A stretch of 64,000 bases of DNA from Salinibacterium sp. SWN248. Lineage in GTDB: Bacteria > Actinomycetota > Actinomycetes > Actinomycetales > Microbacteriaceae. The stretch's first letter is position 1, and every line of letters starts with the position of its first letter. The stretch is taken from assembly GCF_015864575.1 (NCBI RefSeq), contig NZ_JADYWW010000001.1, positions 1,449,719 through 1,513,718 on the forward strand. Direction: 5' to 3'. The notes under the pieces are model-generated. The model saw nothing but the letters and a program-made list of their open reading frames with translations. It was not told where the DNA came from and searched no databases. Both the position numbers and the translations under genes were made by a program. Positions 1-64,000 of this stretch are shown here, one piece after another.

Positions 1-2307
1 GACCTGCCAGAGCTTCCGGCCCGGTCGTCGCGTTCGCGCAACGACAACAATGCTGGCTCTGACAACCGCAGCACTGACAACCGCGACGGTCGGGACAACC
101 GCAGCAAAGACGACAGCGATAGCCAAGACGAAGCGGGCAACGTTCGCCGTCGCTCACGTCGTCGTTCTGGTGAGGATGCTCGTCCCGGTGACGAGTCGCC
201 CAACACCGTTGTGCGCGTTCGCCAGCCTCGCAAGCAGGCAGAGCCCAGCAATGAACCCACTCGCGTCAAGGGCTCCACTCGCCTTGAGGCGAAGAAGCAG
301 CGCCGCCGTGATGGCCGTGATGCTGGTCGTCGTCGTCCCGTAGTAACGGAGAGCGAGTTCCTCGCGCGCCGTGAAAGCGTCGACCGCGTCATGGTGGTCC
401 GCTCGAAGTTTGATCGCATCCAGATTGGTGTTCTCGAAGACGGCGTCTTGGTCGAACACTATGTAGCGAAGGCTCAAGACGCGAGCCTCATCGGCAACGT
501 CTATCTCGGTCGCGTTCAGAACGTTCTGCCCAGCATGGAAGCAGCCTTTGTCGACATCGGGCGTGGCCGCAACGCTGTGCTCTACTCCGGTGAAGTCGAT
601 TGGGATGCTGCCGCTGAGAACTCTGCTGATGGCAAGCCGCAGGCTCGCCGTATTGAGCTCGCGCTCAAGCCAGGTGACCGCGTTCTTGTTCAGGTTACAA
701 AAGACCCGGTAGGCCACAAGGGTGCCCGACTCACGAGTCAGGTTTCTTTGCCCGGTCGTTACCTCGTCTACGTTCCCAATGGTTCGATGAGCGGCATCAG
801 CCGCAAGCTGCCCGACACGGAGCGTTCGCGTCTCAAGAAGATCCTCAAGGGTGTTCTTCCCGAGAACGTCGGTGTCATTGTGCGCACCGCCGCGGAGGGC
901 GCGACTGAGGAACAGCTCACGCTCGACGTGAACCGTTTGACTAACCAGTGGGCTGACATCAGCGCGCAGGTTGAGAACGCTCAGAACCAGGGCCCAGCAT
1001 TGCTGCACTCTGAGCCTGACCTTCTGATCAAGATCATTCGTGATGTATTCAACGAAGACTTCCACAAGCTTGTTATCGAGGGTGACGACGCTCGCAAGAC
1101 AATTGAGGGCTACGTTCGTTCGGTCGCACCTGACCTGCTCGATCGTCTGCAGGCTCACGAGGGAACCGTTGACTCCTTCGAGGAGTACCGCATTTCTGAG
1201 CAGATCGAGAAGGCTCTCGACCGCAAGGTGTGGTTGCCCTCGGGCGGTTCGCTCGTCATTGACCGCACGGAAGCGATGACGGTCGTTGACGTCAACACCG
1301 GCAAGTTTGTCGGCTCCGGCGGCAACCTTGAAGAGACCGTCACCAAGAACAACGTCGAAGCTGCGGAAGAAATCGTTCGCCAGCTGCGTCTGCGTGACAT
1401 TGGTGGAATCATCGTGGTCGACTTCATCGATATGGTTCTCGAGTCCAACCGTGACCTCGTTTTGCGTCGCCTCGTGGAGTGCTTGAGCCGTGACCGCACG
1501 AAGCACCAGGTTGCTGAAGTGACGTCACTCGGTCTCGTGCAGATGACACGTAAGAAGCTTGGTCTTGGCCTGCTTGAGACGTTCAGCGAGAACTGTGAAG
1601 TGTGTGCTGGCCGCGGTGTTGTCGTTCATCACGACCCCGTCACTAAGCACCGCTCGCAGCCGACACAGAACGAGCAGGCTGGCGGTGGACGCCGTGGTCG
1701 CAACCGTGGCGGCAACAACAACTCCGGCGGTTCGAACAGCAACTCGGGCAACTCGAACGGCAACAACGGCAACAACAACGGCAACGGTGGTGGATCGCAA
1801 ACCCAGCAGTCCAACAACTCCGCGAAGACTGCTGCTCCGTCTTCGGCTCCCAGCAATGGCACGCACGCGATCACTGAAGACGTGCGCAACGCGCTTGCTC
1901 GTGTCGCCGCGAGCACTGTGGTTCCCACCGTCGAGAACTCGGCGAGTGAAACTCCAGCAGTGGATGCCGCGGCATCCGCTCCCGCAGCGACAGAGACAGC
2001 GGCGGCTCCCGAGCCCAAGAAGTCACGACGCAGCAAGGGCGGAAACAAGTCATCTCAGCCCGCTCAGCGCGCGAGTGACGCTGTCGAGCCGGCCGCCGAA
2101 GCTTCTGTTGCCATTTTCGACATTCCCATCACGAAGACTGAGAGCTCGACTCCCAAGATCAGCACGCAGGATGCGGAGCAGATTCTGGGTTCGGTTCTCG
2201 AGGCTCTTCCTGAGCCCAAGCAGCCTGGTCACGGCAAGGCTCGCGGTTCACGTCGCGCCAGCAGCCAGGGAAAGATTGTTACCGCAACGCCGACTGACGA
2301 CAACTAG
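1..2307 (+). CDS. rne: Ribonuclease E/G family endoribonuclease, 5' end outside window
   Basis: The frame is open from base 1, so the gene begins upstream; 768 codons are visible. The product is an endoribonuclease acting in mRNA turnover and rRNA processing. The first ~110 visible residues are Asp/Asn/Arg-rich low complexity. An S1-like RNA-binding segment follows (around GNVYLGRVQNVLPSMEAAFV). The catalytic core then has VVDVNTGKFVGSGG and IIVVDFIDM, which supply the two Asp that bind the metal. The Zn-link cysteines are in CEVCAGRG. The tail is Asn/Gly-rich, then Ala/Pro-rich, as expected of a degradosome scaffold. The family and the catalytic motifs are clear; whether E or G type is meant is a naming choice, and the long flanking disordered arms favour the E type. 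Confidence 0.95.
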   Translation, partial: DLPELPARSSRSRNDNNAGSDNRSTDNRDGRDNRSKDDSDSQDEAGNVRRRSRRRSGEDARPGDESPNTVVRVRQPRKQAEPSNEPTRVKGSTRLEAKKQRRRDGRDAGRRRPVVTESEFLARRESVDRVMVVRSKFDRIQIGVLEDGVLVEHYVAKAQDASLIGNVYLGRVQNVLPSMEAAFVDIGRGRNAVLYSGEVDWDAAAENSADGKPQARRIELALKPGDRVLVQVTKDPVGHKGARLTSQVSLPGRYLVYVPNGSMSGISRKLPDTERSRLKKILKGVLPENVGVIVRTAAEGATEEQLTLDVNRLTNQWADISAQVENAQNQGPALLHSEPDLLIKIIRDVFNEDFHKLVIEGDDARKTIEGYVRSVAPDLLDRLQAHEGTVDSFEEYRISEQIEKALDRKVWLPSGGSLVIDRTEAMTVVDVNTGKFVGSGGNLEETVTKNNVEAAEEIVRQLRLRDIGGIIVVDFIDMVLESNRDLVLRRLVECLSRDRTKHQVAEVTSLGLVQMTRKKLGLGLLETFSENCEVCAGRGVVVHHDPVTKHRSQPTQNEQAGGGRRGRNRGGNNNSGGSNSNSGNSNGNNGNNNGNGGGSQTQQSNNSAKTAAPSSAPSNGTHAITEDVRNALARVAASTVVPTVENSASETPAVDAAASAPAATETAAAPEPKKSRRSKGGNKSSQPAQRASDAVEPAAEASVAIFDIPITKTESSTPKISTQDAEQILGSVLEALPEPKQPGHGKARGSRRASSQGKIVTATPTDDN

Positions 2308-2344
2308 TTATTCGACACTCGGCACTTTAGTAGTTTCGAGTTTG

Positions 2345-2350
2345 TAAGGT
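2345..2350 (+). promoter_or_regulatory. -10 box TAAGGT, leaderless start of the ArsP-like permease gene
   Basis: TAAGGT is followed by exactly 6 nt (ttatcc) and the GTG start at 2357. No Shine-Dalgarno sequence lies between, so transcription probably begins at the start codon. Confidence 0.6.
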
Positions 2351-2356
2351 TTATCC

Positions 2357-3406
2357 GTGAGCACCACTTTGCCAGCGAGCGTCGATGATCACCATCATCA
2401 GCATGATCATCGGCCTCGCCGCTCACGCAACCGTTGGTTGTGGCTGGCTATCGGCACGATCGGTGTCGCGGCAATCTTCGCGCTGCGAGCGTTCACTGGA
2501 GAGCTAGAGTCCGTCGGCGTCCCGGGTCTCACCGCTGATCTCCTCACCCTGGCGACGAGTGTCATCATCGAGTCGCTGCCGTTCGTTGTGCTCGGCATCC
2601 TGCTGTCAATCGTGGTGCAGACGTGGCTTCCGGATGACCTGCTGATGCGGTATTTGCCGCAACGTCCGGTGTTGCGTCGGGCCGCAATCTCGCTATTCGG
2701 TATTGCGTTACCCGTGTGTGAATGCGGCAATGTTCCACTGGCTCGCGGGCTTATCCTCAAGGGCTTCTCAGTGCCCGAGTCGATGACGTTCCTGTTGGCG
2801 GCGCCGATTATCAACCCGATCACGATTGTGACGACTCATCAGGCTTTCGGCTTCGATGATGGCATCCTCGTGGGGCGAATTCTTGGTGGCCTTGCGATCG
2901 CCAACATCGTGGGTTGGCTCTTCAGCTTGCACCCGCAGCCCAACGCGATGCTCACTGGTCGTTTCGCTCAGCAGTGTGCGGTGGGTTCTCACGGGCCCCG
3001 TCAGTCACGCACAGAAAAAAGTCTCGACATTTTCATGCGCGAGTCCAGCGTGCTCATGCCAGCGGTGTTCATCGGCTCGCTCATCGCGGGCGCCATTCAG
3101 GTTGCGGTACCGCGAGACGTCTTGGTGTCGCTCGGTAGCAATCCACTCTGGTCGATTCTCGCAATGATGGCGCTGGCGTTCGTGATCTCAGTCTGTTCCA
3201 GCGTTGATGCGTTCTTTATTTTGCCCTTTGCCAGCACCTTCATGCCCGGTTCGATCGTGACGTTCCTGGTGTTCGGACCGATCATCGACATCAAGATGCT
3301 GGCCATTATGCGCACTACCTTTACGGCCAAGGTGCTGCTGCAGCTATCGCTTGTCGTTGCCCTGATGAGTGCCTGTATCGGATTGGTGATCAACTATGTG
3401 GTCTAG
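2357..3406 (+). CDS. Permease of the ArsP/DUF318 (UPF0718) family
   Basis: Polytopic membrane protein of 349 residues with about eight hydrophobic segments. The N-terminus is cytosolic and His-rich (DDHHHQHDH, residues 10-18). The family hallmark is the cysteine motif CECGN at residues ~121-125 before PLARGLILKG. A second motif, ISVCSSVDAFFI, sits in the C-terminal half. Relatives include B. subtilis YcgR and the organoarsenical exporter ArsP. The next gene is the usual partner and overlaps it by 11 bp, so the two probably form one complex. The substrate cannot be read from the sequence; the His-rich head and the cysteines hint at a metal or metalloid. Confidence 0.85.
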   Translation: MSTTLPASVDDHHHQHDHRPRRSRNRWLWLAIGTIGVAAIFALRAFTGELESVGVPGLTADLLTLATSVIIESLPFVVLGILLSIVVQTWLPDDLLMRYLPQRPVLRRAAISLFGIALPVCECGNVPLARGLILKGFSVPESMTFLLAAPIINPITIVTTHQAFGFDDGILVGRILGGLAIANIVGWLFSLHPQPNAMLTGRFAQQCAVGSHGPRQSRTEKSLDIFMRESSVLMPAVFIGSLIAGAIQVAVPRDVLVSLGSNPLWSILAMMALAFVISVCSSVDAFFILPFASTFMPGSIVTFLVFGPIIDIKMLAIMRTTFTAKVLLQLSLVVALMSACIGLVINYVV

Positions 3407-4145
3407 CCTCCAACGCTGGTGGGGCGTCATCCTGATTCTCGTGGCCGTAAGCGCCACGGTGTGGCTTGGGGCGACTCAGCAGCTTGTTCTCTACATTCAC
3501 CCCCGCTATGTGGTGTTCACGGTAGTTATGGCGGCTCTCGCGCTCGTGATGGGTGTGCTGAGCCTCGCAATCCGTCCGGCTAACACCGAAGAAGCGGTGG
3601 CTCCGCGCGGGTGGTCGCGGGTTGTTGGGGGAGTAGCGCTGCTTCTTTCTGGTGCAATCGCTCTCACGTTGGTCATTGTGCCTCCGACGACGCTGTCGAG
3701 TGCTACCGCAAGTCAGCGCGACATTGTTGGTTCCACGGTGGGCAGTGATAGTCAGAACGTGGATGAGGTCGCGAATGCCGACGATGAACTCATCGCGAGT
3801 TTCACAGTCGTAGATTGGTCGTCCTTGCTCCGTCAAACAAGCGATCCGAATTTCTATTCGAACAAGACGGCGGATGTCGTGGGCTTCATCACGGCCAGCG
3901 AAGATGATCCCGCCAACATTTTCTATCTCTCGCGCTTCACCGTCACGTGCTGCGCGGTTGACGCGCAGCCCACGGGTGTTGCCGTCTACGCCCCAGACTG
4001 GGCGAACGAGTTCGACGTTGATGCGTGGGTGGAGATCACCGGCTCTTTTGAGATCAACCCGAGTTCGCGCAGCGATCTGGCGCTCGTCCTTGTTCCGGAG
4101 ACGATGACTGTTGTGGAGCGGCCGAGTGAGCCATATCTCTATTAG
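3396..4145 (+). CDS. TIGR03943-type permease subunit (DUF1980, YcgQ-like)
   Basis: A 249-residue protein with two or three N-terminal membrane spans (residues ~7-80) and a soluble C-terminal domain. That domain contains FTVTCCAVDAQPTGVAVYAP and WVEITGSFEI, an OB-like fold seen in this family. It starts inside the end of the permease gene and is followed by another overlapping gene, so the three are translationally coupled. Proteins of this type almost always sit next to a UPF0718 permease and are taken as its accessory subunit. The Cys-Cys pair is a plausible metal site, but this is inference. Confidence 0.8.
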   Translation: MWSSLQRWWGVILILVAVSATVWLGATQQLVLYIHPRYVVFTVVMAALALVMGVLSLAIRPANTEEAVAPRGWSRVVGGVALLLSGAIALTLVIVPPTTLSSATASQRDIVGSTVGSDSQNVDEVANADDELIASFTVVDWSSLLRQTSDPNFYSNKTADVVGFITASEDDPANIFYLSRFTVTCCAVDAQPTGVAVYAPDWANEFDVDAWVEITGSFEINPSSRSDLALVLVPETMTVVERPSEPYLY

Positions 4146-5529
4146 TGCACGCCCTCCGGAGACGGAGCACAGCATCCACTCGTTCCGGCGAACTTTCGCA
4201 TGGACGATTGCTGTGCTGTTGGTGCTGTGCGGAATCTTTCTCGGGCTGGGGTACCTGCAGGGACCCAAGTTGTCGAGCGCTCAGGTCGACGTGGATGCGG
4301 TGGTGTCATCGTCAGATCAAACGTTGCGTCTCTTTGCGAACCAGACTCTCGCTGCTGTGGACTCTGACGCGGTCACTGTTGATCCGGATGTCGCGGCAAC
4401 GGTGTCGAGTGAGGGCGACCTGATCTCGGTGCAGTTCGCGGAAGCGTTGGACTACAACACGGAGTACACGGTGTCGGTAGACGACGTCGTGAGTCCCTCT
4501 GGTGGGTCTGAGTCCACGCTGAGTTATTCGTTCACGACGGGAGAGCCGACGCTCTACTACCTTGACCGTGGCGTACCGAGCGACGAGATCGTGCAGACCG
4601 GAATGAGTTCGCAGGAGCGCACCGTGGTGTACTCGGGCGAAGGCATCCAAGAGTTCGTGCCGGTGGGGGACGTGTTTGCGGTTACGACCGCGGCTGCTGA
4701 TCGCACTGGAACCCTCACGCTCGTGAACCCCGACACGGGAATCACAGAACAAGTGTTACTTCCCGAGGTCGGTGAAGTCGCAGATCTGGATGCGGCCCGC
4801 TCGGGTTCACTCTTAGGTTTCACGATTTCGAGTCTCGATCCGGGACCAATTCCCACGGTCTCGCACACTCTGTACACGATGGATGTTAATCGTGGCCGTG
4901 ACGTCGTAGCCGTAACTGACTTGGATGGCGACCCCATGCGGGTCGTTGGCTGGCAATTTGTGCCTGGTTCGTCCACGATTGTGGCGCTCACGACTGAGAG
5001 CACGCTCGTGCGGGTCGATACGGCATCGGGCTTGGTGGTGCCGCTCGGTGGCTACTTCGAGTTCGATCGTGTCTCGGCTGACGGCTCAAACGTGGTGGTC
5101 GTTGATCCGCGTGGCAGTGCGGCGGTCGCACTCTCCGACGGTACCGAGTTGCGTTTGAACCCGTCGACAATCGATGGTGAGCAGCCTTTCTTGGGGCAAA
5201 CCGATGCGGATGCTGCAGGAAACCTGGTTGCCAAGATGGTGTTGGTGGATGCCGACGGCGGCTCGTTCAGCAGTGTGCTGGCTTTCGATGACGGTGAGGC
5301 TTCGCGCATCCTGTACCAAACGGTTGATGACAAGGGTGCAATTTTGGACTTCCACGTGTCGCCAAACAACCAGTTTGTGGCGGTTGAGGTGCAACCGAAC
5401 GTCTCGAACTTCGACTCAGATGAGTATGTGAAGAATCCGCGTCCGCAGAGCGTGACGACCTACCTTGTGGAGATTGCGACGGGCGCGGTGACGCGCAGTG
5501 TTGAGGGATTCGGGCTCGTGTGGCGCTAG
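4126..5529 (+). CDS. Membrane-anchored Big-domain and propeller-like protein, function unknown
   Basis: I chose GTG 4126 over TTG 4111 because GGAG lies 7 nt before it; this overlaps the preceding gene by 20 bp. The 467-residue product has a short basic N-terminus, one membrane span (TFAWTIAVLLVLCGIFLGLG) and a large exported part. Residues ~45-130 look like a bacterial Ig-like (Big_5) domain (EYTVSVDDVVSPSGG, LSYSFTTGEP). The rest is a run of WD/TolB-like beta repeats with Asp-rich turns (LVRVDTASGLVVPLGG, ILDFHVSPNNQFVAVEV). Coupling to the two permease genes suggests a surface partner of that transporter. There is no enzymatic motif that I recognise. Confidence 0.65.
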   Translation: MSHISISARPPETEHSIHSFRRTFAWTIAVLLVLCGIFLGLGYLQGPKLSSAQVDVDAVVSSSDQTLRLFANQTLAAVDSDAVTVDPDVAATVSSEGDLISVQFAEALDYNTEYTVSVDDVVSPSGGSESTLSYSFTTGEPTLYYLDRGVPSDEIVQTGMSSQERTVVYSGEGIQEFVPVGDVFAVTTAAADRTGTLTLVNPDTGITEQVLLPEVGEVADLDAARSGSLLGFTISSLDPGPIPTVSHTLYTMDVNRGRDVVAVTDLDGDPMRVVGWQFVPGSSTIVALTTESTLVRVDTASGLVVPLGGYFEFDRVSADGSNVVVVDPRGSAAVALSDGTELRLNPSTIDGEQPFLGQTDADAAGNLVAKMVLVDADGGSFSSVLAFDDGEASRILYQTVDDKGAILDFHVSPNNQFVAVEVQPNVSNFDSDEYVKNPRPQSVTTYLVEIATGAVTRSVEGFGLVWR

Positions 5530-5532
5530 GTT
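5527..5532 (+). promoter_or_regulatory. -10 box TAGGTT, leaderless start of the ACT gene
   Basis: TAGGTT overlaps the stop codon of the preceding gene and is followed by 6 nt (cgtcct) and the ATG at 5539. Confidence 0.55.
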
Positions 5533-5538
5533 CGTCCT

Positions 5539-5940
5539 ATGGCAGCGATTTCTGACCTCAACGAGTTAGTTGCGTCAATGGAGCCTCATCTCAACGAGGG
5601 CGTCTTCGTGTTCGCGACGGTGGGCTCGCTGGCGGAGGTCGACGAGTCTTCGATTGTGGCGCTGATGCGGGAGCCTGAGGGGCTTTCTGTCGTGATGTCC
5701 GAGGCGGATGCCGGGCGTCAGGGCATCGCGCATGAGTTCCGCTCGTCGTGGATCACACTTACGGTCACGTCCGCTCTCGAAGCTGTGGGGCTAACGGCAG
5801 CGTTTGCGCAGGCGCTCGGTGATGTTCAGATCAGCTGCAACGTCATCGCCGGACGTCACCACGACCACATCTTCGTACCCACTGATTCGACGGATGCCGC
5901 CCTTGCGGCGCTACGCGGACTGCAGGTGTCCGCTCGTTAG
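5539..5940 (+). CDS. ACT domain-containing protein (ACT_3-like)
   Basis: A 133-residue soluble protein. The central segment SWITLTVTSALEAVGLTAAFAQAL followed by DVQISCNVIAGRHHDHIFVP matches the two-strand, two-helix pattern of the small ACT_3 family. This family has the ligand-binding fold of ACT domains but no attached enzyme. It probably senses a small molecule such as an amino acid. A possible leaderless promoter precedes it, so it can be expressed apart from the upstream permease genes. The ligand is unknown. Confidence 0.75.
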   Translation: MAAISDLNELVASMEPHLNEGVFVFATVGSLAEVDESSIVALMREPEGLSVVMSEADAGRQGIAHEFRSSWITLTVTSALEAVGLTAAFAQALGDVQISCNVIAGRHHDHIFVPTDSTDAALAALRGLQVSAR

Positions 5941-5983
5941 GTGGGCCGCAAATGGCCTGGCGCGCGTCTCAGGAGCGTGCTGA

Positions 5984-6256
5984 CTATTTCGCTGGTCGGT
6001 CGCGTTGGGCTACGCGCAGCCCGCTCGCTTCGAGCCTGCGCACGAACTCGCGCACGCCGACGGGTTGCGCTCCGAGAGTGACGAGCTGCGTCCACATGCG
6101 GGCAGGTACGTCGTAATGGTCGAGGTCGAACCCGCGGCGGGGGATGCCGGCCCGGCTCGCAAACTCGTGCAATTCGTCGAGTGATACGTCGCTGACGATG
6201 TGCGCCCAGACCGTGTCGTGGGCTGGCCAAATTGGCTGGTCGATCAACACGGTCAT
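5984..6256 (-). CDS. DUF4031 domain-containing protein
   Basis: A 90-residue protein beginning MTVLIDQPIWPAHDTVWAH, with the family signature SDVSLDELHEFASRAGIP, then GFDLDHYDVPA. This small domain is widespread in actinobacteria and its function is not established. A His/Asp-rich core (HDTVWAHIVSD, LDHYD) could bind metal, but this is a guess. The gene faces the ACT gene tail to tail (43-bp gap). Its own TAGGCT promoter is 6 nt before the ATG. Confidence 0.75.
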   Translation of the reverse strand: MTVLIDQPIWPAHDTVWAHIVSDVSLDELHEFASRAGIPRRGFDLDHYDVPARMWTQLVTLGAQPVGVREFVRRLEASGLRVAQRDRPAK

Positions 6257-6262
6257 ACTGTG

Positions 6263-6268
6263 AGCCTA
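6263..6268 (-). promoter_or_regulatory. -10 box TAGGCT, leaderless start of the DUF4031 gene
   Basis: On the minus strand TAGGCT is followed by 6 nt (cacagt) and the ATG at 6256. Confidence 0.6.
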
Positions 6269-6452
6269 ATTGACGGCGAATCGTGAGGTGGAGGTTTTGA
6301 CCCAGTGCCCATTCGCAACGTACTATGGACTCTGCTGCACCCGAGTTGTGGTTCCGATCGTCGAGATCGTGACCAATGTTGGTGTACACGTTCTCGTTTT
6401 CGTCGGGTCAAGATCATGATTGATTCAGTCGAAAGCTACTGCAGCGTGTCGT

Positions 6453-6482
6453 TTGACCGGGAGTGCCCACGTCGAGTATTGT
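6453..6482 (+). promoter_or_regulatory. Sigma70-type promoter of rplU-rpmA
   Basis: TTGACC (6453-6458), an 18-nt spacer and TATTGT (6477-6482). Start of transcription is expected near 6489, leaving an ~83-nt leader before rplU. The rest of the 315-bp gap (6257-6571) holds no supported gene; an 85-codon open frame from 6305 has no ribosome-binding site and no recognisable domain. Confidence 0.55.
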
Positions 6483-6571
6483 TGATCCTTGGCGTGTGCT
6501 GGGCAAAGCCCGCAGAATTCGCCACAAGCTTCAGTAGTTCTAGCTATTCAATCGTTAAGTAAGGGTCAAAA

Positions 6572-6880
6572 GTGGTTTACGCAGTTGTGCGCGCCGGTGG
6601 GCGGCAGGAGAAGGTAGAGGTCGGCACGATTGTCGTTCTCGACCGCATCGCAGCCGACAAGAACGGCAATGTTGAGCTCGCTCCAGTTCTGTTCGTTGAC
6701 GGCGACAAGATCACTCACGACGCCAAGGCGCTTGAGAAGATCAAGGTCGTTGCCGAGGTATTGAACGATGAGCGCGGTCCCAAGATCGTTATCCAGAAGT
6801 TCAAGAACAAGACCGGCTACAAGGTTCGCCAGGGTCACCGTCAAGAACTGACCCGTATCAAGATCACCAGCATCAAGTAA
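6572..6880 (+). CDS. rplU: 50S ribosomal protein L21
   Basis: A 102-residue protein starting at GTG as [18 protein letters not shown]. The L21 family begins in this way (xYAxVxxGGKQxKV). Near the C-terminus [21 protein letters not shown] is the conserved L21 signature, contacting 23S rRNA. Length matches the family. It is the first gene of the standard L21-L27-Obg set. An 'aaggg' stretch ~10 nt before the GTG serves as the ribosome-binding site. Confidence 0.97.
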
Positions 6881-6911
6881 CTGCTGACGGACGTAAAGGA
6901 CTTCTAGACAG

Positions 6912-7163
6912 ATGGCACATAAAAAGGGCGCAAGCTCCACCCGTAACGGCCGCGATTCCAACGCACAGCGCCTCGGCGTAAAGCGCTTCGGCGGCCAAGA
7001 GGTTCTCGCCGGCGAAATCATCGTTCGCCAGCGTGGCACTCACTTCCACCCCGGCGTTAACGTCGGCCGTGGCGGCGACGACACTCTGTTCGCTCTCGCA
7101 CCGGGCGCCGTTCAGTTCGGCGCAAAGGGCGGCCGCAAGGTCGTCAACATCGTTTCCGCGTAA
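6912..7163 (+). CDS. rpmA: 50S ribosomal protein L27
   Basis: An 83-residue protein starting [20 protein letters not shown], the invariant L27 N-terminus that reaches toward the peptidyl transferase centre. It continues with [12 protein letters not shown] and [20 protein letters not shown]. The start is directly MAHKKG, so there is no cleaved N-terminal extension of the Firmicutes type. It lies 31 bp after rplU and is co-transcribed with it. Confidence 0.97.
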
Positions 7164-7213
7164 CTTTCCGCGGCATTTCCACGCAGCCTGCTTGCAGGCA
7201 CGCGTTACAGCGA

Positions 7214-7235
7214 AGAGCGAGCTTCGGCTCGCTCT
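7214..7235 (+). terminator. Hairpin between rpmA and obgE, weak or partial terminator
   Basis: A 9-bp perfect stem, AGAGCGAGC / GCTCGCTCT, with the stable loop ttcg. There is no T-run after it, so it may attenuate rather than stop transcription, reducing Obg relative to L21/L27. A TAAGAT hexamer at 7243-7248 could start a separate obgE transcript. Confidence 0.5.
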
Positions 7236-7294
7236 CGCCATTTAAGATGGCACTACAGGCCAGTCATTAGCTCACGAGAACAGGAGGAACCATT

Positions 7295-8839
7295 GTGGCA
7301 TCGTTCGTCGACCAGGTAACCCTTCATCTCCTAGCAGGCCATGGTGGCAATGGGTGTGTTTCGGTCAAGCGCGAGAAGTTCAAGCCTCTCGCCGGCCCCG
7401 ACGGTGGCAAGGGCGGTGACGGTGGAGACATCGTTCTCGTCAGTGACCCGCAGGTAACAACACTTCTTAATTACCACCGCTCACCGCACCGCAAGTCTCA
7501 GCACGGTCAGCCCGGTCAGGGTGACCACAAGGCGGGCACCGCCGGCGCAGAGCTGCTGGTTCCTGTTCCCGTCGGCACTGTGGTCCGTGATGCTTCCGGT
7601 GAAGTTCTCATCGACATGGATGCCCCGGGAATGCGACTGATCGTTGCTCCCGGTGGTCAGGGCGGACTCGGCAACGCTGCGCTGTCATCCACGAAGCGCA
7701 AGGCTCCTGGATTCGCGCTGCTCGGCACGCCTGGCTTTGAGGGCGATATTCACCTCGAACTCAAGACTGTTGCTGATGTCGCACTCGTCGGTTATCCCTC
7801 CGCGGGAAAGTCGAGTCTGATCGCCGCCATGAGCGCGGCTAAGCCCAAGATCGCTGACTACCCCTTCACGACTCTCCACCCCAACCTCGGTGTGGTTGAG
7901 TCTGGCGAGGTCCGCTACACGATCGCTGACGTTCCCGGTCTTATCGAGGGTGCCAGCGAAGGCAAGGGGCTCGGCCTCGAGTTCCTGCGCCACGTTGAGC
8001 GCTGTACTGCTCTGTTGCACGTCCTTGACTGTGCAACTTTGGAGCCCGGTCGCGACCCCATCACTGACCTCGATGTCATTCTTGGTGAGCTTGCGGCGTA
8101 TCCCGTTCCCGAGGGGCAGAAGCCTCTCCTGGAGCGCGAACAGATCATCGCCCTCAACAAGGTCGATGTTCCTGAGGGCAACGAACTTGCTGACATGGTC
8201 AAGGCTGAGCTCGAGGGCCGCGGTTACCGCGTCTTTGAAGTCTCGGCAGTCTCCCGCCACGGTCTCCGTGAACTTTCTTTCGCCTTGGCAGCACTCGTGC
8301 TCGCCGACCGTGAAGCCCGCATCTCTGAGCCGGCCAAGGAGCGCATTGTCTTGCGTCCCCGCGCCGTGAACGCGAAAGACTTCGCGGTCAAGGTCGAGGG
8401 TGGCACCTACGGCAACATCTACCGCGTGGTGGGCGATAAGCCCGAACGTTGGGTTGCCCAGACAGATTTCACCAACGAAGAAGCCGTGGGCTACCTCGCT
8501 GACCGTCTCGCACGCCTCGGCGTTGAAGACGATCTCTTCAAGGCGGGCGCTGTTCCCGGTTCTACCGTCATCATCGGTGCTGGCGGAGGCGTTGTCTTCG
8601 ACTGGGAGCCGACGTTGTCCTCTGCCGCAGAATTGATTGTCGCGCCGCGTGGTACTGACCCGCGACTCGACGACAACCCCCGCGAGACCAACCGCAGCCG
8701 CCGCCGCAACTACCTTGAGCGCATGGATGCCAAGGCCGCTGCACGTGCGGAGCTTGAGGGCGAGCGCGAAGCTGGCGTGTGGCAAGACGATGAAGGTTTC
8801 GCTATTCAGCGTGACGATGAGCCGGAGGATCGTGACTAA
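7295..8839 (+). CDS. obgE: Obg family GTPase
   Basis: A 514-residue essential GTPase in late 50S assembly and stress control. The N-terminal Obg fold is Gly-rich ([33 protein letters not shown]; residues ~15-50). The G domain follows, with the P-loop [10 protein letters not shown] (~165), switch [14 protein letters not shown]3 DVPGLIEGA and G4 NKVD. The C-terminal OCT domain is around residues 345-425 ([16 protein letters not shown]), then a charged tail ([20 protein letters not shown]). GTG start with AGGAGG 7 nt upstream. It overlaps proB by 8 bp. Confidence 0.97.
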
Positions 8840-9629
8840 CAAGCCCACCGTGCGCGCCGAGATTCCTCGTGCGCGCCGCATCGTTGTCAAAGTCGGCTCT
8901 TCGTCGGTGAGCGGTGCCAACGTGGGCCAGATCGGTGCTCTAGTTGATGCTCTCGTGTCAGCTCATGCCACCGGTTCTGAAGTCATTCTTGTATCATCCG
9001 GCGCAATCGCCACCGGCATCCCTTTCTTGAAATTGGATGGTCGGCCGACCGATCTCGCGACCCAACAAGCCGCGGCTGCCGTGGGCCAAAACGTGCTCAT
9101 CTACCGCTACCAAGAGAGCTTCGACCGCTACGGCGTTGTCGCCGCGCAAATCTTGTTGACGGCGGGGGACATGGAAAGCCCCACCCACCACAGCAATGCT
9201 CAGCGCGCGCTCGAACGGTTGCTTGGGCTGAAAATCCTGCCCATCGTGAACGAGAACGACACAGTCGCAACCCACGAGATCCGCTTTGGTGACAACGATC
9301 GCCTTGCCGCGCTCGTCTCGGTGTTGGTTCGAGCAGATGTGCTCGTGTTGCTGTCGGACATTGACGCGCTGTACACGAAGCCGCCGTCTGAGCCTGGAGC
9401 TGAGCGCATAGACGTGGTGTCGTTCGCGAATGACCTCAGCGATGTCACTTTTGGCGACATCGGTGCGGCTGGAGTCGGAACCGGAGGCGCGGGAACGAAG
9501 GTTGCTGCTGCCAAGCATGCTGCGGCGGCTGGCATCCCGGTATTACTCGCTGAAACAGGCAGCGTCGCTGCCGCTCTGGCGGGGGAGTCGATCGGGACCT
9601 GGTTCGAGGCAGACCCCGCCGCTCTGTAG
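8832..9629 (+). CDS. proB: Glutamate 5-kinase, short form without PUA domain
   Basis: First step of proline synthesis: phosphorylates glutamate to glutamyl 5-phosphate. GTG 8832 was chosen because GGAGG (8824-8828) precedes it, though the spacing is short; ATG 8817 is an alternative without a ribosome-binding site. Amino-acid-kinase motifs are [14 protein letters not shown] near the N-terminus, [31 protein letters not shown] and [20 protein letters not shown]. The 265-residue protein ends right after the kinase domain, so the C-terminal PUA domain of E. coli ProB is absent. The overlap with obgE links the two in translation. Confidence 0.92.
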
Positions 9630-9694
9630 CTGCCGCCGTAGTTTGCGCTGTAGTCATCGCCGCGTAACGTTCGAGTGGGGTGGATGAGCGCCGC

Positions 9695-9700
9695 TACACT
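9695..9700 (+). promoter_or_regulatory. -10 box TACACT, leaderless start of proA
   Basis: TACACT is followed by 6 nt (ctgatc) and ATG 9707. This supports ATG 9707 over the upstream in-frame GTG 9680. Confidence 0.6.
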
Positions 9701-9706
9701 CTGATC

Positions 9707-10975
9707 ATGGGTGATTCAGTAGCAACCGCGCTTTCTATTGACAACAAACTTCACGCCGCACGTGCCGCATCGCGCACTCTGGCGACCGTTACTACGGTGC
9801 AGAAGAATGCCGCGCTCGAAGCCATTGCGGCCGGTGTGGTTGCTCACGCCGACCGAATTGTTGAGGCGAACGCGCGAGACCTCGAACGTGGTCGCAGCAA
9901 CGGCATGACCGTGGGGCTCCAAGACCGACTTCGGTTGACCCCGGAACGAATCGCGCAGCTCTCTGCAGCAGTGCTCGAAATCGTTGAGCTTGCTGATCCG
10001 GTCGGCACCGTTGTGCGCGGCTCAGTACTGCCCAACGGGCTTTCGGTGGCGCAAACACGTGTGCCTTTTGGTGTCGTCGGGGCGATCTACGAAGCTCGAC
10101 CCAATGTCACGATCGATATCGCTGCCCTCGCGCTCAAGAGCGGTAACGCTGTGCTCCTTCGGGGTGGCTCGGCTGCCGAAGACTCCAACCGCGTGCTCGT
10201 AGAGGTTATTCAGTCTGCGTTGTCGAGCGTCGGCATCGACCCGGCATCCGTCCAGACCGTCGACGAATTTGGCCGCGAGGGGGCTAAAGCGTTGATGCAA
10301 GCCCGTGGCTTTGTCGATGTGCTGATTCCGCGCGGAAGCGCTCAGCTCATCCAGGCCGTCGTTACGGAGTCGACAGTTCCCGTGATCGAGACCGGAGCGG
10401 GAATCGTCCACATTTTCTTGGATGAGTCTGCCGACGAGACCACCGCGGTTGAGATCGTGCACAACGCGAAGGTTCAGCGACCCAGCGTCTGTAATGCGCT
10501 TGAGACACTCCTTGTGCACGAGGCCGCCGCTGAACGACTGATTCCTGCGGTGCTGGCGCGGTTGGCCGAGGCAGGCGTCACGATTCATGCTGATGAGCGC
10601 ACTCGCGAGCTGTTCCCGTCGGCAGAGATCGCCGACGCCGACGCGTGGTCAGTCGAGCACTTGAGTTTGGATGTCGCGGTGCGGGTCGTCGCCGACCTCG
10701 ATGCTGCGATCGAGCACATCGACGCCTACTCCACGAAGCACACGGAATCGATCATCACGAATGATCTCGCGAATGCGGATCGCTTCCTTGCAGAAGTGGA
10801 CTCCGCCGTGGTCATGGTCAATGCCTCCACCCGCTTTACCGACGGTGCGGAGTTTGGTTTCGGTGCCGAAGTGGGCATCTCGACCCAGAAGCTGCACGCG
10901 AGAGGCCCGATGGGGTTGCCGGAACTTACGAGCACCAAGTGGGTTGTGCGCGGCAGCGGTCAAGTCCGCGGCTAG
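9707..10975 (+). CDS. proA: Glutamate-5-semialdehyde dehydrogenase
   Basis: Second step of proline synthesis: NADPH-dependent reduction of glutamyl 5-phosphate. The 422-residue length is normal. Visible motifs are PFGVVGAIYEARPNVTIDIA, LALKSGNAVLLRGGSAAEDS for cofactor binding and VQRPSVCNALETLLVH, which carries the catalytic Cys. The C-terminal TEFGFGAE-like segment is present as GAEFGFGAEVGISTQKLHARG. It lies 77 bp after proB, and a leaderless promoter suggests partly independent expression. Confidence 0.96.
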   Translation: MGDSVATALSIDNKLHAARAASRTLATVTTVQKNAALEAIAAGVVAHADRIVEANARDLERGRSNGMTVGLQDRLRLTPERIAQLSAAVLEIVELADPVGTVVRGSVLPNGLSVAQTRVPFGVVGAIYEARPNVTIDIAALALKSGNAVLLRGGSAAEDSNRVLVEVIQSALSSVGIDPASVQTVDEFGREGAKALMQARGFVDVLIPRGSAQLIQAVVTESTVPVIETGAGIVHIFLDESADETTAVEIVHNAKVQRPSVCNALETLLVHEAAAERLIPAVLARLAEAGVTIHADERTRELFPSAEIADADAWSVEHLSLDVAVRVVADLDAAIEHIDAYSTKHTESIITNDLANADRFLAEVDSAVVMVNASTRFTDGAEFGFGAEVGISTQKLHARGPMGLPELTSTKWVVRGSGQVRG

Positions 10976-10978
10976 ACT
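10973..10978 (+). promoter_or_regulatory. -10 box TAGACT before the small membrane protein gene
   Basis: TAGACT overlaps the proA stop codon. Transcription would begin near 10985, giving a short leader with GGAG (10997-11000) 5 nt before ATG 11006. Confidence 0.45.
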
Positions 10979-11005
10979 GTTAGTGGTTTTGTGAATGGAG
11001 ATCTG

Positions 11006-11200
11006 ATGTCGATTTTTCTGAACGTTCTTGCGTCGAGCGAAGAGCTTGCGCCTCTCGTGCTGCCTGCACTTGCTTTCCCTCTCATTGCGGCGGTCGTGTT
11101 GACGACTCTCGGTTTCGTCACGTGGAGCTTCCGTGATGTTGCGAACCGTCATGTGGCTAAGCCGGCGAAGGCTGGCGACGCTCACGGCGCGGGCCACTAA
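11006..11200 (+). CDS. Small single-span membrane protein, unknown function
   Basis: A 64-residue protein starting MSIFLNVLASSEELAPLVLP. One hydrophobic segment (LPALAFPLIAAVVLTTLGFV) is followed by a positively charged C-terminal tail ending GDAHGAGH. ATG 11006 is preferred over GTG 10991 because of the GGAG site. Short proteins of this kind are commonly found between proA and nadD in related actinobacteria, but no function is established. It may be a membrane tether or subunit; nothing in the sequence decides this. Confidence 0.65.
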   Translation: MSIFLNVLASSEELAPLVLPALAFPLIAAVVLTTLGFVTWSFRDVANRHVAKPAKAGDAHGAGH

Positions 11201-11209
11201 GGCCTTTTT

Positions 11210-11812
11210 GTGACCGCCGAGACGGCGCCACGGCGCGAACGCATCGGCATCATGGGTGGAACCTTCGATCCCATCCACAACGGCCACCTTGTTGCGGCCA
11301 GTGAAGCTCAGCTTCAGTTCGACCTCGATCAGGTTGTGTTTGTTCCCACGGGTAAGCCGTGGATGAAGGACACCGTAACGTCGGGGGAGCACCGCTACCT
11401 TATGACGGTCATTGCGACCGCAGCGAACCCCGGCTTCAACGTCAGCAGGGTTGACCTCGAGCGTGAAGGTGCGACCTACACGATCGACACCCTGCGCGAC
11501 ATGCGCAAGACCTATCCTGACGCCGACCTTTTCTTCATTACGGGCGCGGATGCCGTGGCTCAAATCATGGAATGGAAGGACGTTGACGAGGTCTGGACAC
11601 TCGCCCATTTCATAGCAGTTTCACGGCCAGGACACGCCTTAACCATTAGTGGATTGCCTGAGCAGGGCGTAAGCTCGCTAGAAGTGCCGGCGCTTGCGAT
11701 CTCATCTACCGATTGCCGAAACAGGGTCAGTCGGGGTTACCCGGTCTGGTATCTGGTTCCGGATGGTGTCGTTCAGTACATCGCCAAGCACCACCTATAT
11801 CGGAGTATTTAA
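11210..11812 (+). CDS. nadD: Nicotinate-nucleotide adenylyltransferase
   Basis: Transfers AMP from ATP to nicotinate mononucleotide in NAD synthesis. The 200-residue protein has the nucleotidyltransferase motif [18 protein letters not shown] (residues ~13-30) with its catalytic HxGH. It also has the family C-terminal motif [16 protein letters not shown] start; TAAGGC lies 6 nt before it, a near match to the leaderless promoter pattern. The stop codon overlaps the next start by one base (TAATG). Confidence 0.95.
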
Positions 11813-13572
11813 TGACCACTTTTCACGATCCGCCGCCGCAGTCGCGACGTGCGGCGCGTCAGAGTGAGCGCACACACTCGTCCGACGAGCAGCCCACAGT
11901 TGAAGGATTCACCACCTTCCCGTCGCAAGCCGACGACACCGACACTTCTGACGTTAGCCACACACCTCGCAGTGCGCCCACCTCGCCGCCGGCAGCCCCG
12001 GTTTCGGCTCCTGTCGCACCGCCTGCCGCTTCTCAACCCGCCGCCGCCGCTTCATATCTGAATGCGCCGCCGCCCGCTGTCAGCGGCCAGAACAATTCCG
12101 CTCTCGCACTGCCTGCGCCTTCTGTTCCTACCGCGGCACCCGCAGCTTCCACCGCTGCCGACGTGAGCCAGTTGACGCGCCGTGAGTTGCGCGAACTGCG
12201 TGCTCGCGAAGAAGCCGCCAACGACACGACTGCTGCTCCCGTTGTTCCCGTCGTTTCACCGGCTCAGGCCGCGCCGACACAAGCTGCTGCTGCACCTGCT
12301 GCACCCACTCAGTCGGCGCCTGCGCCTGCTGCCTCGACTCCGCCGGTTGCTCCTACTGTTTCGGCGCCGGCTTCAGACGCGGCACCGGCTGCCGCAGCAC
12401 GTCCTAGCCTTGCCGATCTCGCTGCTGCCGCATCCGCTGCTGCCGTCGCTGAGTCAAAGCCGGCCAGAACAGCCGACGAACTCTCGTTCACGCCTGATGC
12501 CCAGGTCTACATTGAGCCGCCAGCACTGGTGGACCCTCTTGCTGTTGTTCCAGAAGCGGCTGCGGCCGCTGCGGCTCCCACGGATGCGCTCAGCGCCTTC
12601 GAGTCGCTCTTGGCTAACCCCGACGGTTCAGCCAAGGGCGCGACAACTCCCGCAGCTCCACGGTCTCCGCTCGCAGATCTTCCTGCACCCAGCGGTGCTG
12701 CCGTACCGAGCGCGAGTGCTGCGGGTGGCCCCGTCACCAAGGTGATGCCGGCTGCCACGCCCGAACAAGGTGCGAAGTCTGACTCGACTGCCGCGACTGC
12801 GAAGCCTGAACAGTCGACGCGTCCCACTGTTGAAGGCCTTCTCGGGTTCGACGCAGCGCCAGCGGCTACGAAGCCGCAAGCGTCGTCGACCCCGACCGGT
12901 TCGACTCAGACCACATTGAGCAATGCCCGAGCAGAGTTTGATGAGCTCGCGCGCAAACGTCTTGATGGCGACGTAGCTGCACCAGTGGCGACGACGAAGC
13001 CCCCCATCGCTCCCGTTGCGAAGCCGACGACTGCTCCTGCTGCACAAGCACCTGCTGCACAGGCTTCGGCAGCTCCCGCTGCGGCACCAGTTATTGCGGC
13101 ATCCGGTATTTCGATCGGACACTGGTCCAGCCAAGCAAAGGCGGACGACGAGACGAACAACGCGATCGTCACGCGCACCATCGGCAGCGGAAGCAGCGCA
13201 ACCAACGCTCTTGTCTTGCCAGCGATTCCGTTTGCTACCGACATCCGTGGTCCGCTGACCTCGAGTGGCGAAGCGATGCTCACCGGCTCAATCGACCTCC
13301 CGAGCACTCTCTCGGCGAGCGGCGTTTCTGACCGCTTCGACAAGGGCGACATTGACTCTCTCCTGGATCTCAACGACAGCGACATGGTGTCGACTGATTC
13401 GGCGCCCGTGCGCGCGGTCAAGGCCGTCAGCACCTTCTCCAACCAGTCCGTTACGCAGACGCAGAAACCCAAGGGCACGCGTGCTTTGACGGTACTGCTC
13501 ATCTCAGCAGCGTCGATGGCTGTTGTCGTGGCTGGGCTGCTCGTGGCGGCCTTCGCCTTCAACATGTTGTAG
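11812..13572 (+). CDS. Ala/Pro-rich C-terminally anchored membrane protein, unknown
   Basis: 586 residues from ATG 11812, which overlaps the nadD stop. About 400 residues are Ala/Pro/Ser/Thr-rich and look disordered. They include the short charged patch SQLTRRELRELRAREEAAN and a repeated phrase, PTVEGF/LLGF. The C-terminal third is more ordered and acidic (RFDKGDIDSLLDLNDSDM). A single hydrophobic segment (ALTVLLISAASMAVVVAGLL) closes the protein, so it is probably tail-anchored with the bulk in the cytoplasm. It lies between nadD and rsfS, but no function can be read. Low-complexity composition makes remote homology unreliable. Confidence 0.7.
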   Translation: MTTFHDPPPQSRRAARQSERTHSSDEQPTVEGFTTFPSQADDTDTSDVSHTPRSAPTSPPAAPVSAPVAPPAASQPAAAASYLNAPPPAVSGQNNSALALPAPSVPTAAPAASTAADVSQLTRRELRELRAREEAANDTTAAPVVPVVSPAQAAPTQAAAAPAAPTQSAPAPAASTPPVAPTVSAPASDAAPAAAARPSLADLAAAASAAAVAESKPARTADELSFTPDAQVYIEPPALVDPLAVVPEAAAAAAAPTDALSAFESLLANPDGSAKGATTPAAPRSPLADLPAPSGAAVPSASAAGGPVTKVMPAATPEQGAKSDSTAATAKPEQSTRPTVEGLLGFDAAPAATKPQASSTPTGSTQTTLSNARAEFDELARKRLDGDVAAPVATTKPPIAPVAKPTTAPAAQAPAAQASAAPAAAPVIAASGISIGHWSSQAKADDETNNAIVTRTIGSGSSATNALVLPAIPFATDIRGPLTSSGEAMLTGSIDLPSTLSASGVSDRFDKGDIDSLLDLNDSDMVSTDSAPVRAVKAVSTFSNQSVTQTQKPKGTRALTVLLISAASMAVVVAGLLVAAFAFNML

Positions 13573-13614
13573 GTTTAACTCTTTGCCTTCAGCTTTTTTC
13601 CGATTAAGGATCCT

Positions 13615-14007
13615 GTGACTGCTTCTCCTCGTGCCAACGAGCTACTTTCCATCGTCGCGAATGCCGCCGACGCCAAGCAGGCGACGGACATGGTTGCGCT
13701 CGACGTCACCGGTCCCATGCCGTATGCCGATATTTTCTTCCTCGCGACCGGTCGCAACGAACGTAACGTTCAGTCGATCGCCTCCGAGATCGAAGAGAAG
13801 ATGATCGCCGCTGGCGCTAAGCCATTGCGTCGCGAAGGCCGTGCTGAGGGTCGCTGGATCCTGCTCGACTTTGGCCACGTCGTTGCGCACATCTTCCATG
13901 AGGAAGACCGCCTCTACTACTCGCTCGAGCGCCTTTGGAGCGACTGCCCCGTCATCCCGATCACCATCACGCCTGTGGCAACAGACGCTGATGCTGATTC
14001 GGAGTAA
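13615..14007 (+). CDS. rsfS: Ribosomal silencing factor RsfS
   Basis: A 130-residue protein of the RsfS/Iojap family, which binds L14 on the 50S subunit and blocks subunit joining in starvation. Family hallmarks are VALDVTGPMPYADIFFLATG, RNVQSIASEIEEKM and the C-terminal WILLDFGHVVAHIFHEEDR and YYSLERLW. GTG start at 13615. Neighbourhood with nadD is the classical one. Confidence 0.95.
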   Translation: MTASPRANELLSIVANAADAKQATDMVALDVTGPMPYADIFFLATGRNERNVQSIASEIEEKMIAAGAKPLRREGRAEGRWILLDFGHVVAHIFHEEDRLYYSLERLWSDCPVIPITITPVATDADADSE

Positions 14008-14126
14008 CAAACTTCACACTTCGTAACCCAATTTGTGTGGGTTGCACCGTGCTGGTTTGCTTGTTTTAGCCGGGCAGTTCGACCCCGGGGCGACTCTCAC
14101 CAGTCACCTTCTCCCACTGGGGTTTC

Positions 14127-15116
14127 ATGATTACGCTTTCTTCCGTCACCAAGACCTTTGGTGATGCCGCGAATCCAGTTCGCGCCCTCGATGACGTGAG
14201 TCTCTCCGTCGCGAGCGGCGAGATCTTCGGAGTTATCGGCCAGAGTGGTGCGGGCAAGAGCACGCTCATCCGCACGGTCAATCTTCTTGAGCGTCCCGAC
14301 TCGGGAACGGTCACCGTTGCTGACCGCGAACTCACCGCGCTCAGCGACCGCGAACTGCTTCAGGCCCGTCGCGAGATCGGCATGGTCTTCCAGCAGTTCA
14401 ACCTGCTCGATAGCCGCACCGTTCGCGGGAACGTTGAACTGGCTCTTGAAATTGTGGGCGTTGAGCGTCGTCAGCGCACCGCACGCACGAATGAGATCCT
14501 CGAACTTGTTGGCCTTGAGCACAAAGCTCAGCAGTACCCGGCTCAGCTCTCGGGCGGTCAGAAGCAGCGCGTCGGTATTGCCCGGGCGTTGGCATCCCGC
14601 CCCCGGGTGTTGCTCAGCGATGAAGCGACGAGCGCGCTCGACCCCGAAACCACCGACTCGATCTTGCAGTTGCTGCGCAGCCTCAACAAAGAGCTGGGGC
14701 TCACGATTTTGCTCATCACGCATGAGATGGATGTTGTCAAAAGCGTCTGCGATTCTGCAGCGCTCATGAGCGGTGGCCGCATTCTCGAACATGGCCGTTT
14801 GGTCGATTTGCTGAGTCAACCGGGCTCGCAGCTGGCTCGTGGGCTCTTTCCGCTTGGCGAATTGCCCGAAGGAACCTCCACCGTTATCGACGTCACGTTC
14901 GTGGGCCTGTCTTCTGAGCGCCCCGTCGTGGCCCAACTGGCTAGAACTCATCACCTCGATGTTGGTCTGCTCGGCGCTGCGATGGAAACTATCGGAGGCG
15001 CACAGTCGGGTCGCACGCGCCTTGAACTGCCCGGCACCATCGAGCAGCACACCGCTGCGATTGATGACCTGCGCGCTCAGGGCCTCGTTGTTGAGATTGT
15101 GAGGAGCGGACGATGA
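14127..15116 (+). CDS. metN: Methionine ABC importer, ATP-binding protein
   Basis: A 329-residue ATPase that powers D/L-methionine uptake. Walker A is GQSGAGKST (residues ~38-46), the Q-loop is FQQFNLLDSRTV, the signature is LSGGQKQRVGIARAL, and Walker B is VLLSDEATSALDP, followed by the His loop LLITHEMD. The C-terminal ~90 residues form the NIL domain that binds methionine for feedback inhibition (VIDVTFVGLSSERPVVAQLA). It overlaps metI by ATGA. The 119-bp upstream gap shows no SAM riboswitch that I can recognise. Confidence 0.93.
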   Translation: MITLSSVTKTFGDAANPVRALDDVSLSVASGEIFGVIGQSGAGKSTLIRTVNLLERPDSGTVTVADRELTALSDRELLQARREIGMVFQQFNLLDSRTVRGNVELALEIVGVERRQRTARTNEILELVGLEHKAQQYPAQLSGGQKQRVGIARALASRPRVLLSDEATSALDPETTDSILQLLRSLNKELGLTILLITHEMDVVKSVCDSAALMSGGRILEHGRLVDLLSQPGSQLARGLFPLGELPEGTSTVIDVTFVGLSSERPVVAQLARTHHLDVGLLGAAMETIGGAQSGRTRLELPGTIEQHTAAIDDLRAQGLVVEIVRSGR

Positions 15117-15814
15117 TTGACTCCAACGCTCCCGGCTTCTGGCCGCAGCTGTTTGACACCCTCCTGAAGGCAACGGGGGAGACCCTGTACCAGGTGGGCG
15201 TCACGATGCTCATCACGCTCATTCTCGGGCTCGCCCTGGGAACGCTGCTTGTCGTCACTGATCGCGGCGGCATCCTCGAGCGTCCCTTCGGCAGCATTGT
15301 CGCCGGCCGCATCATCAACGCGGTTACCCAGACCGTCGTCAACCTCGGTCGGTCCATCCCGTTCATCATCTTGATGATCGCGCTGATTCCGTTCACGCGC
15401 TTACTTCTCGGTTCGGCGTTTGGTGTCACGGCCGCGATTGTGCCGCTGACCGTGGCGGCGATCCCGTTCTACGCCCGCATCGTCGAGATCTCGCTGCGCG
15501 AAGTAAACGAGGGGCTCGTTGAAGCGGGCCATTCGCTGGGAGCGACTCGTTGGCAGCTCGTGTTGAAGGTAATCATTCCTGAGGCTGTTCCTGGCCTCAT
15601 CCGTGGCTTTACAACGACAGTGGTGTCGATTGTGAACTACTCCGCCATTGTGGGCGCGATTGGTGGTGGAGGTCTGGGTGATGTTGCTATTCGCTACGGT
15701 CACCAGCGCTACAGCGTCATCCACATTGTGGCGGTCATCATCGTGTTGGTGGCGATTGTGCAGATCGTTCAAGTGGTCGGCGCGCGCCTGGCCAACCGAA
15801 TGTCTCACCGCTGA
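15113..15814 (+). CDS. metI: Methionine ABC importer, permease
   Basis: A 233-residue inner-membrane permease with five or six spans. The EAA loop that contacts MetN is EVNEGLVEAGHSLGATRWQL, followed by VIIPEAVPGLIRGF. Length is typical of MetI. ATG start overlaps the metN stop, so the two are made in step. Gene order metN-metI-metQ is standard. Confidence 0.93.
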   Translation: MIDSNAPGFWPQLFDTLLKATGETLYQVGVTMLITLILGLALGTLLVVTDRGGILERPFGSIVAGRIINAVTQTVVNLGRSIPFIILMIALIPFTRLLLGSAFGVTAAIVPLTVAAIPFYARIVEISLREVNEGLVEAGHSLGATRWQLVLKVIIPEAVPGLIRGFTTTVVSIVNYSAIVGAIGGGGLGDVAIRYGHQRYSVIHIVAVIIVLVAIVQIVQVVGARLANRMSHR

Positions 15815-15886
15815 CGCGGTCGGCGGCTTACCCCCACGTAGTTCTCTTCTATCCCATCTGTTTCACCCTTCACCAAAGGATTAGTA

Positions 15887-16714
15887 ATGTCACGCTCCAA
15901 ATTCTTCTCACTCTCGACCGTTGCCGCCGCTGGCGTGCTCGCTCTCACTCTGGCCGGATGCTCGGCTCCCGCCGAAGAGGCCGCTCCGGCTGATGGCACT
16001 CTCGGTTCATTGACCGTCGGCGCCACGGCAACGCCGGCTGGGGAGATCGTTCAGTTCGTTATCGACAGCGGACAGGCTGAAGCTGCTGGCCTTGAACTCG
16101 ACATCGTAGAGTTCACCGACTACACCACGCCCAACCCTGCGCTGAGCGAGGGTAGCCTCGACGTCAACCTGTTCCAGCACGCACCGTTCCTCGACCTGTA
16201 CAACGAGAACACGGGTGACACCCTCGCCGTTGTCGGCCAGGTATACCTCCCGCCGCTGGCGCTGTACTCGAAGACCGTTGACGAGCTCGCTGATTTGCCG
16301 GATGGCGCCAAGATCGCCCTGCCGAACGATGCCAGCAACGAGGGCCGTGCGCTTCTGTTGCTTGCGGAAGCCGGACTCATTGAGACCACGGATGCCCCGT
16401 CGACCGTGTCGGACATCACCGCGAACCCCAACGACTACAACTTCATCGAGATTGACGCAGCAAGCCTGCCGTCGGCTCTCGATGACCAGGACGCGGCGAT
16501 CGTGAACTTCAACTACGCCGGCGCTGCTGGACTGTCGGGTGACCTGCAGTTGGTTACCGAGGGCACCTCAAGCGTGTATTACAACGTGCTCGCCACCCGC
16601 GATGAGCTCACGAGCGACCCGCGCGTCACCACGCTCTACGAGCTGCTGACCTCGGACGAAACGAAGGCGTACATCAACGACTTCTACAACGGACTCGTTA
16701 TTCCTGTTTCCTAG
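15887..16714 (+). CDS. metQ: Methionine-binding lipoprotein (NlpA family)
   Basis: A 275-residue substrate-binding lipoprotein. The signal peptide ends in the lipobox LAGC (Cys at ~25), so it is anchored outside the membrane. Family motifs include GEIVQFVIDSGQAEAAGLEL, VNLFQHAPFLDLYN and ALPNDASNEGRALLLL. 'aaagga' lies just before the ATG. It is the last gene of metNIQ and is followed by a strong terminator. Confidence 0.93.
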   Translation: MSRSKFFSLSTVAAAGVLALTLAGCSAPAEEAAPADGTLGSLTVGATATPAGEIVQFVIDSGQAEAAGLELDIVEFTDYTTPNPALSEGSLDVNLFQHAPFLDLYNENTGDTLAVVGQVYLPPLALYSKTVDELADLPDGAKIALPNDASNEGRALLLLAEAGLIETTDAPSTVSDITANPNDYNFIEIDAASLPSALDDQDAAIVNFNYAGAAGLSGDLQLVTEGTSSVYYNVLATRDELTSDPRVTTLYELLTSDETKAYINDFYNGLVIPVS

Positions 16715-16757
16715 CCAGAGGCCGAATGCGCCTAGCGTAAGCGGCATTTCATGGTGT

Positions 16758-16797
16758 GAAGGGCGGCCAGCATCCATCGGGATGCTGGCCGCCCTTC
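16758..16797 (+). terminator. Terminator of metNIQ, 18-bp perfect stem
   Basis: GAAGGGCGGCCAGCATCC (16758-16775), a 4-nt loop, and its exact reverse complement (16780-16797), followed by the pyrimidine-rich stretch actctttcccc. It lies 44 bp after metQ. Confidence 0.85.
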
Positions 16798-16913
16798 ACT
16801 CTTTCCCCACAATTTTCAGAGACAATTGGCTGGGAATCGCTCAGATGGTTCTGGATGTGCCAAGCGTGTAGTAATCTTGACAAGTTGCGTTTTCGAAAGA
16901 AAACAAAACAGAT

Positions 16914-16990
16914 GGGTCCATGGCGCAGCCCGGTAGCGCACCTGCATGGCATGCAGGGGGTCAGGGGTTCGAATCCCCTTGGATCCACCA
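16914..16990 (+). tRNA. tRNA-Ala (anticodon GGC)
   Basis: A complete cloverleaf of 77 nt with encoded CCA. The acceptor arms are GGGTCCA and TGGATCC, including the G3:U70 wobble pair that identifies alanine tRNAs. The anticodon stem is CCTGC/GCAGG around loop ATGGCAT (anticodon GGC, reads GCC). The T arm is AGGGG-TTCGAAT-CCCCT. It is followed by its own terminator. Confidence 0.95.
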
Positions 16991-16993
16991 TTT

Positions 16994-17026
16994 AGCCCCG
17001 CAATCGTAAAGATTGCGGGGCTTTTT
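16994..17026 (+). terminator. Rho-independent terminator after tRNA-Ala
   Basis: A 12-bp perfect stem, AGCCCCGCAATC / GATTGCGGGGCT, with loop gtaaa, followed by a run of five T. Confidence 0.9.
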
Positions 17027-17161
17027 CGTGTCCGCTCGGCGCGTGATGCAGTGCGGCAACTCCCAAGGCATCAGCCCAGCCGCTAGCCTGAGCGAGAACG
17101 ATCCGGAGTGCGCCGCGCGAAGTAACTGCAGCCGGCGTGCATCCATCTCCCGCAGAGCTGA

Positions 17162-18574
17162 ATGGAAGACGCGCCGATGCACGAAGTTACCTGCCCTCAC
17201 TGTGGCAAAGCGTTCACTATCGATGAAGCAGGCTATGCCGACATCGTGAAGCAGATTCGTGACCGGGAGTTCGAGAGCGAACTGCACGAGCGACTGGAGT
17301 CGGCCGAGGCAACGAAGAAGGCCGAGATTGAACTCGCTGAGGCGAAGATCGCGCGCGAGTTGCAGGCTGAGGCGTCGAAGAAGGATGCCGCCATTCAAGA
17401 GCTCAAGGCACAGCTGGATGCGGGCGCTGTTGCCCAGAAGCTCGCGGTTTCCGAAGCGTTGAGTGCTGTGCAGGCCGAGCGCGATTCCCTGGCGAATGAG
17501 CTTGAGAAGACGCAGCGGGAGCGTCAGGCTGCGGCCGATCTCGCCGAGGCCAAGCGGGTCAATGAGTTGCAGAAGGCGACAGCCGAGAAGGAAGCCGAAA
17601 TTCAGTTGCTGAAGTCGAAGCTTCAGGCAGCGGGCTCGGAGCAGCAGCTGGCGCTTTCTGCCGCGGTAGGCGCCGTGGAGAAGGAGCGCGACGGGCTCAA
17701 GGGCACGCTCGAGCGTGTGGAGCTGGAGAAGAAACTCGCCGAGACCTCGATGAAAGACAAATACGAGACCCAGATCAAAGATCGTGATGATGCGATTGAG
17801 CGACTGCGCGACATGAAGGCGCGGCTCTCGACCAAGATGATTGGTGAGACGCTCGAGATTCACTGCGAAACCACGTTCAATCAGATTCGCGCCACCGCGT
17901 TTCCGCGCGCTTACTTCGAGAAAGACAACGACGCTCGCAGCGGCAGCAAGGGCGACTACATCTTCAAAGAAGCGGATGAGTCGGGCACCGAGATCGTCTC
18001 CATCATGTTCGAAATGAAGAACGAAGCTGACACGACAGCCACCAAGAAGCGCAACGAAGACTTCTTGAAAGAGCTCGACAAAGACCGGAACGAAAAGGGC
18101 TGCGAATACGCGGTGTTGGTATCGTTATTGGAGCCCGATAGCGAGCTGTACAACTCCGGGATCGTGGATGTCTCCCACCGGTATCCGAAAATGTACGTCG
18201 TGCGCCCCCAGTTCTTCATCCCCATCATTACGGTGCTCCGCAACGCGGCGCTCAACTCGCTCACTTACAAGAATGAGCTTGCGCTCGTGAAGGCGCAGAG
18301 CATCGACGTGACGAATTTTGAAGAGGAACTCGACTCGTTCAAGTCAGGTTTCGCGCGCAACTTTGACTTGGCGTCTCGCAAATTCCAGACGGCGATCGAC
18401 GAGATCGACAAGTCGATCGATCACCTGCAGAAAACCAAGGATGCCCTGCTCGGCACGAACCGCAACCTGCGTCTCGCCAACGACAAAGCTCAAGATGTGA
18501 CGATCAAGAAGCTCACGCGCGGCAACCCTACGATGGCCGAGAAGTTTTCCGACCTGAACAAGGGCGACGACTAA
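17162..18574 (+). CDS. DUF2130 domain-containing coiled-coil protein
   Basis: A 470-residue protein. The N-terminus is a zinc-ribbon-like CPHCGKAF motif followed by [20 protein letters not shown]. Residues ~30-225 are a long charged coiled coil (many E/K/A heptads). The C-terminal DUF2130 domain has [26 protein letters not shown] and [14 protein letters not shown], which resemble the RmuC/restriction-endonuclease-like fold. A role in DNA handling is suggested but not proven. ATG 17177 (MHEV, preceded by GGAAG) is an alternative start. It stands alone between the tRNA and convergent antiporter genes. Confidence 0.8.
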
Positions 18575-18637
18575 CGTTCGAGCGGCCTCACGGTGTCGCG
18601 CCTGCTCTTCGATCCGTGGCTGAGCTGCCGCGGGCCG

Positions 18638-19837
18638 CTAGCGCGTAGCGATCGGCGTCGTCGGCGGCGCCGACGCGGGCTTGCGCACGCGGGCCTTGAA
18701 CCACGCTGTGTCGGGAATGCGAGCGAGCAGGGGCCCGGCGATGATTGTCATGAGCACGTAGGCGGTGGCCAGAGGGGCGAGCATCGGTTCGATGCCGGCA
18801 CCGACCGCGAGCCCCGCGATCACGATAGAGAACTCTCCACGCGGTGTGAGAGCCAATCCTGTGCGCCAGCGACCGGGCGCAGCAATTCCGGCGCGCTTTG
18901 CGGCCCGGTAACCGGAGAACGCTTTTGTGCCGATGGTGAGCACGGCCAGGGCGAACGCGGGAAGCAGCACCGGGATGATGTCTGCCGGTGATGTGGAGAT
19001 CCCAAAGAACACGAAGAATACGGCGGCAAACAGGTCGCGCAGGGGAGTGATGAGTTGCGCTGACTGGTGTGCCACGGGCCCGGAGATGGCGATACCGACG
19101 AGGAAGGCGCCCACCGCTGCCGAGACGTTCACAGCCTCAGCGAGGCCTGCGACGAGCATCGTGAGTCCGACTACTCCGAGCAGCAAGGCTTCAGCGTTCT
19201 TCTGGGGGAGTAAGCGCGACAAGACGCGACCATGCCGGAGCGCCACGTAGAGGATAGTGACGACGACAGCAACAGCGATCGCCACGGTAATGGAACCCTG
19301 CATCAAGCCGGCACCGATCACGAGGGCAGACAACACCGGCAGATAGAACGCCATCGCAAGGTCTTCCATCACCAGGATCGAGAGAATCACTGGCGTCTCC
19401 CGGTTGCCCAGTCGCCCGAGGTCTCGAATGACCTTGGCAATGACTCCGGATGAGGACACCCACGTCACTCCAGCGAGAGCAACGACAGCGGCGGGCTCCC
19501 AGCCGAGCAGAATGGCGAACAGGGCGCCAGGGAGCGCGTTGAAAACCGCATCCAAGATTCCCGAAATGCGCGACGTCTTGAGATTCGACATCAGCTCTTC
19601 AGCGGAATACTCAAGGCCCAGCATGGCTAAGAGCAAGATCACGCCAATTTGAGATCCAACTTCGAAGAAGTCTTCACTGGCTTGCAGCGGAAGAAGCCCG
19701 CCCTCGCCCACAGCTAGGCCCGCAAGAAGATAAAGCGGGATCGCCGAAAAACCGAAACGCGCGGCAACTCTGCCCAACACGCTGAGAACAAGCAGGAGAG
19801 CGCCAACCTCGATGAGTAGCTGCGTCGTCTCATGCAT
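18638..19837 (-). CDS. Cation:proton antiporter (CPA2/Kef type), membrane subunit
   Basis: A 399-residue polytopic protein with about 12 spans and the Na_H_exchanger fold (GVILLLAMLGLEYSAEEL, VLSILVMEDLAMAFYLPVL, ALTPRGEFSIVIAGLAVGAG). It lacks the RCK domain of KefB/C; the adjacent gene, 9 bp upstream, supplies a separate regulatory subunit. The pair probably moves K+ or Na+ against H+ for pH and osmotic balance. The start ATG follows the stop of that gene closely, so both are one operon. Confidence 0.88.
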   Translation of the reverse strand: MHETTQLLIEVGALLLVLSVLGRVAARFGFSAIPLYLLAGLAVGEGGLLPLQASEDFFEVGSQIGVILLLAMLGLEYSAEELMSNLKTSRISGILDAVFNALPGALFAILLGWEPAAVVALAGVTWVSSSGVIAKVIRDLGRLGNRETPVILSILVMEDLAMAFYLPVLSALVIGAGLMQGSITVAIAVAVVVTILYVALRHGRVLSRLLPQKNAEALLLGVVGLTMLVAGLAEAVNVSAAVGAFLVGIAISGPVAHQSAQLITPLRDLFAAVFFVFFGISTSPADIIPVLLPAFALAVLTIGTKAFSGYRAAKRAGIAAPGRWRTGLALTPRGEFSIVIAGLAVGAGIEPMLAPLATAYVLMTIIAGPLLARIPDTAWFKARVRKPASAPPTTPIATR

Positions 19838-19846
19838 ACGCGACTC

Positions 19847-20341
19847 TTAGCTTGGACCGTTATTGATGAGCTTGCCGAGTGCGTCGAGACCCTGGCGGGT
19901 GCCGACAGCAACAATGACGTCACCCGACTCGAAAACAACCTCGGGACCTGGCGACGCGACAACGTCGTTGCCGCGCACGATGGCGACGATGGAGGCACTG
20001 GTGAGAGTGCGGGCTTTCATATCGCCCATGGGGTGGCCGACGAAGCCAGAGCCACTCGGCAGCGAGATCTCCTCGGTGAACAACCCCTCGGCCTTCTCTC
20101 CGAGTGCAGACAGGCGGCTGAGAGTGAGCGAGGAACCGAGAACCTCCGCGATGGCGGATGCTTCATCATCGGTCAGCGAGATTGACGCAGCATTCGAGTC
20201 AGGATCATCCGCGTTGAAGAAAGCGAGATCGCGTTCTCCTGACCGCAGCGAAACCACGCTGACGCGGCATCCAGAATTGGTGATTACGTCGTTACGCACA
20301 CCAAAACCGGGAAGGTCAATTCGTTCGATTCTTACGCCCAC
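19847..20341 (-). CDS. Antiporter regulatory subunit with TrkA-C domain
   Basis: A 164-residue soluble protein. The C-terminal half is a TrkA-C (RCK_C) domain: ARTLTSASIVAIVRGNDVVASPGPEVVFESGDVIVAVGTRQGLDAL in overlapping segments. The N-terminal half (RIERIDLPGFGVRNDVITNS) matches the conserved head of actinobacterial antiporter regulators. It probably gates the neighbouring antiporter in response to a nucleotide or ion. GTG start preceded by a leaderless-type promoter. Confidence 0.85.
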   Translation of the reverse strand: MGVRIERIDLPGFGVRNDVITNSGCRVSVVSLRSGERDLAFFNADDPDSNAASISLTDDEASAIAEVLGSSLTLSRLSALGEKAEGLFTEEISLPSGSGFVGHPMGDMKARTLTSASIVAIVRGNDVVASPGPEVVFESGDVIVAVGTRQGLDALGKLINNGPS

Positions 20342-20347
20342 GGTTCC

Positions 20348-20353
20348 AACTTA
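20348..20353 (-). promoter_or_regulatory. -10 box TAAGTT, leaderless start of the antiporter operon
   Basis: On the minus strand TAAGTT is followed by 6 nt (ggaacc) and the GTG at 20341. Confidence 0.6.
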
Positions 20354-20414
20354 CCAATTCACTAGTGGCCAATAGTCCAGCGAGCAGCCTACGCCTGTTA
20401 GGGCGCATCCCCTA

Positions 20415-20654
20415 CTATTCGGGCGACCCCGCCCGAGGGCGTGGCGCTGGCGGTGGCGGAATCTCTTTAGCCGCGATCACTTTCGCCAGTTCGATGGTCT
20501 CAAGCCCACGGTTTGTCGCGACCACACAATGGGTGTCGTCGGCGAGATGAAAGTAGCCAAGCGAGTCAGTGGCGCGCCCATCGTCGATGAGATGGCGCAC
20601 AACAACGCGGGTGCCGCTCGTCGTCGCTTTCAGAAACTCGGCCGGAGTCACCAT
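20415..20654 (-). CDS. Small protein resembling the Rv0428c-type SH3-like domain
   Basis: A 79-residue protein. The core TRVVVRHLIDDGRATDSLGY, then a short strand and THCVVATNRGLETIELAKVIAAKEIPPPP resemble the N-terminal SH3-like barrel of Rv0428c-like acetyltransferases. Here no acetyltransferase domain follows. Its ATG overlaps the end of the upstream SDR gene by 7 bp, so the two are coupled. The function is unknown; it may be a detached accessory domain. Confidence 0.6.
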   Translation of the reverse strand: MVTPAEFLKATTSGTRVVVRHLIDDGRATDSLGYFHLADDTHCVVATNRGLETIELAKVIAAKEIPPPPAPRPRAGSPE

Positions 20655-22165
20655 GAGCTCTTGTCGTAGTCCTTCAAGAAGATGCCGAACAGATCTTCGC
20701 CGTCTTCGCCGCGCACAATCGGGTCATAGACCCGGGCCGCACCATCGACAAGGTCGAGCGGCGCGTGAAAGCCCTCTTCTGCCAACCGCACCTTGGTCGG
20801 GTGGGGGCGCTCATCCGTAATCCAACCGGTGTCGACGCTCGTCATCAGAATGCCGTCGCTCTCAAACATTTCGCGCGAGCTTGTGCGGGTGAGCATGTTC
20901 ACGGCTGCCTTCGCCATGTTGGTGTGCGGATGCCCCGGCCCCTTGTAACCGCGACCAAACACGCCCTCCATTGCCGACACATTCACAATGTATTTGCGTC
21001 GAGCAGTGGAGGCGGCCATCGAGGGACGCAGCATCGAGATCAGCACGAACGGCGCCGTGGTGTTGGCGAGCTGCACTTCCAGCATTTCGAGGGGATCGAC
21101 CTGATCGACGTGCTGGGTCCACGAGTTGATGGAGTCGAGGTCGGGCACGAGACCACCGGCGTCAATCGCCGTGCCCGCAGCGAGGCGCTCAAGCGAGCTT
21201 GAGCCTGCCGTCATCGCTTGCTCGGTCAGTTCTTCGGCACGCGTCGCAGCAGCCGCCAAAATCGGATGCGCAGCAACCGACTGCGCGAGAGCCTGCGGAT
21301 GCGGGTCGCTCGTGTGGCCAAAGGTCGTGAGCTCGGGCAACGGTCCATCGGGCAGCGGCGCAAGCTCACCATCGACGAGCGGCTGGTACGCGCCGGGAGT
21401 GCGCCGCACGGTCTGCGTGGCGTTATTGATGAGGATGTCGAGAGGCCCCTGCTCGGCCACGGATTCGGCGAGCCCGATCACCTGAGCGGGGTCGCGGAGG
21501 TCGATTCCGACGACACGGAGACGGTGCAGCCAGTCTGCCGAATCAGGCAGGCTCGAGAAACGACGAACGGCATCCCGCGGAAAGCGCGTCGTGATGGTCG
21601 TGTGCGCGCCATCCCGCAGCAAACGCAGCGCAATGTACATGCCGATCTTGGCGCGGCCACCGGTGAGGAGGGCACGCTTACCAGTGAGGTCGGTGCGGGC
21701 GTCACGCTTGGCGTGATTGAACGCCGCGCAGTTCGGGCAGAGCTGGTGATAGAACGAATCGACCGTCGTATAGGGCTGCTTGCAGATGTAGCAGGGGCGG
21801 GCCTTGATCAGTTCGCCTGCCGACGGCGTCGTTGTGGCTGTCGAGATCGGGATGCCGCGGGTCTCGTCATCGATGCGATCGGCAGCACCCGTGGCAGTCG
21901 CGGCAATTACTTGGCGATCGGCATCAGCAATAGTGGCGCGTTTCTCAAGACGACGCTCTTTTTTCACGGCCTTGAACATTGCGGCGGTTGCCCGACGCAC
22001 CGTCACAAAGTCGGGGTGCTCTTCATCCATGCCGGCCATCTGGCTGAGCACTTTGAGGGTGGTTTCGAGTTCACCCGGATCCACAACGGTGAGGTCATGT
22101 TCGGGAAGATCACTGGAATTAGGCACACCCGATTCTACCCGCGCTACCGGCGCTTCTTGGCTCAT
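20648..22165 (-). CDS. SDR-family oxidoreductase with N-terminal zinc-binding region
   Basis: A 505-residue protein. Residues ~130-155 carry two Cys pairs (CYICKQPYTTVDSFYH, CPNCAAFNH), a likely zinc knuckle. The Rossmann domain then begins with ALLTGGRAKIGMYIALRLL (nucleotide-binding TGxxxxxG). The catalytic region has YIVNVSAMEGVFG with the expected Ser and HPHTNMAKAAVN with the expected Lys. However, the residue four before that Lys is Thr, not the usual Tyr. The N-terminal ~120 residues are a separate helical part. Substrate unknown. Confidence 0.8.
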   Translation of the reverse strand: MSQEAPVARVESGVPNSSDLPEHDLTVVDPGELETTLKVLSQMAGMDEEHPDFVTVRRATAAMFKAVKKERRLEKRATIADADRQVIAATATGAADRIDDETRGIPISTATTTPSAGELIKARPCYICKQPYTTVDSFYHQLCPNCAAFNHAKRDARTDLTGKRALLTGGRAKIGMYIALRLLRDGAHTTITTRFPRDAVRRFSSLPDSADWLHRLRVVGIDLRDPAQVIGLAESVAEQGPLDILINNATQTVRRTPGAYQPLVDGELAPLPDGPLPELTTFGHTSDPHPQALAQSVAAHPILAAAATRAEELTEQAMTAGSSSLERLAAGTAIDAGGLVPDLDSINSWTQHVDQVDPLEMLEVQLANTTAPFVLISMLRPSMAASTARRKYIVNVSAMEGVFGRGYKGPGHPHTNMAKAAVNMLTRTSSREMFESDGILMTSVDTGWITDERPHPTKVRLAEEGFHAPLDLVDGAARVYDPIVRGEDGEDLFGIFLKDYDKSSW

Positions 22166-22183
22166 ACGGGAACGAACGAGCCG

Positions 22184-22189
22184 TATGCT
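22184..22189 (+). promoter_or_regulatory. -10 box TATGCT, leaderless start of the DMT transporter gene
   Basis: TATGCT, then 6 nt (ggcgag), then ATG 22196. It sits in the 30-bp divergent gap facing the SDR gene. Confidence 0.6.
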
Positions 22190-22195
22190 GGCGAG

Positions 22196-23089
22196 ATGAT
22201 CCTCAGCGTTGTGCTCGCCCTCGCCGGCTCCGTGTTTTATGGGGTCTCAGACTTCTTCGGAGGCTTGAGCACACGGCGGTTGCGGGCTGTGCCGGCGACC
22301 ACGATCATCCACGTGTTCGCGACTGCATCGCTGCTGTTGGCGATGCTTTTTATTCCCGTGAGTTTCGAAGCGGGCGCGATGCTGTGGGGTGGTCTTGCTG
22401 GGGTCGCAGCCATTGTCGGGTTGCTGTCGTTCTACGCGGCATTGGCGGATGGGCCGATGAGTCTGGTCGCCCCGCTGATTGCCGTCGTCGGTGCTGTCGT
22501 GCCGGTCGCGTTCGCGGTCATTGTCGGGGAACAGCTCCCGCTTCAGGCCTGGATCGCGATCGTGATCGCTCTCATTAGCGCCCTCCTGGTGTCGGTCACG
22601 CGATCCGACGCCACCGTGCGGGTTCGTCCCCGCACCGTTGTCGTGAGCATCGTCTCCGGCGTCAGCCTCGGCAGCGCTCTCATCGCTCTCGACCACGCCC
22701 CCGAGTCCGCGGGGCTCGCTACCGCGGTCGTCGAAATCGTCGTGGGGCTCGCCGCGATGCTGTTGCTTCTGGCCGCAACTCGTCTCAGCACTCCGATCCG
22801 CCGCTTCTTCGCACAGTTCGATCACCAGCCCGAAGGTGGCCCCGTGGGGAGTGTGAGCCGGGCGCGAATTTTGGCCGCCGCCGGTGGTGTGCTCGTAGGG
22901 GCGTCCAATGCGTTCATCCTTTTTGCGCTTCAGGCGGGAAGCTTGGCGGTTGTTTCAGTGCTCGTGAGCCTGTATCCGCTCGCCACGATTGTGCTCGCTC
23001 GCTTCACGCTGCAGGAGAAGGTCAGCCGTATTCAGCTTCTCGGAATGTTGCTCGCCCTCGTCGCTTCGGTGATGCTCGCGCTCAGCTAG
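22196..23089 (+). CDS. EamA/DMT-family transporter
   Basis: A 297-residue membrane protein with ten predicted spans in two EamA repeats. The first starts MILSVVLALAGSVFYGVSDF; the second is after residue ~220 (LVGASNAFILFALQAGSLAV, VSVLVSLYPLATIVLARFTL). The sequence ends with the family's typical GMLLALVASVMLALS. Members export amino acids or metabolites; the substrate is not predictable. ATG 22196 is chosen from the leaderless promoter; the frame stays open far upstream, but that part is antisense to the SDR gene. Confidence 0.88.
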   Translation: MILSVVLALAGSVFYGVSDFFGGLSTRRLRAVPATTIIHVFATASLLLAMLFIPVSFEAGAMLWGGLAGVAAIVGLLSFYAALADGPMSLVAPLIAVVGAVVPVAFAVIVGEQLPLQAWIAIVIALISALLVSVTRSDATVRVRPRTVVVSIVSGVSLGSALIALDHAPESAGLATAVVEIVVGLAAMLLLLAATRLSTPIRRFFAQFDHQPEGGPVGSVSRARILAAAGGVLVGASNAFILFALQAGSLAVVSVLVSLYPLATIVLARFTLQEKVSRIQLLGMLLALVASVMLALS

Positions 23090-23115
23090 CGTGCTCCGAG
23101 GGTTGCTGACCCGGC

Positions 23116-23121
23116 TACGGT
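23116..23121 (+). promoter_or_regulatory. -10 box TACGGT, leaderless start of the DUF3516 helicase gene
   Basis: TACGGT, then 6 nt (ggaaca), then ATG 23128. Confidence 0.55.
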
Positions 23122-23127
23122 GGAACA

Positions 23128-25677
23128 ATGGCCTCACTTCTGGATGCGCTTCCGACGCCCTTTGACGCAGACGCAACCTATGACGCTTTCGTCGGGTGGG
23201 CATCCGATCGCGGGTTGACTCTCTATCCCGCGCAAGATGAAGCCGTCATCGAACTCGTCTCGGGCGCGAACGTGATCCTCTCAACCCCCACGGGCACCGG
23301 CAAGTCTCTCGTCGCTATTGCCGCGCACGCCATCGCGCTGGCCCAGGGCCAACGCACGTTTTACACGGCCCCGATCAAGGCGCTGGTGAGTGAGAAGTTC
23401 TTCGCGCTCGTCGAGGTCTTCGGTGCCGAAAACGTCGGCATGGTCACCGGCGATTCATCCGTCAACGCCGATGCGCCCATCATTTGCTGCACGGCAGAGA
23501 TCCTCGCCAATCTTGCGCTGCGTGAAGGCGCGGATGCCCGGGTCGACCAAGTGGTGATGGACGAGTTCCATTTCTATGCCGACCCCGATCGCGGGTGGGC
23601 GTGGCAGGTGCCGCTGCTGATCTTGCCGAAGGTGCAGTTCGTGTTGATGTCGGCCACGCTTGGCGACATGCAGCCGTTGGCGGATGACCTCAGCCGTCGC
23701 ACCGGCCGCGAGACGAGCCTCATCACGGGTGTGGAACGCCCCGTTCCCCTGCACTACTCGTGGGCGCTCACCCCGATTCACGAGACGGTCGAAGATCTTC
23801 TCTCGACGGGCCAAGCCCCGATCTACATCGTCCATTTCTCGCAGGCCGCAGCGTTGGAACGTGCCCAAGCGATGACGAGCCTCAAGGTCGTGACGCGCGA
23901 GCAACGCGACGAGATCGCTGATGCCATTGGTGACTTCCGCTTCACGACGGTGTTCGGTAAGACGCTGTCACGCCTCATCCGCTCGGGCATCGGTGTGCAC
24001 CATGCCGGCATGCTGCCCAAATACCGTCGCCTCGTCGAACAACTGGCTCAGCGCGGACTGCTGCGCGTCATTTGCGGAACCGACACTCTGGGTGTCGGCA
24101 TCAACGTGCCCATCCGCACTGTTCTGCTCACCCAACTCACTAAGTACGACGGAACGCGGATGCGCCAGCTCACCGCGCGCGAATTCCACCAGATCGCGGG
24201 CCGAGCGGGCCGTGCCGGCTTCGACACCGCCGGAACAGTGGTTGCTCAAGCGCCCGAACACGAATCTGACAACGCCAAGATGGTGGCCAAAGCGGGGGAC
24301 GACCCCAAGAAGCTGCGCAAGCTCGTGCGTAAGAAGGCTCCCGACGGGTTCGTGACTTGGAGCGAAGCGAGCTTCAACCGCATGATCGCGGCCGAGCCAG
24401 AGCAGCTCACGAGCAACATGCGCATGAATCACGCCATGATCCTTAACGTGATCGCCCGCGGGGGAGATGTGTTTTCGAACGTGCGCACTCTCGTAGAAGA
24501 CAACCACGAACCCCGCACCAAGCAACGTGAACTGGCAAAGCAGGCGCTGGCGATCTACCGCACCCTGCGCACCGCCGAGATTGTCGAAGAACACCGCGTC
24601 TCCGACACCATGATCGTGGATGGCGAAGAAGTCGAGAGCTTCGACGAACGTATTGAGATTCGACTGACCGTCGACCTGCAGGCGAACTTCGCTCTCAACC
24701 AACCCCTCTCGCCGTTTGCCGTGGCATCCTTCGACCTGCTCGACAAGGAATCACCCACGTATGCGCTGGACATGATCTCGGTGCTCGAAGCAACGCTCGA
24801 TAACCCGCGACCGATTCTGTCGCAGCAGCAGTTCATGGCCCGGGGTGAAGCTGTCGCGGCGATGAAGGCCGAAGGCATCGAGTATGACCAGCGCATGGAA
24901 CTGCTCGAAGAAGTCACCTGGCCCAAGCCGCTCGAGGAGTTGCTCACGGCCGCGTTCGAAATGTACAGCGCGAGCCAGCCCTGGATCGGCGACTTCGAAC
25001 TCAGCCCCAAGACTGTCGTGCGCGACCTCTACGAACGAGCCATGACCTTCGCCGACTTCGTTGGCTTCTACGGTCTTGCGCGCAGCGAAGGTCTGGTGCT
25101 GCGCTACCTGTCCGATGCCTACCGAGCAACACGTCAAACAATTCCGGATGACGCCAAAACCGACGAACTTCTCGACCTCATCGAGTGGCTCGGCGAACTG
25201 GTGCGCCAGGTCGACTCGAGCCTCATCGACGAGTGGGAAGCCATGACAGCGGGGGTCGACTCCTCCACCAGCGGCGAGCCCGTGCTGCCGCCGACCCCGG
25301 CATCCGTTGTCACGAATGGTCGGGCCTTCCGGGTGCTCGTGCGCAACGAAATGTTCCGCCGCGTGCAGCTGGCGGCCCGCGATGATGCGGTCGCTCTCGG
25401 CGAGCTGGATGCCGCAGCCGGCTTCGATGAGGAGGCCTGGGGTCAGGCACTCGACCGCTACTTCGACGAGCACAACACCCTCTCGGTGGCGGGCGACGCG
25501 CGCGGCCCCGCCATGATCGCCATCACCGAGGAGCCGGGCCAGTGGCACGTGCGTCAGATCATTGAAGACCCCGCGGGCAACCACGACTGGGCGATTACGG
25601 CGACGGTTGACCTCGCCGAATCTGCCGTTGAGGGTATTGCCGTGGTTCGCGTGACGGGATTCACTCGCCTTGATTAG
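23128..25677 (+). CDS. DEAD/DEAH-box helicase with C-terminal DUF3516
   Basis: An 849-residue superfamily-2 helicase. Walker A is STPTGTGKSLV (residues ~53-63), motif II is VVMDEFHFY (DEFH), motif III is LMSATLGDM, and motif VI is HQIAGRAGRAGFDTAGTVV. Its core resembles Ski2-like RNA helicases. Residues ~400-849 form the actinobacterial DUF3516 extension (FALNQPLSPFAVASFDLLD, VRDLYERAMTFADFVGFYGL). The substrate is probably RNA, but this family is little studied. The mRNA appears leaderless. Confidence 0.93.
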   Translation: MASLLDALPTPFDADATYDAFVGWASDRGLTLYPAQDEAVIELVSGANVILSTPTGTGKSLVAIAAHAIALAQGQRTFYTAPIKALVSEKFFALVEVFGAENVGMVTGDSSVNADAPIICCTAEILANLALREGADARVDQVVMDEFHFYADPDRGWAWQVPLLILPKVQFVLMSATLGDMQPLADDLSRRTGRETSLITGVERPVPLHYSWALTPIHETVEDLLSTGQAPIYIVHFSQAAALERAQAMTSLKVVTREQRDEIADAIGDFRFTTVFGKTLSRLIRSGIGVHHAGMLPKYRRLVEQLAQRGLLRVICGTDTLGVGINVPIRTVLLTQLTKYDGTRMRQLTAREFHQIAGRAGRAGFDTAGTVVAQAPEHESDNAKMVAKAGDDPKKLRKLVRKKAPDGFVTWSEASFNRMIAAEPEQLTSNMRMNHAMILNVIARGGDVFSNVRTLVEDNHEPRTKQRELAKQALAIYRTLRTAEIVEEHRVSDTMIVDGEEVESFDERIEIRLTVDLQANFALNQPLSPFAVASFDLLDKESPTYALDMISVLEATLDNPRPILSQQQFMARGEAVAAMKAEGIEYDQRMELLEEVTWPKPLEELLTAAFEMYSASQPWIGDFELSPKTVVRDLYERAMTFADFVGFYGLARSEGLVLRYLSDAYRATRQTIPDDAKTDELLDLIEWLGELVRQVDSSLIDEWEAMTAGVDSSTSGEPVLPPTPASVVTNGRAFRVLVRNEMFRRVQLAARDDAVALGELDAAAGFDEEAWGQALDRYFDEHNTLSVAGDARGPAMIAITEEPGQWHVRQIIEDPAGNHDWAITATVDLAESAVEGIAVVRVTGFTRLD

Positions 25678-25722
25678 CCGCGGCTCGGCATATTCGCGCC
25701 CAGATCGGTGTTGAATTCTTCT

Positions 25723-27108
25723 ATGCTCCGCAATCAGCGTTTCGTTCTCGTTGTCGCGATTCTCGCGTCCTTTGTAGCGTTTCTCGACGGCTCTGTCATT
25801 AACGTTGCCCTTCCGGCGATCAGTGCTGAGTTGGGCGGTGGGCTGAGCACGCAGCAGTGGGTTGTCGATGCGTATCTCATTACGCTCGGTTCGCTCATTC
25901 TGTTGGCGGGGTCACTCTCCGACGTTTTCGGCCGCATCGTGATTGTGCGCGTCGGGCTTATCGGATTTGGGGTTGCGTCGCTGTTGATCGCGGTCGCGCC
26001 GACGGCAGAATTTCTGATTGCGTTCCGTGGACTGCAAGGGGTGGCTGGAGCCTTGTTGGTTCCGAGTTCGCTGGCGCTCATCATGTCGTCGTTCCGGGGT
26101 GCTGCTCAGGCGCACGCGATTGGCCAATGGACCGCGTGGACGAGCGCCGCCTTTCTCGTCGGGCCCGTTCTCGGGGGACTCTTCGTCGACCTTCTGAGCT
26201 GGCGCCTTGTCTTCGCGATCAATGTAATCCCGATTGCCGTCACCCTCTGGATGATCGTGTTGCTCGGTCACAAAGACGAACGTAAGGCCAATACCCGCAT
26301 CGATTACCTGGGTGCAGTGTTGGGAATCGTCGGTCTCGGCGGCCCCGTCTTCGCGCTCATCGAGCAAGGAAATTACGGCTGGGGGAGCCCCGTCGTGTTC
26401 GTACCTCTCGTGGTCGGCATCCTGAGCCTTGTCGCTTTCGTGTTCTGGCAGAGCAGGGCGCCGCAGCCCATGTTGCCTCTCGAGCTGTTCCGCCACCGCA
26501 ATTTCAGTATGGGCAATATCGCCACGATGTTCATTTACGGTGGGCTGGCGCTCGGCGGTTTCATCGTCGTCATCTACCTGCAAGAAGTGGCGGGCTACTC
26601 GGCCACTTTTGCGGCGCTGGCGTTCTTGCCGTCGTCGATCGGCATCATCCTGCTTTCTTCCTACTTTGGGCGGCTCAGTGGCCGGTATGGGCCTCGCTGG
26701 TTCATGACGCTCGGCCCGCTCTTGGGGGCCAGCGGCTACATCACGTTCTTGGGGATGGGAGAGTCGGTCAACTACGTCACCGAGGTCTTGCCGGGCGTGC
26801 TTCTCTTCGCCGTGGGCATGTCGATGACCGTTGCTCCACTCACGTCAGCGATCTTGGGGGCGATCTCCGCGGAACAGGCCGGCATCGGCTCTGCCGTCAA
26901 CAATGCCGTATCCCGCATCGCCGGGCTCATCACCGTCGCCCTCATCGGCGTGATCGTCGTGGGGCCGCTCGCCCCCGAAAACTTTCACCGGGTTGTCATC
27001 GTGATGGCATCGCTGCTGTTCGCCGGGGCGCTGGTGTCGTTCCTGGGCATCCGCAATCCCTCTTCGGTAGATCCTGCGATTCCGGATGCCGCTCCGCCGC
27101 TGTCCTGA
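25723..27108 (+). CDS. MFS drug transporter of the DHA2 (EmrB/QacA) family
   Basis: A 461-residue protein with about 14 spans. DHA2 signatures are FLDGSVINVALPAISAELGG in span 1, QQWVVDAYLITLGSLILLAG, the motif-A loop GSLSDVFGRIVIVRVGL, and motif C near TAWTSAAFLVGPVLGGLFVD. Likely a proton-driven exporter of toxic compounds; substrate unknown. ATG 25723 gives the canonical N-terminus; TTGAAT lies 6 nt upstream, a poor match to the leaderless pattern. GTG 25708 is another possible start. Confidence 0.9.
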   Translation: MLRNQRFVLVVAILASFVAFLDGSVINVALPAISAELGGGLSTQQWVVDAYLITLGSLILLAGSLSDVFGRIVIVRVGLIGFGVASLLIAVAPTAEFLIAFRGLQGVAGALLVPSSLALIMSSFRGAAQAHAIGQWTAWTSAAFLVGPVLGGLFVDLLSWRLVFAINVIPIAVTLWMIVLLGHKDERKANTRIDYLGAVLGIVGLGGPVFALIEQGNYGWGSPVVFVPLVVGILSLVAFVFWQSRAPQPMLPLELFRHRNFSMGNIATMFIYGGLALGGFIVVIYLQEVAGYSATFAALAFLPSSIGIILLSSYFGRLSGRYGPRWFMTLGPLLGASGYITFLGMGESVNYVTEVLPGVLLFAVGMSMTVAPLTSAILGAISAEQAGIGSAVNNAVSRIAGLITVALIGVIVVGPLAPENFHRVVIVMASLLFAGALVSFLGIRNPSSVDPAIPDAAPPLS

Positions 27109-27159
27109 GGCCGCTCTGCGGTTCAGTTGCTCTGCTGTTCGGCGGCTCAGCCGAGCGCG

Positions 27160-27981
27160 TTAGCTGAGCTGCGGTGCCGACAGCAACAAGAGCACCACGC
27201 TAATCAGCGCCGCGGCGATGCTGAGGCGAAACAGCATCCGCTTCATAATGTTGCGGGCGATGAGCGTCAGGCTCACGACGGCAATCGCGAGGATCGCGGC
27301 GACGCCGAGATAGCCGACGATGGTGGGTGGTGTGCCCGGCCCGAACACAATGGTGAGCGATGCGGCCACGAGGCTGACCGCAATAATGATTCCGGATGCT
27401 CGGGAGCCAAGGTAGTGCGGCAACCCCCGCACACCGGTCTCCCGATCATCCTCCAAATCCGGAAGCACGTTGCTGAAGTGCGCGGCCACGCCGAGCAGCG
27501 ACCCGGCGGCGATCACCCACGCCGCTGCGAGGTGCGGCGGTTGCGCGGCCAGTGTCACGATGGCGGGCAGGGCCCCGAAGCCGGTGATGTACGGCACGAC
27601 GGAGGCAGCCGTCGACTTGAGTCCGAGGTTGTAGAACCAGCCGCTGGCGAGAAAGACGGCATGGGCGAGAGCGGCGAGCGGGCCAAGAGTCAACGACAGT
27701 CCGACGGATGCCACTGCCGAGACGATGGCAATGGTCGCCACGAGTCGTGTCGACACTTCGCCGCTCGCGATGGGTTTGTCTGTGCGTCCGGTGCGGCGAT
27801 CGCGGGCAACATCAAGCCAGTCGTTGGAGAGTCCGACGGAGATCTGGTTGAGCAGAATCATGACCGTCACTACAGCAACGCGCCAGCCGTCGAGGCCGGC
27901 ACCCCACGCCAACGCGCACGCGATGAGGGTTACGGCAACGGTGGGTCCAGGGTGGGTGGACCGGGCAAGGGCGCGCAACAT
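27160..27981 (-). CDS. UbiA-family prenyltransferase
   Basis: A 273-residue integral membrane prenyltransferase with eight or nine spans. The first aspartate motif is NDWLDVARDRRTGRTDKP (NDxxDxxxD, ~residue 54) and the second is DLEDDRETGVRGLP. Both bind Mg-diphosphate of the prenyl donor. The acceptor cannot be told; quinone synthesis or a related lipid pathway is likely. No other quinone gene is adjacent. It has a leaderless-type promoter. Confidence 0.88.
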   Translation of the reverse strand: MLRALARSTHPGPTVAVTLIACALAWGAGLDGWRVAVVTVMILLNQISVGLSNDWLDVARDRRTGRTDKPIASGEVSTRLVATIAIVSAVASVGLSLTLGPLAALAHAVFLASGWFYNLGLKSTAASVVPYITGFGALPAIVTLAAQPPHLAAAWVIAAGSLLGVAAHFSNVLPDLEDDRETGVRGLPHYLGSRASGIIIAVSLVAASLTIVFGPGTPPTIVGYLGVAAILAIAVVSLTLIARNIMKRMLFRLSIAAALISVVLLLLSAPQLS

Positions 27982-27987
27982 GAGGCA

Positions 27988-27993
27988 AGAGTA
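27988..27993 (-). promoter_or_regulatory. -10 box TACTCT, leaderless start of the UbiA gene
   Basis: On the minus strand TACTCT is followed by 6 nt (tgcctc) and the ATG at 27981. Confidence 0.6.
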
Positions 27994-28037
27994 ACGTTTG
28001 GCACGAGTCGTGATGCTTACTCACAGACATTGTGTCC

Positions 28038-28043
28038 TATGTT
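28038..28043 (+). promoter_or_regulatory. -10 box TATGTT, leaderless start of the 28,050 gene
   Basis: TATGTT, then 6 nt (gatcct), then GTG 28050. This favours GTG 28050 over the upstream GTG 28032. Confidence 0.6.
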
Positions 28044-28049
28044 GATCCT

Positions 28050-28520
28050 GTGAGTGATGTTTTTGATGCTTCGGTGCTCGCCGCCAAGCTGCCAGGTACG
28101 TGGGCGATTGCGGCGACCAATTTTCCTATGTGGCTCGATGGCACCCGTCATAATCCTGAGTTCACCTATGAGCCTGCAGAGGGCGAAGAGCTCACGCTTT
28201 CCGACACGGTCAGCTACACCACCCGTTCCGGCGAAACGAAGACAATCGTGGGCACAGACCGGCTGCTGGGCGACGAATTTGTGTGGCGCGGTCAGGGCTG
28301 GCTCAAAGTGTTGACGAGCCGCTGGCAGGTAGTCGGGGCCGATGACGCTTTCGACACCGTTGTGTTGCGGTTCTCGCGGTCGAGGCTTACTCCGTCGGGG
28401 ATCGACATCATTACGCGCAAAAATGTTGAGGTGCCCGATGTGCGCACGACGGTCGCCCATGCAACAGACGAGTTTGGTCTCACCGCCGAAGATTTCGCCT
28501 CTCTCACTTGGCTTTCTTAA
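28050..28520 (+). CDS. Lipocalin-like small protein, unknown function
   Basis: A 156-residue soluble protein with alternating short strands. LPGTWAIAATNFPMWLDG near the N-terminus matches the G-x-W opening of lipocalin-like barrels. The middle SYTTRSGETKTIVGTDRLLG and FVWRGQGWLKVLTSRWQVVG are consistent with antiparallel beta strands. No signal peptide. Proteins like this are frequent in Microbacteriaceae, but no role is known. It lies just upstream of the GH3 gene, which has its own promoter. Confidence 0.65.
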   Translation: MSDVFDASVLAAKLPGTWAIAATNFPMWLDGTRHNPEFTYEPAEGEELTLSDTVSYTTRSGETKTIVGTDRLLGDEFVWRGQGWLKVLTSRWQVVGADDAFDTVVLRFSRSRLTPSGIDIITRKNVEVPDVRTTVAHATDEFGLTAEDFASLTWLS

Positions 28521-28541
28521 CCTCGGTTTTCTGATCCCGGG

Positions 28542-28547
28542 TACCAT
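28542..28547 (+). promoter_or_regulatory. -10 box TACCAT, leaderless start of the GH3 gene
   Basis: TACCAT, then 6 nt (cgcagc), then ATG 28554. Confidence 0.6.
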
Positions 28548-28553
28548 CGCAGC

Positions 28554-29744
28554 ATGACGAGTGCGCGCCGACTTCCTGCGTTTGCGGTCGCACTTGCTGT
28601 CACCGTCGCGCTCGTCGGCTGCACGACCACCACGCAATCTGCCGTCGTGCCAGCACCGACCTTTGCGCCGCGTGCGGATCCGGTGCAGGCCGATCCGATT
28701 GCGCAGTATGCCCGCGATCGTCTTTCCACGATGACGGTGAGGCAAAAAGTCTTGAGCATGCTCATGGTGCACATTCCGGGAGTGTCTCCGGCCGAGCGGA
28801 TCAGTGCGGAGTTCGCGGATGTCGGTGGCTTCATCTTGATGGGCGACAACATCCCGAGCACGCTCAGCCAGCTCACCGCTGACACTGCAGCACTCAGTGA
28901 CGAGGCTGGCTTGCCAGTATTGGTCGCCACTGACCAGGAGGGCGGCATCGTGCGTCGCGTTCCGACGGATGATGCGGCATCGGCCAATGAACTGCGCGAT
29001 CGTGACCCTCAAGCCACCTTCGACGCCTTTGCCCAACGCGGCGCCCTGCTCGAGTCGGTGGGGGTCTCGGTCAACTTCGGAATCGTTGCCGATGTGGCAA
29101 GCGACCAATCAAGCTTTATCTACGAACGCTCCTTTGGCGGCACGGGGGCGGATGCCGGGGCTCGCGTCGCCGAGGCGGTGGAGGGTGAATCTCCGATTCT
29201 TTCCACTCTCAAACACTTTCCGGGTCACGGGGCAGCGGCGGGAGACTCACACTCAAGCATCCCGACGACTGCGCTGTCATTTGACGACTGGAAATCCACT
29301 CACGCGGTGCCGTTCGAAGGCGGCATCGCCGCCGGCGCACCGCTCGTGATGTTTGGGCACCTTCAGTTCACCGCAGTTGACCCGGAGCCGGCCACCTTTT
29401 CGGCACGCTGGCATGACATCCTGCGCGACGATCTGGGGTTTGACGGGGTGTCAATCACCGATGACATGGGCATGCTGGAGCGCTCCGGAGTAGCGGAATA
29501 CTCCAACCAGATCACTAACGCGGTGCGCGCTATCGAGGCGGGCAACACGATGCTCCTGTATGTCGGCGCCGTTGATGCTTCCGGCATCGTGACCGCCGTG
29601 TCGCACGCTATTGATGAGGGTGAACTCGACGAAGCTGTCATCGACGAGGCTGCGCTGAAGCTACTCGAATTGCGCCGTGGCCTATCGGGCGAGACCGGTC
29701 GCTTCGTGCACTGTCTCGCTGACTGCGTCACGATCGCAGGCTGA
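28554..29744 (+). CDS. GH3 beta-N-acetylhexosaminidase-like lipoprotein
   Basis: A 396-residue glycoside hydrolase family 3 protein. The signal peptide ends ALVGC, a lipobox with Cys at ~22, so it is a surface lipoprotein. GH3 motifs are VATDQEGGIVRRV, the NagZ-type loop HFPGHGAAAGDSH (Asp/His acid-base dyad region) and the nucleophile segment SITDDMGML. It probably trims N-acetylglucosamine from peptidoglycan fragments or chitin-like sugars. Length is typical. Confidence 0.88.
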   Translation: MTSARRLPAFAVALAVTVALVGCTTTTQSAVVPAPTFAPRADPVQADPIAQYARDRLSTMTVRQKVLSMLMVHIPGVSPAERISAEFADVGGFILMGDNIPSTLSQLTADTAALSDEAGLPVLVATDQEGGIVRRVPTDDAASANELRDRDPQATFDAFAQRGALLESVGVSVNFGIVADVASDQSSFIYERSFGGTGADAGARVAEAVEGESPILSTLKHFPGHGAAAGDSHSSIPTTALSFDDWKSTHAVPFEGGIAAGAPLVMFGHLQFTAVDPEPATFSARWHDILRDDLGFDGVSITDDMGMLERSGVAEYSNQITNAVRAIEAGNTMLLYVGAVDASGIVTAVSHAIDEGELDEAVIDEAALKLLELRRGLSGETGRFVHCLADCVTIAG

Positions 29745-29769
29745 CGAACAACCTTCGGCGGCTCAATTG

Positions 29770-30813
29770 CTAGCCGGTTGGCTTGTCGCCGACGATTTCT
29801 TCGTGCACGCGACGAACATCCTCCAATAGCGAACCGATCAAAATCCAGTGCTGCGGATGCGGTGTCAACACCGTGAGCGGAGCAGTGAGAGTGAGCAGTT
29901 CCCGCGTCGGAGGCGCGGCTTCTCGCTCGCTCGGGGAACGGCCACGCAGCCGCAGGTCGTGGGCGGCGCGTTCGAGCTCGCCCGCGATGGACAGCGCAAC
30001 GGGGTCGGTCGCGAGGTCGGAGTCGTAGCGGTCGTGAATGGCGCGCGCCATCCCGAGCGTTCGTGTCACAAGCACGGTGAGCATCGCGAAGAGCTCCCGG
30101 TCGCGGTGCAGCATCCGGTGGTGTTTGCTGCGCCGGGGATTCAACGTCAGGCTGTCCGCACCCTTGCGCAGGGCGGCGGCGGCGGCGTCACGAAGCTCTT
30201 TGAGGTGGCGTGAGTCGGCGAGCAAAACATCGAGTTCGGCATTCGTTTTTGGCGCGCGTAGTGCGGAAGCGAGAGATTCCAGTGCAGCGGCGGTGTGCTT
30301 CGTGAGCAGTGACACCGCAGTGTGCGCGGGGCTCACGATGACGGGCGCAACAATCGCAAGGTTCACGATGAGACCGATCATGGCACCGATGATCGTCTCG
30401 ATGATGCGGTCAACGGCATATTCAGCATTCTGGCCACCCAGCGCGATCACCAGCATGGCACTGATGGGAATCTGGTTGGCAGACCCCGCACTGAGTTTCA
30501 ACGCCCACGCGAGCACCACTGCAAGCACGATCACCATCAGGATGACCCAGCTGGAGTCTCCGAAGAGTTGCCCAGCCCCGAGAGCGATAACGACTCCCGC
30601 GACCACACCAATACTCCGCTCGAGGCCCTTTTCGATCGACTGCGTGACGCTGGGCTGCACCACGAGTAACGCAGCGATTGCAGCGAAAATGGGCAGCGGT
30701 TGTTGCACGACAAAACCAGCAACAAGCCACGCAATAATTGCCGCGACAGATGTCTTTAGTACCTGCAACAGCGGAGAACGACGCGCAATAACAAGCGTCG
30801 TTACGAACTTCAC
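29770..30813 (-). CDS. FUSC-family/aromatic-acid-exporter-like membrane protein
   Basis: A 347-residue protein. Six hydrophobic segments fill residues ~15-165 (TSVAAIIAWLVAGFVVQQPL, RSIGVVAGVVIALGAGQLFG). A long charged cytosolic helical region follows (ESLASALRAPKTNAELDVLL). This is the half-size FUSC/ArAE architecture, associated with efflux of aromatic acids. The GTG start overlaps the stop of the GH15 gene (GTGA), coupling the two. Confidence 0.8.
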   Translation of the reverse strand: MKFVTTLVIARRSPLLQVLKTSVAAIIAWLVAGFVVQQPLPIFAAIAALLVVQPSVTQSIEKGLERSIGVVAGVVIALGAGQLFGDSSWVILMVIVLAVVLAWALKLSAGSANQIPISAMLVIALGGQNAEYAVDRIIETIIGAMIGLIVNLAIVAPVIVSPAHTAVSLLTKHTAAALESLASALRAPKTNAELDVLLADSRHLKELRDAAAAALRKGADSLTLNPRRSKHHRMLHRDRELFAMLTVLVTRTLGMARAIHDRYDSDLATDPVALSIAGELERAAHDLRLRGRSPSEREAAPPTRELLTLTAPLTVLTPHPQHWILIGSLLEDVRRVHEEIVGDKPTG

Positions 30814-32606
30814 CGGGGTGTCTTTGCTTCCGAAATCGCATCGGCGGCGCGCACGAGTGCCAAGTGGCTGAGCGCTTGAGGGGTGTTTCCCGCTTGGCGG
30901 TTGTTCACAGTGTCGTACTCCTCGCTGATGAGACCGACATCGTTTGCGAAGCCGACGAGGCGATCCATGAGGGTGGTCGCGTCATCCATTCGCCCGGAGG
31001 AGGCGTACTGCTCAACCAACCAGAAGGAACATGTGAGGAACGGGTTCTCGCCATCAGGCAGCCCATCGACACCGCTTTCGGTGAGGTATCGCAACACGAG
31101 GCCATCGGAGAGCAGCTCTTCTTCGATTGCCGCGACCGTTCCCAGCATGCGGGGGTCATCGGCGGCAATGTAACCGACCTGGGGGAGTTGCAGTAGCGAC
31201 GCGTCTACGCCGGTGCCACCGTAATACTGCGTGTAGGTGCCGCGCTCGGCATCCCAGCCTTCGCGCTCGATTTCTTGGTGAATCTCTTCGCGGATCTCTT
31301 TCCATTTCTCAATGGGGCCCTCGAGTCCAAACTCTTCGACCGCGGTAATCGCGCAGTCCATCGCTGCCCAGAGCATTACGCGAGAGTGAGTGAAATGACG
31401 TTCTGGCCCGCGGATCTCCCAGATGCCGTTGTCTGGGCGTTTCCAGTTGTCTTCAACGTGAGACATGAGGGCACGCTGTAGTGGCCACGAAAAGTCATTC
31501 TCGTGCACGCCGGAGCGCCGAGCGGCCTGAAGGGCCACCATGACTTCGCCAAACACATCGCCTTGGAACTGGTCGAAAGCGCCGTTGCCCACACGAACGG
31601 GCGAAGCTCCTTCATAGCCAGGCAGCGAGGTGAGTTCGCGCTCTTCGAGCCAGCGCTCACCTGACAGTCCGTACATAATTTGAACATCGGCGGGGTCACC
31701 AGCAATGGCGCGGAGCAACCACCGGCGCCAGTCTTCGGCCTCGGAAACATAGCCGTGGTCGAGCAGAACGTGAAGAGTCAGTGCCGCGTCGCGGAGCCAG
31801 ACATAGCGGTAGTCCCAGTTGCGGGTGCCCCCGAACCACTCCGGCAGACTGGTCGTCGCCGCAGCCACGATTCCGCCGGTGTCTTCGTGGGTGAGCACGC
31901 GGAGAACCAGTAGCGATCGCTTGACGATCTCGCGATACTGCTCCGTCGGCTCGCAATGTGCCGACCAGTTAAGCCACCACTGACTTGTGGTCTCGAGCAC
32001 AGAATCCACGTTGACCTCGGCTGGTGGATTGCGGTGCGCGGGGTACCACGTCATGGTTAAGTCGCGAACCTCGCCAGCACCCACGGTGAATTCACCACGG
32101 TGCGTGTGGTCTGACGCGTGCATCTCGACGCCGCGAGCGACGATGGCATCGGGGCCGGCAACGCCGATGATGGCGTGACCGCCCGATTCGGGCGCTTGGT
32201 GCAGCCACGGCAAAGCGGTGGCATAACCAAAACGAATCAAAAGCTCGGCATACATTTCTACGCTGCCGCTGATTCCCCGCACACGGCGAATCACGTCGGC
32301 CCGGCGGTTGCCGTGGGGCATGAAGTCGGTGACTTCAACTTCGCCGTCTTCTGTCACCCAATTGGTGACGAGGATGAAGGTGTTGTCTTGGTACTTGCGC
32401 GTCGCTGTGACGGTAGCGGGAGCGTCCACGCTCGCCCGCGGAGCCACTAACCAACGGCCATGGTCCTCGTTGCCAAGCAACGCTCCAAACATCGATGCGG
32501 AGTCGAATCTCGGAAAGCACAGCCAGTCAATACTGCCGTCTTTTCCGATGAGGGCAGCAGTCTGACAGTCGCCGATGAGGGCATAGTCTTCGATAGGTAA
32601 CGCCAT
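30810..32606 (-). CDS. Glycoside hydrolase family 15 protein (glucoamylase/trehalase type)
   Basis: A 598-residue cytosolic protein. It starts MALPIEDYALIGDCQTAALI, then GKDGSIDWLCFPRFDSASMF, the conserved opening of bacterial GH15 proteins including mycobacterial trehalase. The (alpha/alpha)6 core includes GGTRNWDYRYVWLRDAALTL and IMYGLSGERWLEERELTSLPGY in overlapping segments; ARGTYTQYYGGTGVDASLL and CSFWLVEQYASSG are further hallmarks. It could hydrolyse trehalose or alpha-glucans. It overlaps the FUSC gene. Confidence 0.9.
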   Translation of the reverse strand: MALPIEDYALIGDCQTAALIGKDGSIDWLCFPRFDSASMFGALLGNEDHGRWLVAPRASVDAPATVTATRKYQDNTFILVTNWVTEDGEVEVTDFMPHGNRRADVIRRVRGISGSVEMYAELLIRFGYATALPWLHQAPESGGHAIIGVAGPDAIVARGVEMHASDHTHRGEFTVGAGEVRDLTMTWYPAHRNPPAEVNVDSVLETTSQWWLNWSAHCEPTEQYREIVKRSLLVLRVLTHEDTGGIVAAATTSLPEWFGGTRNWDYRYVWLRDAALTLHVLLDHGYVSEAEDWRRWLLRAIAGDPADVQIMYGLSGERWLEERELTSLPGYEGASPVRVGNGAFDQFQGDVFGEVMVALQAARRSGVHENDFSWPLQRALMSHVEDNWKRPDNGIWEIRGPERHFTHSRVMLWAAMDCAITAVEEFGLEGPIEKWKEIREEIHQEIEREGWDAERGTYTQYYGGTGVDASLLQLPQVGYIAADDPRMLGTVAAIEEELLSDGLVLRYLTESGVDGLPDGENPFLTCSFWLVEQYASSGRMDDATTLMDRLVGFANDVGLISEEYDTVNNRQAGNTPQALSHLALVRAADAISEAKTPR

Positions 32607-32685
32607 TGTTCAATCATTGCAGCGTAAAAGGCCGTGACCCTGTACATCGGTGCATCGTGCGCCAAATTTAACAAAAAATGTGACG

Positions 32686-33738
32686 TTAGTCGTTGATGAG
32701 ACCGAGTTCACGCAGCTCAATAGCAAGGCGTGCACCGTCTGGCGCAAAACGCCACGGGATCGAGGACGTTTCTTCGTCCTCTGCCGACCGGCTCCGTCCA
32801 CCGGCGAGAACTGCTTCACCGGTCGAGAGCTGGCGGATGGCGACGGCGGAGACGTTGTCGGGATGACTACGAGCGAATTCGCCATAGATCTCTTCGTCAT
32901 GTTGGCCATCATCGCCCACAAGGAGCCACTTCACGTTCGGAAACTCTGCGGCTAGACGTCGCAGCTCGGCACGTTTGTGCTCAGCGCCGCTGCGGAACCA
33001 ACGATCGTGGGTTGGCCCCCAGTCGGTGAGCAGCATTGCTCCGCGCGGGTAGAGATTGCGCCGAAGAAAGCGAGTGAGCGTTGGGGCCACATTCCACGCG
33101 CCGGTCGAGAGATAAATCACGGGAGCGATGGGGTTCGCGCGAGCGATCCTGTCGTACAGCACGGCCATGCCCGCTACCGGGCGTCGGGCGTGTTCGTCGA
33201 GCACGAAGGTGTTCCAGGCGGCGAGAAGCGGGCGAGGAAGCGCGGTAACCATGACGGTGTCATCGACGTCAGAGATCACGCCGAAAGTCGACTGGGGGTC
33301 CACTACGAAGATGTGGGCGGTCGCGGGCTCCGCACCAACGGAATCAAGGGTGGCGGTCTGCCAGCCGGGGCTGAGGGTGGCACTAATTTGAGTATCAATA
33401 ACGCCACCGCGGCTCGGGGTGACTTCCACTTTCGTTCCGCCGATGGTCACGGTGACGACTTCGTCATCAACGGGGATGCTGAAGAAACTGCGCCAGCCAC
33501 GTACTTTCTCGGCGCGCTTCTTTGATGTCTCGGTTCCTCGAGTCAGCACTACACGGCACAGCACTCGGGCCCAGCCGGGAGCACCATAACTGCTGTACGG
33601 GATGATCGTGGTGGTGAGGCCGCGCTTGCGACCACGACGTTCGCGCCACCGGTGAAACGAATCCTCGATGCGGGCGGCTCGATGAAGGAACTCGCCCGCC
33701 GTTTTCGACGAAGTGCTGGATGTGCTGGTTCGAGCCAT
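32686..33738 (-). CDS. App1-like phosphatase (DUF2183)
   Basis: A 350-residue protein of the App1 phosphatidate-phosphatase-like family in the HAD superfamily. The catalytic loop is VISDVDDTVMVT (DxDDT), preceded by ATAHIFVVDPQSTFG. Later HAD motifs are VIYLSTGAWN and WLLVGDDGQHDEEIYGEFA. An N-terminal beta domain (residues ~60-150) precedes the core. Fungal App1 dephosphorylates phosphatidate; the bacterial substrate is not known. No export signal. The 79-bp gap to the GH15 gene holds nothing I can name. Confidence 0.85.
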   Translation of the reverse strand: MARTSTSSTSSKTAGEFLHRAARIEDSFHRWRERRGRKRGLTTTIIPYSSYGAPGWARVLCRVVLTRGTETSKKRAEKVRGWRSFFSIPVDDEVVTVTIGGTKVEVTPSRGGVIDTQISATLSPGWQTATLDSVGAEPATAHIFVVDPQSTFGVISDVDDTVMVTALPRPLLAAWNTFVLDEHARRPVAGMAVLYDRIARANPIAPVIYLSTGAWNVAPTLTRFLRRNLYPRGAMLLTDWGPTHDRWFRSGAEHKRAELRRLAAEFPNVKWLLVGDDGQHDEEIYGEFARSHPDNVSAVAIRQLSTGEAVLAGGRSRSAEDEETSSIPWRFAPDGARLAIELRELGLIND

Positions 33739-33744
33739 TACTCC

Positions 33745-33750
33745 AGCCTA
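33745..33750 (-). promoter_or_regulatory. -10 box TAGGCT, leaderless start of the App1 gene
   Basis: On the minus strand TAGGCT is followed by 6 nt (ggagta) and the ATG at 33738. The spacer also contains GGAG, but only 2 nt from the ATG, too close for a normal ribosome-binding site. Confidence 0.6.
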
Positions 33751-33797
33751 GGGCGACTGGTGGTCATCCGGGGTGCACAAGCGTTCGCTCCGGTGGC

Positions 33798-34481
33798 CTA
33801 ACGCTGCGGCTCAGCGCGCAATTGTTCACTCAACGTTGCGGATGCGGTAACCATCGCGTCGACTAATAACTGGTCGCCGCGGGTGTGAGGGTCGATCCAT
33901 TCGTCGATGGCGTCCTTAGCGACAATGACCGGCATCCGATCGTGGATGTCGGCAAGTGCTCCGGTTGCCGCCTGCGTCAACATTGTGGTCGTCAGATGCC
34001 AGCGCGCGGGATCACTCGGGTCGGCTGCGGGATCTTTCCACCACGAGTAGAGGCCGGCGAAGAAGAGGAGCCCTTGGGGCGGCGCTATGTAATAGGGAAC
34101 AGGCTTCGGCCCGCTCTTTTGCGTTTCGAAGTATCCGATCGCGGGCAACACGGCACGTTGGCTGATTACGGCGGAGCGAAAAGTAGGTTTCTCGGTCACT
34201 GTCTCGCTGCGAGCGTTGAAGGTTGGATACTTTCCGCGCAGCACAGGAGAGAACGGGGGAGTAAGCCACCACTGGGCGAGTGCGGCTCGGGGGATCAGCT
34301 CTGACTTCGGATCGTCGCGGTCGCTCACCGTCTTGAGCAGGATCGGCACCTGATCGGTCGGACGCACGATGGGGGTTGCTAGCCAGTCAGCTTGCCACTC
34401 CTCAGGAGGTCTACCGGTCGCCGAAACAAATTCGGTGATCATCTGATTCACCGTGTCGTCCATCGCAAATCGACCGCACAT
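33798..34481 (-). CDS. SRAP-domain protein (HMCES/YedK family)
   Basis: A 227-residue protein that covalently traps abasic sites in single-stranded DNA. The catalytic Cys is residue 2, exposed when Met is removed (MCGRF). Other SRAP motifs are NARSETVTEKPTFRSAV, AVLPAIGYFE with the active-site Glu and DIHDRMPVIV with the His. It is read away from the TetR gene. Confidence 0.93.
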   Translation of the reverse strand: MCGRFAMDDTVNQMITEFVSATGRPPEEWQADWLATPIVRPTDQVPILLKTVSDRDDPKSELIPRAALAQWWLTPPFSPVLRGKYPTFNARSETVTEKPTFRSAVISQRAVLPAIGYFETQKSGPKPVPYYIAPPQGLLFFAGLYSWWKDPAADPSDPARWHLTTTMLTQAATGALADIHDRMPVIVAKDAIDEWIDPHTRGDQLLVDAMVTASATLSEQLRAEPQR

Positions 34482-34487
34482 ATATGA

Positions 34488-34493
34488 ATTTTA
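34488..34493 (-). promoter_or_regulatory. -10 box TAAAAT, leaderless start of the SRAP gene
   Basis: On the minus strand TAAAAT is followed by 6 nt (tcatat) and the ATG at 34481. A leaderless start fits, as Cys2 directly follows the initiator Met. Confidence 0.65.
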
Positions 34494-34530
34494 CGGCTCT
34501 TTGTCAGAAAAAGTGAGCTTCTACCCCACG

Positions 34531-34546
34531 TAGAACAATCGTTCTA
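34531..34546. promoter_or_regulatory. Inverted repeat, probable TetR operator
   Basis: TAGAAC-aatc-GTTCTA, two perfect 6-bp arms. It lies 5 bp before the -10 box of the TetR gene, covering the spacer/-35 area, so binding would block that promoter. It is ~50 bp upstream of the SRAP start and could also affect that gene. Confidence 0.6.
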
Positions 34547-34551
34547 AAGGT

Positions 34552-34557
34552 TAGGAT
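34552..34557 (+). promoter_or_regulatory. -10 box TAGGAT of the TetR gene
   Basis: TAGGAT with expected start of transcription near 34564, leaving an ~20-nt leader with the ribosome-binding site agaaggggg before GTG 34585. Confidence 0.5.
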
Positions 34558-34584
34558 TGATCAGACACCGAGAAGGGGGCCATT

Positions 34585-35235
34585 GTGTCCGCACAAACAA
34601 GCACCGTTGAAATCGTGACTGAACCAGCAGTCTCGCTACGCAACGAGCCCGTGCAAGCACGAAGCACAGCTCGTTTAACCGCACTACTTGATGCAGCTGC
34701 ATCCATCGTCGACGAGGTCGGCATTGAGCGACTCACCACCGCTATGGTTGCCGAACGCGCGGGAGCGTCGATCGGTACCGTTTACCGTTACTTCCCCGAC
34801 CGCATCGTTCTGCTTCAGGCTTTGGGTTCGCGCAACTTTGAGCGCGTCATGACTCGCATCACGGATGCGATCAATGACCCAGCCCACGCCGACTGGCGTG
34901 CAGCGCTGAGCACCGCGTTCGAATCCGTTATCTACACGTACCGCACCGAACCAGGTTTCCGCGGATTGCGCGTAGGAGACCAGCTTGACTTGCGCCCGCT
35001 GCCGAACGGCCGCACGCACAAGTCGTTGGTTGCTGAGCGCATCGTTGAAGCACTGTCGGCTCGTTTTGGCGTAGAGAACTCTGCGGCAACGCGGTTCACG
35101 CTTGAAGCGGCTCTCGAGATGAGTGATGCCCTTGTGGCGCGCGCATTCTTGATGAACCCTCAGGGCGATGACGAATTCATTACGGTGAGCACGTCGTATG
35201 TTCGAGGCTTCATTATGGAGAACATCGGCTGGTAG
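34585..35235 (+). CDS. TetR/AcrR-family transcriptional regulator
   Basis: A 216-residue regulator. The N-terminal DNA-binding domain starts near residue 30 (TARLTALLDAAASIVDEVGI) and has the helix-turn-helix AERAGASIGTVYRYFPDR. The C-terminal domain (residues ~90-216) is helical and binds an unknown ligand. An inverted repeat upstream suggests autoregulation. The adjacent downstream ABC importer operon is in the same direction, so it may be a target, but the 129-bp gap shows no second copy of the repeat. Confidence 0.9.
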   Translation: MSAQTSTVEIVTEPAVSLRNEPVQARSTARLTALLDAAASIVDEVGIERLTTAMVAERAGASIGTVYRYFPDRIVLLQALGSRNFERVMTRITDAINDPAHADWRAALSTAFESVIYTYRTEPGFRGLRVGDQLDLRPLPNGRTHKSLVAERIVEALSARFGVENSAATRFTLEAALEMSDALVARAFLMNPQGDDEFITVSTSYVRGFIMENIGW

Positions 35236-35364
35236 TTCAGTTCGCTCTGTGCGAATTTGCCTTAGTTATACCCAATCGGGAATGACAGCGGCGTCGAATA
35301 CTGTTTAGCTAATAGTGCTGGCAAGTGTCGATCCGCGTAGAGGCGCGAGGAATGAGCCGAAATT

Positions 35365-36192
35365 ATGATTGAATTTCGAGCAGTAACCAAGCGTTTCCCC
35401 GACGGGACCGTGGCCGTAGAAGACTTTAATCTCGTGATTCCGTCACGCAAGATTACGGTCTTCGTCGGCTCGTCCGGCAGCGGTAAGACAACGCTGCTGA
35501 GGATGATCAACCGCATGGTCGATCCCACGGATGGCGACATCGAGATCGATGGCGTCAGCATCATGAGCAAAGAGCCTGTTGCTCTGCGGCGCAGCATTGG
35601 CTACGTCATGCAGAACTCTGGGCTTCTTCCGCACTTCAAAGTGATCGATAACGTCACTACGGTGCCCATGCTTAATGGGGTGCCGAAAAAGAAGGCGCGT
35701 GAGCAAGCGCTCGAACTGCTCGATACGGTCGGCCTCAGCCGCGGCTTGGCTGACCGCTACCCGAGTCAGCTCTCTGGTGGGCAACAGCAGCGCGTCGGTG
35801 TGGCGCGCGGGCTTGCTGCCGACCCCAACATCCTGCTGATGGATGAGCCCTTCGGCGCGGTTGACCCGATCGTGCGAGCGGAGTTGCAGCAAGAAACTAT
35901 TCGGCTGCAGCATGAGCTCGATAAAACGATCGTGTTTGTGACGCACGACATTGACGAAGCATTCTTGCTCGGCGATCAGGTTGTCATTCTCGAAAAGGGC
36001 GCCAAGATCGCTCAAGTAGGCAGCCCCACCGAAATCATGGCAGCTCCTGCCAGCGATTTTGTGGCCAATTTCATTGGCACCGACCGTGGCAAGCGTGCGC
36101 TCACGCTCAAGAAAACCGCGAACGGCACGATTCTTGTCGACAGTGAAGGCCGCGGCGCCGGCGTTCTTGTAGGAGGGTCAGAGCTCGCGTGA
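35365..36192 (+). CDS. Glycine betaine/carnitine/choline-type ABC importer, ATPase
   Basis: A 275-residue ATPase of the OpuCA/ProV type. Walker A is GSSGSGKTTL (~residues 33-42), the signature LSGGQQQRVGVARGL, Walker B ILLMDEPFGAVDP and the His loop VTHDIDEAF. It ends ~45 residues after the ABC domain, so the tandem CBS domains used for osmotic sensing in OpuCA are missing. First gene of a four-gene operon with GTGA overlaps. Likely role: uptake of a compatible solute or its precursor. Confidence 0.88.
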   Translation: MIEFRAVTKRFPDGTVAVEDFNLVIPSRKITVFVGSSGSGKTTLLRMINRMVDPTDGDIEIDGVSIMSKEPVALRRSIGYVMQNSGLLPHFKVIDNVTTVPMLNGVPKKKAREQALELLDTVGLSRGLADRYPSQLSGGQQQRVGVARGLAADPNILLMDEPFGAVDPIVRAELQQETIRLQHELDKTIVFVTHDIDEAFLLGDQVVILEKGAKIAQVGSPTEIMAAPASDFVANFIGTDRGKRALTLKKTANGTILVDSEGRGAGVLVGGSELA

Positions 36193-36866
36193 CCTGGATC
36201 ATCAATAATCTTGATCTGATCTGGGGCCTCACGCTCGAACACGTTCGGTTGAGCATTCTGCCGATCGTTCTTGGCTTCCTCATTTCGATCCCCCTCGGGT
36301 GGCTGGCGTATCGCTTCAAGCTCACTCGGGGCATCCTGCTGACCCTCGCTGGTCTGCTCTATACGATTCCCTCGCTCGCGCTTTTCGTGATCCTTCCACC
36401 CTTCTTGGGCATTAGCTTCTTGAGCGAGCTCAACATCACGATCGGGCTCACGCTGTATGCCGTGGCGATCATGGCTCGCTCGGTGGCGGATGCTCTGGCC
36501 TCGGTTGACCCTGCGATCCGTCAATCAGCGACCGCCGTCGGGTTCGGCGGCTGGCGTCGTTTCTGGACAGTGGACTTTCCGCTCGCAGGCCCCGTCGTAC
36601 TCGCCGGCCTCCGTGTCGCCGCGGTGTCGACGGTGAGTCTGGTTACCGTCGGAATCCTGATCGGTGTCGAGAGCCTCGGCTACCTCTTCACTAACGGCTT
36701 TCAGCGTCGCATTTTGGAAGAGATTTTCGCTGGCGTTGTCATGACCGTGATCGTCGCATTGCTCATTGACCGTGGGCTTGTGCTGCTCGGGCGGCTGCTC
36801 ATGCCGTGGGCTTCTGTTTCGAAGAAGAAGTCGCCTGCTCCCGAACTGAAAGGAGCACCCGCGTGA
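36189..36866 (+). CDS. OpuCB-type ABC permease
   Basis: A 225-residue permease with about six spans. It starts at GTG overlapping the ATPase stop. The EAA-type loop is ALASVDPAIRQSATAVGFGG, followed by WRRFWTVDFPLAGPVVLAGL. This sequence and length match the first permease of Opu-type quaternary-amine importers. Its own stop overlaps the second permease's start. Confidence 0.87.
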   Translation: MTWIINNLDLIWGLTLEHVRLSILPIVLGFLISIPLGWLAYRFKLTRGILLTLAGLLYTIPSLALFVILPPFLGISFLSELNITIGLTLYAVAIMARSVADALASVDPAIRQSATAVGFGGWRRFWTVDFPLAGPVVLAGLRVAAVSTVSLVTVGILIGVESLGYLFTNGFQRRILEEIFAGVVMTVIVALLIDRGLVLLGRLLMPWASVSKKKSPAPELKGAPA

Positions 36867-37615
36867 ACCTTCTCGCCGAAGCACTGCAGTGGCTGTTCTC
36901 TCCTGAGCGCCTTGAGGGCAGCAACGCCATCCCGTTGCGTCTCGAAGAACACCTCTTCTATACCTTAATTTCCGTCATTATCGCGGCGCTTATTGCAGTG
37001 CCTCTCGGCTTCTACATCGGGCACACGGGCAAGGGTCGCGACTTTGCTGTCGGGCTGTCAGGAGCGGCACGAGCGCTACCGTCGTTCGGGCTCATCCTGC
37101 TTCTCGTGTTGTTGATCGGTGTGACCTCGATCCAACTCCAGCTCGCCGCGATCACCGCGTTTGTGCTACTCGCTATTCCCTCGATTTTGGCCGGAGCGTA
37201 TGCAGGAATTGAGGCGGTAGACCGTCGAGTGATCGATTCTGCTCGTGCAGTCGGCATGACGGAATGGCAGATCCTGTGGAAGGTGGAGGTTCCCCTCGGG
37301 CTCCCACTGCTGATCGGTGGGCTCCGCGCCGCAACCCTGCAGGTGGTCGCGACGGCAACTCTCGCGGCCTACGTGGGTCTCGGCGGTCTCGGGATATACA
37401 TTTTCCGCGGGCTACCGCTTCAGCGCTATGACGAGATGCTGGGCAGCGCACTACTCATTGCGGCGTTAGCGCTCGTGCTCGATGGTGTTTTCGCACTCCT
37501 CCAGCAATTCGCGATTCCCCGCGGAGTTTCGGCTGGGCGTGCTAAAGATGTCCGAACGTCGTCACCTCGACGACGTCCGGTGGCAGCAAAAGTTGCCCAA
37601 GAAAGAAGAGGATAG
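36863..37615 (+). CDS. OpuCD-type ABC permease
   Basis: A 250-residue permease. GTG 36863 is chosen because it overlaps the previous stop (GTGA) and has GGAG ~9 nt before it. The EAA loop is EAVDRRVIDSARAVGMTEWQ, then ILWKVEVPLGLPLLIGGLRA. The two permeases probably form a heterodimer. The C-terminal tail is basic (SSPRRRPVAAKVAQERRG). Confidence 0.87.
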   Translation: MNLLAEALQWLFSPERLEGSNAIPLRLEEHLFYTLISVIIAALIAVPLGFYIGHTGKGRDFAVGLSGAARALPSFGLILLLVLLIGVTSIQLQLAAITAFVLLAIPSILAGAYAGIEAVDRRVIDSARAVGMTEWQILWKVEVPLGLPLLIGGLRAATLQVVATATLAAYVGLGGLGIYIFRGLPLQRYDEMLGSALLIAALALVLDGVFALLQQFAIPRGVSAGRAKDVRTSSPRRRPVAAKVAQERRG

Positions 37616-37617
37616 AA

Positions 37618-38529
37618 ATGTTCACAGCTAAGAACAAAGGCCGGCTCGCGCTTGGCGCCGCCGCGGTCGGGGTTGCAATTGCCCTGTCAGGGTGTGCAAC
37701 TAGTGATCCCCTGGACACTGGATCGAGTGATGACAACGCCTCTAGCGACACCATCGTCGTAGGATCGCAGGCTTATTACTCCAACGAAATTATCGCCGAG
37801 ATCTACTCGCAGGCACTCGAAAACGCCGGCTTTGATGTGGAGCGTCAGTTCCAGATCGGTCAGCGCGACGCCTACCTTCCTGCTCTTGAAAGCGGCGAAG
37901 TAGACATCATGCCCGAGTACACGGGAAACCTTCTCCAGTTCTACAGCGCCGACACCACGGCTACCGCTTCAGACGAGGTCTATGCAGAACTCGCTGACGC
38001 ACTTCCTGAGGGTCTCACCGTTCTCGACCAGGCATCTGCCGCCGATCAGGACTCCTACAACGTGACTGCTGACTTCGCCGCAGAGAACTCGCTTGTCACG
38101 CTCGCGGATCTGGCTGGCGTGAGCGACCTCAAGCTCGGCGGCAACGCTGAACTCGAAGAGCGTCCTTACGGCCCCGCCGGTCTTGAAGAGACTTACGGTG
38201 CAACCGTCAGCTTCACCGCTACCGGCGACACGACCGTTGACGCTCTCGTAGCGGGAACGATCACCATCGCGAACGTCTACAGCGCCGACCCGCGTATCCA
38301 AACCGAGAACCTCGTGACGTTGGAAGACCCCGAGGGCCTGTTCTTGGCTTCGAACGTGGTGCCGATCGTCAATGCAGATATCGCTGACTCTGTTGCTGAC
38401 GTGCTCAACGCTGTGAGCGCCAAGCTCACTCCTGAGGGCCTCGTTGCTCTCAACGTGCAGAGCACCGTTGACAAGATGTCGTCCGACGACATCGCTAGCG
38501 CATGGTTGAGCGAAAACGGCCTGAACTAA
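37618..38529 (+). CDS. Opu-type substrate-binding lipoprotein
   Basis: A 303-residue OpuAC/OpuCC-type binding protein. The signal peptide ends in lipobox ALSGC (Cys ~27). Family motifs are VVGSQAYYSNEIIAEIYSQAL and the segment ALESGEVDIMPEYTGNLLQF that lies near the ligand pocket. It starts 2 bp after the second permease. Quaternary amines (glycine betaine, choline, carnitine) are the usual ligands; which one cannot be told. Confidence 0.9.
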   Translation: MFTAKNKGRLALGAAAVGVAIALSGCATSDPLDTGSSDDNASSDTIVVGSQAYYSNEIIAEIYSQALENAGFDVERQFQIGQRDAYLPALESGEVDIMPEYTGNLLQFYSADTTATASDEVYAELADALPEGLTVLDQASAADQDSYNVTADFAAENSLVTLADLAGVSDLKLGGNAELEERPYGPAGLEETYGATVSFTATGDTTVDALVAGTITIANVYSADPRIQTENLVTLEDPEGLFLASNVVPIVNADIADSVADVLNAVSAKLTPEGLVALNVQSTVDKMSSDDIASAWLSENGLN

Positions 38530-38567
38530 CGCAGGCTAAAACACAACACACTGCTGGCTAGTCCAGC

Positions 38568-38603
38568 ACCGAGGGGCGGATGCACGTGCATCCGCCCCTC
38601 GGT
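38568..38603. terminator. 36-bp perfect palindrome between convergent operons
   Basis: ACCGAGGGGCGGATGCAC joined directly to its reverse complement. It follows the importer operon by 38 bp and precedes the end of the convergent DedA gene by 9 bp, so it probably terminates both. No long T-run is present. Confidence 0.7.
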
Positions 38604-38612
38604 CGTTAACGC

Positions 38613-39329
38613 CTATTCGCTGTCCTGATGTTCCATGTGACGTTGTTGCGAGCGGTGCAGCAGTTTTTTGGCGATCACGGTGCCGATGGCGAGAACCGCG
38701 ACGATCGCGACGAAGACGTAGCCCGCGTAGTGGAGTTGATCGAGAAGCTCACGAAAACTGCCTGCCGTGAGCGCGCCGACCGAAACGTAGGCGATCGACC
38801 AGATGCTCGTCGCAGGCACGGTCCACGCCATAAAGGTGCGGTAACGCATCGTGCTCATGCCCACTGTTACGGGAATCAGCGAGTGCAGCACGGGAAGAAA
38901 TCGCGAGATGAAGACGGCAATGCCACCGCGGCGTCCGAGATAACGTTCGGCCTGCACCCAGTGTTGTTCGCCAATGCGTTTACCCAGCCGCGAGTGCCGA
39001 ATCTTGGGGCCGAAATAGCGTCCGAGAGCAAAACCAACGCTCTCGCCAATGAGGGCTCCCACAATCACGACGGCGATCAGGATGCTCGCCTCGAACACAC
39101 TGCCTACCGCGCTGCTCGCCACTAACACGACGGTGTCGCCGGGCACCAGAAGGCCAACCAAGATTGAAGTTTCCAACATGATGGCAACGCCAGCCAGAAC
39201 CGTGCGCAGGACTGGGTCGACCGACTGCACCGTGTCGAGAATGTAGCTCAGCGCATCATTGACCCACTGACTGAAGCCACCAGCGGCAGCGATCGGCTCA
39301 GTGTTTAGGGCGAGGTCAACGAGATGCAC
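38613..39329 (-). CDS. DedA/VTT-family membrane protein
   Basis: A 238-residue protein with four to six membrane segments. The VTT domain motif is LVPGDTVVLVASSAVGSVFE, then GESVGFALGRYFGPKIRHSR and the conserved loop FISRFLPVLHSLIPVTVGMS (FxRFxPxxR-like, here with His for the last Arg). Members scramble or flip lipid carriers such as undecaprenyl phosphate. GTG start with a leaderless-type promoter. Confidence 0.87.
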   Translation of the reverse strand: MHLVDLALNTEPIAAAGGFSQWVNDALSYILDTVQSVDPVLRTVLAGVAIMLETSILVGLLVPGDTVVLVASSAVGSVFEASILIAVVIVGALIGESVGFALGRYFGPKIRHSRLGKRIGEQHWVQAERYLGRRGGIAVFISRFLPVLHSLIPVTVGMSTMRYRTFMAWTVPATSIWSIAYVSVGALTAGSFRELLDQLHYAGYVFVAIVAVLAIGTVIAKKLLHRSQQRHMEHQDSE

Positions 39330-39335
39330 AGATCG

Positions 39336-39341
39336 AGCCTA
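39336..39341 (-). promoter_or_regulatory. -10 box TAGGCT, leaderless start of the DedA gene
   Basis: On the minus strand TAGGCT is followed by 6 nt (cgatct) and the GTG at 39329. Confidence 0.6.
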
Positions 39342-39366
39342 GCGAGCGAAGCCGAAAGCGAACTGG

Positions 39367-40131
39367 CTAAATACGCCGAGCCAGAGCGCCAAGCCGCGTG
39401 CGCCACTGTTCGAGGCGACCAGGCTTTTCTGCCAGCTCCGGGCCATCGATCCATTTCGAGACAATACGGATGCCGTGCAGGGCATTCACGACCCACACTT
39501 CGGTGCCCTCCAGCTCTGCCGGGGTCACTGCTTCTTCGTGAGTATCGAGCCCGAGCGCCCGCGCCAAGGTGAGGACGCTGCGCGCCGTGACGCTATCGAT
39601 TCGCTCGAATTCTGTCGGTGGGCCGCACAGGATCTCGCCGCGCCACCACAACACAGCGCTATAGGCACCCTCGATGACATAGCCCTCGTCAGTGAGGAGT
39701 ATCGCTTCGTCTGCTCCGTGGGCGCGGGCTCCCGCCTGCAACGCTCCCATCGCGTCGATATCGGGGCCCTTCACCGTGGGCTCAGTGCGCGGGTCATCAC
39801 CCTGAAAGCTCGCAGCCGTAGCGGAACGGCGAAGTTCGGGATTCGCGCGCAAGCGCAGAAAGAACTCGGCTCCGCGGAGCTCTACACGCGGAAACCACGT
39901 GCCAGCGCGGGGGAGAGCGGCGATCGCCGCCGTGAAGAAATTGTCGGCAGTTTCTTGCTGGCTGGCGGGTACGGCATCCAGAAATCGTTGGCGGTGAAGA
40001 TTGAGGGCGAGCACCGAACCTGACGTGACGAGCCACGAATCGGCAACGATCATCGGAACTGCCGGCACCTCCTGAGGTGAGATCTCGAGGAGTTTGTCGT
40101 TCTGCCACCGATATATTGCGTCCGCACTCAT
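39367..40131 (-). CDS. Class IV aminotransferase, probable 4-amino-4-deoxychorismate lyase
   Basis: A 254-residue fold-type IV PLP enzyme. TVKGPDIDAM contains the likely PLP Lys, and DEAILLTDEGYVIEGAYSAV is the family motif that includes the PLP-binding Glu. The divergent neighbour is a PabB-like synthase, which strongly suggests that this enzyme makes p-aminobenzoate from aminodeoxychorismate for folate. Branched-chain or D-amino-acid aminotransferase activity is a less likely alternative. Confidence 0.8.
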   Translation of the reverse strand: MSADAIYRWQNDKLLEISPQEVPAVPMIVADSWLVTSGSVLALNLHRQRFLDAVPASQQETADNFFTAAIAALPRAGTWFPRVELRGAEFFLRLRANPELRRSATAASFQGDDPRTEPTVKGPDIDAMGALQAGARAHGADEAILLTDEGYVIEGAYSAVLWWRGEILCGPPTEFERIDSVTARSVLTLARALGLDTHEEAVTPAELEGTEVWVVNALHGIRIVSKWIDGPELAEKPGRLEQWRTRLGALARRI

Positions 40132-40136
40132 AGGCT
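40131..40136 (+). promoter_or_regulatory. -10 box TAGGCT, leaderless start of the pabB-like gene
   Basis: TAGGCT, 6 nt (taggtt), ATG 40143. Its first base is the first base of the divergent gene's start codon. Confidence 0.65.
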
Positions 40137-40137
40137 T

Positions 40138-40143
40138 AGGTTA
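40138..40143 (-). promoter_or_regulatory. -10 box TAACCT, leaderless start of the pabC-like gene
   Basis: On the minus strand TAACCT is followed by 6 nt (aagcct) and the ATG at 40131. Its first base pairs with the A of the pabB-like ATG. Confidence 0.65.
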
Positions 40144-41546
40144 TGCGCTCTCGCGTCTTGACTGCTGACCTGCCGCGCTGGGTTGATCCCGCGGCGGTGT
40201 TTAGCGAACTCATGGCACAGTGTGCTTCGGATGTTGCTGGCGCAGTCTGGCTCGACAGCGGTGCTGCGGCTCAGTCTGGGCGCAGCTATCTCGCTGTGTC
40301 GAGCAGAGCCGTGCTGAGCACTGATCTCAACGAACCTGTTTTCGAGTGGATGCGCCGCGAGTTCACCATTCCGGAGGTCGATCACTCCGCCGCCCCCGCT
40401 GGCTTCCGTTTGGGCTGGATCGGGTGGCTGGGCTACGAACTGCGCGGCGAATCCCTCGGTGTGCCCATCACGACACCCGCAGCGACCCCGGATGCCGCCT
40501 GGCTGTGGGTAGACCGCGTCATTGTTTTCGATCACGGGTCTCAGTCGCTGAGCCTGCTCGCTCTCGGCGAGAGTTGGACGGGAGAGCTCGCGCTGTGGCG
40601 CGAGCGTATCGCGGCGCTCGTAGAGACCGCGGCGACGCGCCCCACAGCTCCAGCCCCGGCGCCGCTAGCAACCTTTGGCTCGGCCCCAGCCCCGGCGCCG
40701 ACTTCAGGGCCCGTGCCCATCGCCGTCTGGCGCGACTCCGACTCCGAGTATCTCGAGATGATCGCGGCCTGCCAGCGGTCGATCGTTGAGGGCGATGCCT
40801 ATCAGTTGTGTCTCACGACGAGCGTGCACGTCGACCACGTGGCTGATCCGGTAGCGACGTACCTTGCTTTGAGGCAGGTAAACCCGAGCCATCACGGCGG
40901 CTTCCTGCAGGTGGGGGAGACCGCCCTGCTCAGCTCAACGCCCGAACAGTTCTTGGCGATCGATCCCACGGGGCTGATTGAGACGAAGCCCATCAAGGGT
41001 ACCCGTCGCCGCAGCACCGATCCTGCGGAAGACCGGCGGCTTGCCGCCGAGCTTCTCGCGAGCGACAAAGAGCGCGCCGAGAACCTCATGATTGTGGACC
41101 TTATGCGCAACGATCTCGGTCGTGTCTGCGAGGTCGGGTCCGTTACGGTGCCGACGCTGTTCGCCGTGGAAAGCTACGCCACTGTGCACCAGCTTGTCAG
41201 CACCATCCGGGGTCAATTGCGCTCTGATGTTAGTGCCGTCGATGCGATCAGGGCATCCTTCCCGGCGGGATCAATGACGGGCGCCCCCAAACATTCGGCG
41301 ACCCTCATTCTCGACACTCTCGAGCGTGCTCCGCGCGGCATCTACGCCGGGGTCTTCGGGTATGTGGGGCTCGACGGTGCCGTAGACCTAGCTATGGTCA
41401 TCCGCTCCATCGTCATGGATGCTCGGGGCTCAACGATCGGCGCCGGCGGAGGTATTACGGCTCTCTCGGTGCCCGACGAAGAGCTCGCCGAGGTCAAGTT
41501 GAAGGCGGCCGCACTGCTGCGAGTGCTCGGTGTTCCGGCCGGCTAA
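40143..41546 (+). CDS. pabB: Aminodeoxychorismate synthase component I
   Basis: A 467-residue chorismate-binding enzyme. It aminates chorismate in p-aminobenzoate synthesis with a glutaminase partner. Core motifs are IETKPIKGTRRRSTDPAEDR, where the PIKGT Lys separates PabB from TrpE, ENLMIVDLMRNDLGRVCEVG, and SFPAGSMTGAPKHSATLILD. The end IGAGGGITALSVPDEELAE is conserved. The divergent aminotransferase-class gene supports the PabB call. No glutaminase gene is in this window. Confidence 0.88.
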   Translation: MRSRVLTADLPRWVDPAAVFSELMAQCASDVAGAVWLDSGAAAQSGRSYLAVSSRAVLSTDLNEPVFEWMRREFTIPEVDHSAAPAGFRLGWIGWLGYELRGESLGVPITTPAATPDAAWLWVDRVIVFDHGSQSLSLLALGESWTGELALWRERIAALVETAATRPTAPAPAPLATFGSAPAPAPTSGPVPIAVWRDSDSEYLEMIAACQRSIVEGDAYQLCLTTSVHVDHVADPVATYLALRQVNPSHHGGFLQVGETALLSSTPEQFLAIDPTGLIETKPIKGTRRRSTDPAEDRRLAAELLASDKERAENLMIVDLMRNDLGRVCEVGSVTVPTLFAVESYATVHQLVSTIRGQLRSDVSAVDAIRASFPAGSMTGAPKHSATLILDTLERAPRGIYAGVFGYVGLDGAVDLAMVIRSIVMDARGSTIGAGGGITALSVPDEELAEVKLKAAALLRVLGVPAG

Positions 41547-41721
41547 GGGCCCGTGCATCCACTCTCGGCCGTAGTGAACGACCGGTCTACCGTGCGGCTG
41601 TGTACTGTGAGAGACGTCAACTCATAGACAATGGAATTGCCCGACACTTTTTGGCCCCCTCGAGCGCGGCCGTGAGTTGGGTAATCTTAGATCTTCCCTG
41701 TAACGAATTGAGAGTGTTTAC

Positions 41722-44328
41722 GTGACTGAGCAGCCCAACTTTGCTGGTGCACACGACGACCGCGATGGTGCCTCGGACTACGATGTAGCCGCCATCCACG
41801 CCAAGTGGCAAGCCAAGTGGGAAGAGCTCAAGCCGTTCGCGACGAGCGACCCGGACGACAAGCGTCCGCGCAAGTACATTCTTGACATGTTCCCGTACCC
41901 CTCGGGCGACCTGCACATGGGCCACGCCGAGGCGTATGCCTTTGGTGACATCGCTGCACGCTACTGGCGTCAGCGCGGTTTCAACGTTCTGCACCCCATC
42001 GGCTGGGACTCCTTCGGTCTCCCCGCCGAGAATGCAGCCATCGAGCGCGGTATCGACCCTCGTGGCTGGACGTACGACAACATCGACCAGCAGAAGAAGA
42101 GCATGAAGCTCTACGGCGTCTCCTTTGACTGGGATCGCGTTCTGCACACGAGCGACCCCGAGTACTACAAGTGGAACCAGTGGTTGTTCCTCAAGATGTA
42201 CGAAAAGGGCCTCGCGTACCGCAAGGATTCCTGGGTCAACTGGGACCCGGTAGATCAGACTGTTCTCGCGAATGAGCAGGTTCTGGCTGATGGCACGTCC
42301 GAGCGTTCCGGCGCCGTCGTTGTCAAGAAGAAGCTCACGCAGTGGTACTTGAAGATCACCGACTACGCCGACCGTCTTCTCGACGACCTCAACCAGCTTG
42401 AGGGTGCGTGGCCGTCGAAGGTTCTCACGATGCAGCGCAACTGGATCGGCCGCTCGATCGGTGCGGATGTCGACTTCGAGATCGAAGGTCGTGACGAGAA
42501 GGTCACTGTCTTCACCACGCGCCCCGACACTCTCTATGGCGTGACCTTCTTGGTCGTCGCCCCCGACGGTGATTTGGCTGCTGAACTCGTGGAGAACGCG
42601 AGCGATGACGTGAAGGCGTCATTCGCTAGCTACCTCGAGCAGACTCAGAAGCAGACGGAGATTGAGCGCAAGGATGCCGGTCGCGAGAAGACCGGTATTC
42701 CTCTCGAGCGCTTCGCCATCAACCCGGTCACGGGCGAGCGCATCCCGATTTGGGCTGCCGACTACGTTCTGGCTGATTACGGTCACGGCGCGGTTATGGC
42801 TGTGCCTGCCCACGACCAGCGCGACCTTGAGTTTGCGATCAAGTTCGATCTTCCCGTGCGCGTTGTGCTCGACACGAATGCGCCGATCACTGGTCTGATT
42901 CCTGTCCTCGAGCTTGACGAAAACGGCATGGCTATCCTTCCGGATGATCTGCCGCCCTTGAACCCGCGCGAGACAGGCAAGTCGCTGCAGGGTGATGGCC
43001 GCATGATCAACTCGGGCCCTCTCGATGGTTTGAGCAAGAACAATGCGATCAAGAAGATCGTGGAGCAGCTTGAGGCTGCTGGCGCCGGTCGTGCTGCGAA
43101 GACGTACCGTTTGCGCGACTGGCTGATCAGCCGCCAGCGTTTCTGGGGAACCCCCATCCCGATCATCCACGGTTCGGATGGCGAGCTGATTCCGGTTCCC
43201 TTCGATCAGCTGCCTGTTGAACTGCCGTCGACGGAGGGTCTCGACCTGAAGCCGAAGGGCAAGTCGCCTCTCGCCGCCGCCGAAGACTGGATCAACGTTG
43301 AAGACCCGCGCGATGGCAGCCCAGCTCTTCGCGACGCTGACACGATGGACACGTTTGTCGATAGCTCGTGGTACTTCTTGCGGTTCTTGTCGCCGAACGA
43401 CTCTGAGCAGGCATTCGATCCCGCAGAAGCAGAGAAGTGGGCTCCGGTCGACCAGTATGTCGGTGGCGTTGAGCACGCGATCCTGCACTTGCTCTACTCG
43501 CGTTTCATCACCAAGGTGCTGTTCGACCTCGGCTACGTCAGCTTCACTGAGCCCTTCAGCGCGCTGCTGAACCAGGGCATGGTGCTGTCTGAGGGCAAGA
43601 AGATGTCGAAGCGCAGCCGCAAGGCTGTCACGTTCTCGGGCGAAATCGCCGAGCACGGTGCCGATGCGCTTCGTTTGACGCTGGCCTTCGCGGGCCCGCC
43701 CGAGGAGAACATCAACTGGGAAGACGTGTCGCCGGCGGCGTCACACAAGTTCTTGGCTCGCGCATTCCGTGTCGTGCGGGATGTCACGAGTGCTCCCGAG
43801 ATCGAGTGGAAGACGGGCGACACCACGCTGCGTCGCGCCACCCACCGCTTCCTCGCTGATGGCCCCGGCCTTGCCGAGTCGTTGAAGTTCAACGTTCTCG
43901 TTGCTCGCATCATGGATCTCGTCAATGTCACCCGTAAGGCCATCGACACCGGTGCTGGCGGCGGCGACGCTGCAGTGCGTGAAGCCGCCGAAGTCATCAC
44001 GATCGCCCTCAGCCTGTTCGCTCCGCACACGGCAGAAGAGATGTGGGAGAAGCTCGGCTACGAGCCCACGGTCGCTCTTGCCGGCTGGCGCAAGGCCGAC
44101 CCGGCGCTCCTCGTTGAGGAATCGGTGACGGCTGTGGTTCAGGTCGATGGCAAGGTCCGTGACCGCCTCGAGGTTTCGCCCAAGATTGCGGGTGCCGACC
44201 TCGAAGCTCTTGCCATGGCATCCGAAGCTGTCAAGCGCACCGTCGGTGACCGCGAGATCGTCAAGGTCATCGTGCGCGCTCCCAAGATCGTGAACATCGC
44301 GACTCGTCAACAGCCCACCGAAGGCTAA
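41722..44328 (+). CDS. leuS: Leucyl-tRNA synthetase
   Basis: An 868-residue class I synthetase. The HIGH motif appears as [16 protein letters not shown] (residues ~54-69) and KMSKS as [10 protein letters not shown] (~624-633). The CP1 editing domain (residues ~225-420) contains [12 protein letters not shown] and [19 protein letters not shown]. The C-terminal anticodon and tail domains are complete, ending [12 protein letters not shown] start; a 'gagag' site precedes it. The last ten codons are repeated ~3.2 kb downstream, next to comEA. Confidence 0.97.
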
Positions 44329-44352
44329 GCCACTCCACACGTTGCAACTAAG

Positions 44353-44379
44353 CGCGCTCCGAGCAATCGGGGCGCGTTT
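44353..44379 (+). terminator. leuS terminator (left repeat copy)
   Basis: CGCGCTCCGA / TCGGGGCGCG, 10 bp with one G-U pair, loop gcaa, then TTT. Confidence 0.7.
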
Positions 44380-44384
44380 AGTTT
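44379..44384 (+). promoter_or_regulatory. Duplicated comEA -10 box TAGTTT (left copy)
   Basis: TAGTTT, 6 nt (gtgcag), GTG 44391. Identical in layout to the promoter of intact comEA. Here it points into the inserted cassette and may drive it. Confidence 0.5.
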
Positions 44385-44390
44385 GTGCAG

Positions 44391-44447
44391 GTGGAAGAGT
44401 TTGAGCAGGCCCGTCAAGCGCGGCTACGCCCCCCCCCCCCCGTTTAG
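44391..44447 (+). pseudogene. 5' fragment of comEA, truncated at the poly-C tract
   Basis: GTG followed by EEFEQARQARLR, matching comEA codons 1-13 apart from Gln for Lys at codon 9. It then runs into four Pro codons made by the C-run, one Val and a stop. The rest of the gene is missing; the intact copy starts at 47605. Confidence 0.8.
44429..44441 (+). repeat. Poly-C tract (13 C)
   Basis: An uninterrupted run of 13 C exactly at the left boundary of the insert, immediately after the repeated segment. It lies within the comEA-fragment frame. Confidence 0.85.
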
Positions 44448-44488
44448 GGGTAGACAGCTCAGCAAAACCTGAGTTATTCTTCCAATGA

Positions 44489-44502
44489 TGGCCGGTTGGC
44501 CA
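44489..44502. promoter_or_regulatory. Short inverted repeat upstream of the peptide gene
   Basis: TGGCC-ggtt-GGCCA, two perfect 5-bp arms, 31 bp before the peptide gene's start. It could be an operator for a regulator encoded elsewhere, or a small RNA hairpin. No convincing -35/-10 pair was found next to it. Confidence 0.35.
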
Positions 44503-44533
44503 CGATCAATGTAGATCAAATTGGAGGAAGACA

Positions 44534-44626
44534 ATGGAAGAATTGGTCGCTCGAATCGAAAAGGACCACCTTGAAGCTTTAAAGCGCGTTGAGCTGGACT
44601 GCTGCTCAAACCCTGTCGCGACGTAG
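44534..44626 (+). CDS. Short peptide, candidate precursor of a modified natural product
   Basis: A 30-codon gene, missed by length cut-offs. ATG 44534 has a near-ideal ribosome-binding site (GGAGG at 44523-44527, 6 nt before it). The N-terminal 20 residues are charged and helix-prone, starting MEELVARIEK, like a RiPP leader. The last ten are LDCCSNPVAT, uncharged apart from Asp, with two adjacent Cys, Asn-Pro and a C-terminal Thr, like a core. A strong hairpin follows directly, then the putative tailoring and export genes. A plain small regulator or leader peptide is the main alternative. I know of no match. Confidence 0.65.
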   Translation: MEELVARIEKDHLEALKRVELDCCSNPVAT

Positions 44627-44634
44627 CAATAGTT

Positions 44635-44660
44635 GGGAGGGAGCGCTGACGCTCCCTCCC
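44635..44660 (+). terminator. Hairpin after the peptide gene, probable attenuator
   Basis: GGGAGGGAGCG / CGCTCCCTCCC, an 11-bp perfect stem with loop ctga, followed by atttgtt. It starts 8 bp after the peptide stop. Partial read-through would give much more peptide mRNA than mRNA of the next genes. Confidence 0.7.
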
Positions 44661-44695
44661 ATTTGTTCGCCGAGGGACCAATAAAGGGGAGAAGA

Positions 44696-45184
44696 TTGAT
44701 TAGCGAAACATACAAACGAACAGCTCTATCGCGGATCGAGGGCAGGCCCTCCGAGACGTTGGAGCGTCAGTTGGGCGAGTGCCTAAAGTACTTGGCAATC
44801 GTATCGATGACCGAGGGGAGGCGAATTCCAGTTACCCCAGAGGTCGACGACGTGTGGCATGAACTGCTGCTTCAAACAAGCAGCTATCGTCAGTTATGCG
44901 GCTCGCTGCCAGGAAAAAAGTTTCTGGATCACGAATCGATAGACCCACTCTCTTACAACGAGCGAGTGGGAGATGCAGCCTTCGTGCGGGAATGGGTCCA
45001 ATGGATTCCCGACTACGTACAAAGTTTCGGTCCTTTCACCGCTGAGGTAGCCCAAGATTGGAACGTTGTGCGATTTTTGCAGGATGAACTCGCAATGTCT
45101 CTAGACCAGATCAATGAATTTGGGGCAAATAGCGAAGCGATTGCCGTCGTACCACGAGATTCCCTGTGGTCCGCTCTTTCCTAA
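44696..45184 (+). CDS. GRDP/DUF1399-like protein, altered histidine motif
   Basis: 162 residues from TTG 44696, chosen because AAGGGGAG ends 4 nt before it; a longer frame would begin inside the hairpin. The segment IPVTPEVDDVWHELLLQTSS followed by YRQLC and GKKFLDHES resembles bacterial relatives of the plant glycine-rich-domain protein family. There the pattern is WHxHxLxT...FLHH. Here the second His of the first motif is Leu and the first His of FLHH is Asp, leaving His-Asp-His. These could bind metal (inference). The C-terminal ~70 residues are helical. Biochemical function unknown; the position suggests a modifying enzyme or peptide-binding partner. Confidence 0.6.
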   Translation: MISETYKRTALSRIEGRPSETLERQLGECLKYLAIVSMTEGRRIPVTPEVDDVWHELLLQTSSYRQLCGSLPGKKFLDHESIDPLSYNERVGDAAFVREWVQWIPDYVQSFGPFTAEVAQDWNVVRFLQDELAMSLDQINEFGANSEAIAVVPRDSLWSALS

Positions 45185-46458
45185 CGCGAGGAAGCCTTGC
45201 AGCGTTGGGCGCGTTTATTCCGAGCGTTCGTCCTGTCCTCATTCTTGGCATATTGGTCGTTTCTTACGACGCATCTGTGCAGACAGTGGTGGGTCTTACT
45301 GGAACCTACTTTGGGCTTGCTCTCGTCCTCGTGGCCGGTTTTACGGTTTCGGCGATCTTCCGACTATCTAGATTGAAGAACGAGAGCGTCGAAGCCCTCC
45401 GGGCTCCGATTACCGAAGAGTTTCGACTCGCGAGTGGTGCAGCGGTGTCGTTGGGGGTTTTTGCGGCCGCTGGTGGGTTTCTATTGCCACTCGTTCTCAG
45501 TGTCGACCCGGTCCTGTTTCGTACGTATTGGTTCGGGGCTGCGTTGTCGCTCCTAATCTTGCCGTTTTCAGCAACCCTCCTTGGGGTCTATCAGACTCGG
45601 AATCGTGATGGAGAAAACCTTGCAATTGCGGTAACGGCTGCGCTTTTTCAGGTTCTAGTTGCCGTCTCTGTCGTTGCAGCGGAACTATCTTCTTTGAACG
45701 CGGTCTTAGTCATTGGGGTGAGCGGGGTGGTTAGCGACGTGGGTGCTCTGGTTTATCGGCTCAAGCGTTTGGGATTCGAAGAGGGTACTACCCGCCTTGT
45801 TTTAGCGGATAGCGTGCGCCTTTTTGTCGCCAGTCCTATACATGCTATTCGTGAGTTGCCCAGTCGGCTGAAACCAGCGCTTGATGGTCTTGTGCTCATG
45901 ACAGTTTTCACTGTCGCGGGCACGGTCGCTGCAGCTAGCGGTCCGAGAGACGGAGCAGTTGTTGTGCTGGTGGTTGCGTTGATGCGGGCTGTAGTCATTC
46001 CGCTTAAGCAATTTGGATTGGTTGGAGGGCGACTTATCGCTCAAGCGGGAGGGACGCTGGCGGATGATCGGGCTAGATTCCTTCAGCTAACGGCGATAGC
46101 AACGGGGATCCTCGTATCAATTGCGGCGAGTCTATTAGTAGTTCGAGCCATAGCTACACCATTAAGCCTGATCCCTTGGATGATCGTTTCGATGATGGCG
46201 CTACAGCTTTGTATGGAGCCGGTCACAGGCTTCGGGTTTGGGGCGCAAAAAGTGCTGACATCCCCCACATTCGGCCTTAAGAGCCTCGTCGTTATTTCGT
46301 TGGGCTTGACCATTCCTGCGCTACTCACTCTTTGGCTGTTGGGCTTGGGATCCGCGGAATCCATCTGGGCGGTTGTATTTTTGGGAAGGCTAGTTTTCTT
46401 CTCGTCGCTCGTGATTAGGCTTGCAAACTTGTCATCAGCTTCACAGCTCAGAAGATGA
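45166..46458 (+). CDS. MATE/MOP-like polytopic membrane transporter
   Basis: A 430-residue protein with about 12 hydrophobic segments. GTG 45166 overlaps the preceding gene by 19 bp. The overall layout, two bundles of about six spans with a central loop near residue ~225 (AIRELPSRLKPALDGLVLMT), matches MATE drug exporters or polysaccharide flippases of the MOP superfamily. No short diagnostic motif exists, so the family call rests on topology and texture. Within the cassette it most likely exports the product. Its stop overlaps the aminotransferase start (ATGA). Confidence 0.65.
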   Translation: MVRSFLTRGSLAALGAFIPSVRPVLILGILVVSYDASVQTVVGLTGTYFGLALVLVAGFTVSAIFRLSRLKNESVEALRAPITEEFRLASGAAVSLGVFAAAGGFLLPLVLSVDPVLFRTYWFGAALSLLILPFSATLLGVYQTRNRDGENLAIAVTAALFQVLVAVSVVAAELSSLNAVLVIGVSGVVSDVGALVYRLKRLGFEEGTTRLVLADSVRLFVASPIHAIRELPSRLKPALDGLVLMTVFTVAGTVAAASGPRDGAVVVLVVALMRAVVIPLKQFGLVGGRLIAQAGGTLADDRARFLQLTAIATGILVSIAASLLVVRAIATPLSLIPWMIVSMMALQLCMEPVTGFGFGAQKVLTSPTFGLKSLVVISLGLTIPALLTLWLLGLGSAESIWAVVFLGRLVFFSSLVIRLANLSSASQLRR

Positions 46459-47462
46459 AAAGTCGAAAGGAGCAAGTATTCGCGTTGCCGCCGAAAGGTG
46501 TCTCCTTCGCATTGCCGAGTGAGGACTTTCCTGAAGAGCTGAAGAAGCAAGTCGCTAAGCGCATGGTAAGTCTCGAGTGGAACAAATACATAGATCCAGA
46601 ATTGAACAATGCGCGTCGGCAGCTTAGCGACGCTTTCGCGACCGCTCCAGAGTCTCTCATTTTTACCCATGGTTCAGATGACGCAATAGACAGAGTGGTC
46701 TCGGGCATGAAGCCAACCTTTGTCCTGCTGCCCCGTGGTGGTTACCCCGGATACTCGCGTTCTGCGGCCAGTTCGGGCTCGCGATCGCTGGTTTATCACC
46801 CTGAATCAACATCAGATGTGCTGGTCGGCATGCTTGAGGGTTGCGTTGGCACAACGCTGGTCTTTTTGTGTTGGCCAGGCAATCCACTAGGGAATTATGA
46901 TCAGCTCAATGGTTTGCGTGAAATCGTGGCCAACTCGGATCGTGTCGTCGTGGACCTCACATACCTAAATCCGTTGACAACGGAGTTCGTGGCTATTCTG
47001 CACGGGATCATTCAAGCTGGAGCCTGCGCGGCCTTCAGCTTCTCGAAAACACTCGGCCTCGCGTCTGCTCGTCTTGGGGGGATTGTGTTGCCCGAAGGGC
47101 ATCATGCAGTTCTTTCCCGCGGCGAACATTTCCCGTGGACTCTATTCCAGCTTTGCGCCTTAGAGACGGCTCTCTGCTCCGAACCGGAGACGAAGCAACT
47201 ACTCGCTCGAATGGTCACGAACCAGAAAAAAGTCAAGGCTGCACTCATTTCTTCTATCGAGGAAGTGGGCATTCCAGTGCGAAATGCAGATGCTGACAGC
47301 TTTCTAAGCGTCGACTTGGCGAGGCTAGCTGGGGGTGTCGAGGTCGGCACCTTGAAGTTCCCCGTCGGTTCGAAGCAATATCCTTCCCTTGACGTGTTGA
47401 GGCTTGACGTGTCGCAGGCGAACGTCTCTTGGATGCAACAGGTTAAGGCCGCGCTGACCTAA
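46455..47462 (+). CDS. HisC-like fold-type I PLP aminotransferase
   Basis: A 335-residue class I/II aminotransferase. AFSFSKTLGLASARLGG carries the PLP Lys in the SxxKxxGLxxxRxG form. CWPGNPLGN stands for the usual NPNNPTG loop and VVDLTYLNP for the PLP-contacting Asp and Tyr. The N-terminal arm is short. Nearest kin by texture are histidinol-phosphate and threonine-phosphate enzymes, but no histidine gene is near. In this cassette it may act on an amino acid or a peptide end. The overlap with the transporter implies one operon. Confidence 0.75.
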   Translation: MKSRKEQVFALPPKGVSFALPSEDFPEELKKQVAKRMVSLEWNKYIDPELNNARRQLSDAFATAPESLIFTHGSDDAIDRVVSGMKPTFVLLPRGGYPGYSRSAASSGSRSLVYHPESTSDVLVGMLEGCVGTTLVFLCWPGNPLGNYDQLNGLREIVANSDRVVVDLTYLNPLTTEFVAILHGIIQAGACAAFSFSKTLGLASARLGGIVLPEGHHAVLSRGEHFPWTLFQLCALETALCSEPETKQLLARMVTNQKKVKAALISSIEEVGIPVRNADADSFLSVDLARLAGGVEVGTLKFPVGSKQYPSLDVLRLDVSQANVSWMQQVKAALT

Positions 47463-47566
47463 TCGTTGTTCCTGGCGGCTTCACCTTGAAGGGAAGGTAG
47501 CGAGCAGGCGTGGGCGACTCGTCAACAGCCCACCGAAGGCTAAGCAAGTCCACACGTTCAACTCAG

Positions 47567-47593
47567 CGCGCTCCGAGCGATCGGGGCGCGTTT
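47567..47593 (+). terminator. leuS-type terminator, right copy
   Basis: The same 10-bp stem as at 44353, loop gcga. In its present place it would terminate the inserted operon. Confidence 0.65.
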
Positions 47594-47598
47594 AGTTT
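47593..47598 (+). promoter_or_regulatory. -10 box TAGTTT, leaderless start of comEA
   Basis: TAGTTT, 6 nt (gtgggg), GTG 47605. It overlaps the last base of the terminator hairpin region. Both repeat copies keep the spacing. Confidence 0.6.
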
Positions 47599-47604
47599 GT
47601 GGGG

Positions 47605-48195
47605 GTGGAAGAGTTTGAGCAGGCCCGTAAAGCGCGGCTACGGGTGCGCGTTGGCGCTGTCATCGTGGTGGTGCTCGTTGCGCTCGGCTGCGCCGTGCTC
47701 GCGACCGCACTCACAGGCAGCCCCACTGCCGTAGAGATTGCGCGCGGCGAACTGGGCTCGGGTGACGACGTGTTCGTGGTGGAATCGCCCGCGCTATTTG
47801 TGCACGTAACTGGGGCGGTGGTGCGCCCGGGGCTCTTCGAGCTGGCCGAGGGATCACGCGTGATCGACGCGATCGCTGCCGCTGGGGGTTTCACCGAAGA
47901 CGCGAAGCAGGATCAACTCAATCTGGCACGTGTGTTGACTGATGGAGAGCAGTTCGCCGTGCCCGCAGCTGGCGACGAGGCTGCCGCGGCCACGGCATCC
48001 GATGGACGAGTCAACCTGAATACCGCGGATGCCGCTGCCCTCGATACGCTGCCTCGTATCGGGCCCGCGATGGCCGCTCGCATTCTGGCATGGCGTGAGG
48101 CAAACGGGCGCTTCACGAGCATCGATGATCTGCGCAACGTCGCCGGAATCGGAGACGCTACCTTCGACGGGTTGCGCGACCTGGTCACGGTATGA
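47605..48195 (+). CDS. comEA: ComEA family DNA-binding competence protein
   Basis: 196 residues from GTG 47605. One N-terminal membrane span (GAVIVVVLVALGCAVLATAL) places the rest outside. An SLBB domain follows (LFVHVTGAVVRPGLFELAEG), then the helix-hairpin-helix pair RVNLNTADAAALDTLPRIGP and FTSIDDLRNVAGIGDATFDG. It binds incoming double-stranded DNA for uptake. It overlaps comEC by ATGA. The first 13 codons are also present in the left repeat. Confidence 0.93.
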   Translation: MEEFEQARKARLRVRVGAVIVVVLVALGCAVLATALTGSPTAVEIARGELGSGDDVFVVESPALFVHVTGAVVRPGLFELAEGSRVIDAIAAAGGFTEDAKQDQLNLARVLTDGEQFAVPAAGDEAAAATASDGRVNLNTADAAALDTLPRIGPAMAARILAWREANGRFTSIDDLRNVAGIGDATFDGLRDLVTV

Positions 48196-50567
48196 ATCTC
48201 GACCTGCGGCTCAGCCTGCCCGTAGCGGCTGCGTGGCTTATTGCCGTTGTCGTGATTGGGGTGCCGGGGTGGGCGCCTGCTGTCGCCATTGCATTGTGGC
48301 TTGCTGCCGGGGCGCTCATTGCGGGTGCGCTGCTGAGCCAACGGCGTTTTTTCGCGAGCGTCGCCTTGGGATGTGCTCTGGCCGCGTTGTGCTCCACGTC
48401 TGTCGCTGTTCATGCTGAGACACGTCAGCCCGAAGCGCTGGGCGAGCTGGCTGCGCAGCACACGACGGTTACTGTCATCGCGACAACCACCTCTGCCGTC
48501 AGTGACAGCGCCGACTTCTTTCAGGCAACCATCACCACTCTCGAGGCCGACGGCGAATCAACCCAACTCGAGTCGCCCGCTCTGATCTTCACGGAACGTG
48601 GCGGCTTTGGTGGGGTCGATGCCGCGCCTGATGCACCGAAGCCCGGTCCAAACACATCGAATACCGACGACGAACCGTGGGGGATCGGCGTCACATTCAC
48701 GGTCACGGGTACCTTGGCGAGCACTGCCCCGGGCGATGGGCGGGCAGTGCTGCTCTTCGCGACTGACGCGCTCGAGTGGCGGGCCGATCCTGACTGGCAA
48801 TTCGACTGGGCGAATCAACTGAGACGCACGTTTGCGGCCGCCACCTCGTCGTTGCCGGGTGGTGGTGGGGAACTTCTGGGCGGGCTCGCCATCGGCGATA
48901 CCAGCGCCGTGAGCGATGATCTGGATGCCGCCATGAAGACAAGTTCGCTGAGTCACCTCACGGCGGTCTCGGGCGCCAACTGCGCGATTGTCGTCGGGCT
49001 AATCATGGCTCTCGGCGGCAGGGTCGGTGCCCAGCGGGCTGTGAGGATCGGCATCTCGATCCTTGTGCTGCTTGCATTCGTGATTGTTGTCACTCCCGAT
49101 CCGAGTGTGCTGCGCGCAGCGCTCATGGCAACGTTCGTGCTGATCGCGCTGGGCAGCGGCAGGCCGATCCGAGGAATGGCGGTGCTGTCACTCGCGACGA
49201 TCGCGCTCCTCGTCTTCGACCCATGGCTATCACGCAACTTCGCGTTCGTGCTCTCAGTATTCGCCACGGCAGGTCTCCTGCTCTTTGCCGAGCCGCTCGC
49301 GCAGTTTTTGGGGCGTTGGATGCCGCGGTGGCTGTCACTGGTGATCGCCGTACCGTTGGCCGCCCAGCTGGCCTGCCAGCCCGTGCTGCTCCTGTTGCAG
49401 CCCTCGTTGCCCACCTATGGAGTTCTCGCCAACGTGTTGGCGGCACCCGCAGCGCCCATCGCTACCGTGGTTGGCCTCGCGGCCTGCGTGGCGCTTTCCG
49501 TGATTCCGCTGATCGGATTAGCGCTCATGTGGATTGCGTGGCTTCCCTCCGCCTGGGTCGCGGCGGTGGCGGAGTACTTTGCAGAAGCGCCGTGGGCCCG
49601 CATCCCCTGGTGGGACGGTTGGGTGGGCGTCGTGACGCTCAGCGTCCTGACGGCGCTTCTCCTCGCGGCCCTCGTGGCCAGTGGAGTCTGGCGGGCCCAC
49701 GCGCTGAAGTTGCTCGCGATCGCAACCACGTGTGCGCTTGCTGTCGTGGCGGGCTCAGCCGTGAGCGCCGCCGTGACCTGGCCGAGGGACTGGCAGTTCG
49801 CGCAGTGCGATGTCGGGCAGGGAGACGCGGTCGTCGTTCGCAGCGGCGGCACAACGGCACTTATCGACACCGGCGCTGAGCCTGAACTTCTCGAAAGTTG
49901 CTTGGAACGGTTATCAATAGACCACATCGACCTGTTGGTATTGACCCATTTCGATCACGACCATGTCGGCGGGACTGAGACAGTCGTAGGGCGGGTTGGC
50001 GCTGCCGTGGTTGGTCCGGTCAGTTCACCAGAAGACGAGGCTGTGCTGGAGGCTCTCGCGGCCGCAGGGGCAGCGGTAACGGAGATTCACGCGGGAGACC
50101 GTGGTCAGCTCGGGGAACTGCAGTGGAGCATCTTGTGGCCGACTGCGCAACTGTCCGGCATAGAACCCGGAAATGACGCCAGCGTAGTCATCGAGTTTCG
50201 TCCGCGAGCCGATTGCGTGGAGCAGTGCCTCAGCGCCGTGTTCCTCGGCGACCTTGGCGAGAGTGCTCAAGCGCGACTCATCGCGGCTCAGACATTCAGG
50301 CCAGTGGATGTCGTCAAAGTCAGCCATCATGGCTCTGGCGATCAATACCCGGCCCTCTACACCGAACTAAAGGCCACCCTCGGACTCATCGGAGTCGGAG
50401 CGGACAACGGCTACGGGCATCCAACCGCTGATGCCCTCGCCATGCTCGACGATGCAGGCACCGCGGTGGCGCGGAGTGATCGTGATGGCCTCGTTCTGGT
50501 GTCGCCCGCGCGCCGGCCTGGCGTGGTTGTGGTGTGGTCGAACGGTGCTGGATCTCCTGCGGGGTGA
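48192..50567 (+). CDS. comEC: ComEC/Rec2 DNA-uptake channel
   Basis: A 791-residue membrane protein. The N-terminal DUF4131-like region and OB part precede the Competence domain with about ten spans (SSLSHLTAVSGANCAIVVGL, LLFAEPLAQFLG). The C-terminal metallo-beta-lactamase domain (residues ~530-780) has LLVLTHFDHDHVGG, the HxDHDH motif, and VDVVKVSHHGSGDQYP; it may act as the nuclease that degrades one strand. With comEA it forms the core of natural transformation, so this strain may take up DNA. Confidence 0.92.
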   Translation: MNLDLRLSLPVAAAWLIAVVVIGVPGWAPAVAIALWLAAGALIAGALLSQRRFFASVALGCALAALCSTSVAVHAETRQPEALGELAAQHTTVTVIATTTSAVSDSADFFQATITTLEADGESTQLESPALIFTERGGFGGVDAAPDAPKPGPNTSNTDDEPWGIGVTFTVTGTLASTAPGDGRAVLLFATDALEWRADPDWQFDWANQLRRTFAAATSSLPGGGGELLGGLAIGDTSAVSDDLDAAMKTSSLSHLTAVSGANCAIVVGLIMALGGRVGAQRAVRIGISILVLLAFVIVVTPDPSVLRAALMATFVLIALGSGRPIRGMAVLSLATIALLVFDPWLSRNFAFVLSVFATAGLLLFAEPLAQFLGRWMPRWLSLVIAVPLAAQLACQPVLLLLQPSLPTYGVLANVLAAPAAPIATVVGLAACVALSVIPLIGLALMWIAWLPSAWVAAVAEYFAEAPWARIPWWDGWVGVVTLSVLTALLLAALVASGVWRAHALKLLAIATTCALAVVAGSAVSAAVTWPRDWQFAQCDVGQGDAVVVRSGGTTALIDTGAEPELLESCLERLSIDHIDLLVLTHFDHDHVGGTETVVGRVGAAVVGPVSSPEDEAVLEALAAAGAAVTEIHAGDRGQLGELQWSILWPTAQLSGIEPGNDASVVIEFRPRADCVEQCLSAVFLGDLGESAQARLIAAQTFRPVDVVKVSHHGSGDQYPALYTELKATLGLIGVGADNGYGHPTADALAMLDDAGTAVARSDRDGLVLVSPARRPGVVVVWSNGAGSPAG

Positions 50568-50727
50568 AGGCGTGGCCACGCCAGGTGCAGCGCGTCGCCG
50601 GCGCTGAGGCAGCGGAGTTTCTCTCACAAGAGTTCGAGCCACTAAAGTGAGAGCCGTTGCAATAGTGCAGTCGTTCGGGATTAGCGCCGGCGATACAGGG
50701 AAATACCGGTTTGTAAGGGGTTCGTGC

Positions 50728-52368
50728 GTGCAGGACGAAAAGAAAAATGTCGAACGCGCCTACCTCATTCACGTCGCGGCAGCCACGCTCCTTGTTTTTC
50801 TCGCTGGAGTCTTCGCTGCCGCTACGACGCCCTACTTTGGTGGTCCCGACGAGCGCAATCACTACAATTCGGTGGTTCGTGTGGTGGACGGCGGAGGGTG
50901 GCCGCTCCCGTACGAAGCAGGAATTGAACCATCCGTACATCGAGCGTGGCTCGAGTCGGGGCGAACTCTCTCGAACGTGCCAGCAATCGATCCAGTTCCA
51001 CTCGCGACTGACCGTTCTAATGTGCTCGCTGAGTTCGACAACGACATTTCTGATATCGACAACATGGTGCAGCATCCACCGCTGTACTACTTCCTCACGG
51101 CGGGTGCCGTTGCTGCAACCGGTACGGATAACCTGCGGTGGGATCAGGCTTTTCTCCTGATGAGAATTTTTTCGGTCTTCTTGGTGAGCATTTCGGTGCC
51201 GGCCATTGCCGGTACGGTTCGGGGTCTCACGCGATCTCGATCGCTCGGAATCATCGGCGCGTACAGTCTCCTGACCATCCCGTTCTTCGTCGGTTTCGCA
51301 GGGTTGATATCGAACGACACCCTTCTGGTTCCTACGATCAGCGGAGCACTCTACCTTCTCGTTCGAGCGTGGCGTAAACCCCATCAGATGGTGGGATTGT
51401 TCATCGCCGCAGGGTTCGTCTTTGGCCTTGCTCTATTGACGAAAGGATTCGCGCTGTTTGCGATTCCGCTCGTGTTCGGTCTCTCACTTGTTGCTGCTTT
51501 TCGCAGCACTCCGCGGAGAAAGCACTGGTTATTGCTGGGCTTTATTCCATCCGCGGTTGCTGCGCTGGTCGGCGGCTGGTGGTGGATCCGTAATCTCATT
51601 CTGATTGGCTCGATCCAACCGAGTGTCGCGGGCAATCTCAGAACACCGCTGAGCGAACCACTCGCCGATATCGACGTCCTCAAGTACTTTGCCAAGTTCT
51701 GGCTGCGCTTGAACTCGCTGTTTTGGGCTCGGGGGGTGCGTCCAGAAGATGGTGGTCAGACTCTGCCGGTGGTTCTAGTGGCAATCGCTGGTCTCGTTCT
51801 CGTGGCTGCCGTGATCATCGTCGTGTTCTATTCACGCAATCGCGCTATCAGCCTTCTTCTCTTGTCGTTCCCCGCAATCGTGATCGCCGTACTATTTGTG
51901 AATTCGTACAGCGTCTACGAGACCTACGGCGTCGCCGAACGCGGAGTGCAAGGCCGCTACGTCTTTGGCGGCATCGTGGCCTACTCGATGGTCTTCGCGA
52001 GTCTGTGGGGGATCATCGGGCGAAAGTTGGCGCTTCGGGCGCGGTCAGTGGCATTCACCGCCGTGATCCTGGGCAGCTGGCTCATCGCTTGGGCCCATAA
52101 CTGGTGGCTATTGCTGTCGTCATGGCCGAACCGCTATTCCTCGGACAGCGGGGCTATCGACGCCGCCACAGCATATTTCGATCTCCCGACCTTCGCGTAC
52201 TTCGCTCTCACAGCGGCAGCGCTCGTCACCGTTGCCCTCGCCTTGGTGTTGGGTTCGCGCCTCGCACCGGGCGCAGGATTGGCCGCAGATTTCAGCGATG
52301 ACCAGATACTGGAAGCTGAACCGCGCGTACTGAACGATGACTCGGCGGAGGGCGGAGCGCGCAAGTAA
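50728..52368 (+). CDS. DUF2142-like/GT-C-type polytopic membrane protein
   Basis: 546 residues from GTG 50728, preceded by AAGGGG at 7 nt spacing; GTG 50647 is a longer alternative. A first membrane span (IHVAAATLLVFLAGVFAA) is followed by an outside loop with TTPYFGGPDERNHY and DNMVQHPPLYYFLTAGA. These resemble the acidic (D/E-rich) first loop and 'HPPLYY' motif of GT-C glycosyltransferases and the DUF2142 family. About 11 spans follow. It could add sugars from a polyprenyl carrier to the cell surface. Substrate unknown. Confidence 0.7.
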   Translation: MQDEKKNVERAYLIHVAAATLLVFLAGVFAAATTPYFGGPDERNHYNSVVRVVDGGGWPLPYEAGIEPSVHRAWLESGRTLSNVPAIDPVPLATDRSNVLAEFDNDISDIDNMVQHPPLYYFLTAGAVAATGTDNLRWDQAFLLMRIFSVFLVSISVPAIAGTVRGLTRSRSLGIIGAYSLLTIPFFVGFAGLISNDTLLVPTISGALYLLVRAWRKPHQMVGLFIAAGFVFGLALLTKGFALFAIPLVFGLSLVAAFRSTPRRKHWLLLGFIPSAVAALVGGWWWIRNLILIGSIQPSVAGNLRTPLSEPLADIDVLKYFAKFWLRLNSLFWARGVRPEDGGQTLPVVLVAIAGLVLVAAVIIVVFYSRNRAISLLLLSFPAIVIAVLFVNSYSVYETYGVAERGVQGRYVFGGIVAYSMVFASLWGIIGRKLALRARSVAFTAVILGSWLIAWAHNWWLLLSSWPNRYSSDSGAIDAATAYFDLPTFAYFALTAAALVTVALALVLGSRLAPGAGLAADFSDDQILEAEPRVLNDDSAEGGARK

Positions 52369-52500
52369 GCGGGCACGGCCTCGGCACCATACCGCTGTCG
52401 GCCATTCGCCCGCGTCTACACTCTTCGGCCAAAGCGGACAGCGACGATGACTCCTGGCGTGGTTTTCGTGTGGTCGGAGAAGGATGTGGGCGCCCGGCAT

Positions 52501-52506
52501 TAGGCT
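52501..52506 (+). promoter_or_regulatory. -10 box TAGGCT before holA
   Basis: TAGGCT with expected start of transcription near 52513, then a 22-nt leader with GAGGAG 4 nt before the GTG at 52535. The same hexamer as at leaderless genes, but here with a ribosome-binding site. Confidence 0.5.
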
Positions 52507-52534
52507 GGGTTTGCAGTTCTAATTGAGGAGTCTT

Positions 52535-53563
52535 GTGGCCGCCAGAACCCCCGCCCGATCGCCGGCAAAGTCTAAAGTCGCGATCCCGCAATTGGCGTGG
52601 AACAAGGTGCGCCCAGCTCCCATTGTGCTTGTCAGCGGCACCGAAGGTTTCTTGGCCGATCGTGCCATCCGCATGCTGCGCGACACCCTCAAAGTCGAAG
52701 ACCCCAGCCTCGAGGTCAACGACCTAGAGGCAGACCACTACGGTCCGGGCGAGCTCATCAGTCTCGCGAGCCCGTCACTGTTCAGTGAGCCCCGGATGAT
52801 TCGGGTCACCAACGTCGAGAAGTGCACGGATGCATTCATCACCGAAACGCTGTCCTACCTCGAAGCGCCGGCCGACGACACCTATCTAGTGCTTCGTCAT
52901 GCCGGGGGAGTGCGCGGCAAGAAGCTGCTCGACGCAATCCGGGCGGGCAAAGGCGGTGGCATCGAAGTCACGTGCCTCGAGCTCAAAAAGGATGCCGAGA
53001 AATACGATTTCGCATCCGCCGAGTTCGCAGCACAGCGTCGACGGGTTACCCCCGGAGCGCTCCGAACGCTCGTCTCCGCCTTTTCCGCTGACCTCGCGGA
53101 GCTCGCCGCAGCCTGTCAGCAGCTACTCGCCGACGACGCCGATGAAATCAACGAAGCAACAGTCGCCCGCTATTACTCGGGGCGAGTTGAAACGAGCGCG
53201 TTCAAGGTCGCCGATTCCGCGATCGCCGGGCGTTCTGGAGAAGCTCTCGTGCTTCTGCGTCACGCGCTAGCTTCAGGCGCCGACCCGGTACCAATCGTTG
53301 CCGCGTTTGCTTCGAAACTGCGCACCATGGCCAAACTTTCCGGAGGATCAATGTCTTCCGGCCAGGCCGCCAAGATGTTCGGGATGGCCCCCTGGCAAGC
53401 CGATCGGGCGATGAAAGATCTGCGGGGCTGGAGCGATGCGGGGCTGGGCTCCGCCATTGAGGCAATTGCCGATACGGATGCTCAGGTGAAAGGTTTGGGG
53501 CGCGACCCTGTCTTTGCGCTGGAACGCATGATCTCTGTGGTGGCCGCGCGCGGCATCCACTAG
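52535..53563 (+). CDS. holA: DNA polymerase III, delta subunit
   Basis: A 342-residue clamp-loader subunit that opens the sliding clamp. After a short basic N-terminus come APIVLVSGTEGFLADRAIRM and VNDLEADHYGPGELISLASP, the family opening. The middle region (EVTCLELKKDAEKYDFASAE, QRRRVTPGALRTLVSAFSAD) and the C-terminal collar helices (GSMSSGQAAKMFGMAPWQAD) are typical. The delta subunit lacks working P-loop motifs, as here. Gene position between comEC and rpsT is normal. Confidence 0.92.
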   Translation: MAARTPARSPAKSKVAIPQLAWNKVRPAPIVLVSGTEGFLADRAIRMLRDTLKVEDPSLEVNDLEADHYGPGELISLASPSLFSEPRMIRVTNVEKCTDAFITETLSYLEAPADDTYLVLRHAGGVRGKKLLDAIRAGKGGGIEVTCLELKKDAEKYDFASAEFAAQRRRVTPGALRTLVSAFSADLAELAAACQQLLADDADEINEATVARYYSGRVETSAFKVADSAIAGRSGEALVLLRHALASGADPVPIVAAFASKLRTMAKLSGGSMSSGQAAKMFGMAPWQADRAMKDLRGWSDAGLGSAIEAIADTDAQVKGLGRDPVFALERMISVVAARGIH

Positions 53564-53616
53564 ACCGACGGAGCCGCGACACTGCGTCATCGCAGCATTG
53601 CAACGTCGCGCTTAAC

Positions 53617-53656
53617 CACGAAAGCCCCTCACCGCGAACGATGAGGGGCTTTCGTG
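53617..53656. terminator. Bidirectional terminator between holA and rpsT
   Basis: A 15-bp perfect stem, CACGAAAGCCCCTCA and its complement, around a 10-nt loop. The genes converge here and it can stop both; short T-rich stretches lie within the stem base on either strand. Confidence 0.8.
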
Positions 53657-53684
53657 TGTTCGGCGTACTGCCGATCAGAGGTCT

Positions 53685-53945
53685 TTAGAGTGCTGCAACC
53701 TGCTTGGCCATTGCCGACTTGCGGTTGGCTGCCTGGTTCTTGTGTACGACGCCCTTGCCGGCTGCCTTGTCGAGTGACTTGGAAGCGAGCTTCAAGTTCG
53801 CGAGAGCGGCGTCTTTGTCGCCGGCCTTGATCGCTGCGCGCGTTGCGCGAATAGCGGTCTTGACTTGGCTCTTGACCTGGCGGTTGCGATCTTGTGCCTT
53901 CTTGTTGGTACCAATGCGCTTGATCTGCGACTTAATATTTGCCAC
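53685..53945 (-). CDS. rpsT: 30S ribosomal protein S20
   Basis: An 86-residue, strongly basic three-helix protein that starts at GTG 53945 as (M)[20 protein letters not shown]. The end reads [20 protein letters not shown], the conserved S20 C-terminus. The longer open frame upstream is not coding: the known family starts with MANIKSQ. An 'aagaaag' site lies ~12 nt before the start, and a large hairpin lies in the leader. Confidence 0.96.
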
Positions 53946-53983
53946 GTGTATGTGCTTTCTTGTTTGTGGATCAGAGATGGTGG

Positions 53984-54023
53984 GCGGCCGTGGAAGAGAA
54001 TCGACGTTCTGATTCCCGGCCGC
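53984..54023 (-). promoter_or_regulatory. Hairpin in the rpsT leader
   Basis: On the minus strand GCGGCCG...CGGCCGC pair (7 bp), with an inner GGAATC...GATTC/CC stem interrupted by a bulge. It lies ~39 nt before the rpsT start. It could serve S20 autoregulation. The rest of the 368-bp gap to 54314 contains a 12-bp palindrome, CTTATGCATAAG (54050-54061), perhaps near the rpsT promoter, and no gene. Confidence 0.4.
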
Positions 54024-54301
54024 GATGCGCATACTGTTCGACGAAGAACCTTATGCATAAGCCAACAGGCAACGTTACCAGCGCTGTGGAGCTATGGCAA
54101 TTGCAGAGCAAACCTGCGCGGTGTGCTTGTCGGCTTGTTACAGACTACTGACCATGAGCGCCTCACGTTCTGTGCCACGCCTGAGTCCCCGAAGTGCACC
54201 GCAGCACTGCCAGTCTGTCCGGAGCCTCGGCTGCCGAGTATCCGGTCGTCCCTCCCTGTTTTTCGGGGGTTACCCCGCTACCCGGTCCGGTTCTGTTTTT
54301 C

Positions 54302-54307
54302 TATCGT
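54302..54307 (+). promoter_or_regulatory. -10 box TATCGT, leaderless start of the DUF4190-like gene
   Basis: TATCGT, 6 nt (ggaggt), ATG 54314. The spacer looks like a ribosome-binding site, but it is only 1 nt from the ATG. Confidence 0.55.
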
Positions 54308-54313
54308 GGAGGT

Positions 54314-54763
54314 ATGACTTCTTCACACGCTTCTTCCACTGTCGTAGTTCCCGAATCCGCAGCAGCGGAGGCTCCCACCTTTGATGAGCGTGCCGAGCTG
54401 GCGGCTGGCCCTGATGGGGCGAGCGATGCGTCGGCCGATCCTGCAACCGATTCACAGCTTCCGTCGACGTCGACGTCACCGCAGCCCGCAGCTTCCACTC
54501 CCGTGGGGAAGTCGAGTGCTCGCACGATGAGCATCCTCGCTCTCAGCCTCGGTATTGCGTCGGTCTTCTTCGCGCAGACCATCGTGGTGCCTTTGGCTGC
54601 CGTGATTCTGGGCGTTTTCGGCCTGCGGGATGAACCAACCGGGCGCGGTTTCTCTATCTGGGGCATTGTCTTGGCGTGTGTAGCAACGTTCGGCTGGGTC
54701 TTTATTGTTATTGCTGGCGCCCTTATTTCCTTGCCCTTTATCCTTCTCGGCGCCGCACTTTAG
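54314..54763 (+). CDS. DUF4190-like membrane protein
   Basis: A 149-residue protein. The first ~75 residues are a Ser/Ala/Pro-rich disordered tail. Two hydrophobic segments follow: [20 protein letters not shown] with [10 protein letters not shown], then a short loop ([20 protein letters not shown]), and [20 protein letters not shown]. The pattern AxxLGxxGL-R-GRGxAIxGIxLG is the DUF4190 signature. Function unknown. Own promoter and own terminator, so a single-gene unit. Confidence 0.7.
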
Positions 54764-54777
54764 GCGAATCGCAGTCC

Positions 54778-54805
54778 AGCCCGCACCGGTAACGGCGCGG
54801 GCTTT
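54778..54805 (+). terminator. Terminator after the DUF4190-like gene
   Basis: AGCCCGC / GCGGGCT, 7 bp, with an inner accg/cggc helix possible, followed by TTT. Confidence 0.65.
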
Positions 54806-54863
54806 GGCCTGTCGCAGCGGTGGGTGCGCGCAGGATCGTCGGCTTCATGGGAGAATTGGGCGG

Positions 54864-56732
54864 ATGTCTCCTCGCGCCTCTTACACACTTGAGCCTGCTT
54901 CGACCGATCCTGCGTTTATCCGCAACTTTTGCATCATCGCGCATATCGATCACGGCAAGTCCACCCTCGCTGACCGCATGCTGTCGGTCACGGGGGTTGT
55001 TAGCGACCGCGATATGCGGGCGCAGTACCTCGACCGCATGGATATTGAGCGTGAGCGCGGCATCACCATCAAGAGCCAGGCTGTGCGCATGCCCTGGTCC
55101 CTTACCGATGAAAACGGCAAGGAGCAGTCCTACGCGCTCAACATGATTGACACTCCCGGCCACGTTGACTTCACCTACGAGGTCTCGCGTTCGTTGGCGG
55201 CCTGTGAGGGCGCAATTCTTTTGGTGGATGCGGCCCAAGGTATCGAAGCTCAGACTCTCGCCAACCTCTACTTGGCGATGGAGAACGACCTCACGATCAT
55301 CCCCGTGCTCAACAAGATCGACCTTCCGGCGGCTGATCCCGACAAGTATGCCGAAGAAATTGCAGGCCTCATCGGTTGTGACCCCTCGACCGTTCTTCGC
55401 GTCTCGGGCAAGACCGGCATGGGCGTTCCCGAGCTTCTCGACGAGGCAACGCGCCTCATCCCGGCCCCGGTCGGTGACCCATCGGCTCCTGCCCGCGCGA
55501 TGATTTTCGACTCGGTGTACGACGCGTACCGCGGCGTCATCACGTACGTCCGCATGATCGACGGCAAGATGTCACCGCGCGAGAAAGTCATGATGATGTC
55601 GACGAAGTCGGCGCATGAGTTGCTCGAGATCGGGGTGAGCTCGCCCGAACCGACCCCGACGAAGGGGCTCGGCGTTGGTGAGGTTGGTTATCTCATTACC
55701 GGTGTGAAGGATGTTCGCCTGAGCAAGGTCGGCGACACGGTCACGAACTTTGCCAAGCCGTCGACGCAGCCGCTCAAGGGTTACTCCGAGCCGAAGCCGA
55801 TGGTTTTCTCGGGTCTGTACCCGATCGATGGTTCCGATTACCCGGTGCTGCGTGAGGCTCTCGACAAGCTCAAGCTCTCGGATGCTGCGCTGGTTTACGA
55901 ACCCGAAACGTCTGTGGCGTTGGGCTTTGGTTTCCGTTGTGGGTTCCTCGGCCTGCTGCACTTGGAGATTGTGCGCGAGCGTCTTGAGCGTGAGTTCAAT
56001 CTCGACATGATCGCTACGGCTCCATCCGTTATTTACGAAGTAATGGGCGACGACAAAAAGTTCACGACGGTCACGAACCCGAGCGAGTTCCCTGGCGGCA
56101 AGATCGCAAGCGTTTCTGAGCCGATGGTGAAGGCATCCATTCTGACGCCGAAAGACTTCGTCGGAACGGTCATGGAGCTCTGCCAGTCGCGTCGAGGCAC
56201 CATGCAGGGCATGGAATACGTCGGCACCGATCGCGTTGAGCTGCACTACACGATGCCGCTTGGCGAGATCGTGTTCGACTTTTTCGATCACCTCAAGAGC
56301 CGCACTCAGGGCTATGCGAGCCTCGACTATGAGCCCAGTGGCGACCAGGAAGCTGACCTGGTGAAGGTAGACATTCTTCTTCAGGGCGAAGCGGTTGACG
56401 CGTTTAGCGCGATCGTGCACCGCGATAAGGCGTATGCCTACGGCGTGCTGATGACTGAGCGTTTGAAGAATTTGATTCCGCGCCAGCAATTCGAGGTGCC
56501 GATTCAGGCCGCGATTGGTGCACGCATCATCGCCCGTGAGTCGATCCGCGCGATGCGCAAAGACGTTCTCGCCAAGTGCTACGGCGGTGACATTAGCCGT
56601 AAGCGTAAACTCCTTGAGAAGCAGAAGGAGGGCAAGAAGCGCATGAAGATGGTTGGTCGTGTCGAAGTTCCGCAGTCCGCCTTTATCGCTGCGCTTTCCG
56701 GTGAAGTCGAAGCCGGGAAAGAGAAGAAGTAG
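54864..56732 (+). CDS. lepA: Elongation factor 4 (LepA)
   Basis: A 622-residue ribosome-associated GTPase. P-loop region [16 protein letters not shown] (G1), [10 protein letters not shown] (switch), [20 protein letters not shown] (G3) and NKIDLP (G4). The EF-4-specific C-terminal domain is present ([20 protein letters not shown]). ATG 54864 was chosen because the upstream frame lacks similarity; GGGAG lies ~10 nt before it. It is followed at 4 bp by the DUF1990 gene. Confidence 0.96.
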
Positions 56733-56736
56733 ACCT

Positions 56737-57375
56737 ATGGATGCCCGCACCTACCCCAATGCGCCCGTCACGTACGGAGCGGTAGGTGCCACGCGCGGCA
56801 GCACTTTCACGGTGCTGCCTCCCGCTGGTTTCCGTCGTGTGCAGCGAAGTGCTCGCATCGGGCATGGTGAGCAGCGCTGGGCTTTTGCTCGCGAACAGAT
56901 CCTTACCTGGGGCGTAAAGCGTCGCAGCGGGTTTGGTGTCACGTTGTTGCCCCGCGATCCACATGGCGAACTTCGCGATCTCTCCGCTGATAGCGCGGAT
57001 CACCCTTTCGTTCGTCCCGGCGACACCATTGTGCTCTCGGTAGGCCGTGGGCGGTACACAGCGCACGAGCCGGTGCGCGTTGTGTATGTCGTTGATGACC
57101 CCACGGTTGCTGGCTTTGCCTATGGAACCCTTGAGGGCCATCCTCTGCGCGGTGAAGAGTCGTTCATGATCGAACGTCGCGACGACAACTCGGTGTGGAT
57201 GACGGTGCGTTCGTTCTCGCGGCCGGCATCCTTCAAGTGGATGTTGCTCTCACCTGCTTTACGAATCTTTCAGTACCTCGTGGTGAGCCGCTACTTGCGC
57301 GCCCTCGCGGGAGCAATTCCCGCGAAGCTGCCGGGTGAGCAGGATGGCGCTGCGCCGATAGAGCCTGCGGCGTAG
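56737..57375 (+). CDS. DUF1990 family protein
   Basis: A 212-residue protein starting MDARTYPNAPVTYGAVGATR. The motif GHGEQRWAFAREQILTWGVK, then VRPGDTIVLSVGRG, VYVVDDPTVAGFAYGTLEGH and GEESFMIERRDD are typical of DUF1990, a beta-rich domain of unknown role found in actinobacteria and plants. 4 bp after lepA, so probably co-transcribed. It has no export signal. Confidence 0.82.
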   Translation: MDARTYPNAPVTYGAVGATRGSTFTVLPPAGFRRVQRSARIGHGEQRWAFAREQILTWGVKRRSGFGVTLLPRDPHGELRDLSADSADHPFVRPGDTIVLSVGRGRYTAHEPVRVVYVVDDPTVAGFAYGTLEGHPLRGEESFMIERRDDNSVWMTVRSFSRPASFKWMLLSPALRIFQYLVVSRYLRALAGAIPAKLPGEQDGAAPIEPAA

Positions 57376-57422
57376 CTCGCAACGCTAGCGGGCAAGTATG
57401 CCCTCTCGCACAGCGCCTACCA

Positions 57423-58100
57423 CTAGCCGCGCGTTGCTAGTCCGTCGATAGCGCCGAGCACATCGTCGAGGCCGTTCTCGAGGTTTTCGACAACGACGAG
57501 TGCACTGGTTTCGCGGAGGTCGGCGATGCTATAGGTGCCGGTAGCAACCGCGATAAAGGGGATGTTCGCAGAATCCGCGGCGAGGCCATCATTCGGGGTG
57601 TCACCAACGATCACGCTGGGTTGGTCTCCGAGCACGGTGGCGACGAGCGCGGTGAGGTGATGGCGGTCGGGGGAGCGATCGCCGAAGAACGAGGTCTCCC
57701 AATTGAAGTCTTCTGCGGCATAGCCTGCAGCAAGAAGCTTGACGCGGGAATGCTGATGGCCATTGCCGGTAAGGAGCGCGTTTGCCCAGCGATGGTCGGC
57801 GGCGGCCCGAAGTGCCTGTGGCCCTCCGGTAACAGCGGAACGCACGTAGCCATTGTCGTGCAACGCCTGCGTGCGCACATCGAGCTCGGTGAGCACATCG
57901 TCGAGCAGAGTGGCGGCATATCCGTTGAGCACGAGCAGATCGGTGAGGATCTGTCCTTCGGTCTTGCCGTGGGGGTTTGTGATGAGCTTCGCGGGCGCAG
58001 CACCGGTGACTCTGGTGAATGCATCGAGGTAGACGGCAGCTCCGTCGGTCGAGTTATGGATGAGCGTTCCGTCGATGTCCCACAGGATGTGCATAGTCAC
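57423..58100 (-). CDS. HAD-superfamily hydrolase
   Basis: A 225-residue phosphatase-like protein. Motif I is HILWDIDGTLIHN with the DxD pair near residue 8, motif II is in the AVTGGPQALRAA/NALLTGNGHQ region, and motif IV is SVIVGDTPNDGLAADSANI. The cap is of the small helical type, as in phosphoglycolate phosphatases. Substrate unknown. GTG 58100 or ATG 58094 could start it. It converges on the DUF1990 gene. Confidence 0.85.
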   Translation of the reverse strand: MTMHILWDIDGTLIHNSTDGAAVYLDAFTRVTGAAPAKLITNPHGKTEGQILTDLLVLNGYAATLLDDVLTELDVRTQALHDNGYVRSAVTGGPQALRAAADHRWANALLTGNGHQHSRVKLLAAGYAAEDFNWETSFFGDRSPDRHHLTALVATVLGDQPSVIVGDTPNDGLAADSANIPFIAVATGTYSIADLRETSALVVVENLENGLDDVLGAIDGLATRG

Positions 58101-58198
58101 TCATCCATGCTCCCATGTCCGGGGTGCGACAATTGACGTGTGCCCGCATGTCATAGTGTTGGCACGCTTTCTTCACCGTGTGTTAAGGGGATTAGTTC

Positions 58199-59449
58199 GT
58201 GCCAGGTGCGTTGCCGATTGCTGATCCTGCCCCTCTAGACGGGGCGCTGCCCGAGAGTGTCGCGGTTGACTCTGCGAACCGCGACTGGAGTGTGTACATT
58301 CACGTGCCGTTCTGCCGGGTTCGTTGCGGGTATTGCGACTTCAACACCTACACGGGTGAGGAGCTGCGGGGAGCGAAGCGCTCGGACTATGCCACCGAGG
58401 CGGTTGCTGAGATCAGGCAGGCATCCACGGTGCTGTCGGATGCGGGCGTTGCGCCCCGAAAAGCATCAACCGTTTTCTTTGGGGGTGGCACGCCAACGCT
58501 CTTGCCCGTTACTGATCTCACGCGGATGCTCGCTGCGGCCCGGGACACCTGGGGTTTCACGGATGACGTCGAAGTCACCACCGAAGCTAATCCTGACTCT
58601 GTCGACCGCGACTACCTTCTCGCTTTGAAAGAGGCCGGCTTCACGCGGGTATCCTTCGGCATGCAGTCCGCGGTGCCGCATGTGCTTGCTACTCTCGAGC
58701 GCACTCATGATCCTGAAAAAGTTCCTCACGTCGTGAAGTGGGCGCGCGACGTTGAGCTCGACGTGAGTGTCGACCTCATTTATGGCACGCCGGGGGAGTC
58801 GCTGGCTGACTGGGAGCGTTCGCTCGATCACGCGATCGCCCAAAACCCGGACCACATCTCGGCGTATGCGCTCATTATCGAAACGGGCACGAAGCTAGCC
58901 GCCCAGATCAAGCGTGGTGATGTCGCCCCCGTTGATGACGACCTGCAGGCCGACATGTATGAGCTGGCAGACGCGAAGCTCGCCGCGGCCGGTTATGACT
59001 GGTACGAGGTCAGCAACTGGGCCAAGCGTGATGCGAACCCGGCGATCAGTCACGTGAGCCGCCACAATCTCGGATATTGGTTGGGCAACGACTGGTGGGG
59101 TGTTGGCCCGGGTGCACACAGCCACGTGGGCGGGGTGCGATGGTGGAATGTGAAGCATCCGGCAGCCTATGCCGATCGAATCGCAGCCGGTCACTCACCG
59201 GGGGCGGGTCGAGAGACGCTCGCAGATTCCAGTAAGTATCTTGAGCATGTGCTTTTGCGTGCTCGCGTTCGCAACGGTCTGACCACGGCGTCGCTCGATG
59301 CAGAAGGCCGCACGGCGGTTGCCGGTCTTATCGCGGATGAGTTGGTGGAGGCCAGAGCCGCTATCGGTGGAACTATTAACCTCACGCTTAAGGGGCGCCT
59401 GCTTGCGGATGCCGTGGTACGACGATTGCTAGCAGACGCCCCTGTTTAG
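58199..59449 (+). CDS. hemW: HemW-like radical SAM protein
   Basis: A 416-residue radical SAM protein. The cluster-binding cysteines are in HVPFCRVRCGYCDFN (C39, C43, C46; CxxxCxxC). GGGTPTLLPVTDLTRML and RVSFGMQSAVPHVLATLERT are family motifs. HemW is thought to be a haem chaperone rather than the coproporphyrinogen dehydrogenase HemN; the position near hrcA supports HemW. GTG start with aagggga 8 nt upstream. Confidence 0.92.
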   Translation: MPGALPIADPAPLDGALPESVAVDSANRDWSVYIHVPFCRVRCGYCDFNTYTGEELRGAKRSDYATEAVAEIRQASTVLSDAGVAPRKASTVFFGGGTPTLLPVTDLTRMLAAARDTWGFTDDVEVTTEANPDSVDRDYLLALKEAGFTRVSFGMQSAVPHVLATLERTHDPEKVPHVVKWARDVELDVSVDLIYGTPGESLADWERSLDHAIAQNPDHISAYALIIETGTKLAAQIKRGDVAPVDDDLQADMYELADAKLAAAGYDWYEVSNWAKRDANPAISHVSRHNLGYWLGNDWWGVGPGAHSHVGGVRWWNVKHPAAYADRIAAGHSPGAGRETLADSSKYLEHVLLRARVRNGLTTASLDAEGRTAVAGLIADELVEARAAIGGTINLTLKGRLLADAVVRRLLADAPV

Positions 59450-59492
59450 AGCGACACGGTGAGTGACACTGTGTTAGAGCGCCACCGTCGAG

Positions 59493-59867
59493 TTACTTAA
59501 TGAACTCGATGGTCAGCGGGTACTTGTAGGCCTCGCCCTTGTTAGCAGCGACGGCGGCGATGATGCTGAAAATGATGATTACGATGCCGACACCGATGAT
59601 CAAGAAGAGGCCGATGAAGATCGTGGTGAGGACGACACCGATCGCGTAAGCGATCGCCATCGTGATCTGGAAGTTCAGTGCGGTGCGGGTGTGGGCCCGC
59701 ACGAACGGTCCGCGGTCCTTGAGTACGAGGTACCCGATAAGAGCGGGAATGAAGCTGAAGAAGATTCCGCCGACGTGAATCAGTGTCGACCAGAGCTTCT
59801 CGTCGCTCGGACTCATCGGTTGGATCGGCGCGTACGGCGAGGTGGGTGGTGGTGTGGAATCTGACAT
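59493..59867 (-). CDS. DUF4870 membrane protein (copy 1)
   Basis: A 124-residue protein. The Pro-rich head (STPPPTSPYAPIQPMSPSDE) precedes a DUF4870/Tic20-like domain with three or four spans: LIHVGGIFFSFIPALIGYLV, DRGPFVRAHTRTALNFQITM and FLIIGVGIVIIIFSIIAAVA. It ends with KYPLTIEFIK. About 125 bp from a second gene of the same type and strand, so the two are tandem paralogues. Function unknown. TTTAAT and GGAG precede the start. Confidence 0.8.
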   Translation of the reverse strand: MSDSTPPPTSPYAPIQPMSPSDEKLWSTLIHVGGIFFSFIPALIGYLVLKDRGPFVRAHTRTALNFQITMAIAYAIGVVLTTIFIGLFLIIGVGIVIIIFSIIAAVAANKGEAYKYPLTIEFIK

Positions 59868-59918
59868 GACTCCATTAAACCCTGCATTGGCTCAAAGCGT
59901 GCATTGGGAAATGAGAAA

Positions 59919-59944
59919 GCCCCGAGAGCCGAAGCTCTCGGGGC
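59919..59944 (-). terminator. Terminator between the two DUF4870 genes
   Basis: An 11-bp perfect stem, GCCCCGAGAGC and its complement, 4-nt loop. On the minus strand it is followed by TTTCTC. It ends the transcript of the 60,361 gene, so the paralogues are separate units. Confidence 0.8.
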
Positions 59945-59992
59945 GAAACCCGATCGGTCTAGCCGATGAGGGCCATTACTGCGAAGAAGACC

Positions 59993-60361
59993 CTACTTGA
60001 TGAGGCGAAGTGCGAAGGGGTAACGGTAGTTTGCGCCGTCCTTCGCTTTGGTGAAGCCGATGATCGAGAAGATTACCGACACGACGAAGACGATCGGGAG
60101 CAAGATAGCGCCGATGAAAACGGCTACCAAAATGTTCGAGATGATGTAGGCGATCGCGATGGTGATCTGGAAGTTCAGCGCTTCTTTGGCTTCAACGTTG
60201 GTGAAAGCACCGCGGTCTTTGAAGACCAACCAGATGATCAGAGAGGGAAGGAAGCCGATGATTCCGCCCAAGTGAGCGAACGATGCCCACTGGTTGTCTT
60301 CGGTTGCGGTCAATTGTGCGGCCGGCTGCGGTGCTGCGGGCTGCGGGTTTGCGTCAGTCAT
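59993..60361 (-). CDS. DUF4870 membrane protein (copy 2)
   Basis: 122 residues from ATG 60361, with 'gaaagg' ~10 nt upstream. The Pro/Ala/Gln-rich head (TDANPQPAAPQPAAQLTATE) is followed by SFAHLGGIIGFLPSLIIWLV, DRGAFTNVEAKEALNFQITI and VFVVSVIFSIIGFTKAKDGA. It ends RYPFALRLIK. It shares the DRGxF...ALNFQITxAIAY core with copy 1. It points away from hrcA. Confidence 0.8.
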   Translation of the reverse strand: MTDANPQPAAPQPAAQLTATEDNQWASFAHLGGIIGFLPSLIIWLVFKDRGAFTNVEAKEALNFQITIAIAYIISNILVAVFIGAILLPIVFVVSVIFSIIGFTKAKDGANYRYPFALRLIK

Positions 60362-60519
60362 GTGTTCGTGCCTTTCAGGTGAACGAGGGAACTTCCCGGG
60401 TTTCATCAAAGTGCTCGGTGTCACACCTGAGCATTTCCACAGAAAGGTAGCGCTCAAGTACAAAGACACGCTAGCGGTATGGCACGCGCGGTGCAACGGG
60501 TGTGTCGCGGAGTGTCGAG

Positions 60520-60551
60520 TAAGATTGGCAGTCGAACGGATTGAGTGCCAA
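60520..60551 (+). promoter_or_regulatory. hrcA-dnaJ promoter with CIRCE operator
   Basis: -10-like TAAGAT at 60520-60525, then CIRCE at 60525-60551: TTGGCAGTC, 9-nt spacer, GAGTGCCAA. The consensus is TTAGCACTC-N9-GAGTGCTAA; the arms here match each other at 8 of 9 positions. HrcA bound here would cover the transcription start and shut off its own gene and dnaJ until heat shock. Confidence 0.88.
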
Positions 60552-60572
60552 TCAGGAAAGGTGGGTGGTGGC

Positions 60573-61595
60573 ATGGTTTCCGCCCGCGGACTTGACGTGC
60601 TTCGAGTCATCGTGCAGGACTACGTTGCTACGCGCGAGCCTGTCGGTTCTAAGTCGATCGTTGAACGGCATTCTTTTGGAGTGTCAGCAGCGACGATTCG
60701 CAACGACATGGTTTTGCTCGAAGACGAAGAACTTATTACGGCGCCGCACACCTCGTCGGGGCGTGTGCCCACCGATAAGGGCTACCGTATGTTTGTCGAC
60801 CAACTGGCTGACTTGCGACCCCTGACGAGCGCGCAGCGTCAAGCAATCGAGTCGTTCCTCGGCCAAGCTGACGATCTGGATGACGTGCTTGCGCGTTCCG
60901 TTCGCCTGCTGTCGCAGCTCACCAACAGCGTCGCTCTCGTGCAGTACCCATCGCTGGCAACGGCCAGGGTGCGCCATGTGGAGCTAGTTCCGCTCACGGC
61001 GACGCGGATCATGACGGTGTTTATCACCGACGCTGGTCGAGTCGAGCAGCGACTTATTGATCTCCCAGAGGCGCTTGATGAGGTGTTCTTGGGCGAGTTG
61101 CGGGCGAAACTCAACTCGGCTCTCAACGGGCAGTCATTGCCCGAGGCTGCTGAGCGACTTGCAAGTTTTGCTGAAATTTTCCCAGCTGAACGCCGTCCTT
61201 TTGTCGCTCAAGTGACGTCAAGTTTGGTGGAACAGGTGTTGGCTAACCGTGCCGACAAGCTCGTTTTGGCTGGCACCGCAAATCTTGCACGAACCGAGCA
61301 AGACTTTACCGGCAGCATTTTTCCTGTACTTGAGGCAATAGAAGAGCAAGTAACGTTGTTGCGCCTCTTTGGGGAGATGGAAGTAGCAAATGGATCAGTT
61401 TCTACTCGCATCGGGCGAGAGAACGCAGAATTTGGACTAGAAGAGACATCGGTCGTCACGGGAGGGTATTCCTCCTTCGGCGGCGGTGTTTCGCGGTTGG
61501 GCGTGCTTGGCCCAACGCGAATGGATTATTCGAACAACATGGCAGCGGTTCGCGCGGTAGCGCGGTACCTGTCACGACTTTTGGAAGAAAACTGA
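60573..61595 (+). CDS. hrcA: Heat-inducible transcription repressor HrcA
   Basis: 340 residues from ATG 60573, with aggaaagg upstream; GTG 60561 in the same frame is possible. The winged helix lies at the N-terminus (VIVQDYVATREPVGSKSIVE, then FGVSAATIRNDMVLLEDEEL). The sensor domain has SSGRVPTDKGYRMFVDQL, and the C-terminus GVLGPTRMDYSNNMAAVRAV is conserved. Binds CIRCE; its activity normally depends on GroEL. Confidence 0.96.
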   Translation: MVSARGLDVLRVIVQDYVATREPVGSKSIVERHSFGVSAATIRNDMVLLEDEELITAPHTSSGRVPTDKGYRMFVDQLADLRPLTSAQRQAIESFLGQADDLDDVLARSVRLLSQLTNSVALVQYPSLATARVRHVELVPLTATRIMTVFITDAGRVEQRLIDLPEALDEVFLGELRAKLNSALNGQSLPEAAERLASFAEIFPAERRPFVAQVTSSLVEQVLANRADKLVLAGTANLARTEQDFTGSIFPVLEAIEEQVTLLRLFGEMEVANGSVSTRIGRENAEFGLEETSVVTGGYSSFGGGVSRLGVLGPTRMDYSNNMAAVRAVARYLSRLLEEN

Positions 61596-61618
61596 GCTCG
61601 TAAGGAGCAATCGGAACT

Positions 61619-62719
61619 TTGGCAGATCACTACGAAGCCCTGGGCGTTGCGCGCGAAGCGACGCCAGAAGAAATCAAGAAGGCATACCGCAAGCTTGCTC
61701 GCGAGCTGCACCCTGACGTGAATCCGAGCGCGGATGCGTCGGAGCGCTTTAAGTCGGTGACGCATGCGTACGACGTATTGAGCGATCCGCAGCAGCGCCA
61801 GCAGTACGACATGGGCGGCAGCGGCGGAGGATTCGGCGGAGCCAACTTCGGTTTCGGCGACATCTTCGAAACGTTCTTTGGTGGCGGCGGTGGCGGCCAG
61901 ACCGCTGGTCCTCGTTCGCGTCGTGAGCGTGGCCAGGATGCTCTGCTGCGCATTGAGGTCAGCCTCAAGGACACGATGTTTGGCGTCACGCGCGATATCG
62001 AGGTCAACACTGCTGAACTCTGTGAGACCTGCGAGGGCAGCTGCACGGCTCCCGGAACCTCGCCGATTCGCTGCGACATCTGTCAAGGCAGCGGCCAGAT
62101 TCAGCGCCAGGTGCGCAGCCTTCTTGGCAACGTCATGACGTCAAGCCCCTGTGGCACATGCCGCGGCTATGGGAACATCATCGTGAATCCTTGCGCTACG
62201 TGTGCAGGCCAGGGCCGTGTGCGAGCGCAGCGCACGATCTCGGTGGATATTCCTGCCGGCGTCGAGACCGGTCTGCGCTTGCAGATGCCCGGTCAAGGTG
62301 AAGTTGGCCCCGCTGGTGGCCCGCACGGTGACCTGTTCTTGGAGATCAAGGTTCGCCACCACGACATTTTCAGCCGTTCAGACGATGACCTGCTTGCGAC
62401 CGTTGAAGTGCAGATGATCGACGCGATCATGGGTACCACGGTCATGCTTGACGGGCTTGACGGCGAAGTCGAGGTAGGCATCAAGCCGGGAACGCAGAGT
62501 GGCGAGGTGCTCACGGTCAAGGATCGTGGAATCACCGCCCTTCGCGGTGGCGGTCGTGGTGACTTGCGATTGGGCATCCAGGTGGTTACGCCCACCAAGC
62601 TCAGCGGTGCGGAGCAGACCTTGTTCAAGCAACTGGCTGCTGTACGCAAGAGCAAGCAGCCGCATTTCGCCGAATTCCAGCAGGGCTTGTTCGCGAAGCT
62701 CCGCGACCGGTTCCTGTAG
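61619..62719 (+). CDS. dnaJ: Chaperone protein DnaJ (type with zinc fingers)
   Basis: A 366-residue Hsp40. J domain residues 1-70 contain HPD in [19 protein letters not shown] Gly-rich/Phe region ([20 protein letters not shown]) comes next. The zinc domain has four Cys repeats: [24 protein letters not shown] and CATCAGQG. The C-terminal substrate-binding domain is complete. TTG start with aaggag ~11 nt upstream. Actinobacteria often carry this second DnaJ next to hrcA, apart from the dnaK operon. Confidence 0.95.
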
Positions 62720-62725
62720 GTCGCC

Positions 62726-63457
62726 GTGGCTCACCTCTATATCGATGAGGAGCTCGGTGACACGAGTGTCGGCGATACTGTTTCGCTCGGCAATGCTGAG
62801 GCGCGCCATGCGGTCACCGTCTCGCGGTTGAAGGTTGGCGAAGTCATTGCCATCAGCAACGGTGCGGGTCTCGTGGTCTCCGGTCCGGTTGTCACGGCGG
62901 AACATACGCAGCTCACGATTGAGGTTGCCGAAGTGCAGCAGTCGCCTCGGCGTACCCCCGCGGTATTCCTCGCGCAGGCTCTTGCCAAGGCCGACCGTGA
63001 TGAGCTCGCCGTGCAAGTGGCCACTGAGCTGGGTGTCGACGGTGTTATTCCCTGGTCGGCCGCACGCAGTATTTCGCGCTGGCAAGGCCCCAAGGTCGCC
63101 AAGGGGCGCGACCGCTGGGCAGCAATTGTGCGGGAGGCGAGCAAGCAGTCGTTGCGCACGTGGCTTCCTGACGTGCTCGATCTTGTGACGACAAAGCAGT
63201 TGGCAGCGTTTGCGTCAACGACGCGGATGCTCGTGCTCGAACCTACTGCGACAGAAACGCTTGCGGACCTCGACGTCGACGACCGTGACATCGTTCTGGT
63301 GGTGGGGCCGGAGGGTGGTGTCGCGGATCACGAGCTGGCGCTCCTTACGGCGGCCGGTGCATCCACGATTCGACTGGGTAGTGAAGTGTTGCGCACCTCA
63401 ACTGCGGGCCCGGCAGCTTTGGCGGCTTTGAACGTCAAGCTTGGCCGTTGGAGCTAG
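62726..63457 (+). CDS. rsmE: 16S rRNA (uracil(1498)-N(3))-methyltransferase
   Basis: A 243-residue SPOUT methyltransferase. An N-terminal PUA-like domain includes AEARHAVTVSRLKVGEVIAI. The SAM-binding trefoil knot is VLVVGPEGGVADHELALL and IRLGSEVLRTSTAGPAALAA, the family signature (GPEGG...LGxRILRxETA). VDGVIPWSAARS is also conserved. GTG start 6 bp after dnaJ; one operon. Confidence 0.95.
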   Translation: MAHLYIDEELGDTSVGDTVSLGNAEARHAVTVSRLKVGEVIAISNGAGLVVSGPVVTAEHTQLTIEVAEVQQSPRRTPAVFLAQALAKADRDELAVQVATELGVDGVIPWSAARSISRWQGPKVAKGRDRWAAIVREASKQSLRTWLPDVLDLVTTKQLAAFASTTRMLVLEPTATETLADLDVDDRDIVLVVGPEGGVADHELALLTAAGASTIRLGSEVLRTSTAGPAALAALNVKLGRWS

Positions 63458-63462
63458 AGGTT

Positions 63463-63468
63463 TAGGCT
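63463..63468 (+). promoter_or_regulatory. -10 box TAGGCT, leaderless start of the HIT gene
   Basis: TAGGCT, 6 nt (agagac), ATG 63475. Confidence 0.6.
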
Positions 63469-63474
63469 AGAGAC

Positions 63475-63828
63475 ATGTCTGATTCTCCCTCGATCTTTAC
63501 GAAGATCATTGCTCGCGAAATTCCCGCCGATATTGTCTTCGAGTCAGATTCGGTGATCGCTTTTCGAGACATCGCCCCGCAGGCGCCCGTGCACCTGCTC
63601 ATTGTGCCGAAGACCGAAGAGTTCGCCAACGTGACAGAACTTGCTGCTGGCAACCCTGCACTTTTGGCCGACATTGTCGCGGTGGCGCAGAAGCTTGCCG
63701 ACGATTACGCAGGCGGACAGTACAGACTGATTTTCAACACCGGCGAAAACGCTGGTCAAACCGTTTTCCACGTGCACGCACATGTGCTCGGCGGAAACCT
63801 CGAGGAAGGCACCCTTGGTCACTCGTGA
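63475..63828 (+). CDS. HIT-family nucleotide-binding protein
   Basis: A 117-residue histidine-triad protein (HINT branch). The catalytic triad is in FHVHAHVLGG (HxHxH). SIFTKIIAREIPADIVFESD at the N-terminus and APVHLLIVPKTEEFANVTEL are conserved. It probably hydrolyses nucleoside phosphoramidates. It overlaps the PhoH gene by 14 bp. Confidence 0.94.
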   Translation: MSDSPSIFTKIIAREIPADIVFESDSVIAFRDIAPQAPVHLLIVPKTEEFANVTELAAGNPALLADIVAVAQKLADDYAGGQYRLIFNTGENAGQTVFHVHAHVLGGNLEEGTLGHS

Positions 63829-64000
63829 CTCTGAGTCCGAACGTTCTACAGACCGCACAAGCGTCTCGATTGAAGTAGACGGTGTCGCCATGGTGCGACT
63901 ACTTGGTCCGCAAGATCGACTCTTGCGAGTGGTGGAGAGCAAGTTTTCCGACGTTGAAATGCACGTCCGCGGCAACGAAATCACTCTGAGCGGTCCACCA
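63815..64000 (+). CDS. PhoH-like ATPase, 3' end outside window
   Basis: Frame open from TTG 63815, preceded by GAGGAAGG at ~5 nt, to the window end: 62 codons. The start reads (M)VTRDSESERS, followed by SIEVDGVAMVRLLGPQDRLL and ESKFSDVEMHVRGNEITLSG, the N-terminal region of PhoH-like proteins. The P-loop ATPase domain is not reached. The order dnaJ-rsmE-HIT-phoH (then usually ybeY, era) is standard in actinobacteria and supports the call. Confidence 0.85.
   Translation, partial: MVTRDSESERSTDRTSVSIEVDGVAMVRLLGPQDRLLRVVESKFSDVEMHVRGNEITLSGPP

Follow-up and report, generated by a model that had tools for sequence, protein, structure and literature searches.

A short cysteine peptide and its GRDP-like partner in a leuS-comEA insert of Salinibacterium sp. 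SWN248: a probable small RiPP-like biosynthetic system

The window, the whole stretch of 64,000 nucleotides of Salinibacterium sp. SWN248 that was analysed, carries a four-gene insert at the leuS-comEA junction. Read directly from the sequence, its genes, all on the forward strand, encode a short peptide, a GRDP-like protein, a transporter and a HisC-like aminotransferase. On either side of the insert stands one copy of a directly repeated segment made up of the 3' end of leuS, the intergenic stretch and the comEA start. The left copy (44299..44428, leuS tail, intergenic stretch and comEA head) is 94-96% identical to the right copy (47514..47642, leuS tail and comEA head), in two alignments, one of 84 nt at 94% and one of 45 nt at 96%, and a run of 13 Cs follows directly after it (44429-44441). 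Of 26 other genomes in the genus, 21 have no insert at this site and comEA directly follows leuS, a count for which the comEA start was extrapolated wherever the alignment began inside the protein. One congener (G001) has a related transporter alone at this site, with the rest of the cassette missing.

The GRDP-like reading frame overlaps the transporter gene by 19 nt, and the transporter gene overlaps the aminotransferase gene by 4 nt (ATGA). A consensus scan found one weak sigma-70-like promoter match (44451..44480, forward strand, 9 of 12 positions) where 0.1 were expected, which by itself gives no indication of function. No protease or leader peptidase gene was seen within the cassette. 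A role in anti-phage defence was considered and rejected, as PADLOC had no match for the cassette's three proteins. We found no plasmid-borne relatives of the window GRDP-like protein or of that at locus L051, and 193 pattern stretches on viral contigs yielded no confirmed case.

The peptide gene (MEELVARIEKDHLEALKRVELDCCSNPVAT, 44534..44626) has 30 codons and an ATG start, with the Shine-Dalgarno stretch GGAGGA at 44523-44528, 5 nt ahead of the ATG. Together with the GRDP-like protein, aminotransferase and transporter it forms a set, here called type I, that recurs in six genomes at five distinct loci. The type I peptides have 28-34 codons and an invariant Cys-Cys, and four of the five begin with the N-terminal leader ME-x-L-[I/V]-x2-I. 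The tail after the Cys-Cys is very short and variable, the five peptides ending in T, V, E, T and Q. Purine-rich ribosome-binding stretches are seen by eye ahead of them. In a leave-one-out HMM search of ORF variants of 20-80 aa, each of the five peptides ranked first in its own locus, with E-values from 1.9e-15 (L003) to 0.0046 (L010); the window peptide ranked first of 2359 variants with E 1.9e-11. Six pairwise comparisons gave pS of 0.61-0.88 against pN of 0.21-0.39, so the amino acids have been kept while the DNA diverged.

Between the peptide gene and the enzymes lies a terminator-like stem-loop with a 12-bp stem and a T-rich tail (44634..44661, forward strand), whose folding energy has z = -4.5 against 200 dinucleotide shuffles. 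L002, L003, L009 and L048 also have a hairpin downstream of the peptide gene's stop codon, differing in sequence; L010 has none (z -0.9). Rfam had no match within 44300-47700. The preliminary description had reported the 30-codon gene with its ribosome-binding site, the hairpin and the overlapping genes inside an insert, and all of these can be read directly.

The GRDP-like gene (44696..45184, forward strand) was given a TTG start by comparison with its relatives. Its product, the proposed maturation protein for the cysteine peptide, is 42-53% identical to five other type I sequences, and residues L32, D50, W53, H54, T60, Y63, C67, H78 and W121 are invariant among 31 relatives. The name it had been given was not borne out by domain models: Pfam has no family for the window protein or for those of L002, L003, L009 and L010, and PF07173 had no match in ten genomes, 14 control genomes being equally silent. 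Pfam, NCBIfam and the PDB gave no match indicating a function, and the structure model is poor (mean pLDDT 54.6).

The multi-pass transporter (45166..46458, forward strand) is 24-35% identical to its relatives and 42% to the lone transporter of the congener. Its earlier description as MATE-like found no backing in Pfam, as none of six family members matched MATE PF01554 or any other family, and a low-confidence fold match is what points to MATE. A fold search with a model of pLDDT 44 placed MATE/MOP chains at the top, the best with E 8.4e-3 and none with E <= 0.001. hhalign of the transporter family against the MATE protein of L048 returned a hit probability of 0.05%, so kinship is unsupported.

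The HisC-like name, by contrast with the other two, is upheld. The aminotransferase (46455..47462, forward strand) matches PF00155 (E 6.4e-13), placing it in class I/II, and a PDB 3p1t profile (E 4.5e-17); its match to TIGR01141 has E 9.3e-18, yet falls far under that model's cut-off, and the match to the CobD model is also below cut-off. D167, K198, R206 and R316 are invariant in six sequences, and K198 is probably the lysine that binds PLP.

Close relatives of the GRDP-like protein also occur in clusters built differently. Type II comprises 21 further loci, mostly of one Streptomyces-like genus, where 20 of the 21 have an adenylating-ligase-like protein and 20 of the 21 a precursor in which a leader resembling that of type I precedes two to four GCIS-type repeats; the exception, L087, is cut at a contig edge. 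At L086 the ligase query and the GRDP profile match a single ORF of 572 aa. The name "adenylating-ligase-like" comes from motifs seen by eye and from NCBIfam AMP-ligase matches that lie far under cut-off (best 5.4e-8, L051), Pfam being silent in all three proteins tested. A matrix of the type II leader ranked the five type I peptides 1, 2, 5, 7 and 2433 of 2798 ORF variants, the last being the L002/L004 leader, which is unlike that of type II. In a sample of 121 genomes of one Streptomyces-like genus, centred on a known carrier, 18 had a close GRDP-like relative, and the repeat precursor was found in 17 of these 18.

The third arrangement, L048, combines a Cys peptide, a GRDP-like protein, a PF00155 aminotransferase, an FAD monooxygenase, a curated RiPP radical SAM C-methyltransferase (TIGR03975, 613.7 bits against a cut-off of 281.85) and an exporter that matches MatE PF01554. 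Neither of the two peptide models recognises its peptide, and its aminotransferase is only 22% identical to that of the window, leaving kinship beyond the HisC superfamily unsupported. Among 120 genomes of its family, the cluster was found in L048 itself and in no other.

Among the loci compared, the association is confined to close relatives. At 41 separate loci whose only GRDP-like relatives are distant ones (460 kb, 14277 ORF variants, three of the 41 with less than 2 kb upstream), no peptide match was better than E 0.57, and neither the ligase nor such an aminotransferase was found. None of the 41 was positive against 26 of 28 loci with close relatives, a figure that is partly by construction, as five peptides of type I and seven of type II were used to build the models. 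A narrower control of 26 distinct distant-relative loci, many with about 1.5 kb upstream, which is short for type II spacing, gave the same result.

These results favour the reading of the cassette as a small RiPP-like biosynthetic system with the GRDP-like protein as its maturation protein, and we consider this probable. There is an encoded peptide with a conserved leader and a cysteine-containing core, and candidate modifying enzymes lie beside it in several genomes. A minimal RiPP-like system had been suggested from the window alone; the conserved peptide and recurring gene set agree with it, and the same association was searched for and found in other genomes, five distinct loci in all, with the short gene conserved at each. 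What had not been described is that the Cys-Cys is the invariant feature of the peptide, and that differently built Cys-peptide clusters have the GRDP-like protein in common.

The peptide would consist of an N-terminal leader and a C-terminal core with the Cys-Cys. The GRDP-like protein, probably in a leader-dependent manner, would act on or present the core cysteine, and its D50, H54, C67 and H78 suggest a metal-dependent oxidative reaction. A host protease may then remove the leader, after which the aminotransferase would act at one end of the peptide. The simplest case is the newly exposed N-terminus, the site proposed for MbnN in methanobactin. The MATE-like protein would export the product and protect the producer, and the hairpin probably ensures that more peptide than enzyme is made.

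As far as sequence comparison can tell, the GRDP-like protein is the common factor across the three cluster types, and type I, type II and L048 look like an undescribed family of RiPP-like pathways. A more specific proposal, which we put forward tentatively, is that GRDP-like proteins are the founding maturases of an undescribed RiPP class, with a leader- and metal-dependent modification of core cysteines common to the Cys-Cys peptides that go with a transaminase, the GCIS-repeat peptides that go with an adenylating ligase and the C-methylated peptide of L048. As the partner enzymes of types I and II differ, only the GRDP-like protein and the cysteine point to a reaction that the two may share. 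A literature search, thin on subscription journals and without preprints, found no paper on this gene set.

The strongest of the other readings, although unlikely, is that the peptide is a sacrificial scaffold. In 3-thiaglutamate-type pathways a metabolite is built on a Cys at the C-terminal end of a peptide and then released; here the small product would be built in the same way, released and exported. The short, variable tail past the Cys-Cys and the lack of a visible protease in the cassette fit this picture, and a HisC/CobD-like enzyme would readily take a free amino acid with its alpha-carboxylate, in which the invariant R316 may have a part. However, a scan of window proteins, and inspection by eye at the other loci, showed no peptide aminoacyl-tRNA ligase, and the tandem GCIS repeats of type II resemble multiple peptide cores.

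Rather less likely is that the cassette makes a genuine counterpart of methanobactin. The peptide would then bind Cu(I), its X-Cys pairs being converted to oxazolone/thioamide by an unrelated protein replacing MbnB and MbnC. The order and kinds of genes resemble those of Methylosinus, with a transporter that is tentatively MATE-like, and L048 adds an FAD enzyme and a MATE protein, but none of the insert's four genes matches MbnB or MbnC, no importer was seen and the peptide has a single adjacent pair of cysteines.

We give still less credence to a regulatory leader peptide, on which ribosomes would stall at the two Cys codons under Cys shortage and so determine whether transcription passes the hairpin into an operon related to cysteine. 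Consecutive Cys codons do lie shortly ahead of a terminator-like hairpin, and poly-Cys attenuator ORFs occur in mycobacteria. A 2026 paper on attenuation uses the word polycysteine twice (PMC13236596). But selection has kept the amino acids along the full length of the peptide while the DNA diverged, with pS above pN in all six pairs, L010 lacks the hairpin, Rfam is silent across the locus and GCIS-repeat precursors accompany the same GRDP-like family in type II. The Cys codons (44600-44605) also end 28 nt ahead of the stem, which a stalled ribosome would hardly cover. That the peptide is a chance ORF beside unrelated metabolic genes, as the 138 ORFs of at least 28 aa on a six-frame list of the surrounding 12 kb might suggest, is refuted, as far as sequence allows, by its conservation at five loci, the first rank of each in leave-one-out searches, the ribosome-binding stretches and the type II parallel.

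In all three cluster types it is the GRDP-like family that constantly accompanies the short cysteine peptides, and its chemistry is open to study by two-gene co-expression. The frequency of carriers in the Streptomyces-like genus suggests that such a peptide pathway may be common and overlooked, and the lone transporter of the congener bears on whether the exporter is an immunity factor.

Several known systems invite comparison. The D-x2-W-H ... Y-x3-C motif of the GRDP-like protein appears to resemble the signature of plant GRDP proteins (DUF1399, PF07173), but the window protein is about 160 aa long, has no glycine-rich domain and does not match PF07173. The L048 cluster recalls RiPPs with TIGR03975 enzymes, its own lying two genes after the pair of GRDP-like protein and aminotransferase, whereas the enzyme is missing from the window cassette and none was noticed by eye at the other type I loci.

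Daptides likewise pair a short peptide with an aminotransferase, and the last residue of the window peptide is by chance a Thr; a C-terminal Thr is, according to one study, their only strict substrate requirement (PMC12670281). The same study assigns the daptide aminotransferase to class III, PF00202 (PMC12670281), whereas that of the window belongs to PF00155; the window proteins include no alcohol dehydrogenase, and the C-terminal Thr is not conserved in type I. On both the tails and the aminotransferase family, the cassette is not a daptide system, more firmly than the preliminary description had claimed.

In gene order the cassette resembles methanobactin operons. Passages of one report describe a Methylosinus mbn operon with a Cys precursor, core maturation gene or genes, a MATE protein and a PF00155 HisC/CobD-like transaminase (PMC3621798), and the window cassette is like it in the order and kinds of genes, its transporter being tentatively MATE-like; some mbn operons also have an FAD oxidoreductase, as L048 has an FAD enzyme. 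Few mbn operons, three by that account, include a transaminase (PMC3621798), whereas the transaminase is constant in type I. The window peptide has one adjacent Cys-Cys, a TonB importer was not seen, and in place of MbnB (DUF692) and MbnC stands the unrelated GRDP-like protein.

The cassette (window 44299-47642) is about 3.1 kb of DNA inserted between leuS and comEA. Its four genes, all on the + strand, encode in order a 30-codon peptide, a GRDP-like protein, a multi-pass transporter and a HisC-like aminotransferase; the last three overlap, and a terminator-like hairpin sets the peptide gene apart from them. The preliminary description of a peptide gene, a hairpin and three overlapping genes in this insert is borne out, with a stem of 12 bp. 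On each side it is flanked by a copy of the leuS tail, intergenic region and comEA head (44299-44428 and 47514-47642), about 130 bp long and 94-96% identical, and its left junction is marked by a run of 13 C (44429-44441). The leuS end was present in all 27 searched genomes of the genus, with comEA directly following in 21 of the 26 other members, counted from alignments in which some comEA starts were extrapolated from partial matches. The remaining five congeners carry other DNA at the junction: about 0.9 kb in G002, G007 and G018, an insert that by eye bears a transposase plus a second leuS/comEA copy in G016, and a transporter gene in G001. The leuS-tail/comEA-head duplication recurs in G001 and G016. 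Across the window and the relatives' loci L123 and L124-L127, the pattern at this junction suggests a hot spot for insertions.

When genome contigs were searched for the GRDP-like protein, 42 pattern stretches came up and 3 were confirmed, in Curtobacterium pusillum (L002), Zimmermannella alba (L003) and Curtobacterium sp. ISL-83 (L004). In the family sample, 4 of 398 genomes encoded it at E <= 1e-6: the window's own, G200 (taken as Z. alba, the same locus as L003), G327 (locus L010) and G447 (locus L009). All these type I loci have a short peptide just upstream of the GRDP-like gene and the aminotransferase and transporter downstream; the window and L010 have the transporter ahead of the aminotransferase, and L002, L003, L004 and L009 have the reverse order. 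The search for relatives proposed at the outset found GRDP-like genes in company with an aminotransferase and a conserved short upstream peptide, and the association is real. The system is rare and patchily distributed. The aminotransferase (E <= 1e-20) was found in 1 of 99 relatives, the window's own; the GRDP-like protein in 2 of 396 genomes in the order sample and 2 of 396 in the phylum sample, in both samples the window's genome and a distant relative; and in the genus of G327 in one of seven, G327 itself.

The type I peptides are MEELVARIEKDHLEALKRVELDCCSNPVAT (window), MEKLIEEIRREHLDALRAVDLDCCSNMTAV (L003), MQEIAEAIKAQHIERLKEVHMDCCAEVE (L002 and L004), MEKLIEQIKNEKLAEIRAVEMDCCAEVT (L009) and MELLIDRILDRHFDALRNHAQSCCGGAPSPGPDQ (L010), with M1, I8 and a Cys-Cys pair invariant. 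In all five cases (L004, a duplicate of L002, being omitted) a model built from the other four peptides put the one left out at the top of its own locus, with E values of 1.9e-11 for the window (2359 ORF variants), 1.9e-15 for L003 (411), 7.5e-8 for L002 (337), 1.7e-11 for L009 (473) and 0.0046 for L010 (457). In six pairwise comparisons, pS was 0.61-0.88 against a pN of 0.21-0.39, on few sites. After the stop codon there are hairpins of differing sequence in the window (z -4.5), L003 (-4.5), L002 (-3.5), L009 (-3.7) and L048 (-3.9); L010 has none there (z -0.9).

The GRDP-like protein is the factor common to the cluster types. A six-sequence profile matched 36 of 296 genomes in the class sample at E <= 1e-3, six of them below 1e-36: the window's own, G1319, G1375, G1367, G1390 and G1372. 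The G1319 cluster (L048, 7394-14161) is of a type seen once among 120 genomes of its family. Its peptide has 34 residues with a single Cys close to the end, and its other genes encode a GRDP-like protein, an aminotransferase of PF00155 that shares 22% identity with the window's enzyme, an FAD monooxygenase, a B12 radical SAM enzyme scoring well above the threshold of the C-methyltransferase model TIGR03975 (613.7 bits; cut-off 281.85) and a MatE transporter.

The other four genomes carry type II clusters, in which the GRDP-like protein accompanies a GCIS-repeat precursor and an adenylating-ligase-like protein. In the genus of G1375, which we take to be Streptomyces, 18 of 121 genomes (G1375 included) encode the protein; with 17 further genomes of that genus there are 21 type II loci, 20 in this Streptomyces-like genus and one (G1372) in another family. 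In 20 of 21 the ligase-like protein adjoins the GRDP-like protein, and 20 of 21 have an upstream precursor such as MEQLIKKMAQDEVWQGWLAANSAQQAAKDGCISAAPKSGCISVAKKTGCIS; L087, which begins at a contig edge, is the one exception on both counts. The final repeat of the L089 precursor is GRIS. Thirteen of the 21 loci have an MFS transporter relative, and a 572-aa ORF matched by both the ligase query and the GRDP profile (L086:4789-6507) looks like a natural fusion of the two.

A matrix derived from eight type II leaders (residues 2-8), run against 2798 ORF variants, ranked four type I peptides 1, 2, 5 and 7 and the fifth, from L002, 2433. Peptide-model matches occurred in 26 of 28 close-relative loci (6 type I, 20 type II), although the models were built partly from tested peptides (the type II model included 7 of the 20 found, with the other 13 left out); the other two are L048, whose peptide is unlike either model, and the truncated L087. 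The negative control was 41 distinct loci with distant GRDP-like relatives only (all 39 weak class-sample matches and one each from the order and phylum samples; 460 kb, 14277 ORF variants; upstream stretch below 2 kb in three). There neither peptide model matched better than E 0.57, and no ligase (E <= 1e-20) or aminotransferase (E <= 1e-10) was found.

Across 27 close and four distant GRDP-like relatives, L32, D50, W53, H54, T60, Y63, C67, H78 and W121 are invariant, and the Asp, two His and Cys make a plausible candidate metal site. The site has to be inferred from residue conservation, because the predicted model is poor and a sequence search of solved structures gave no match (best E 0.1). 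Three distant relatives (L053, L054, L056) have Cys-rich C-termini and lie beside genes named by eye as APH-like kinases, with no Cys peptide, so a different role is possible for the superfamily at large.

In all six type I members the aminotransferase has D167, K198, R206 and R316, presumably the PLP and carboxylate contacts of the fold-type I family. The transporter had been called MATE-like. No Pfam family matched any of the six, no PDB sequence matched, and comparison with the L048 MATE profile gave no support; what speaks for the name is a low-confidence fold (pLDDT 44), for which Foldseek returned 126 matches at E <= 10 (best 8.4e-3, none at E <= 0.001), nearly all of the best 42 being by title MATE, MurJ, Wzx or other MOP-superfamily proteins (the title at rank 39 is uninformative). 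We take the transporter to be probably MOP-like. At E <= 1e-20 its family occurred only in G000 and G001 among 119 relatives. The G001 protein (L123:832-2151; 440 aa, 42% identical to the window's) is bounded by the same duplicated leuS-tail/comEA-head sequence, and a six-frame search of the site gave nothing significant for the peptide, GRDP-like or aminotransferase genes (best E 0.04). It is possibly an orphan exporter, or an immunity gene kept after the pathway had gone. The flanks share 91% of their DNA sequence on the leuS side and 81% on the comEA side, against only 42% identity between the proteins, which makes separate acquisition and loss equally likely.

Conserved genes and residues are the basis for the proposed mechanism, and we infer every biochemical step from them. 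The hairpin would allow the peptide to be made in excess, the GRDP-like protein would recognise its leader, and a cysteine would be modified; a host enzyme might then remove the leader, the peptide terminus would be transaminated and the product exported. A literature search, which did not reach most subscription journals or any preprints, found, among the papers listed, no description of this gene set, of GCIS-repeat precursors or of a GRDP-like RiPP protein. The cassette probably belongs among the RiPPs, and there is a fair chance that it represents a new class. It is not a daptide system, as the preliminary description had held: the C-terminal Thr is unconserved and the aminotransferase is of a different class. 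The cassette is proposed to work like the methanobactin operons, but is not one of them, since it lacks MbnB and MbnC.
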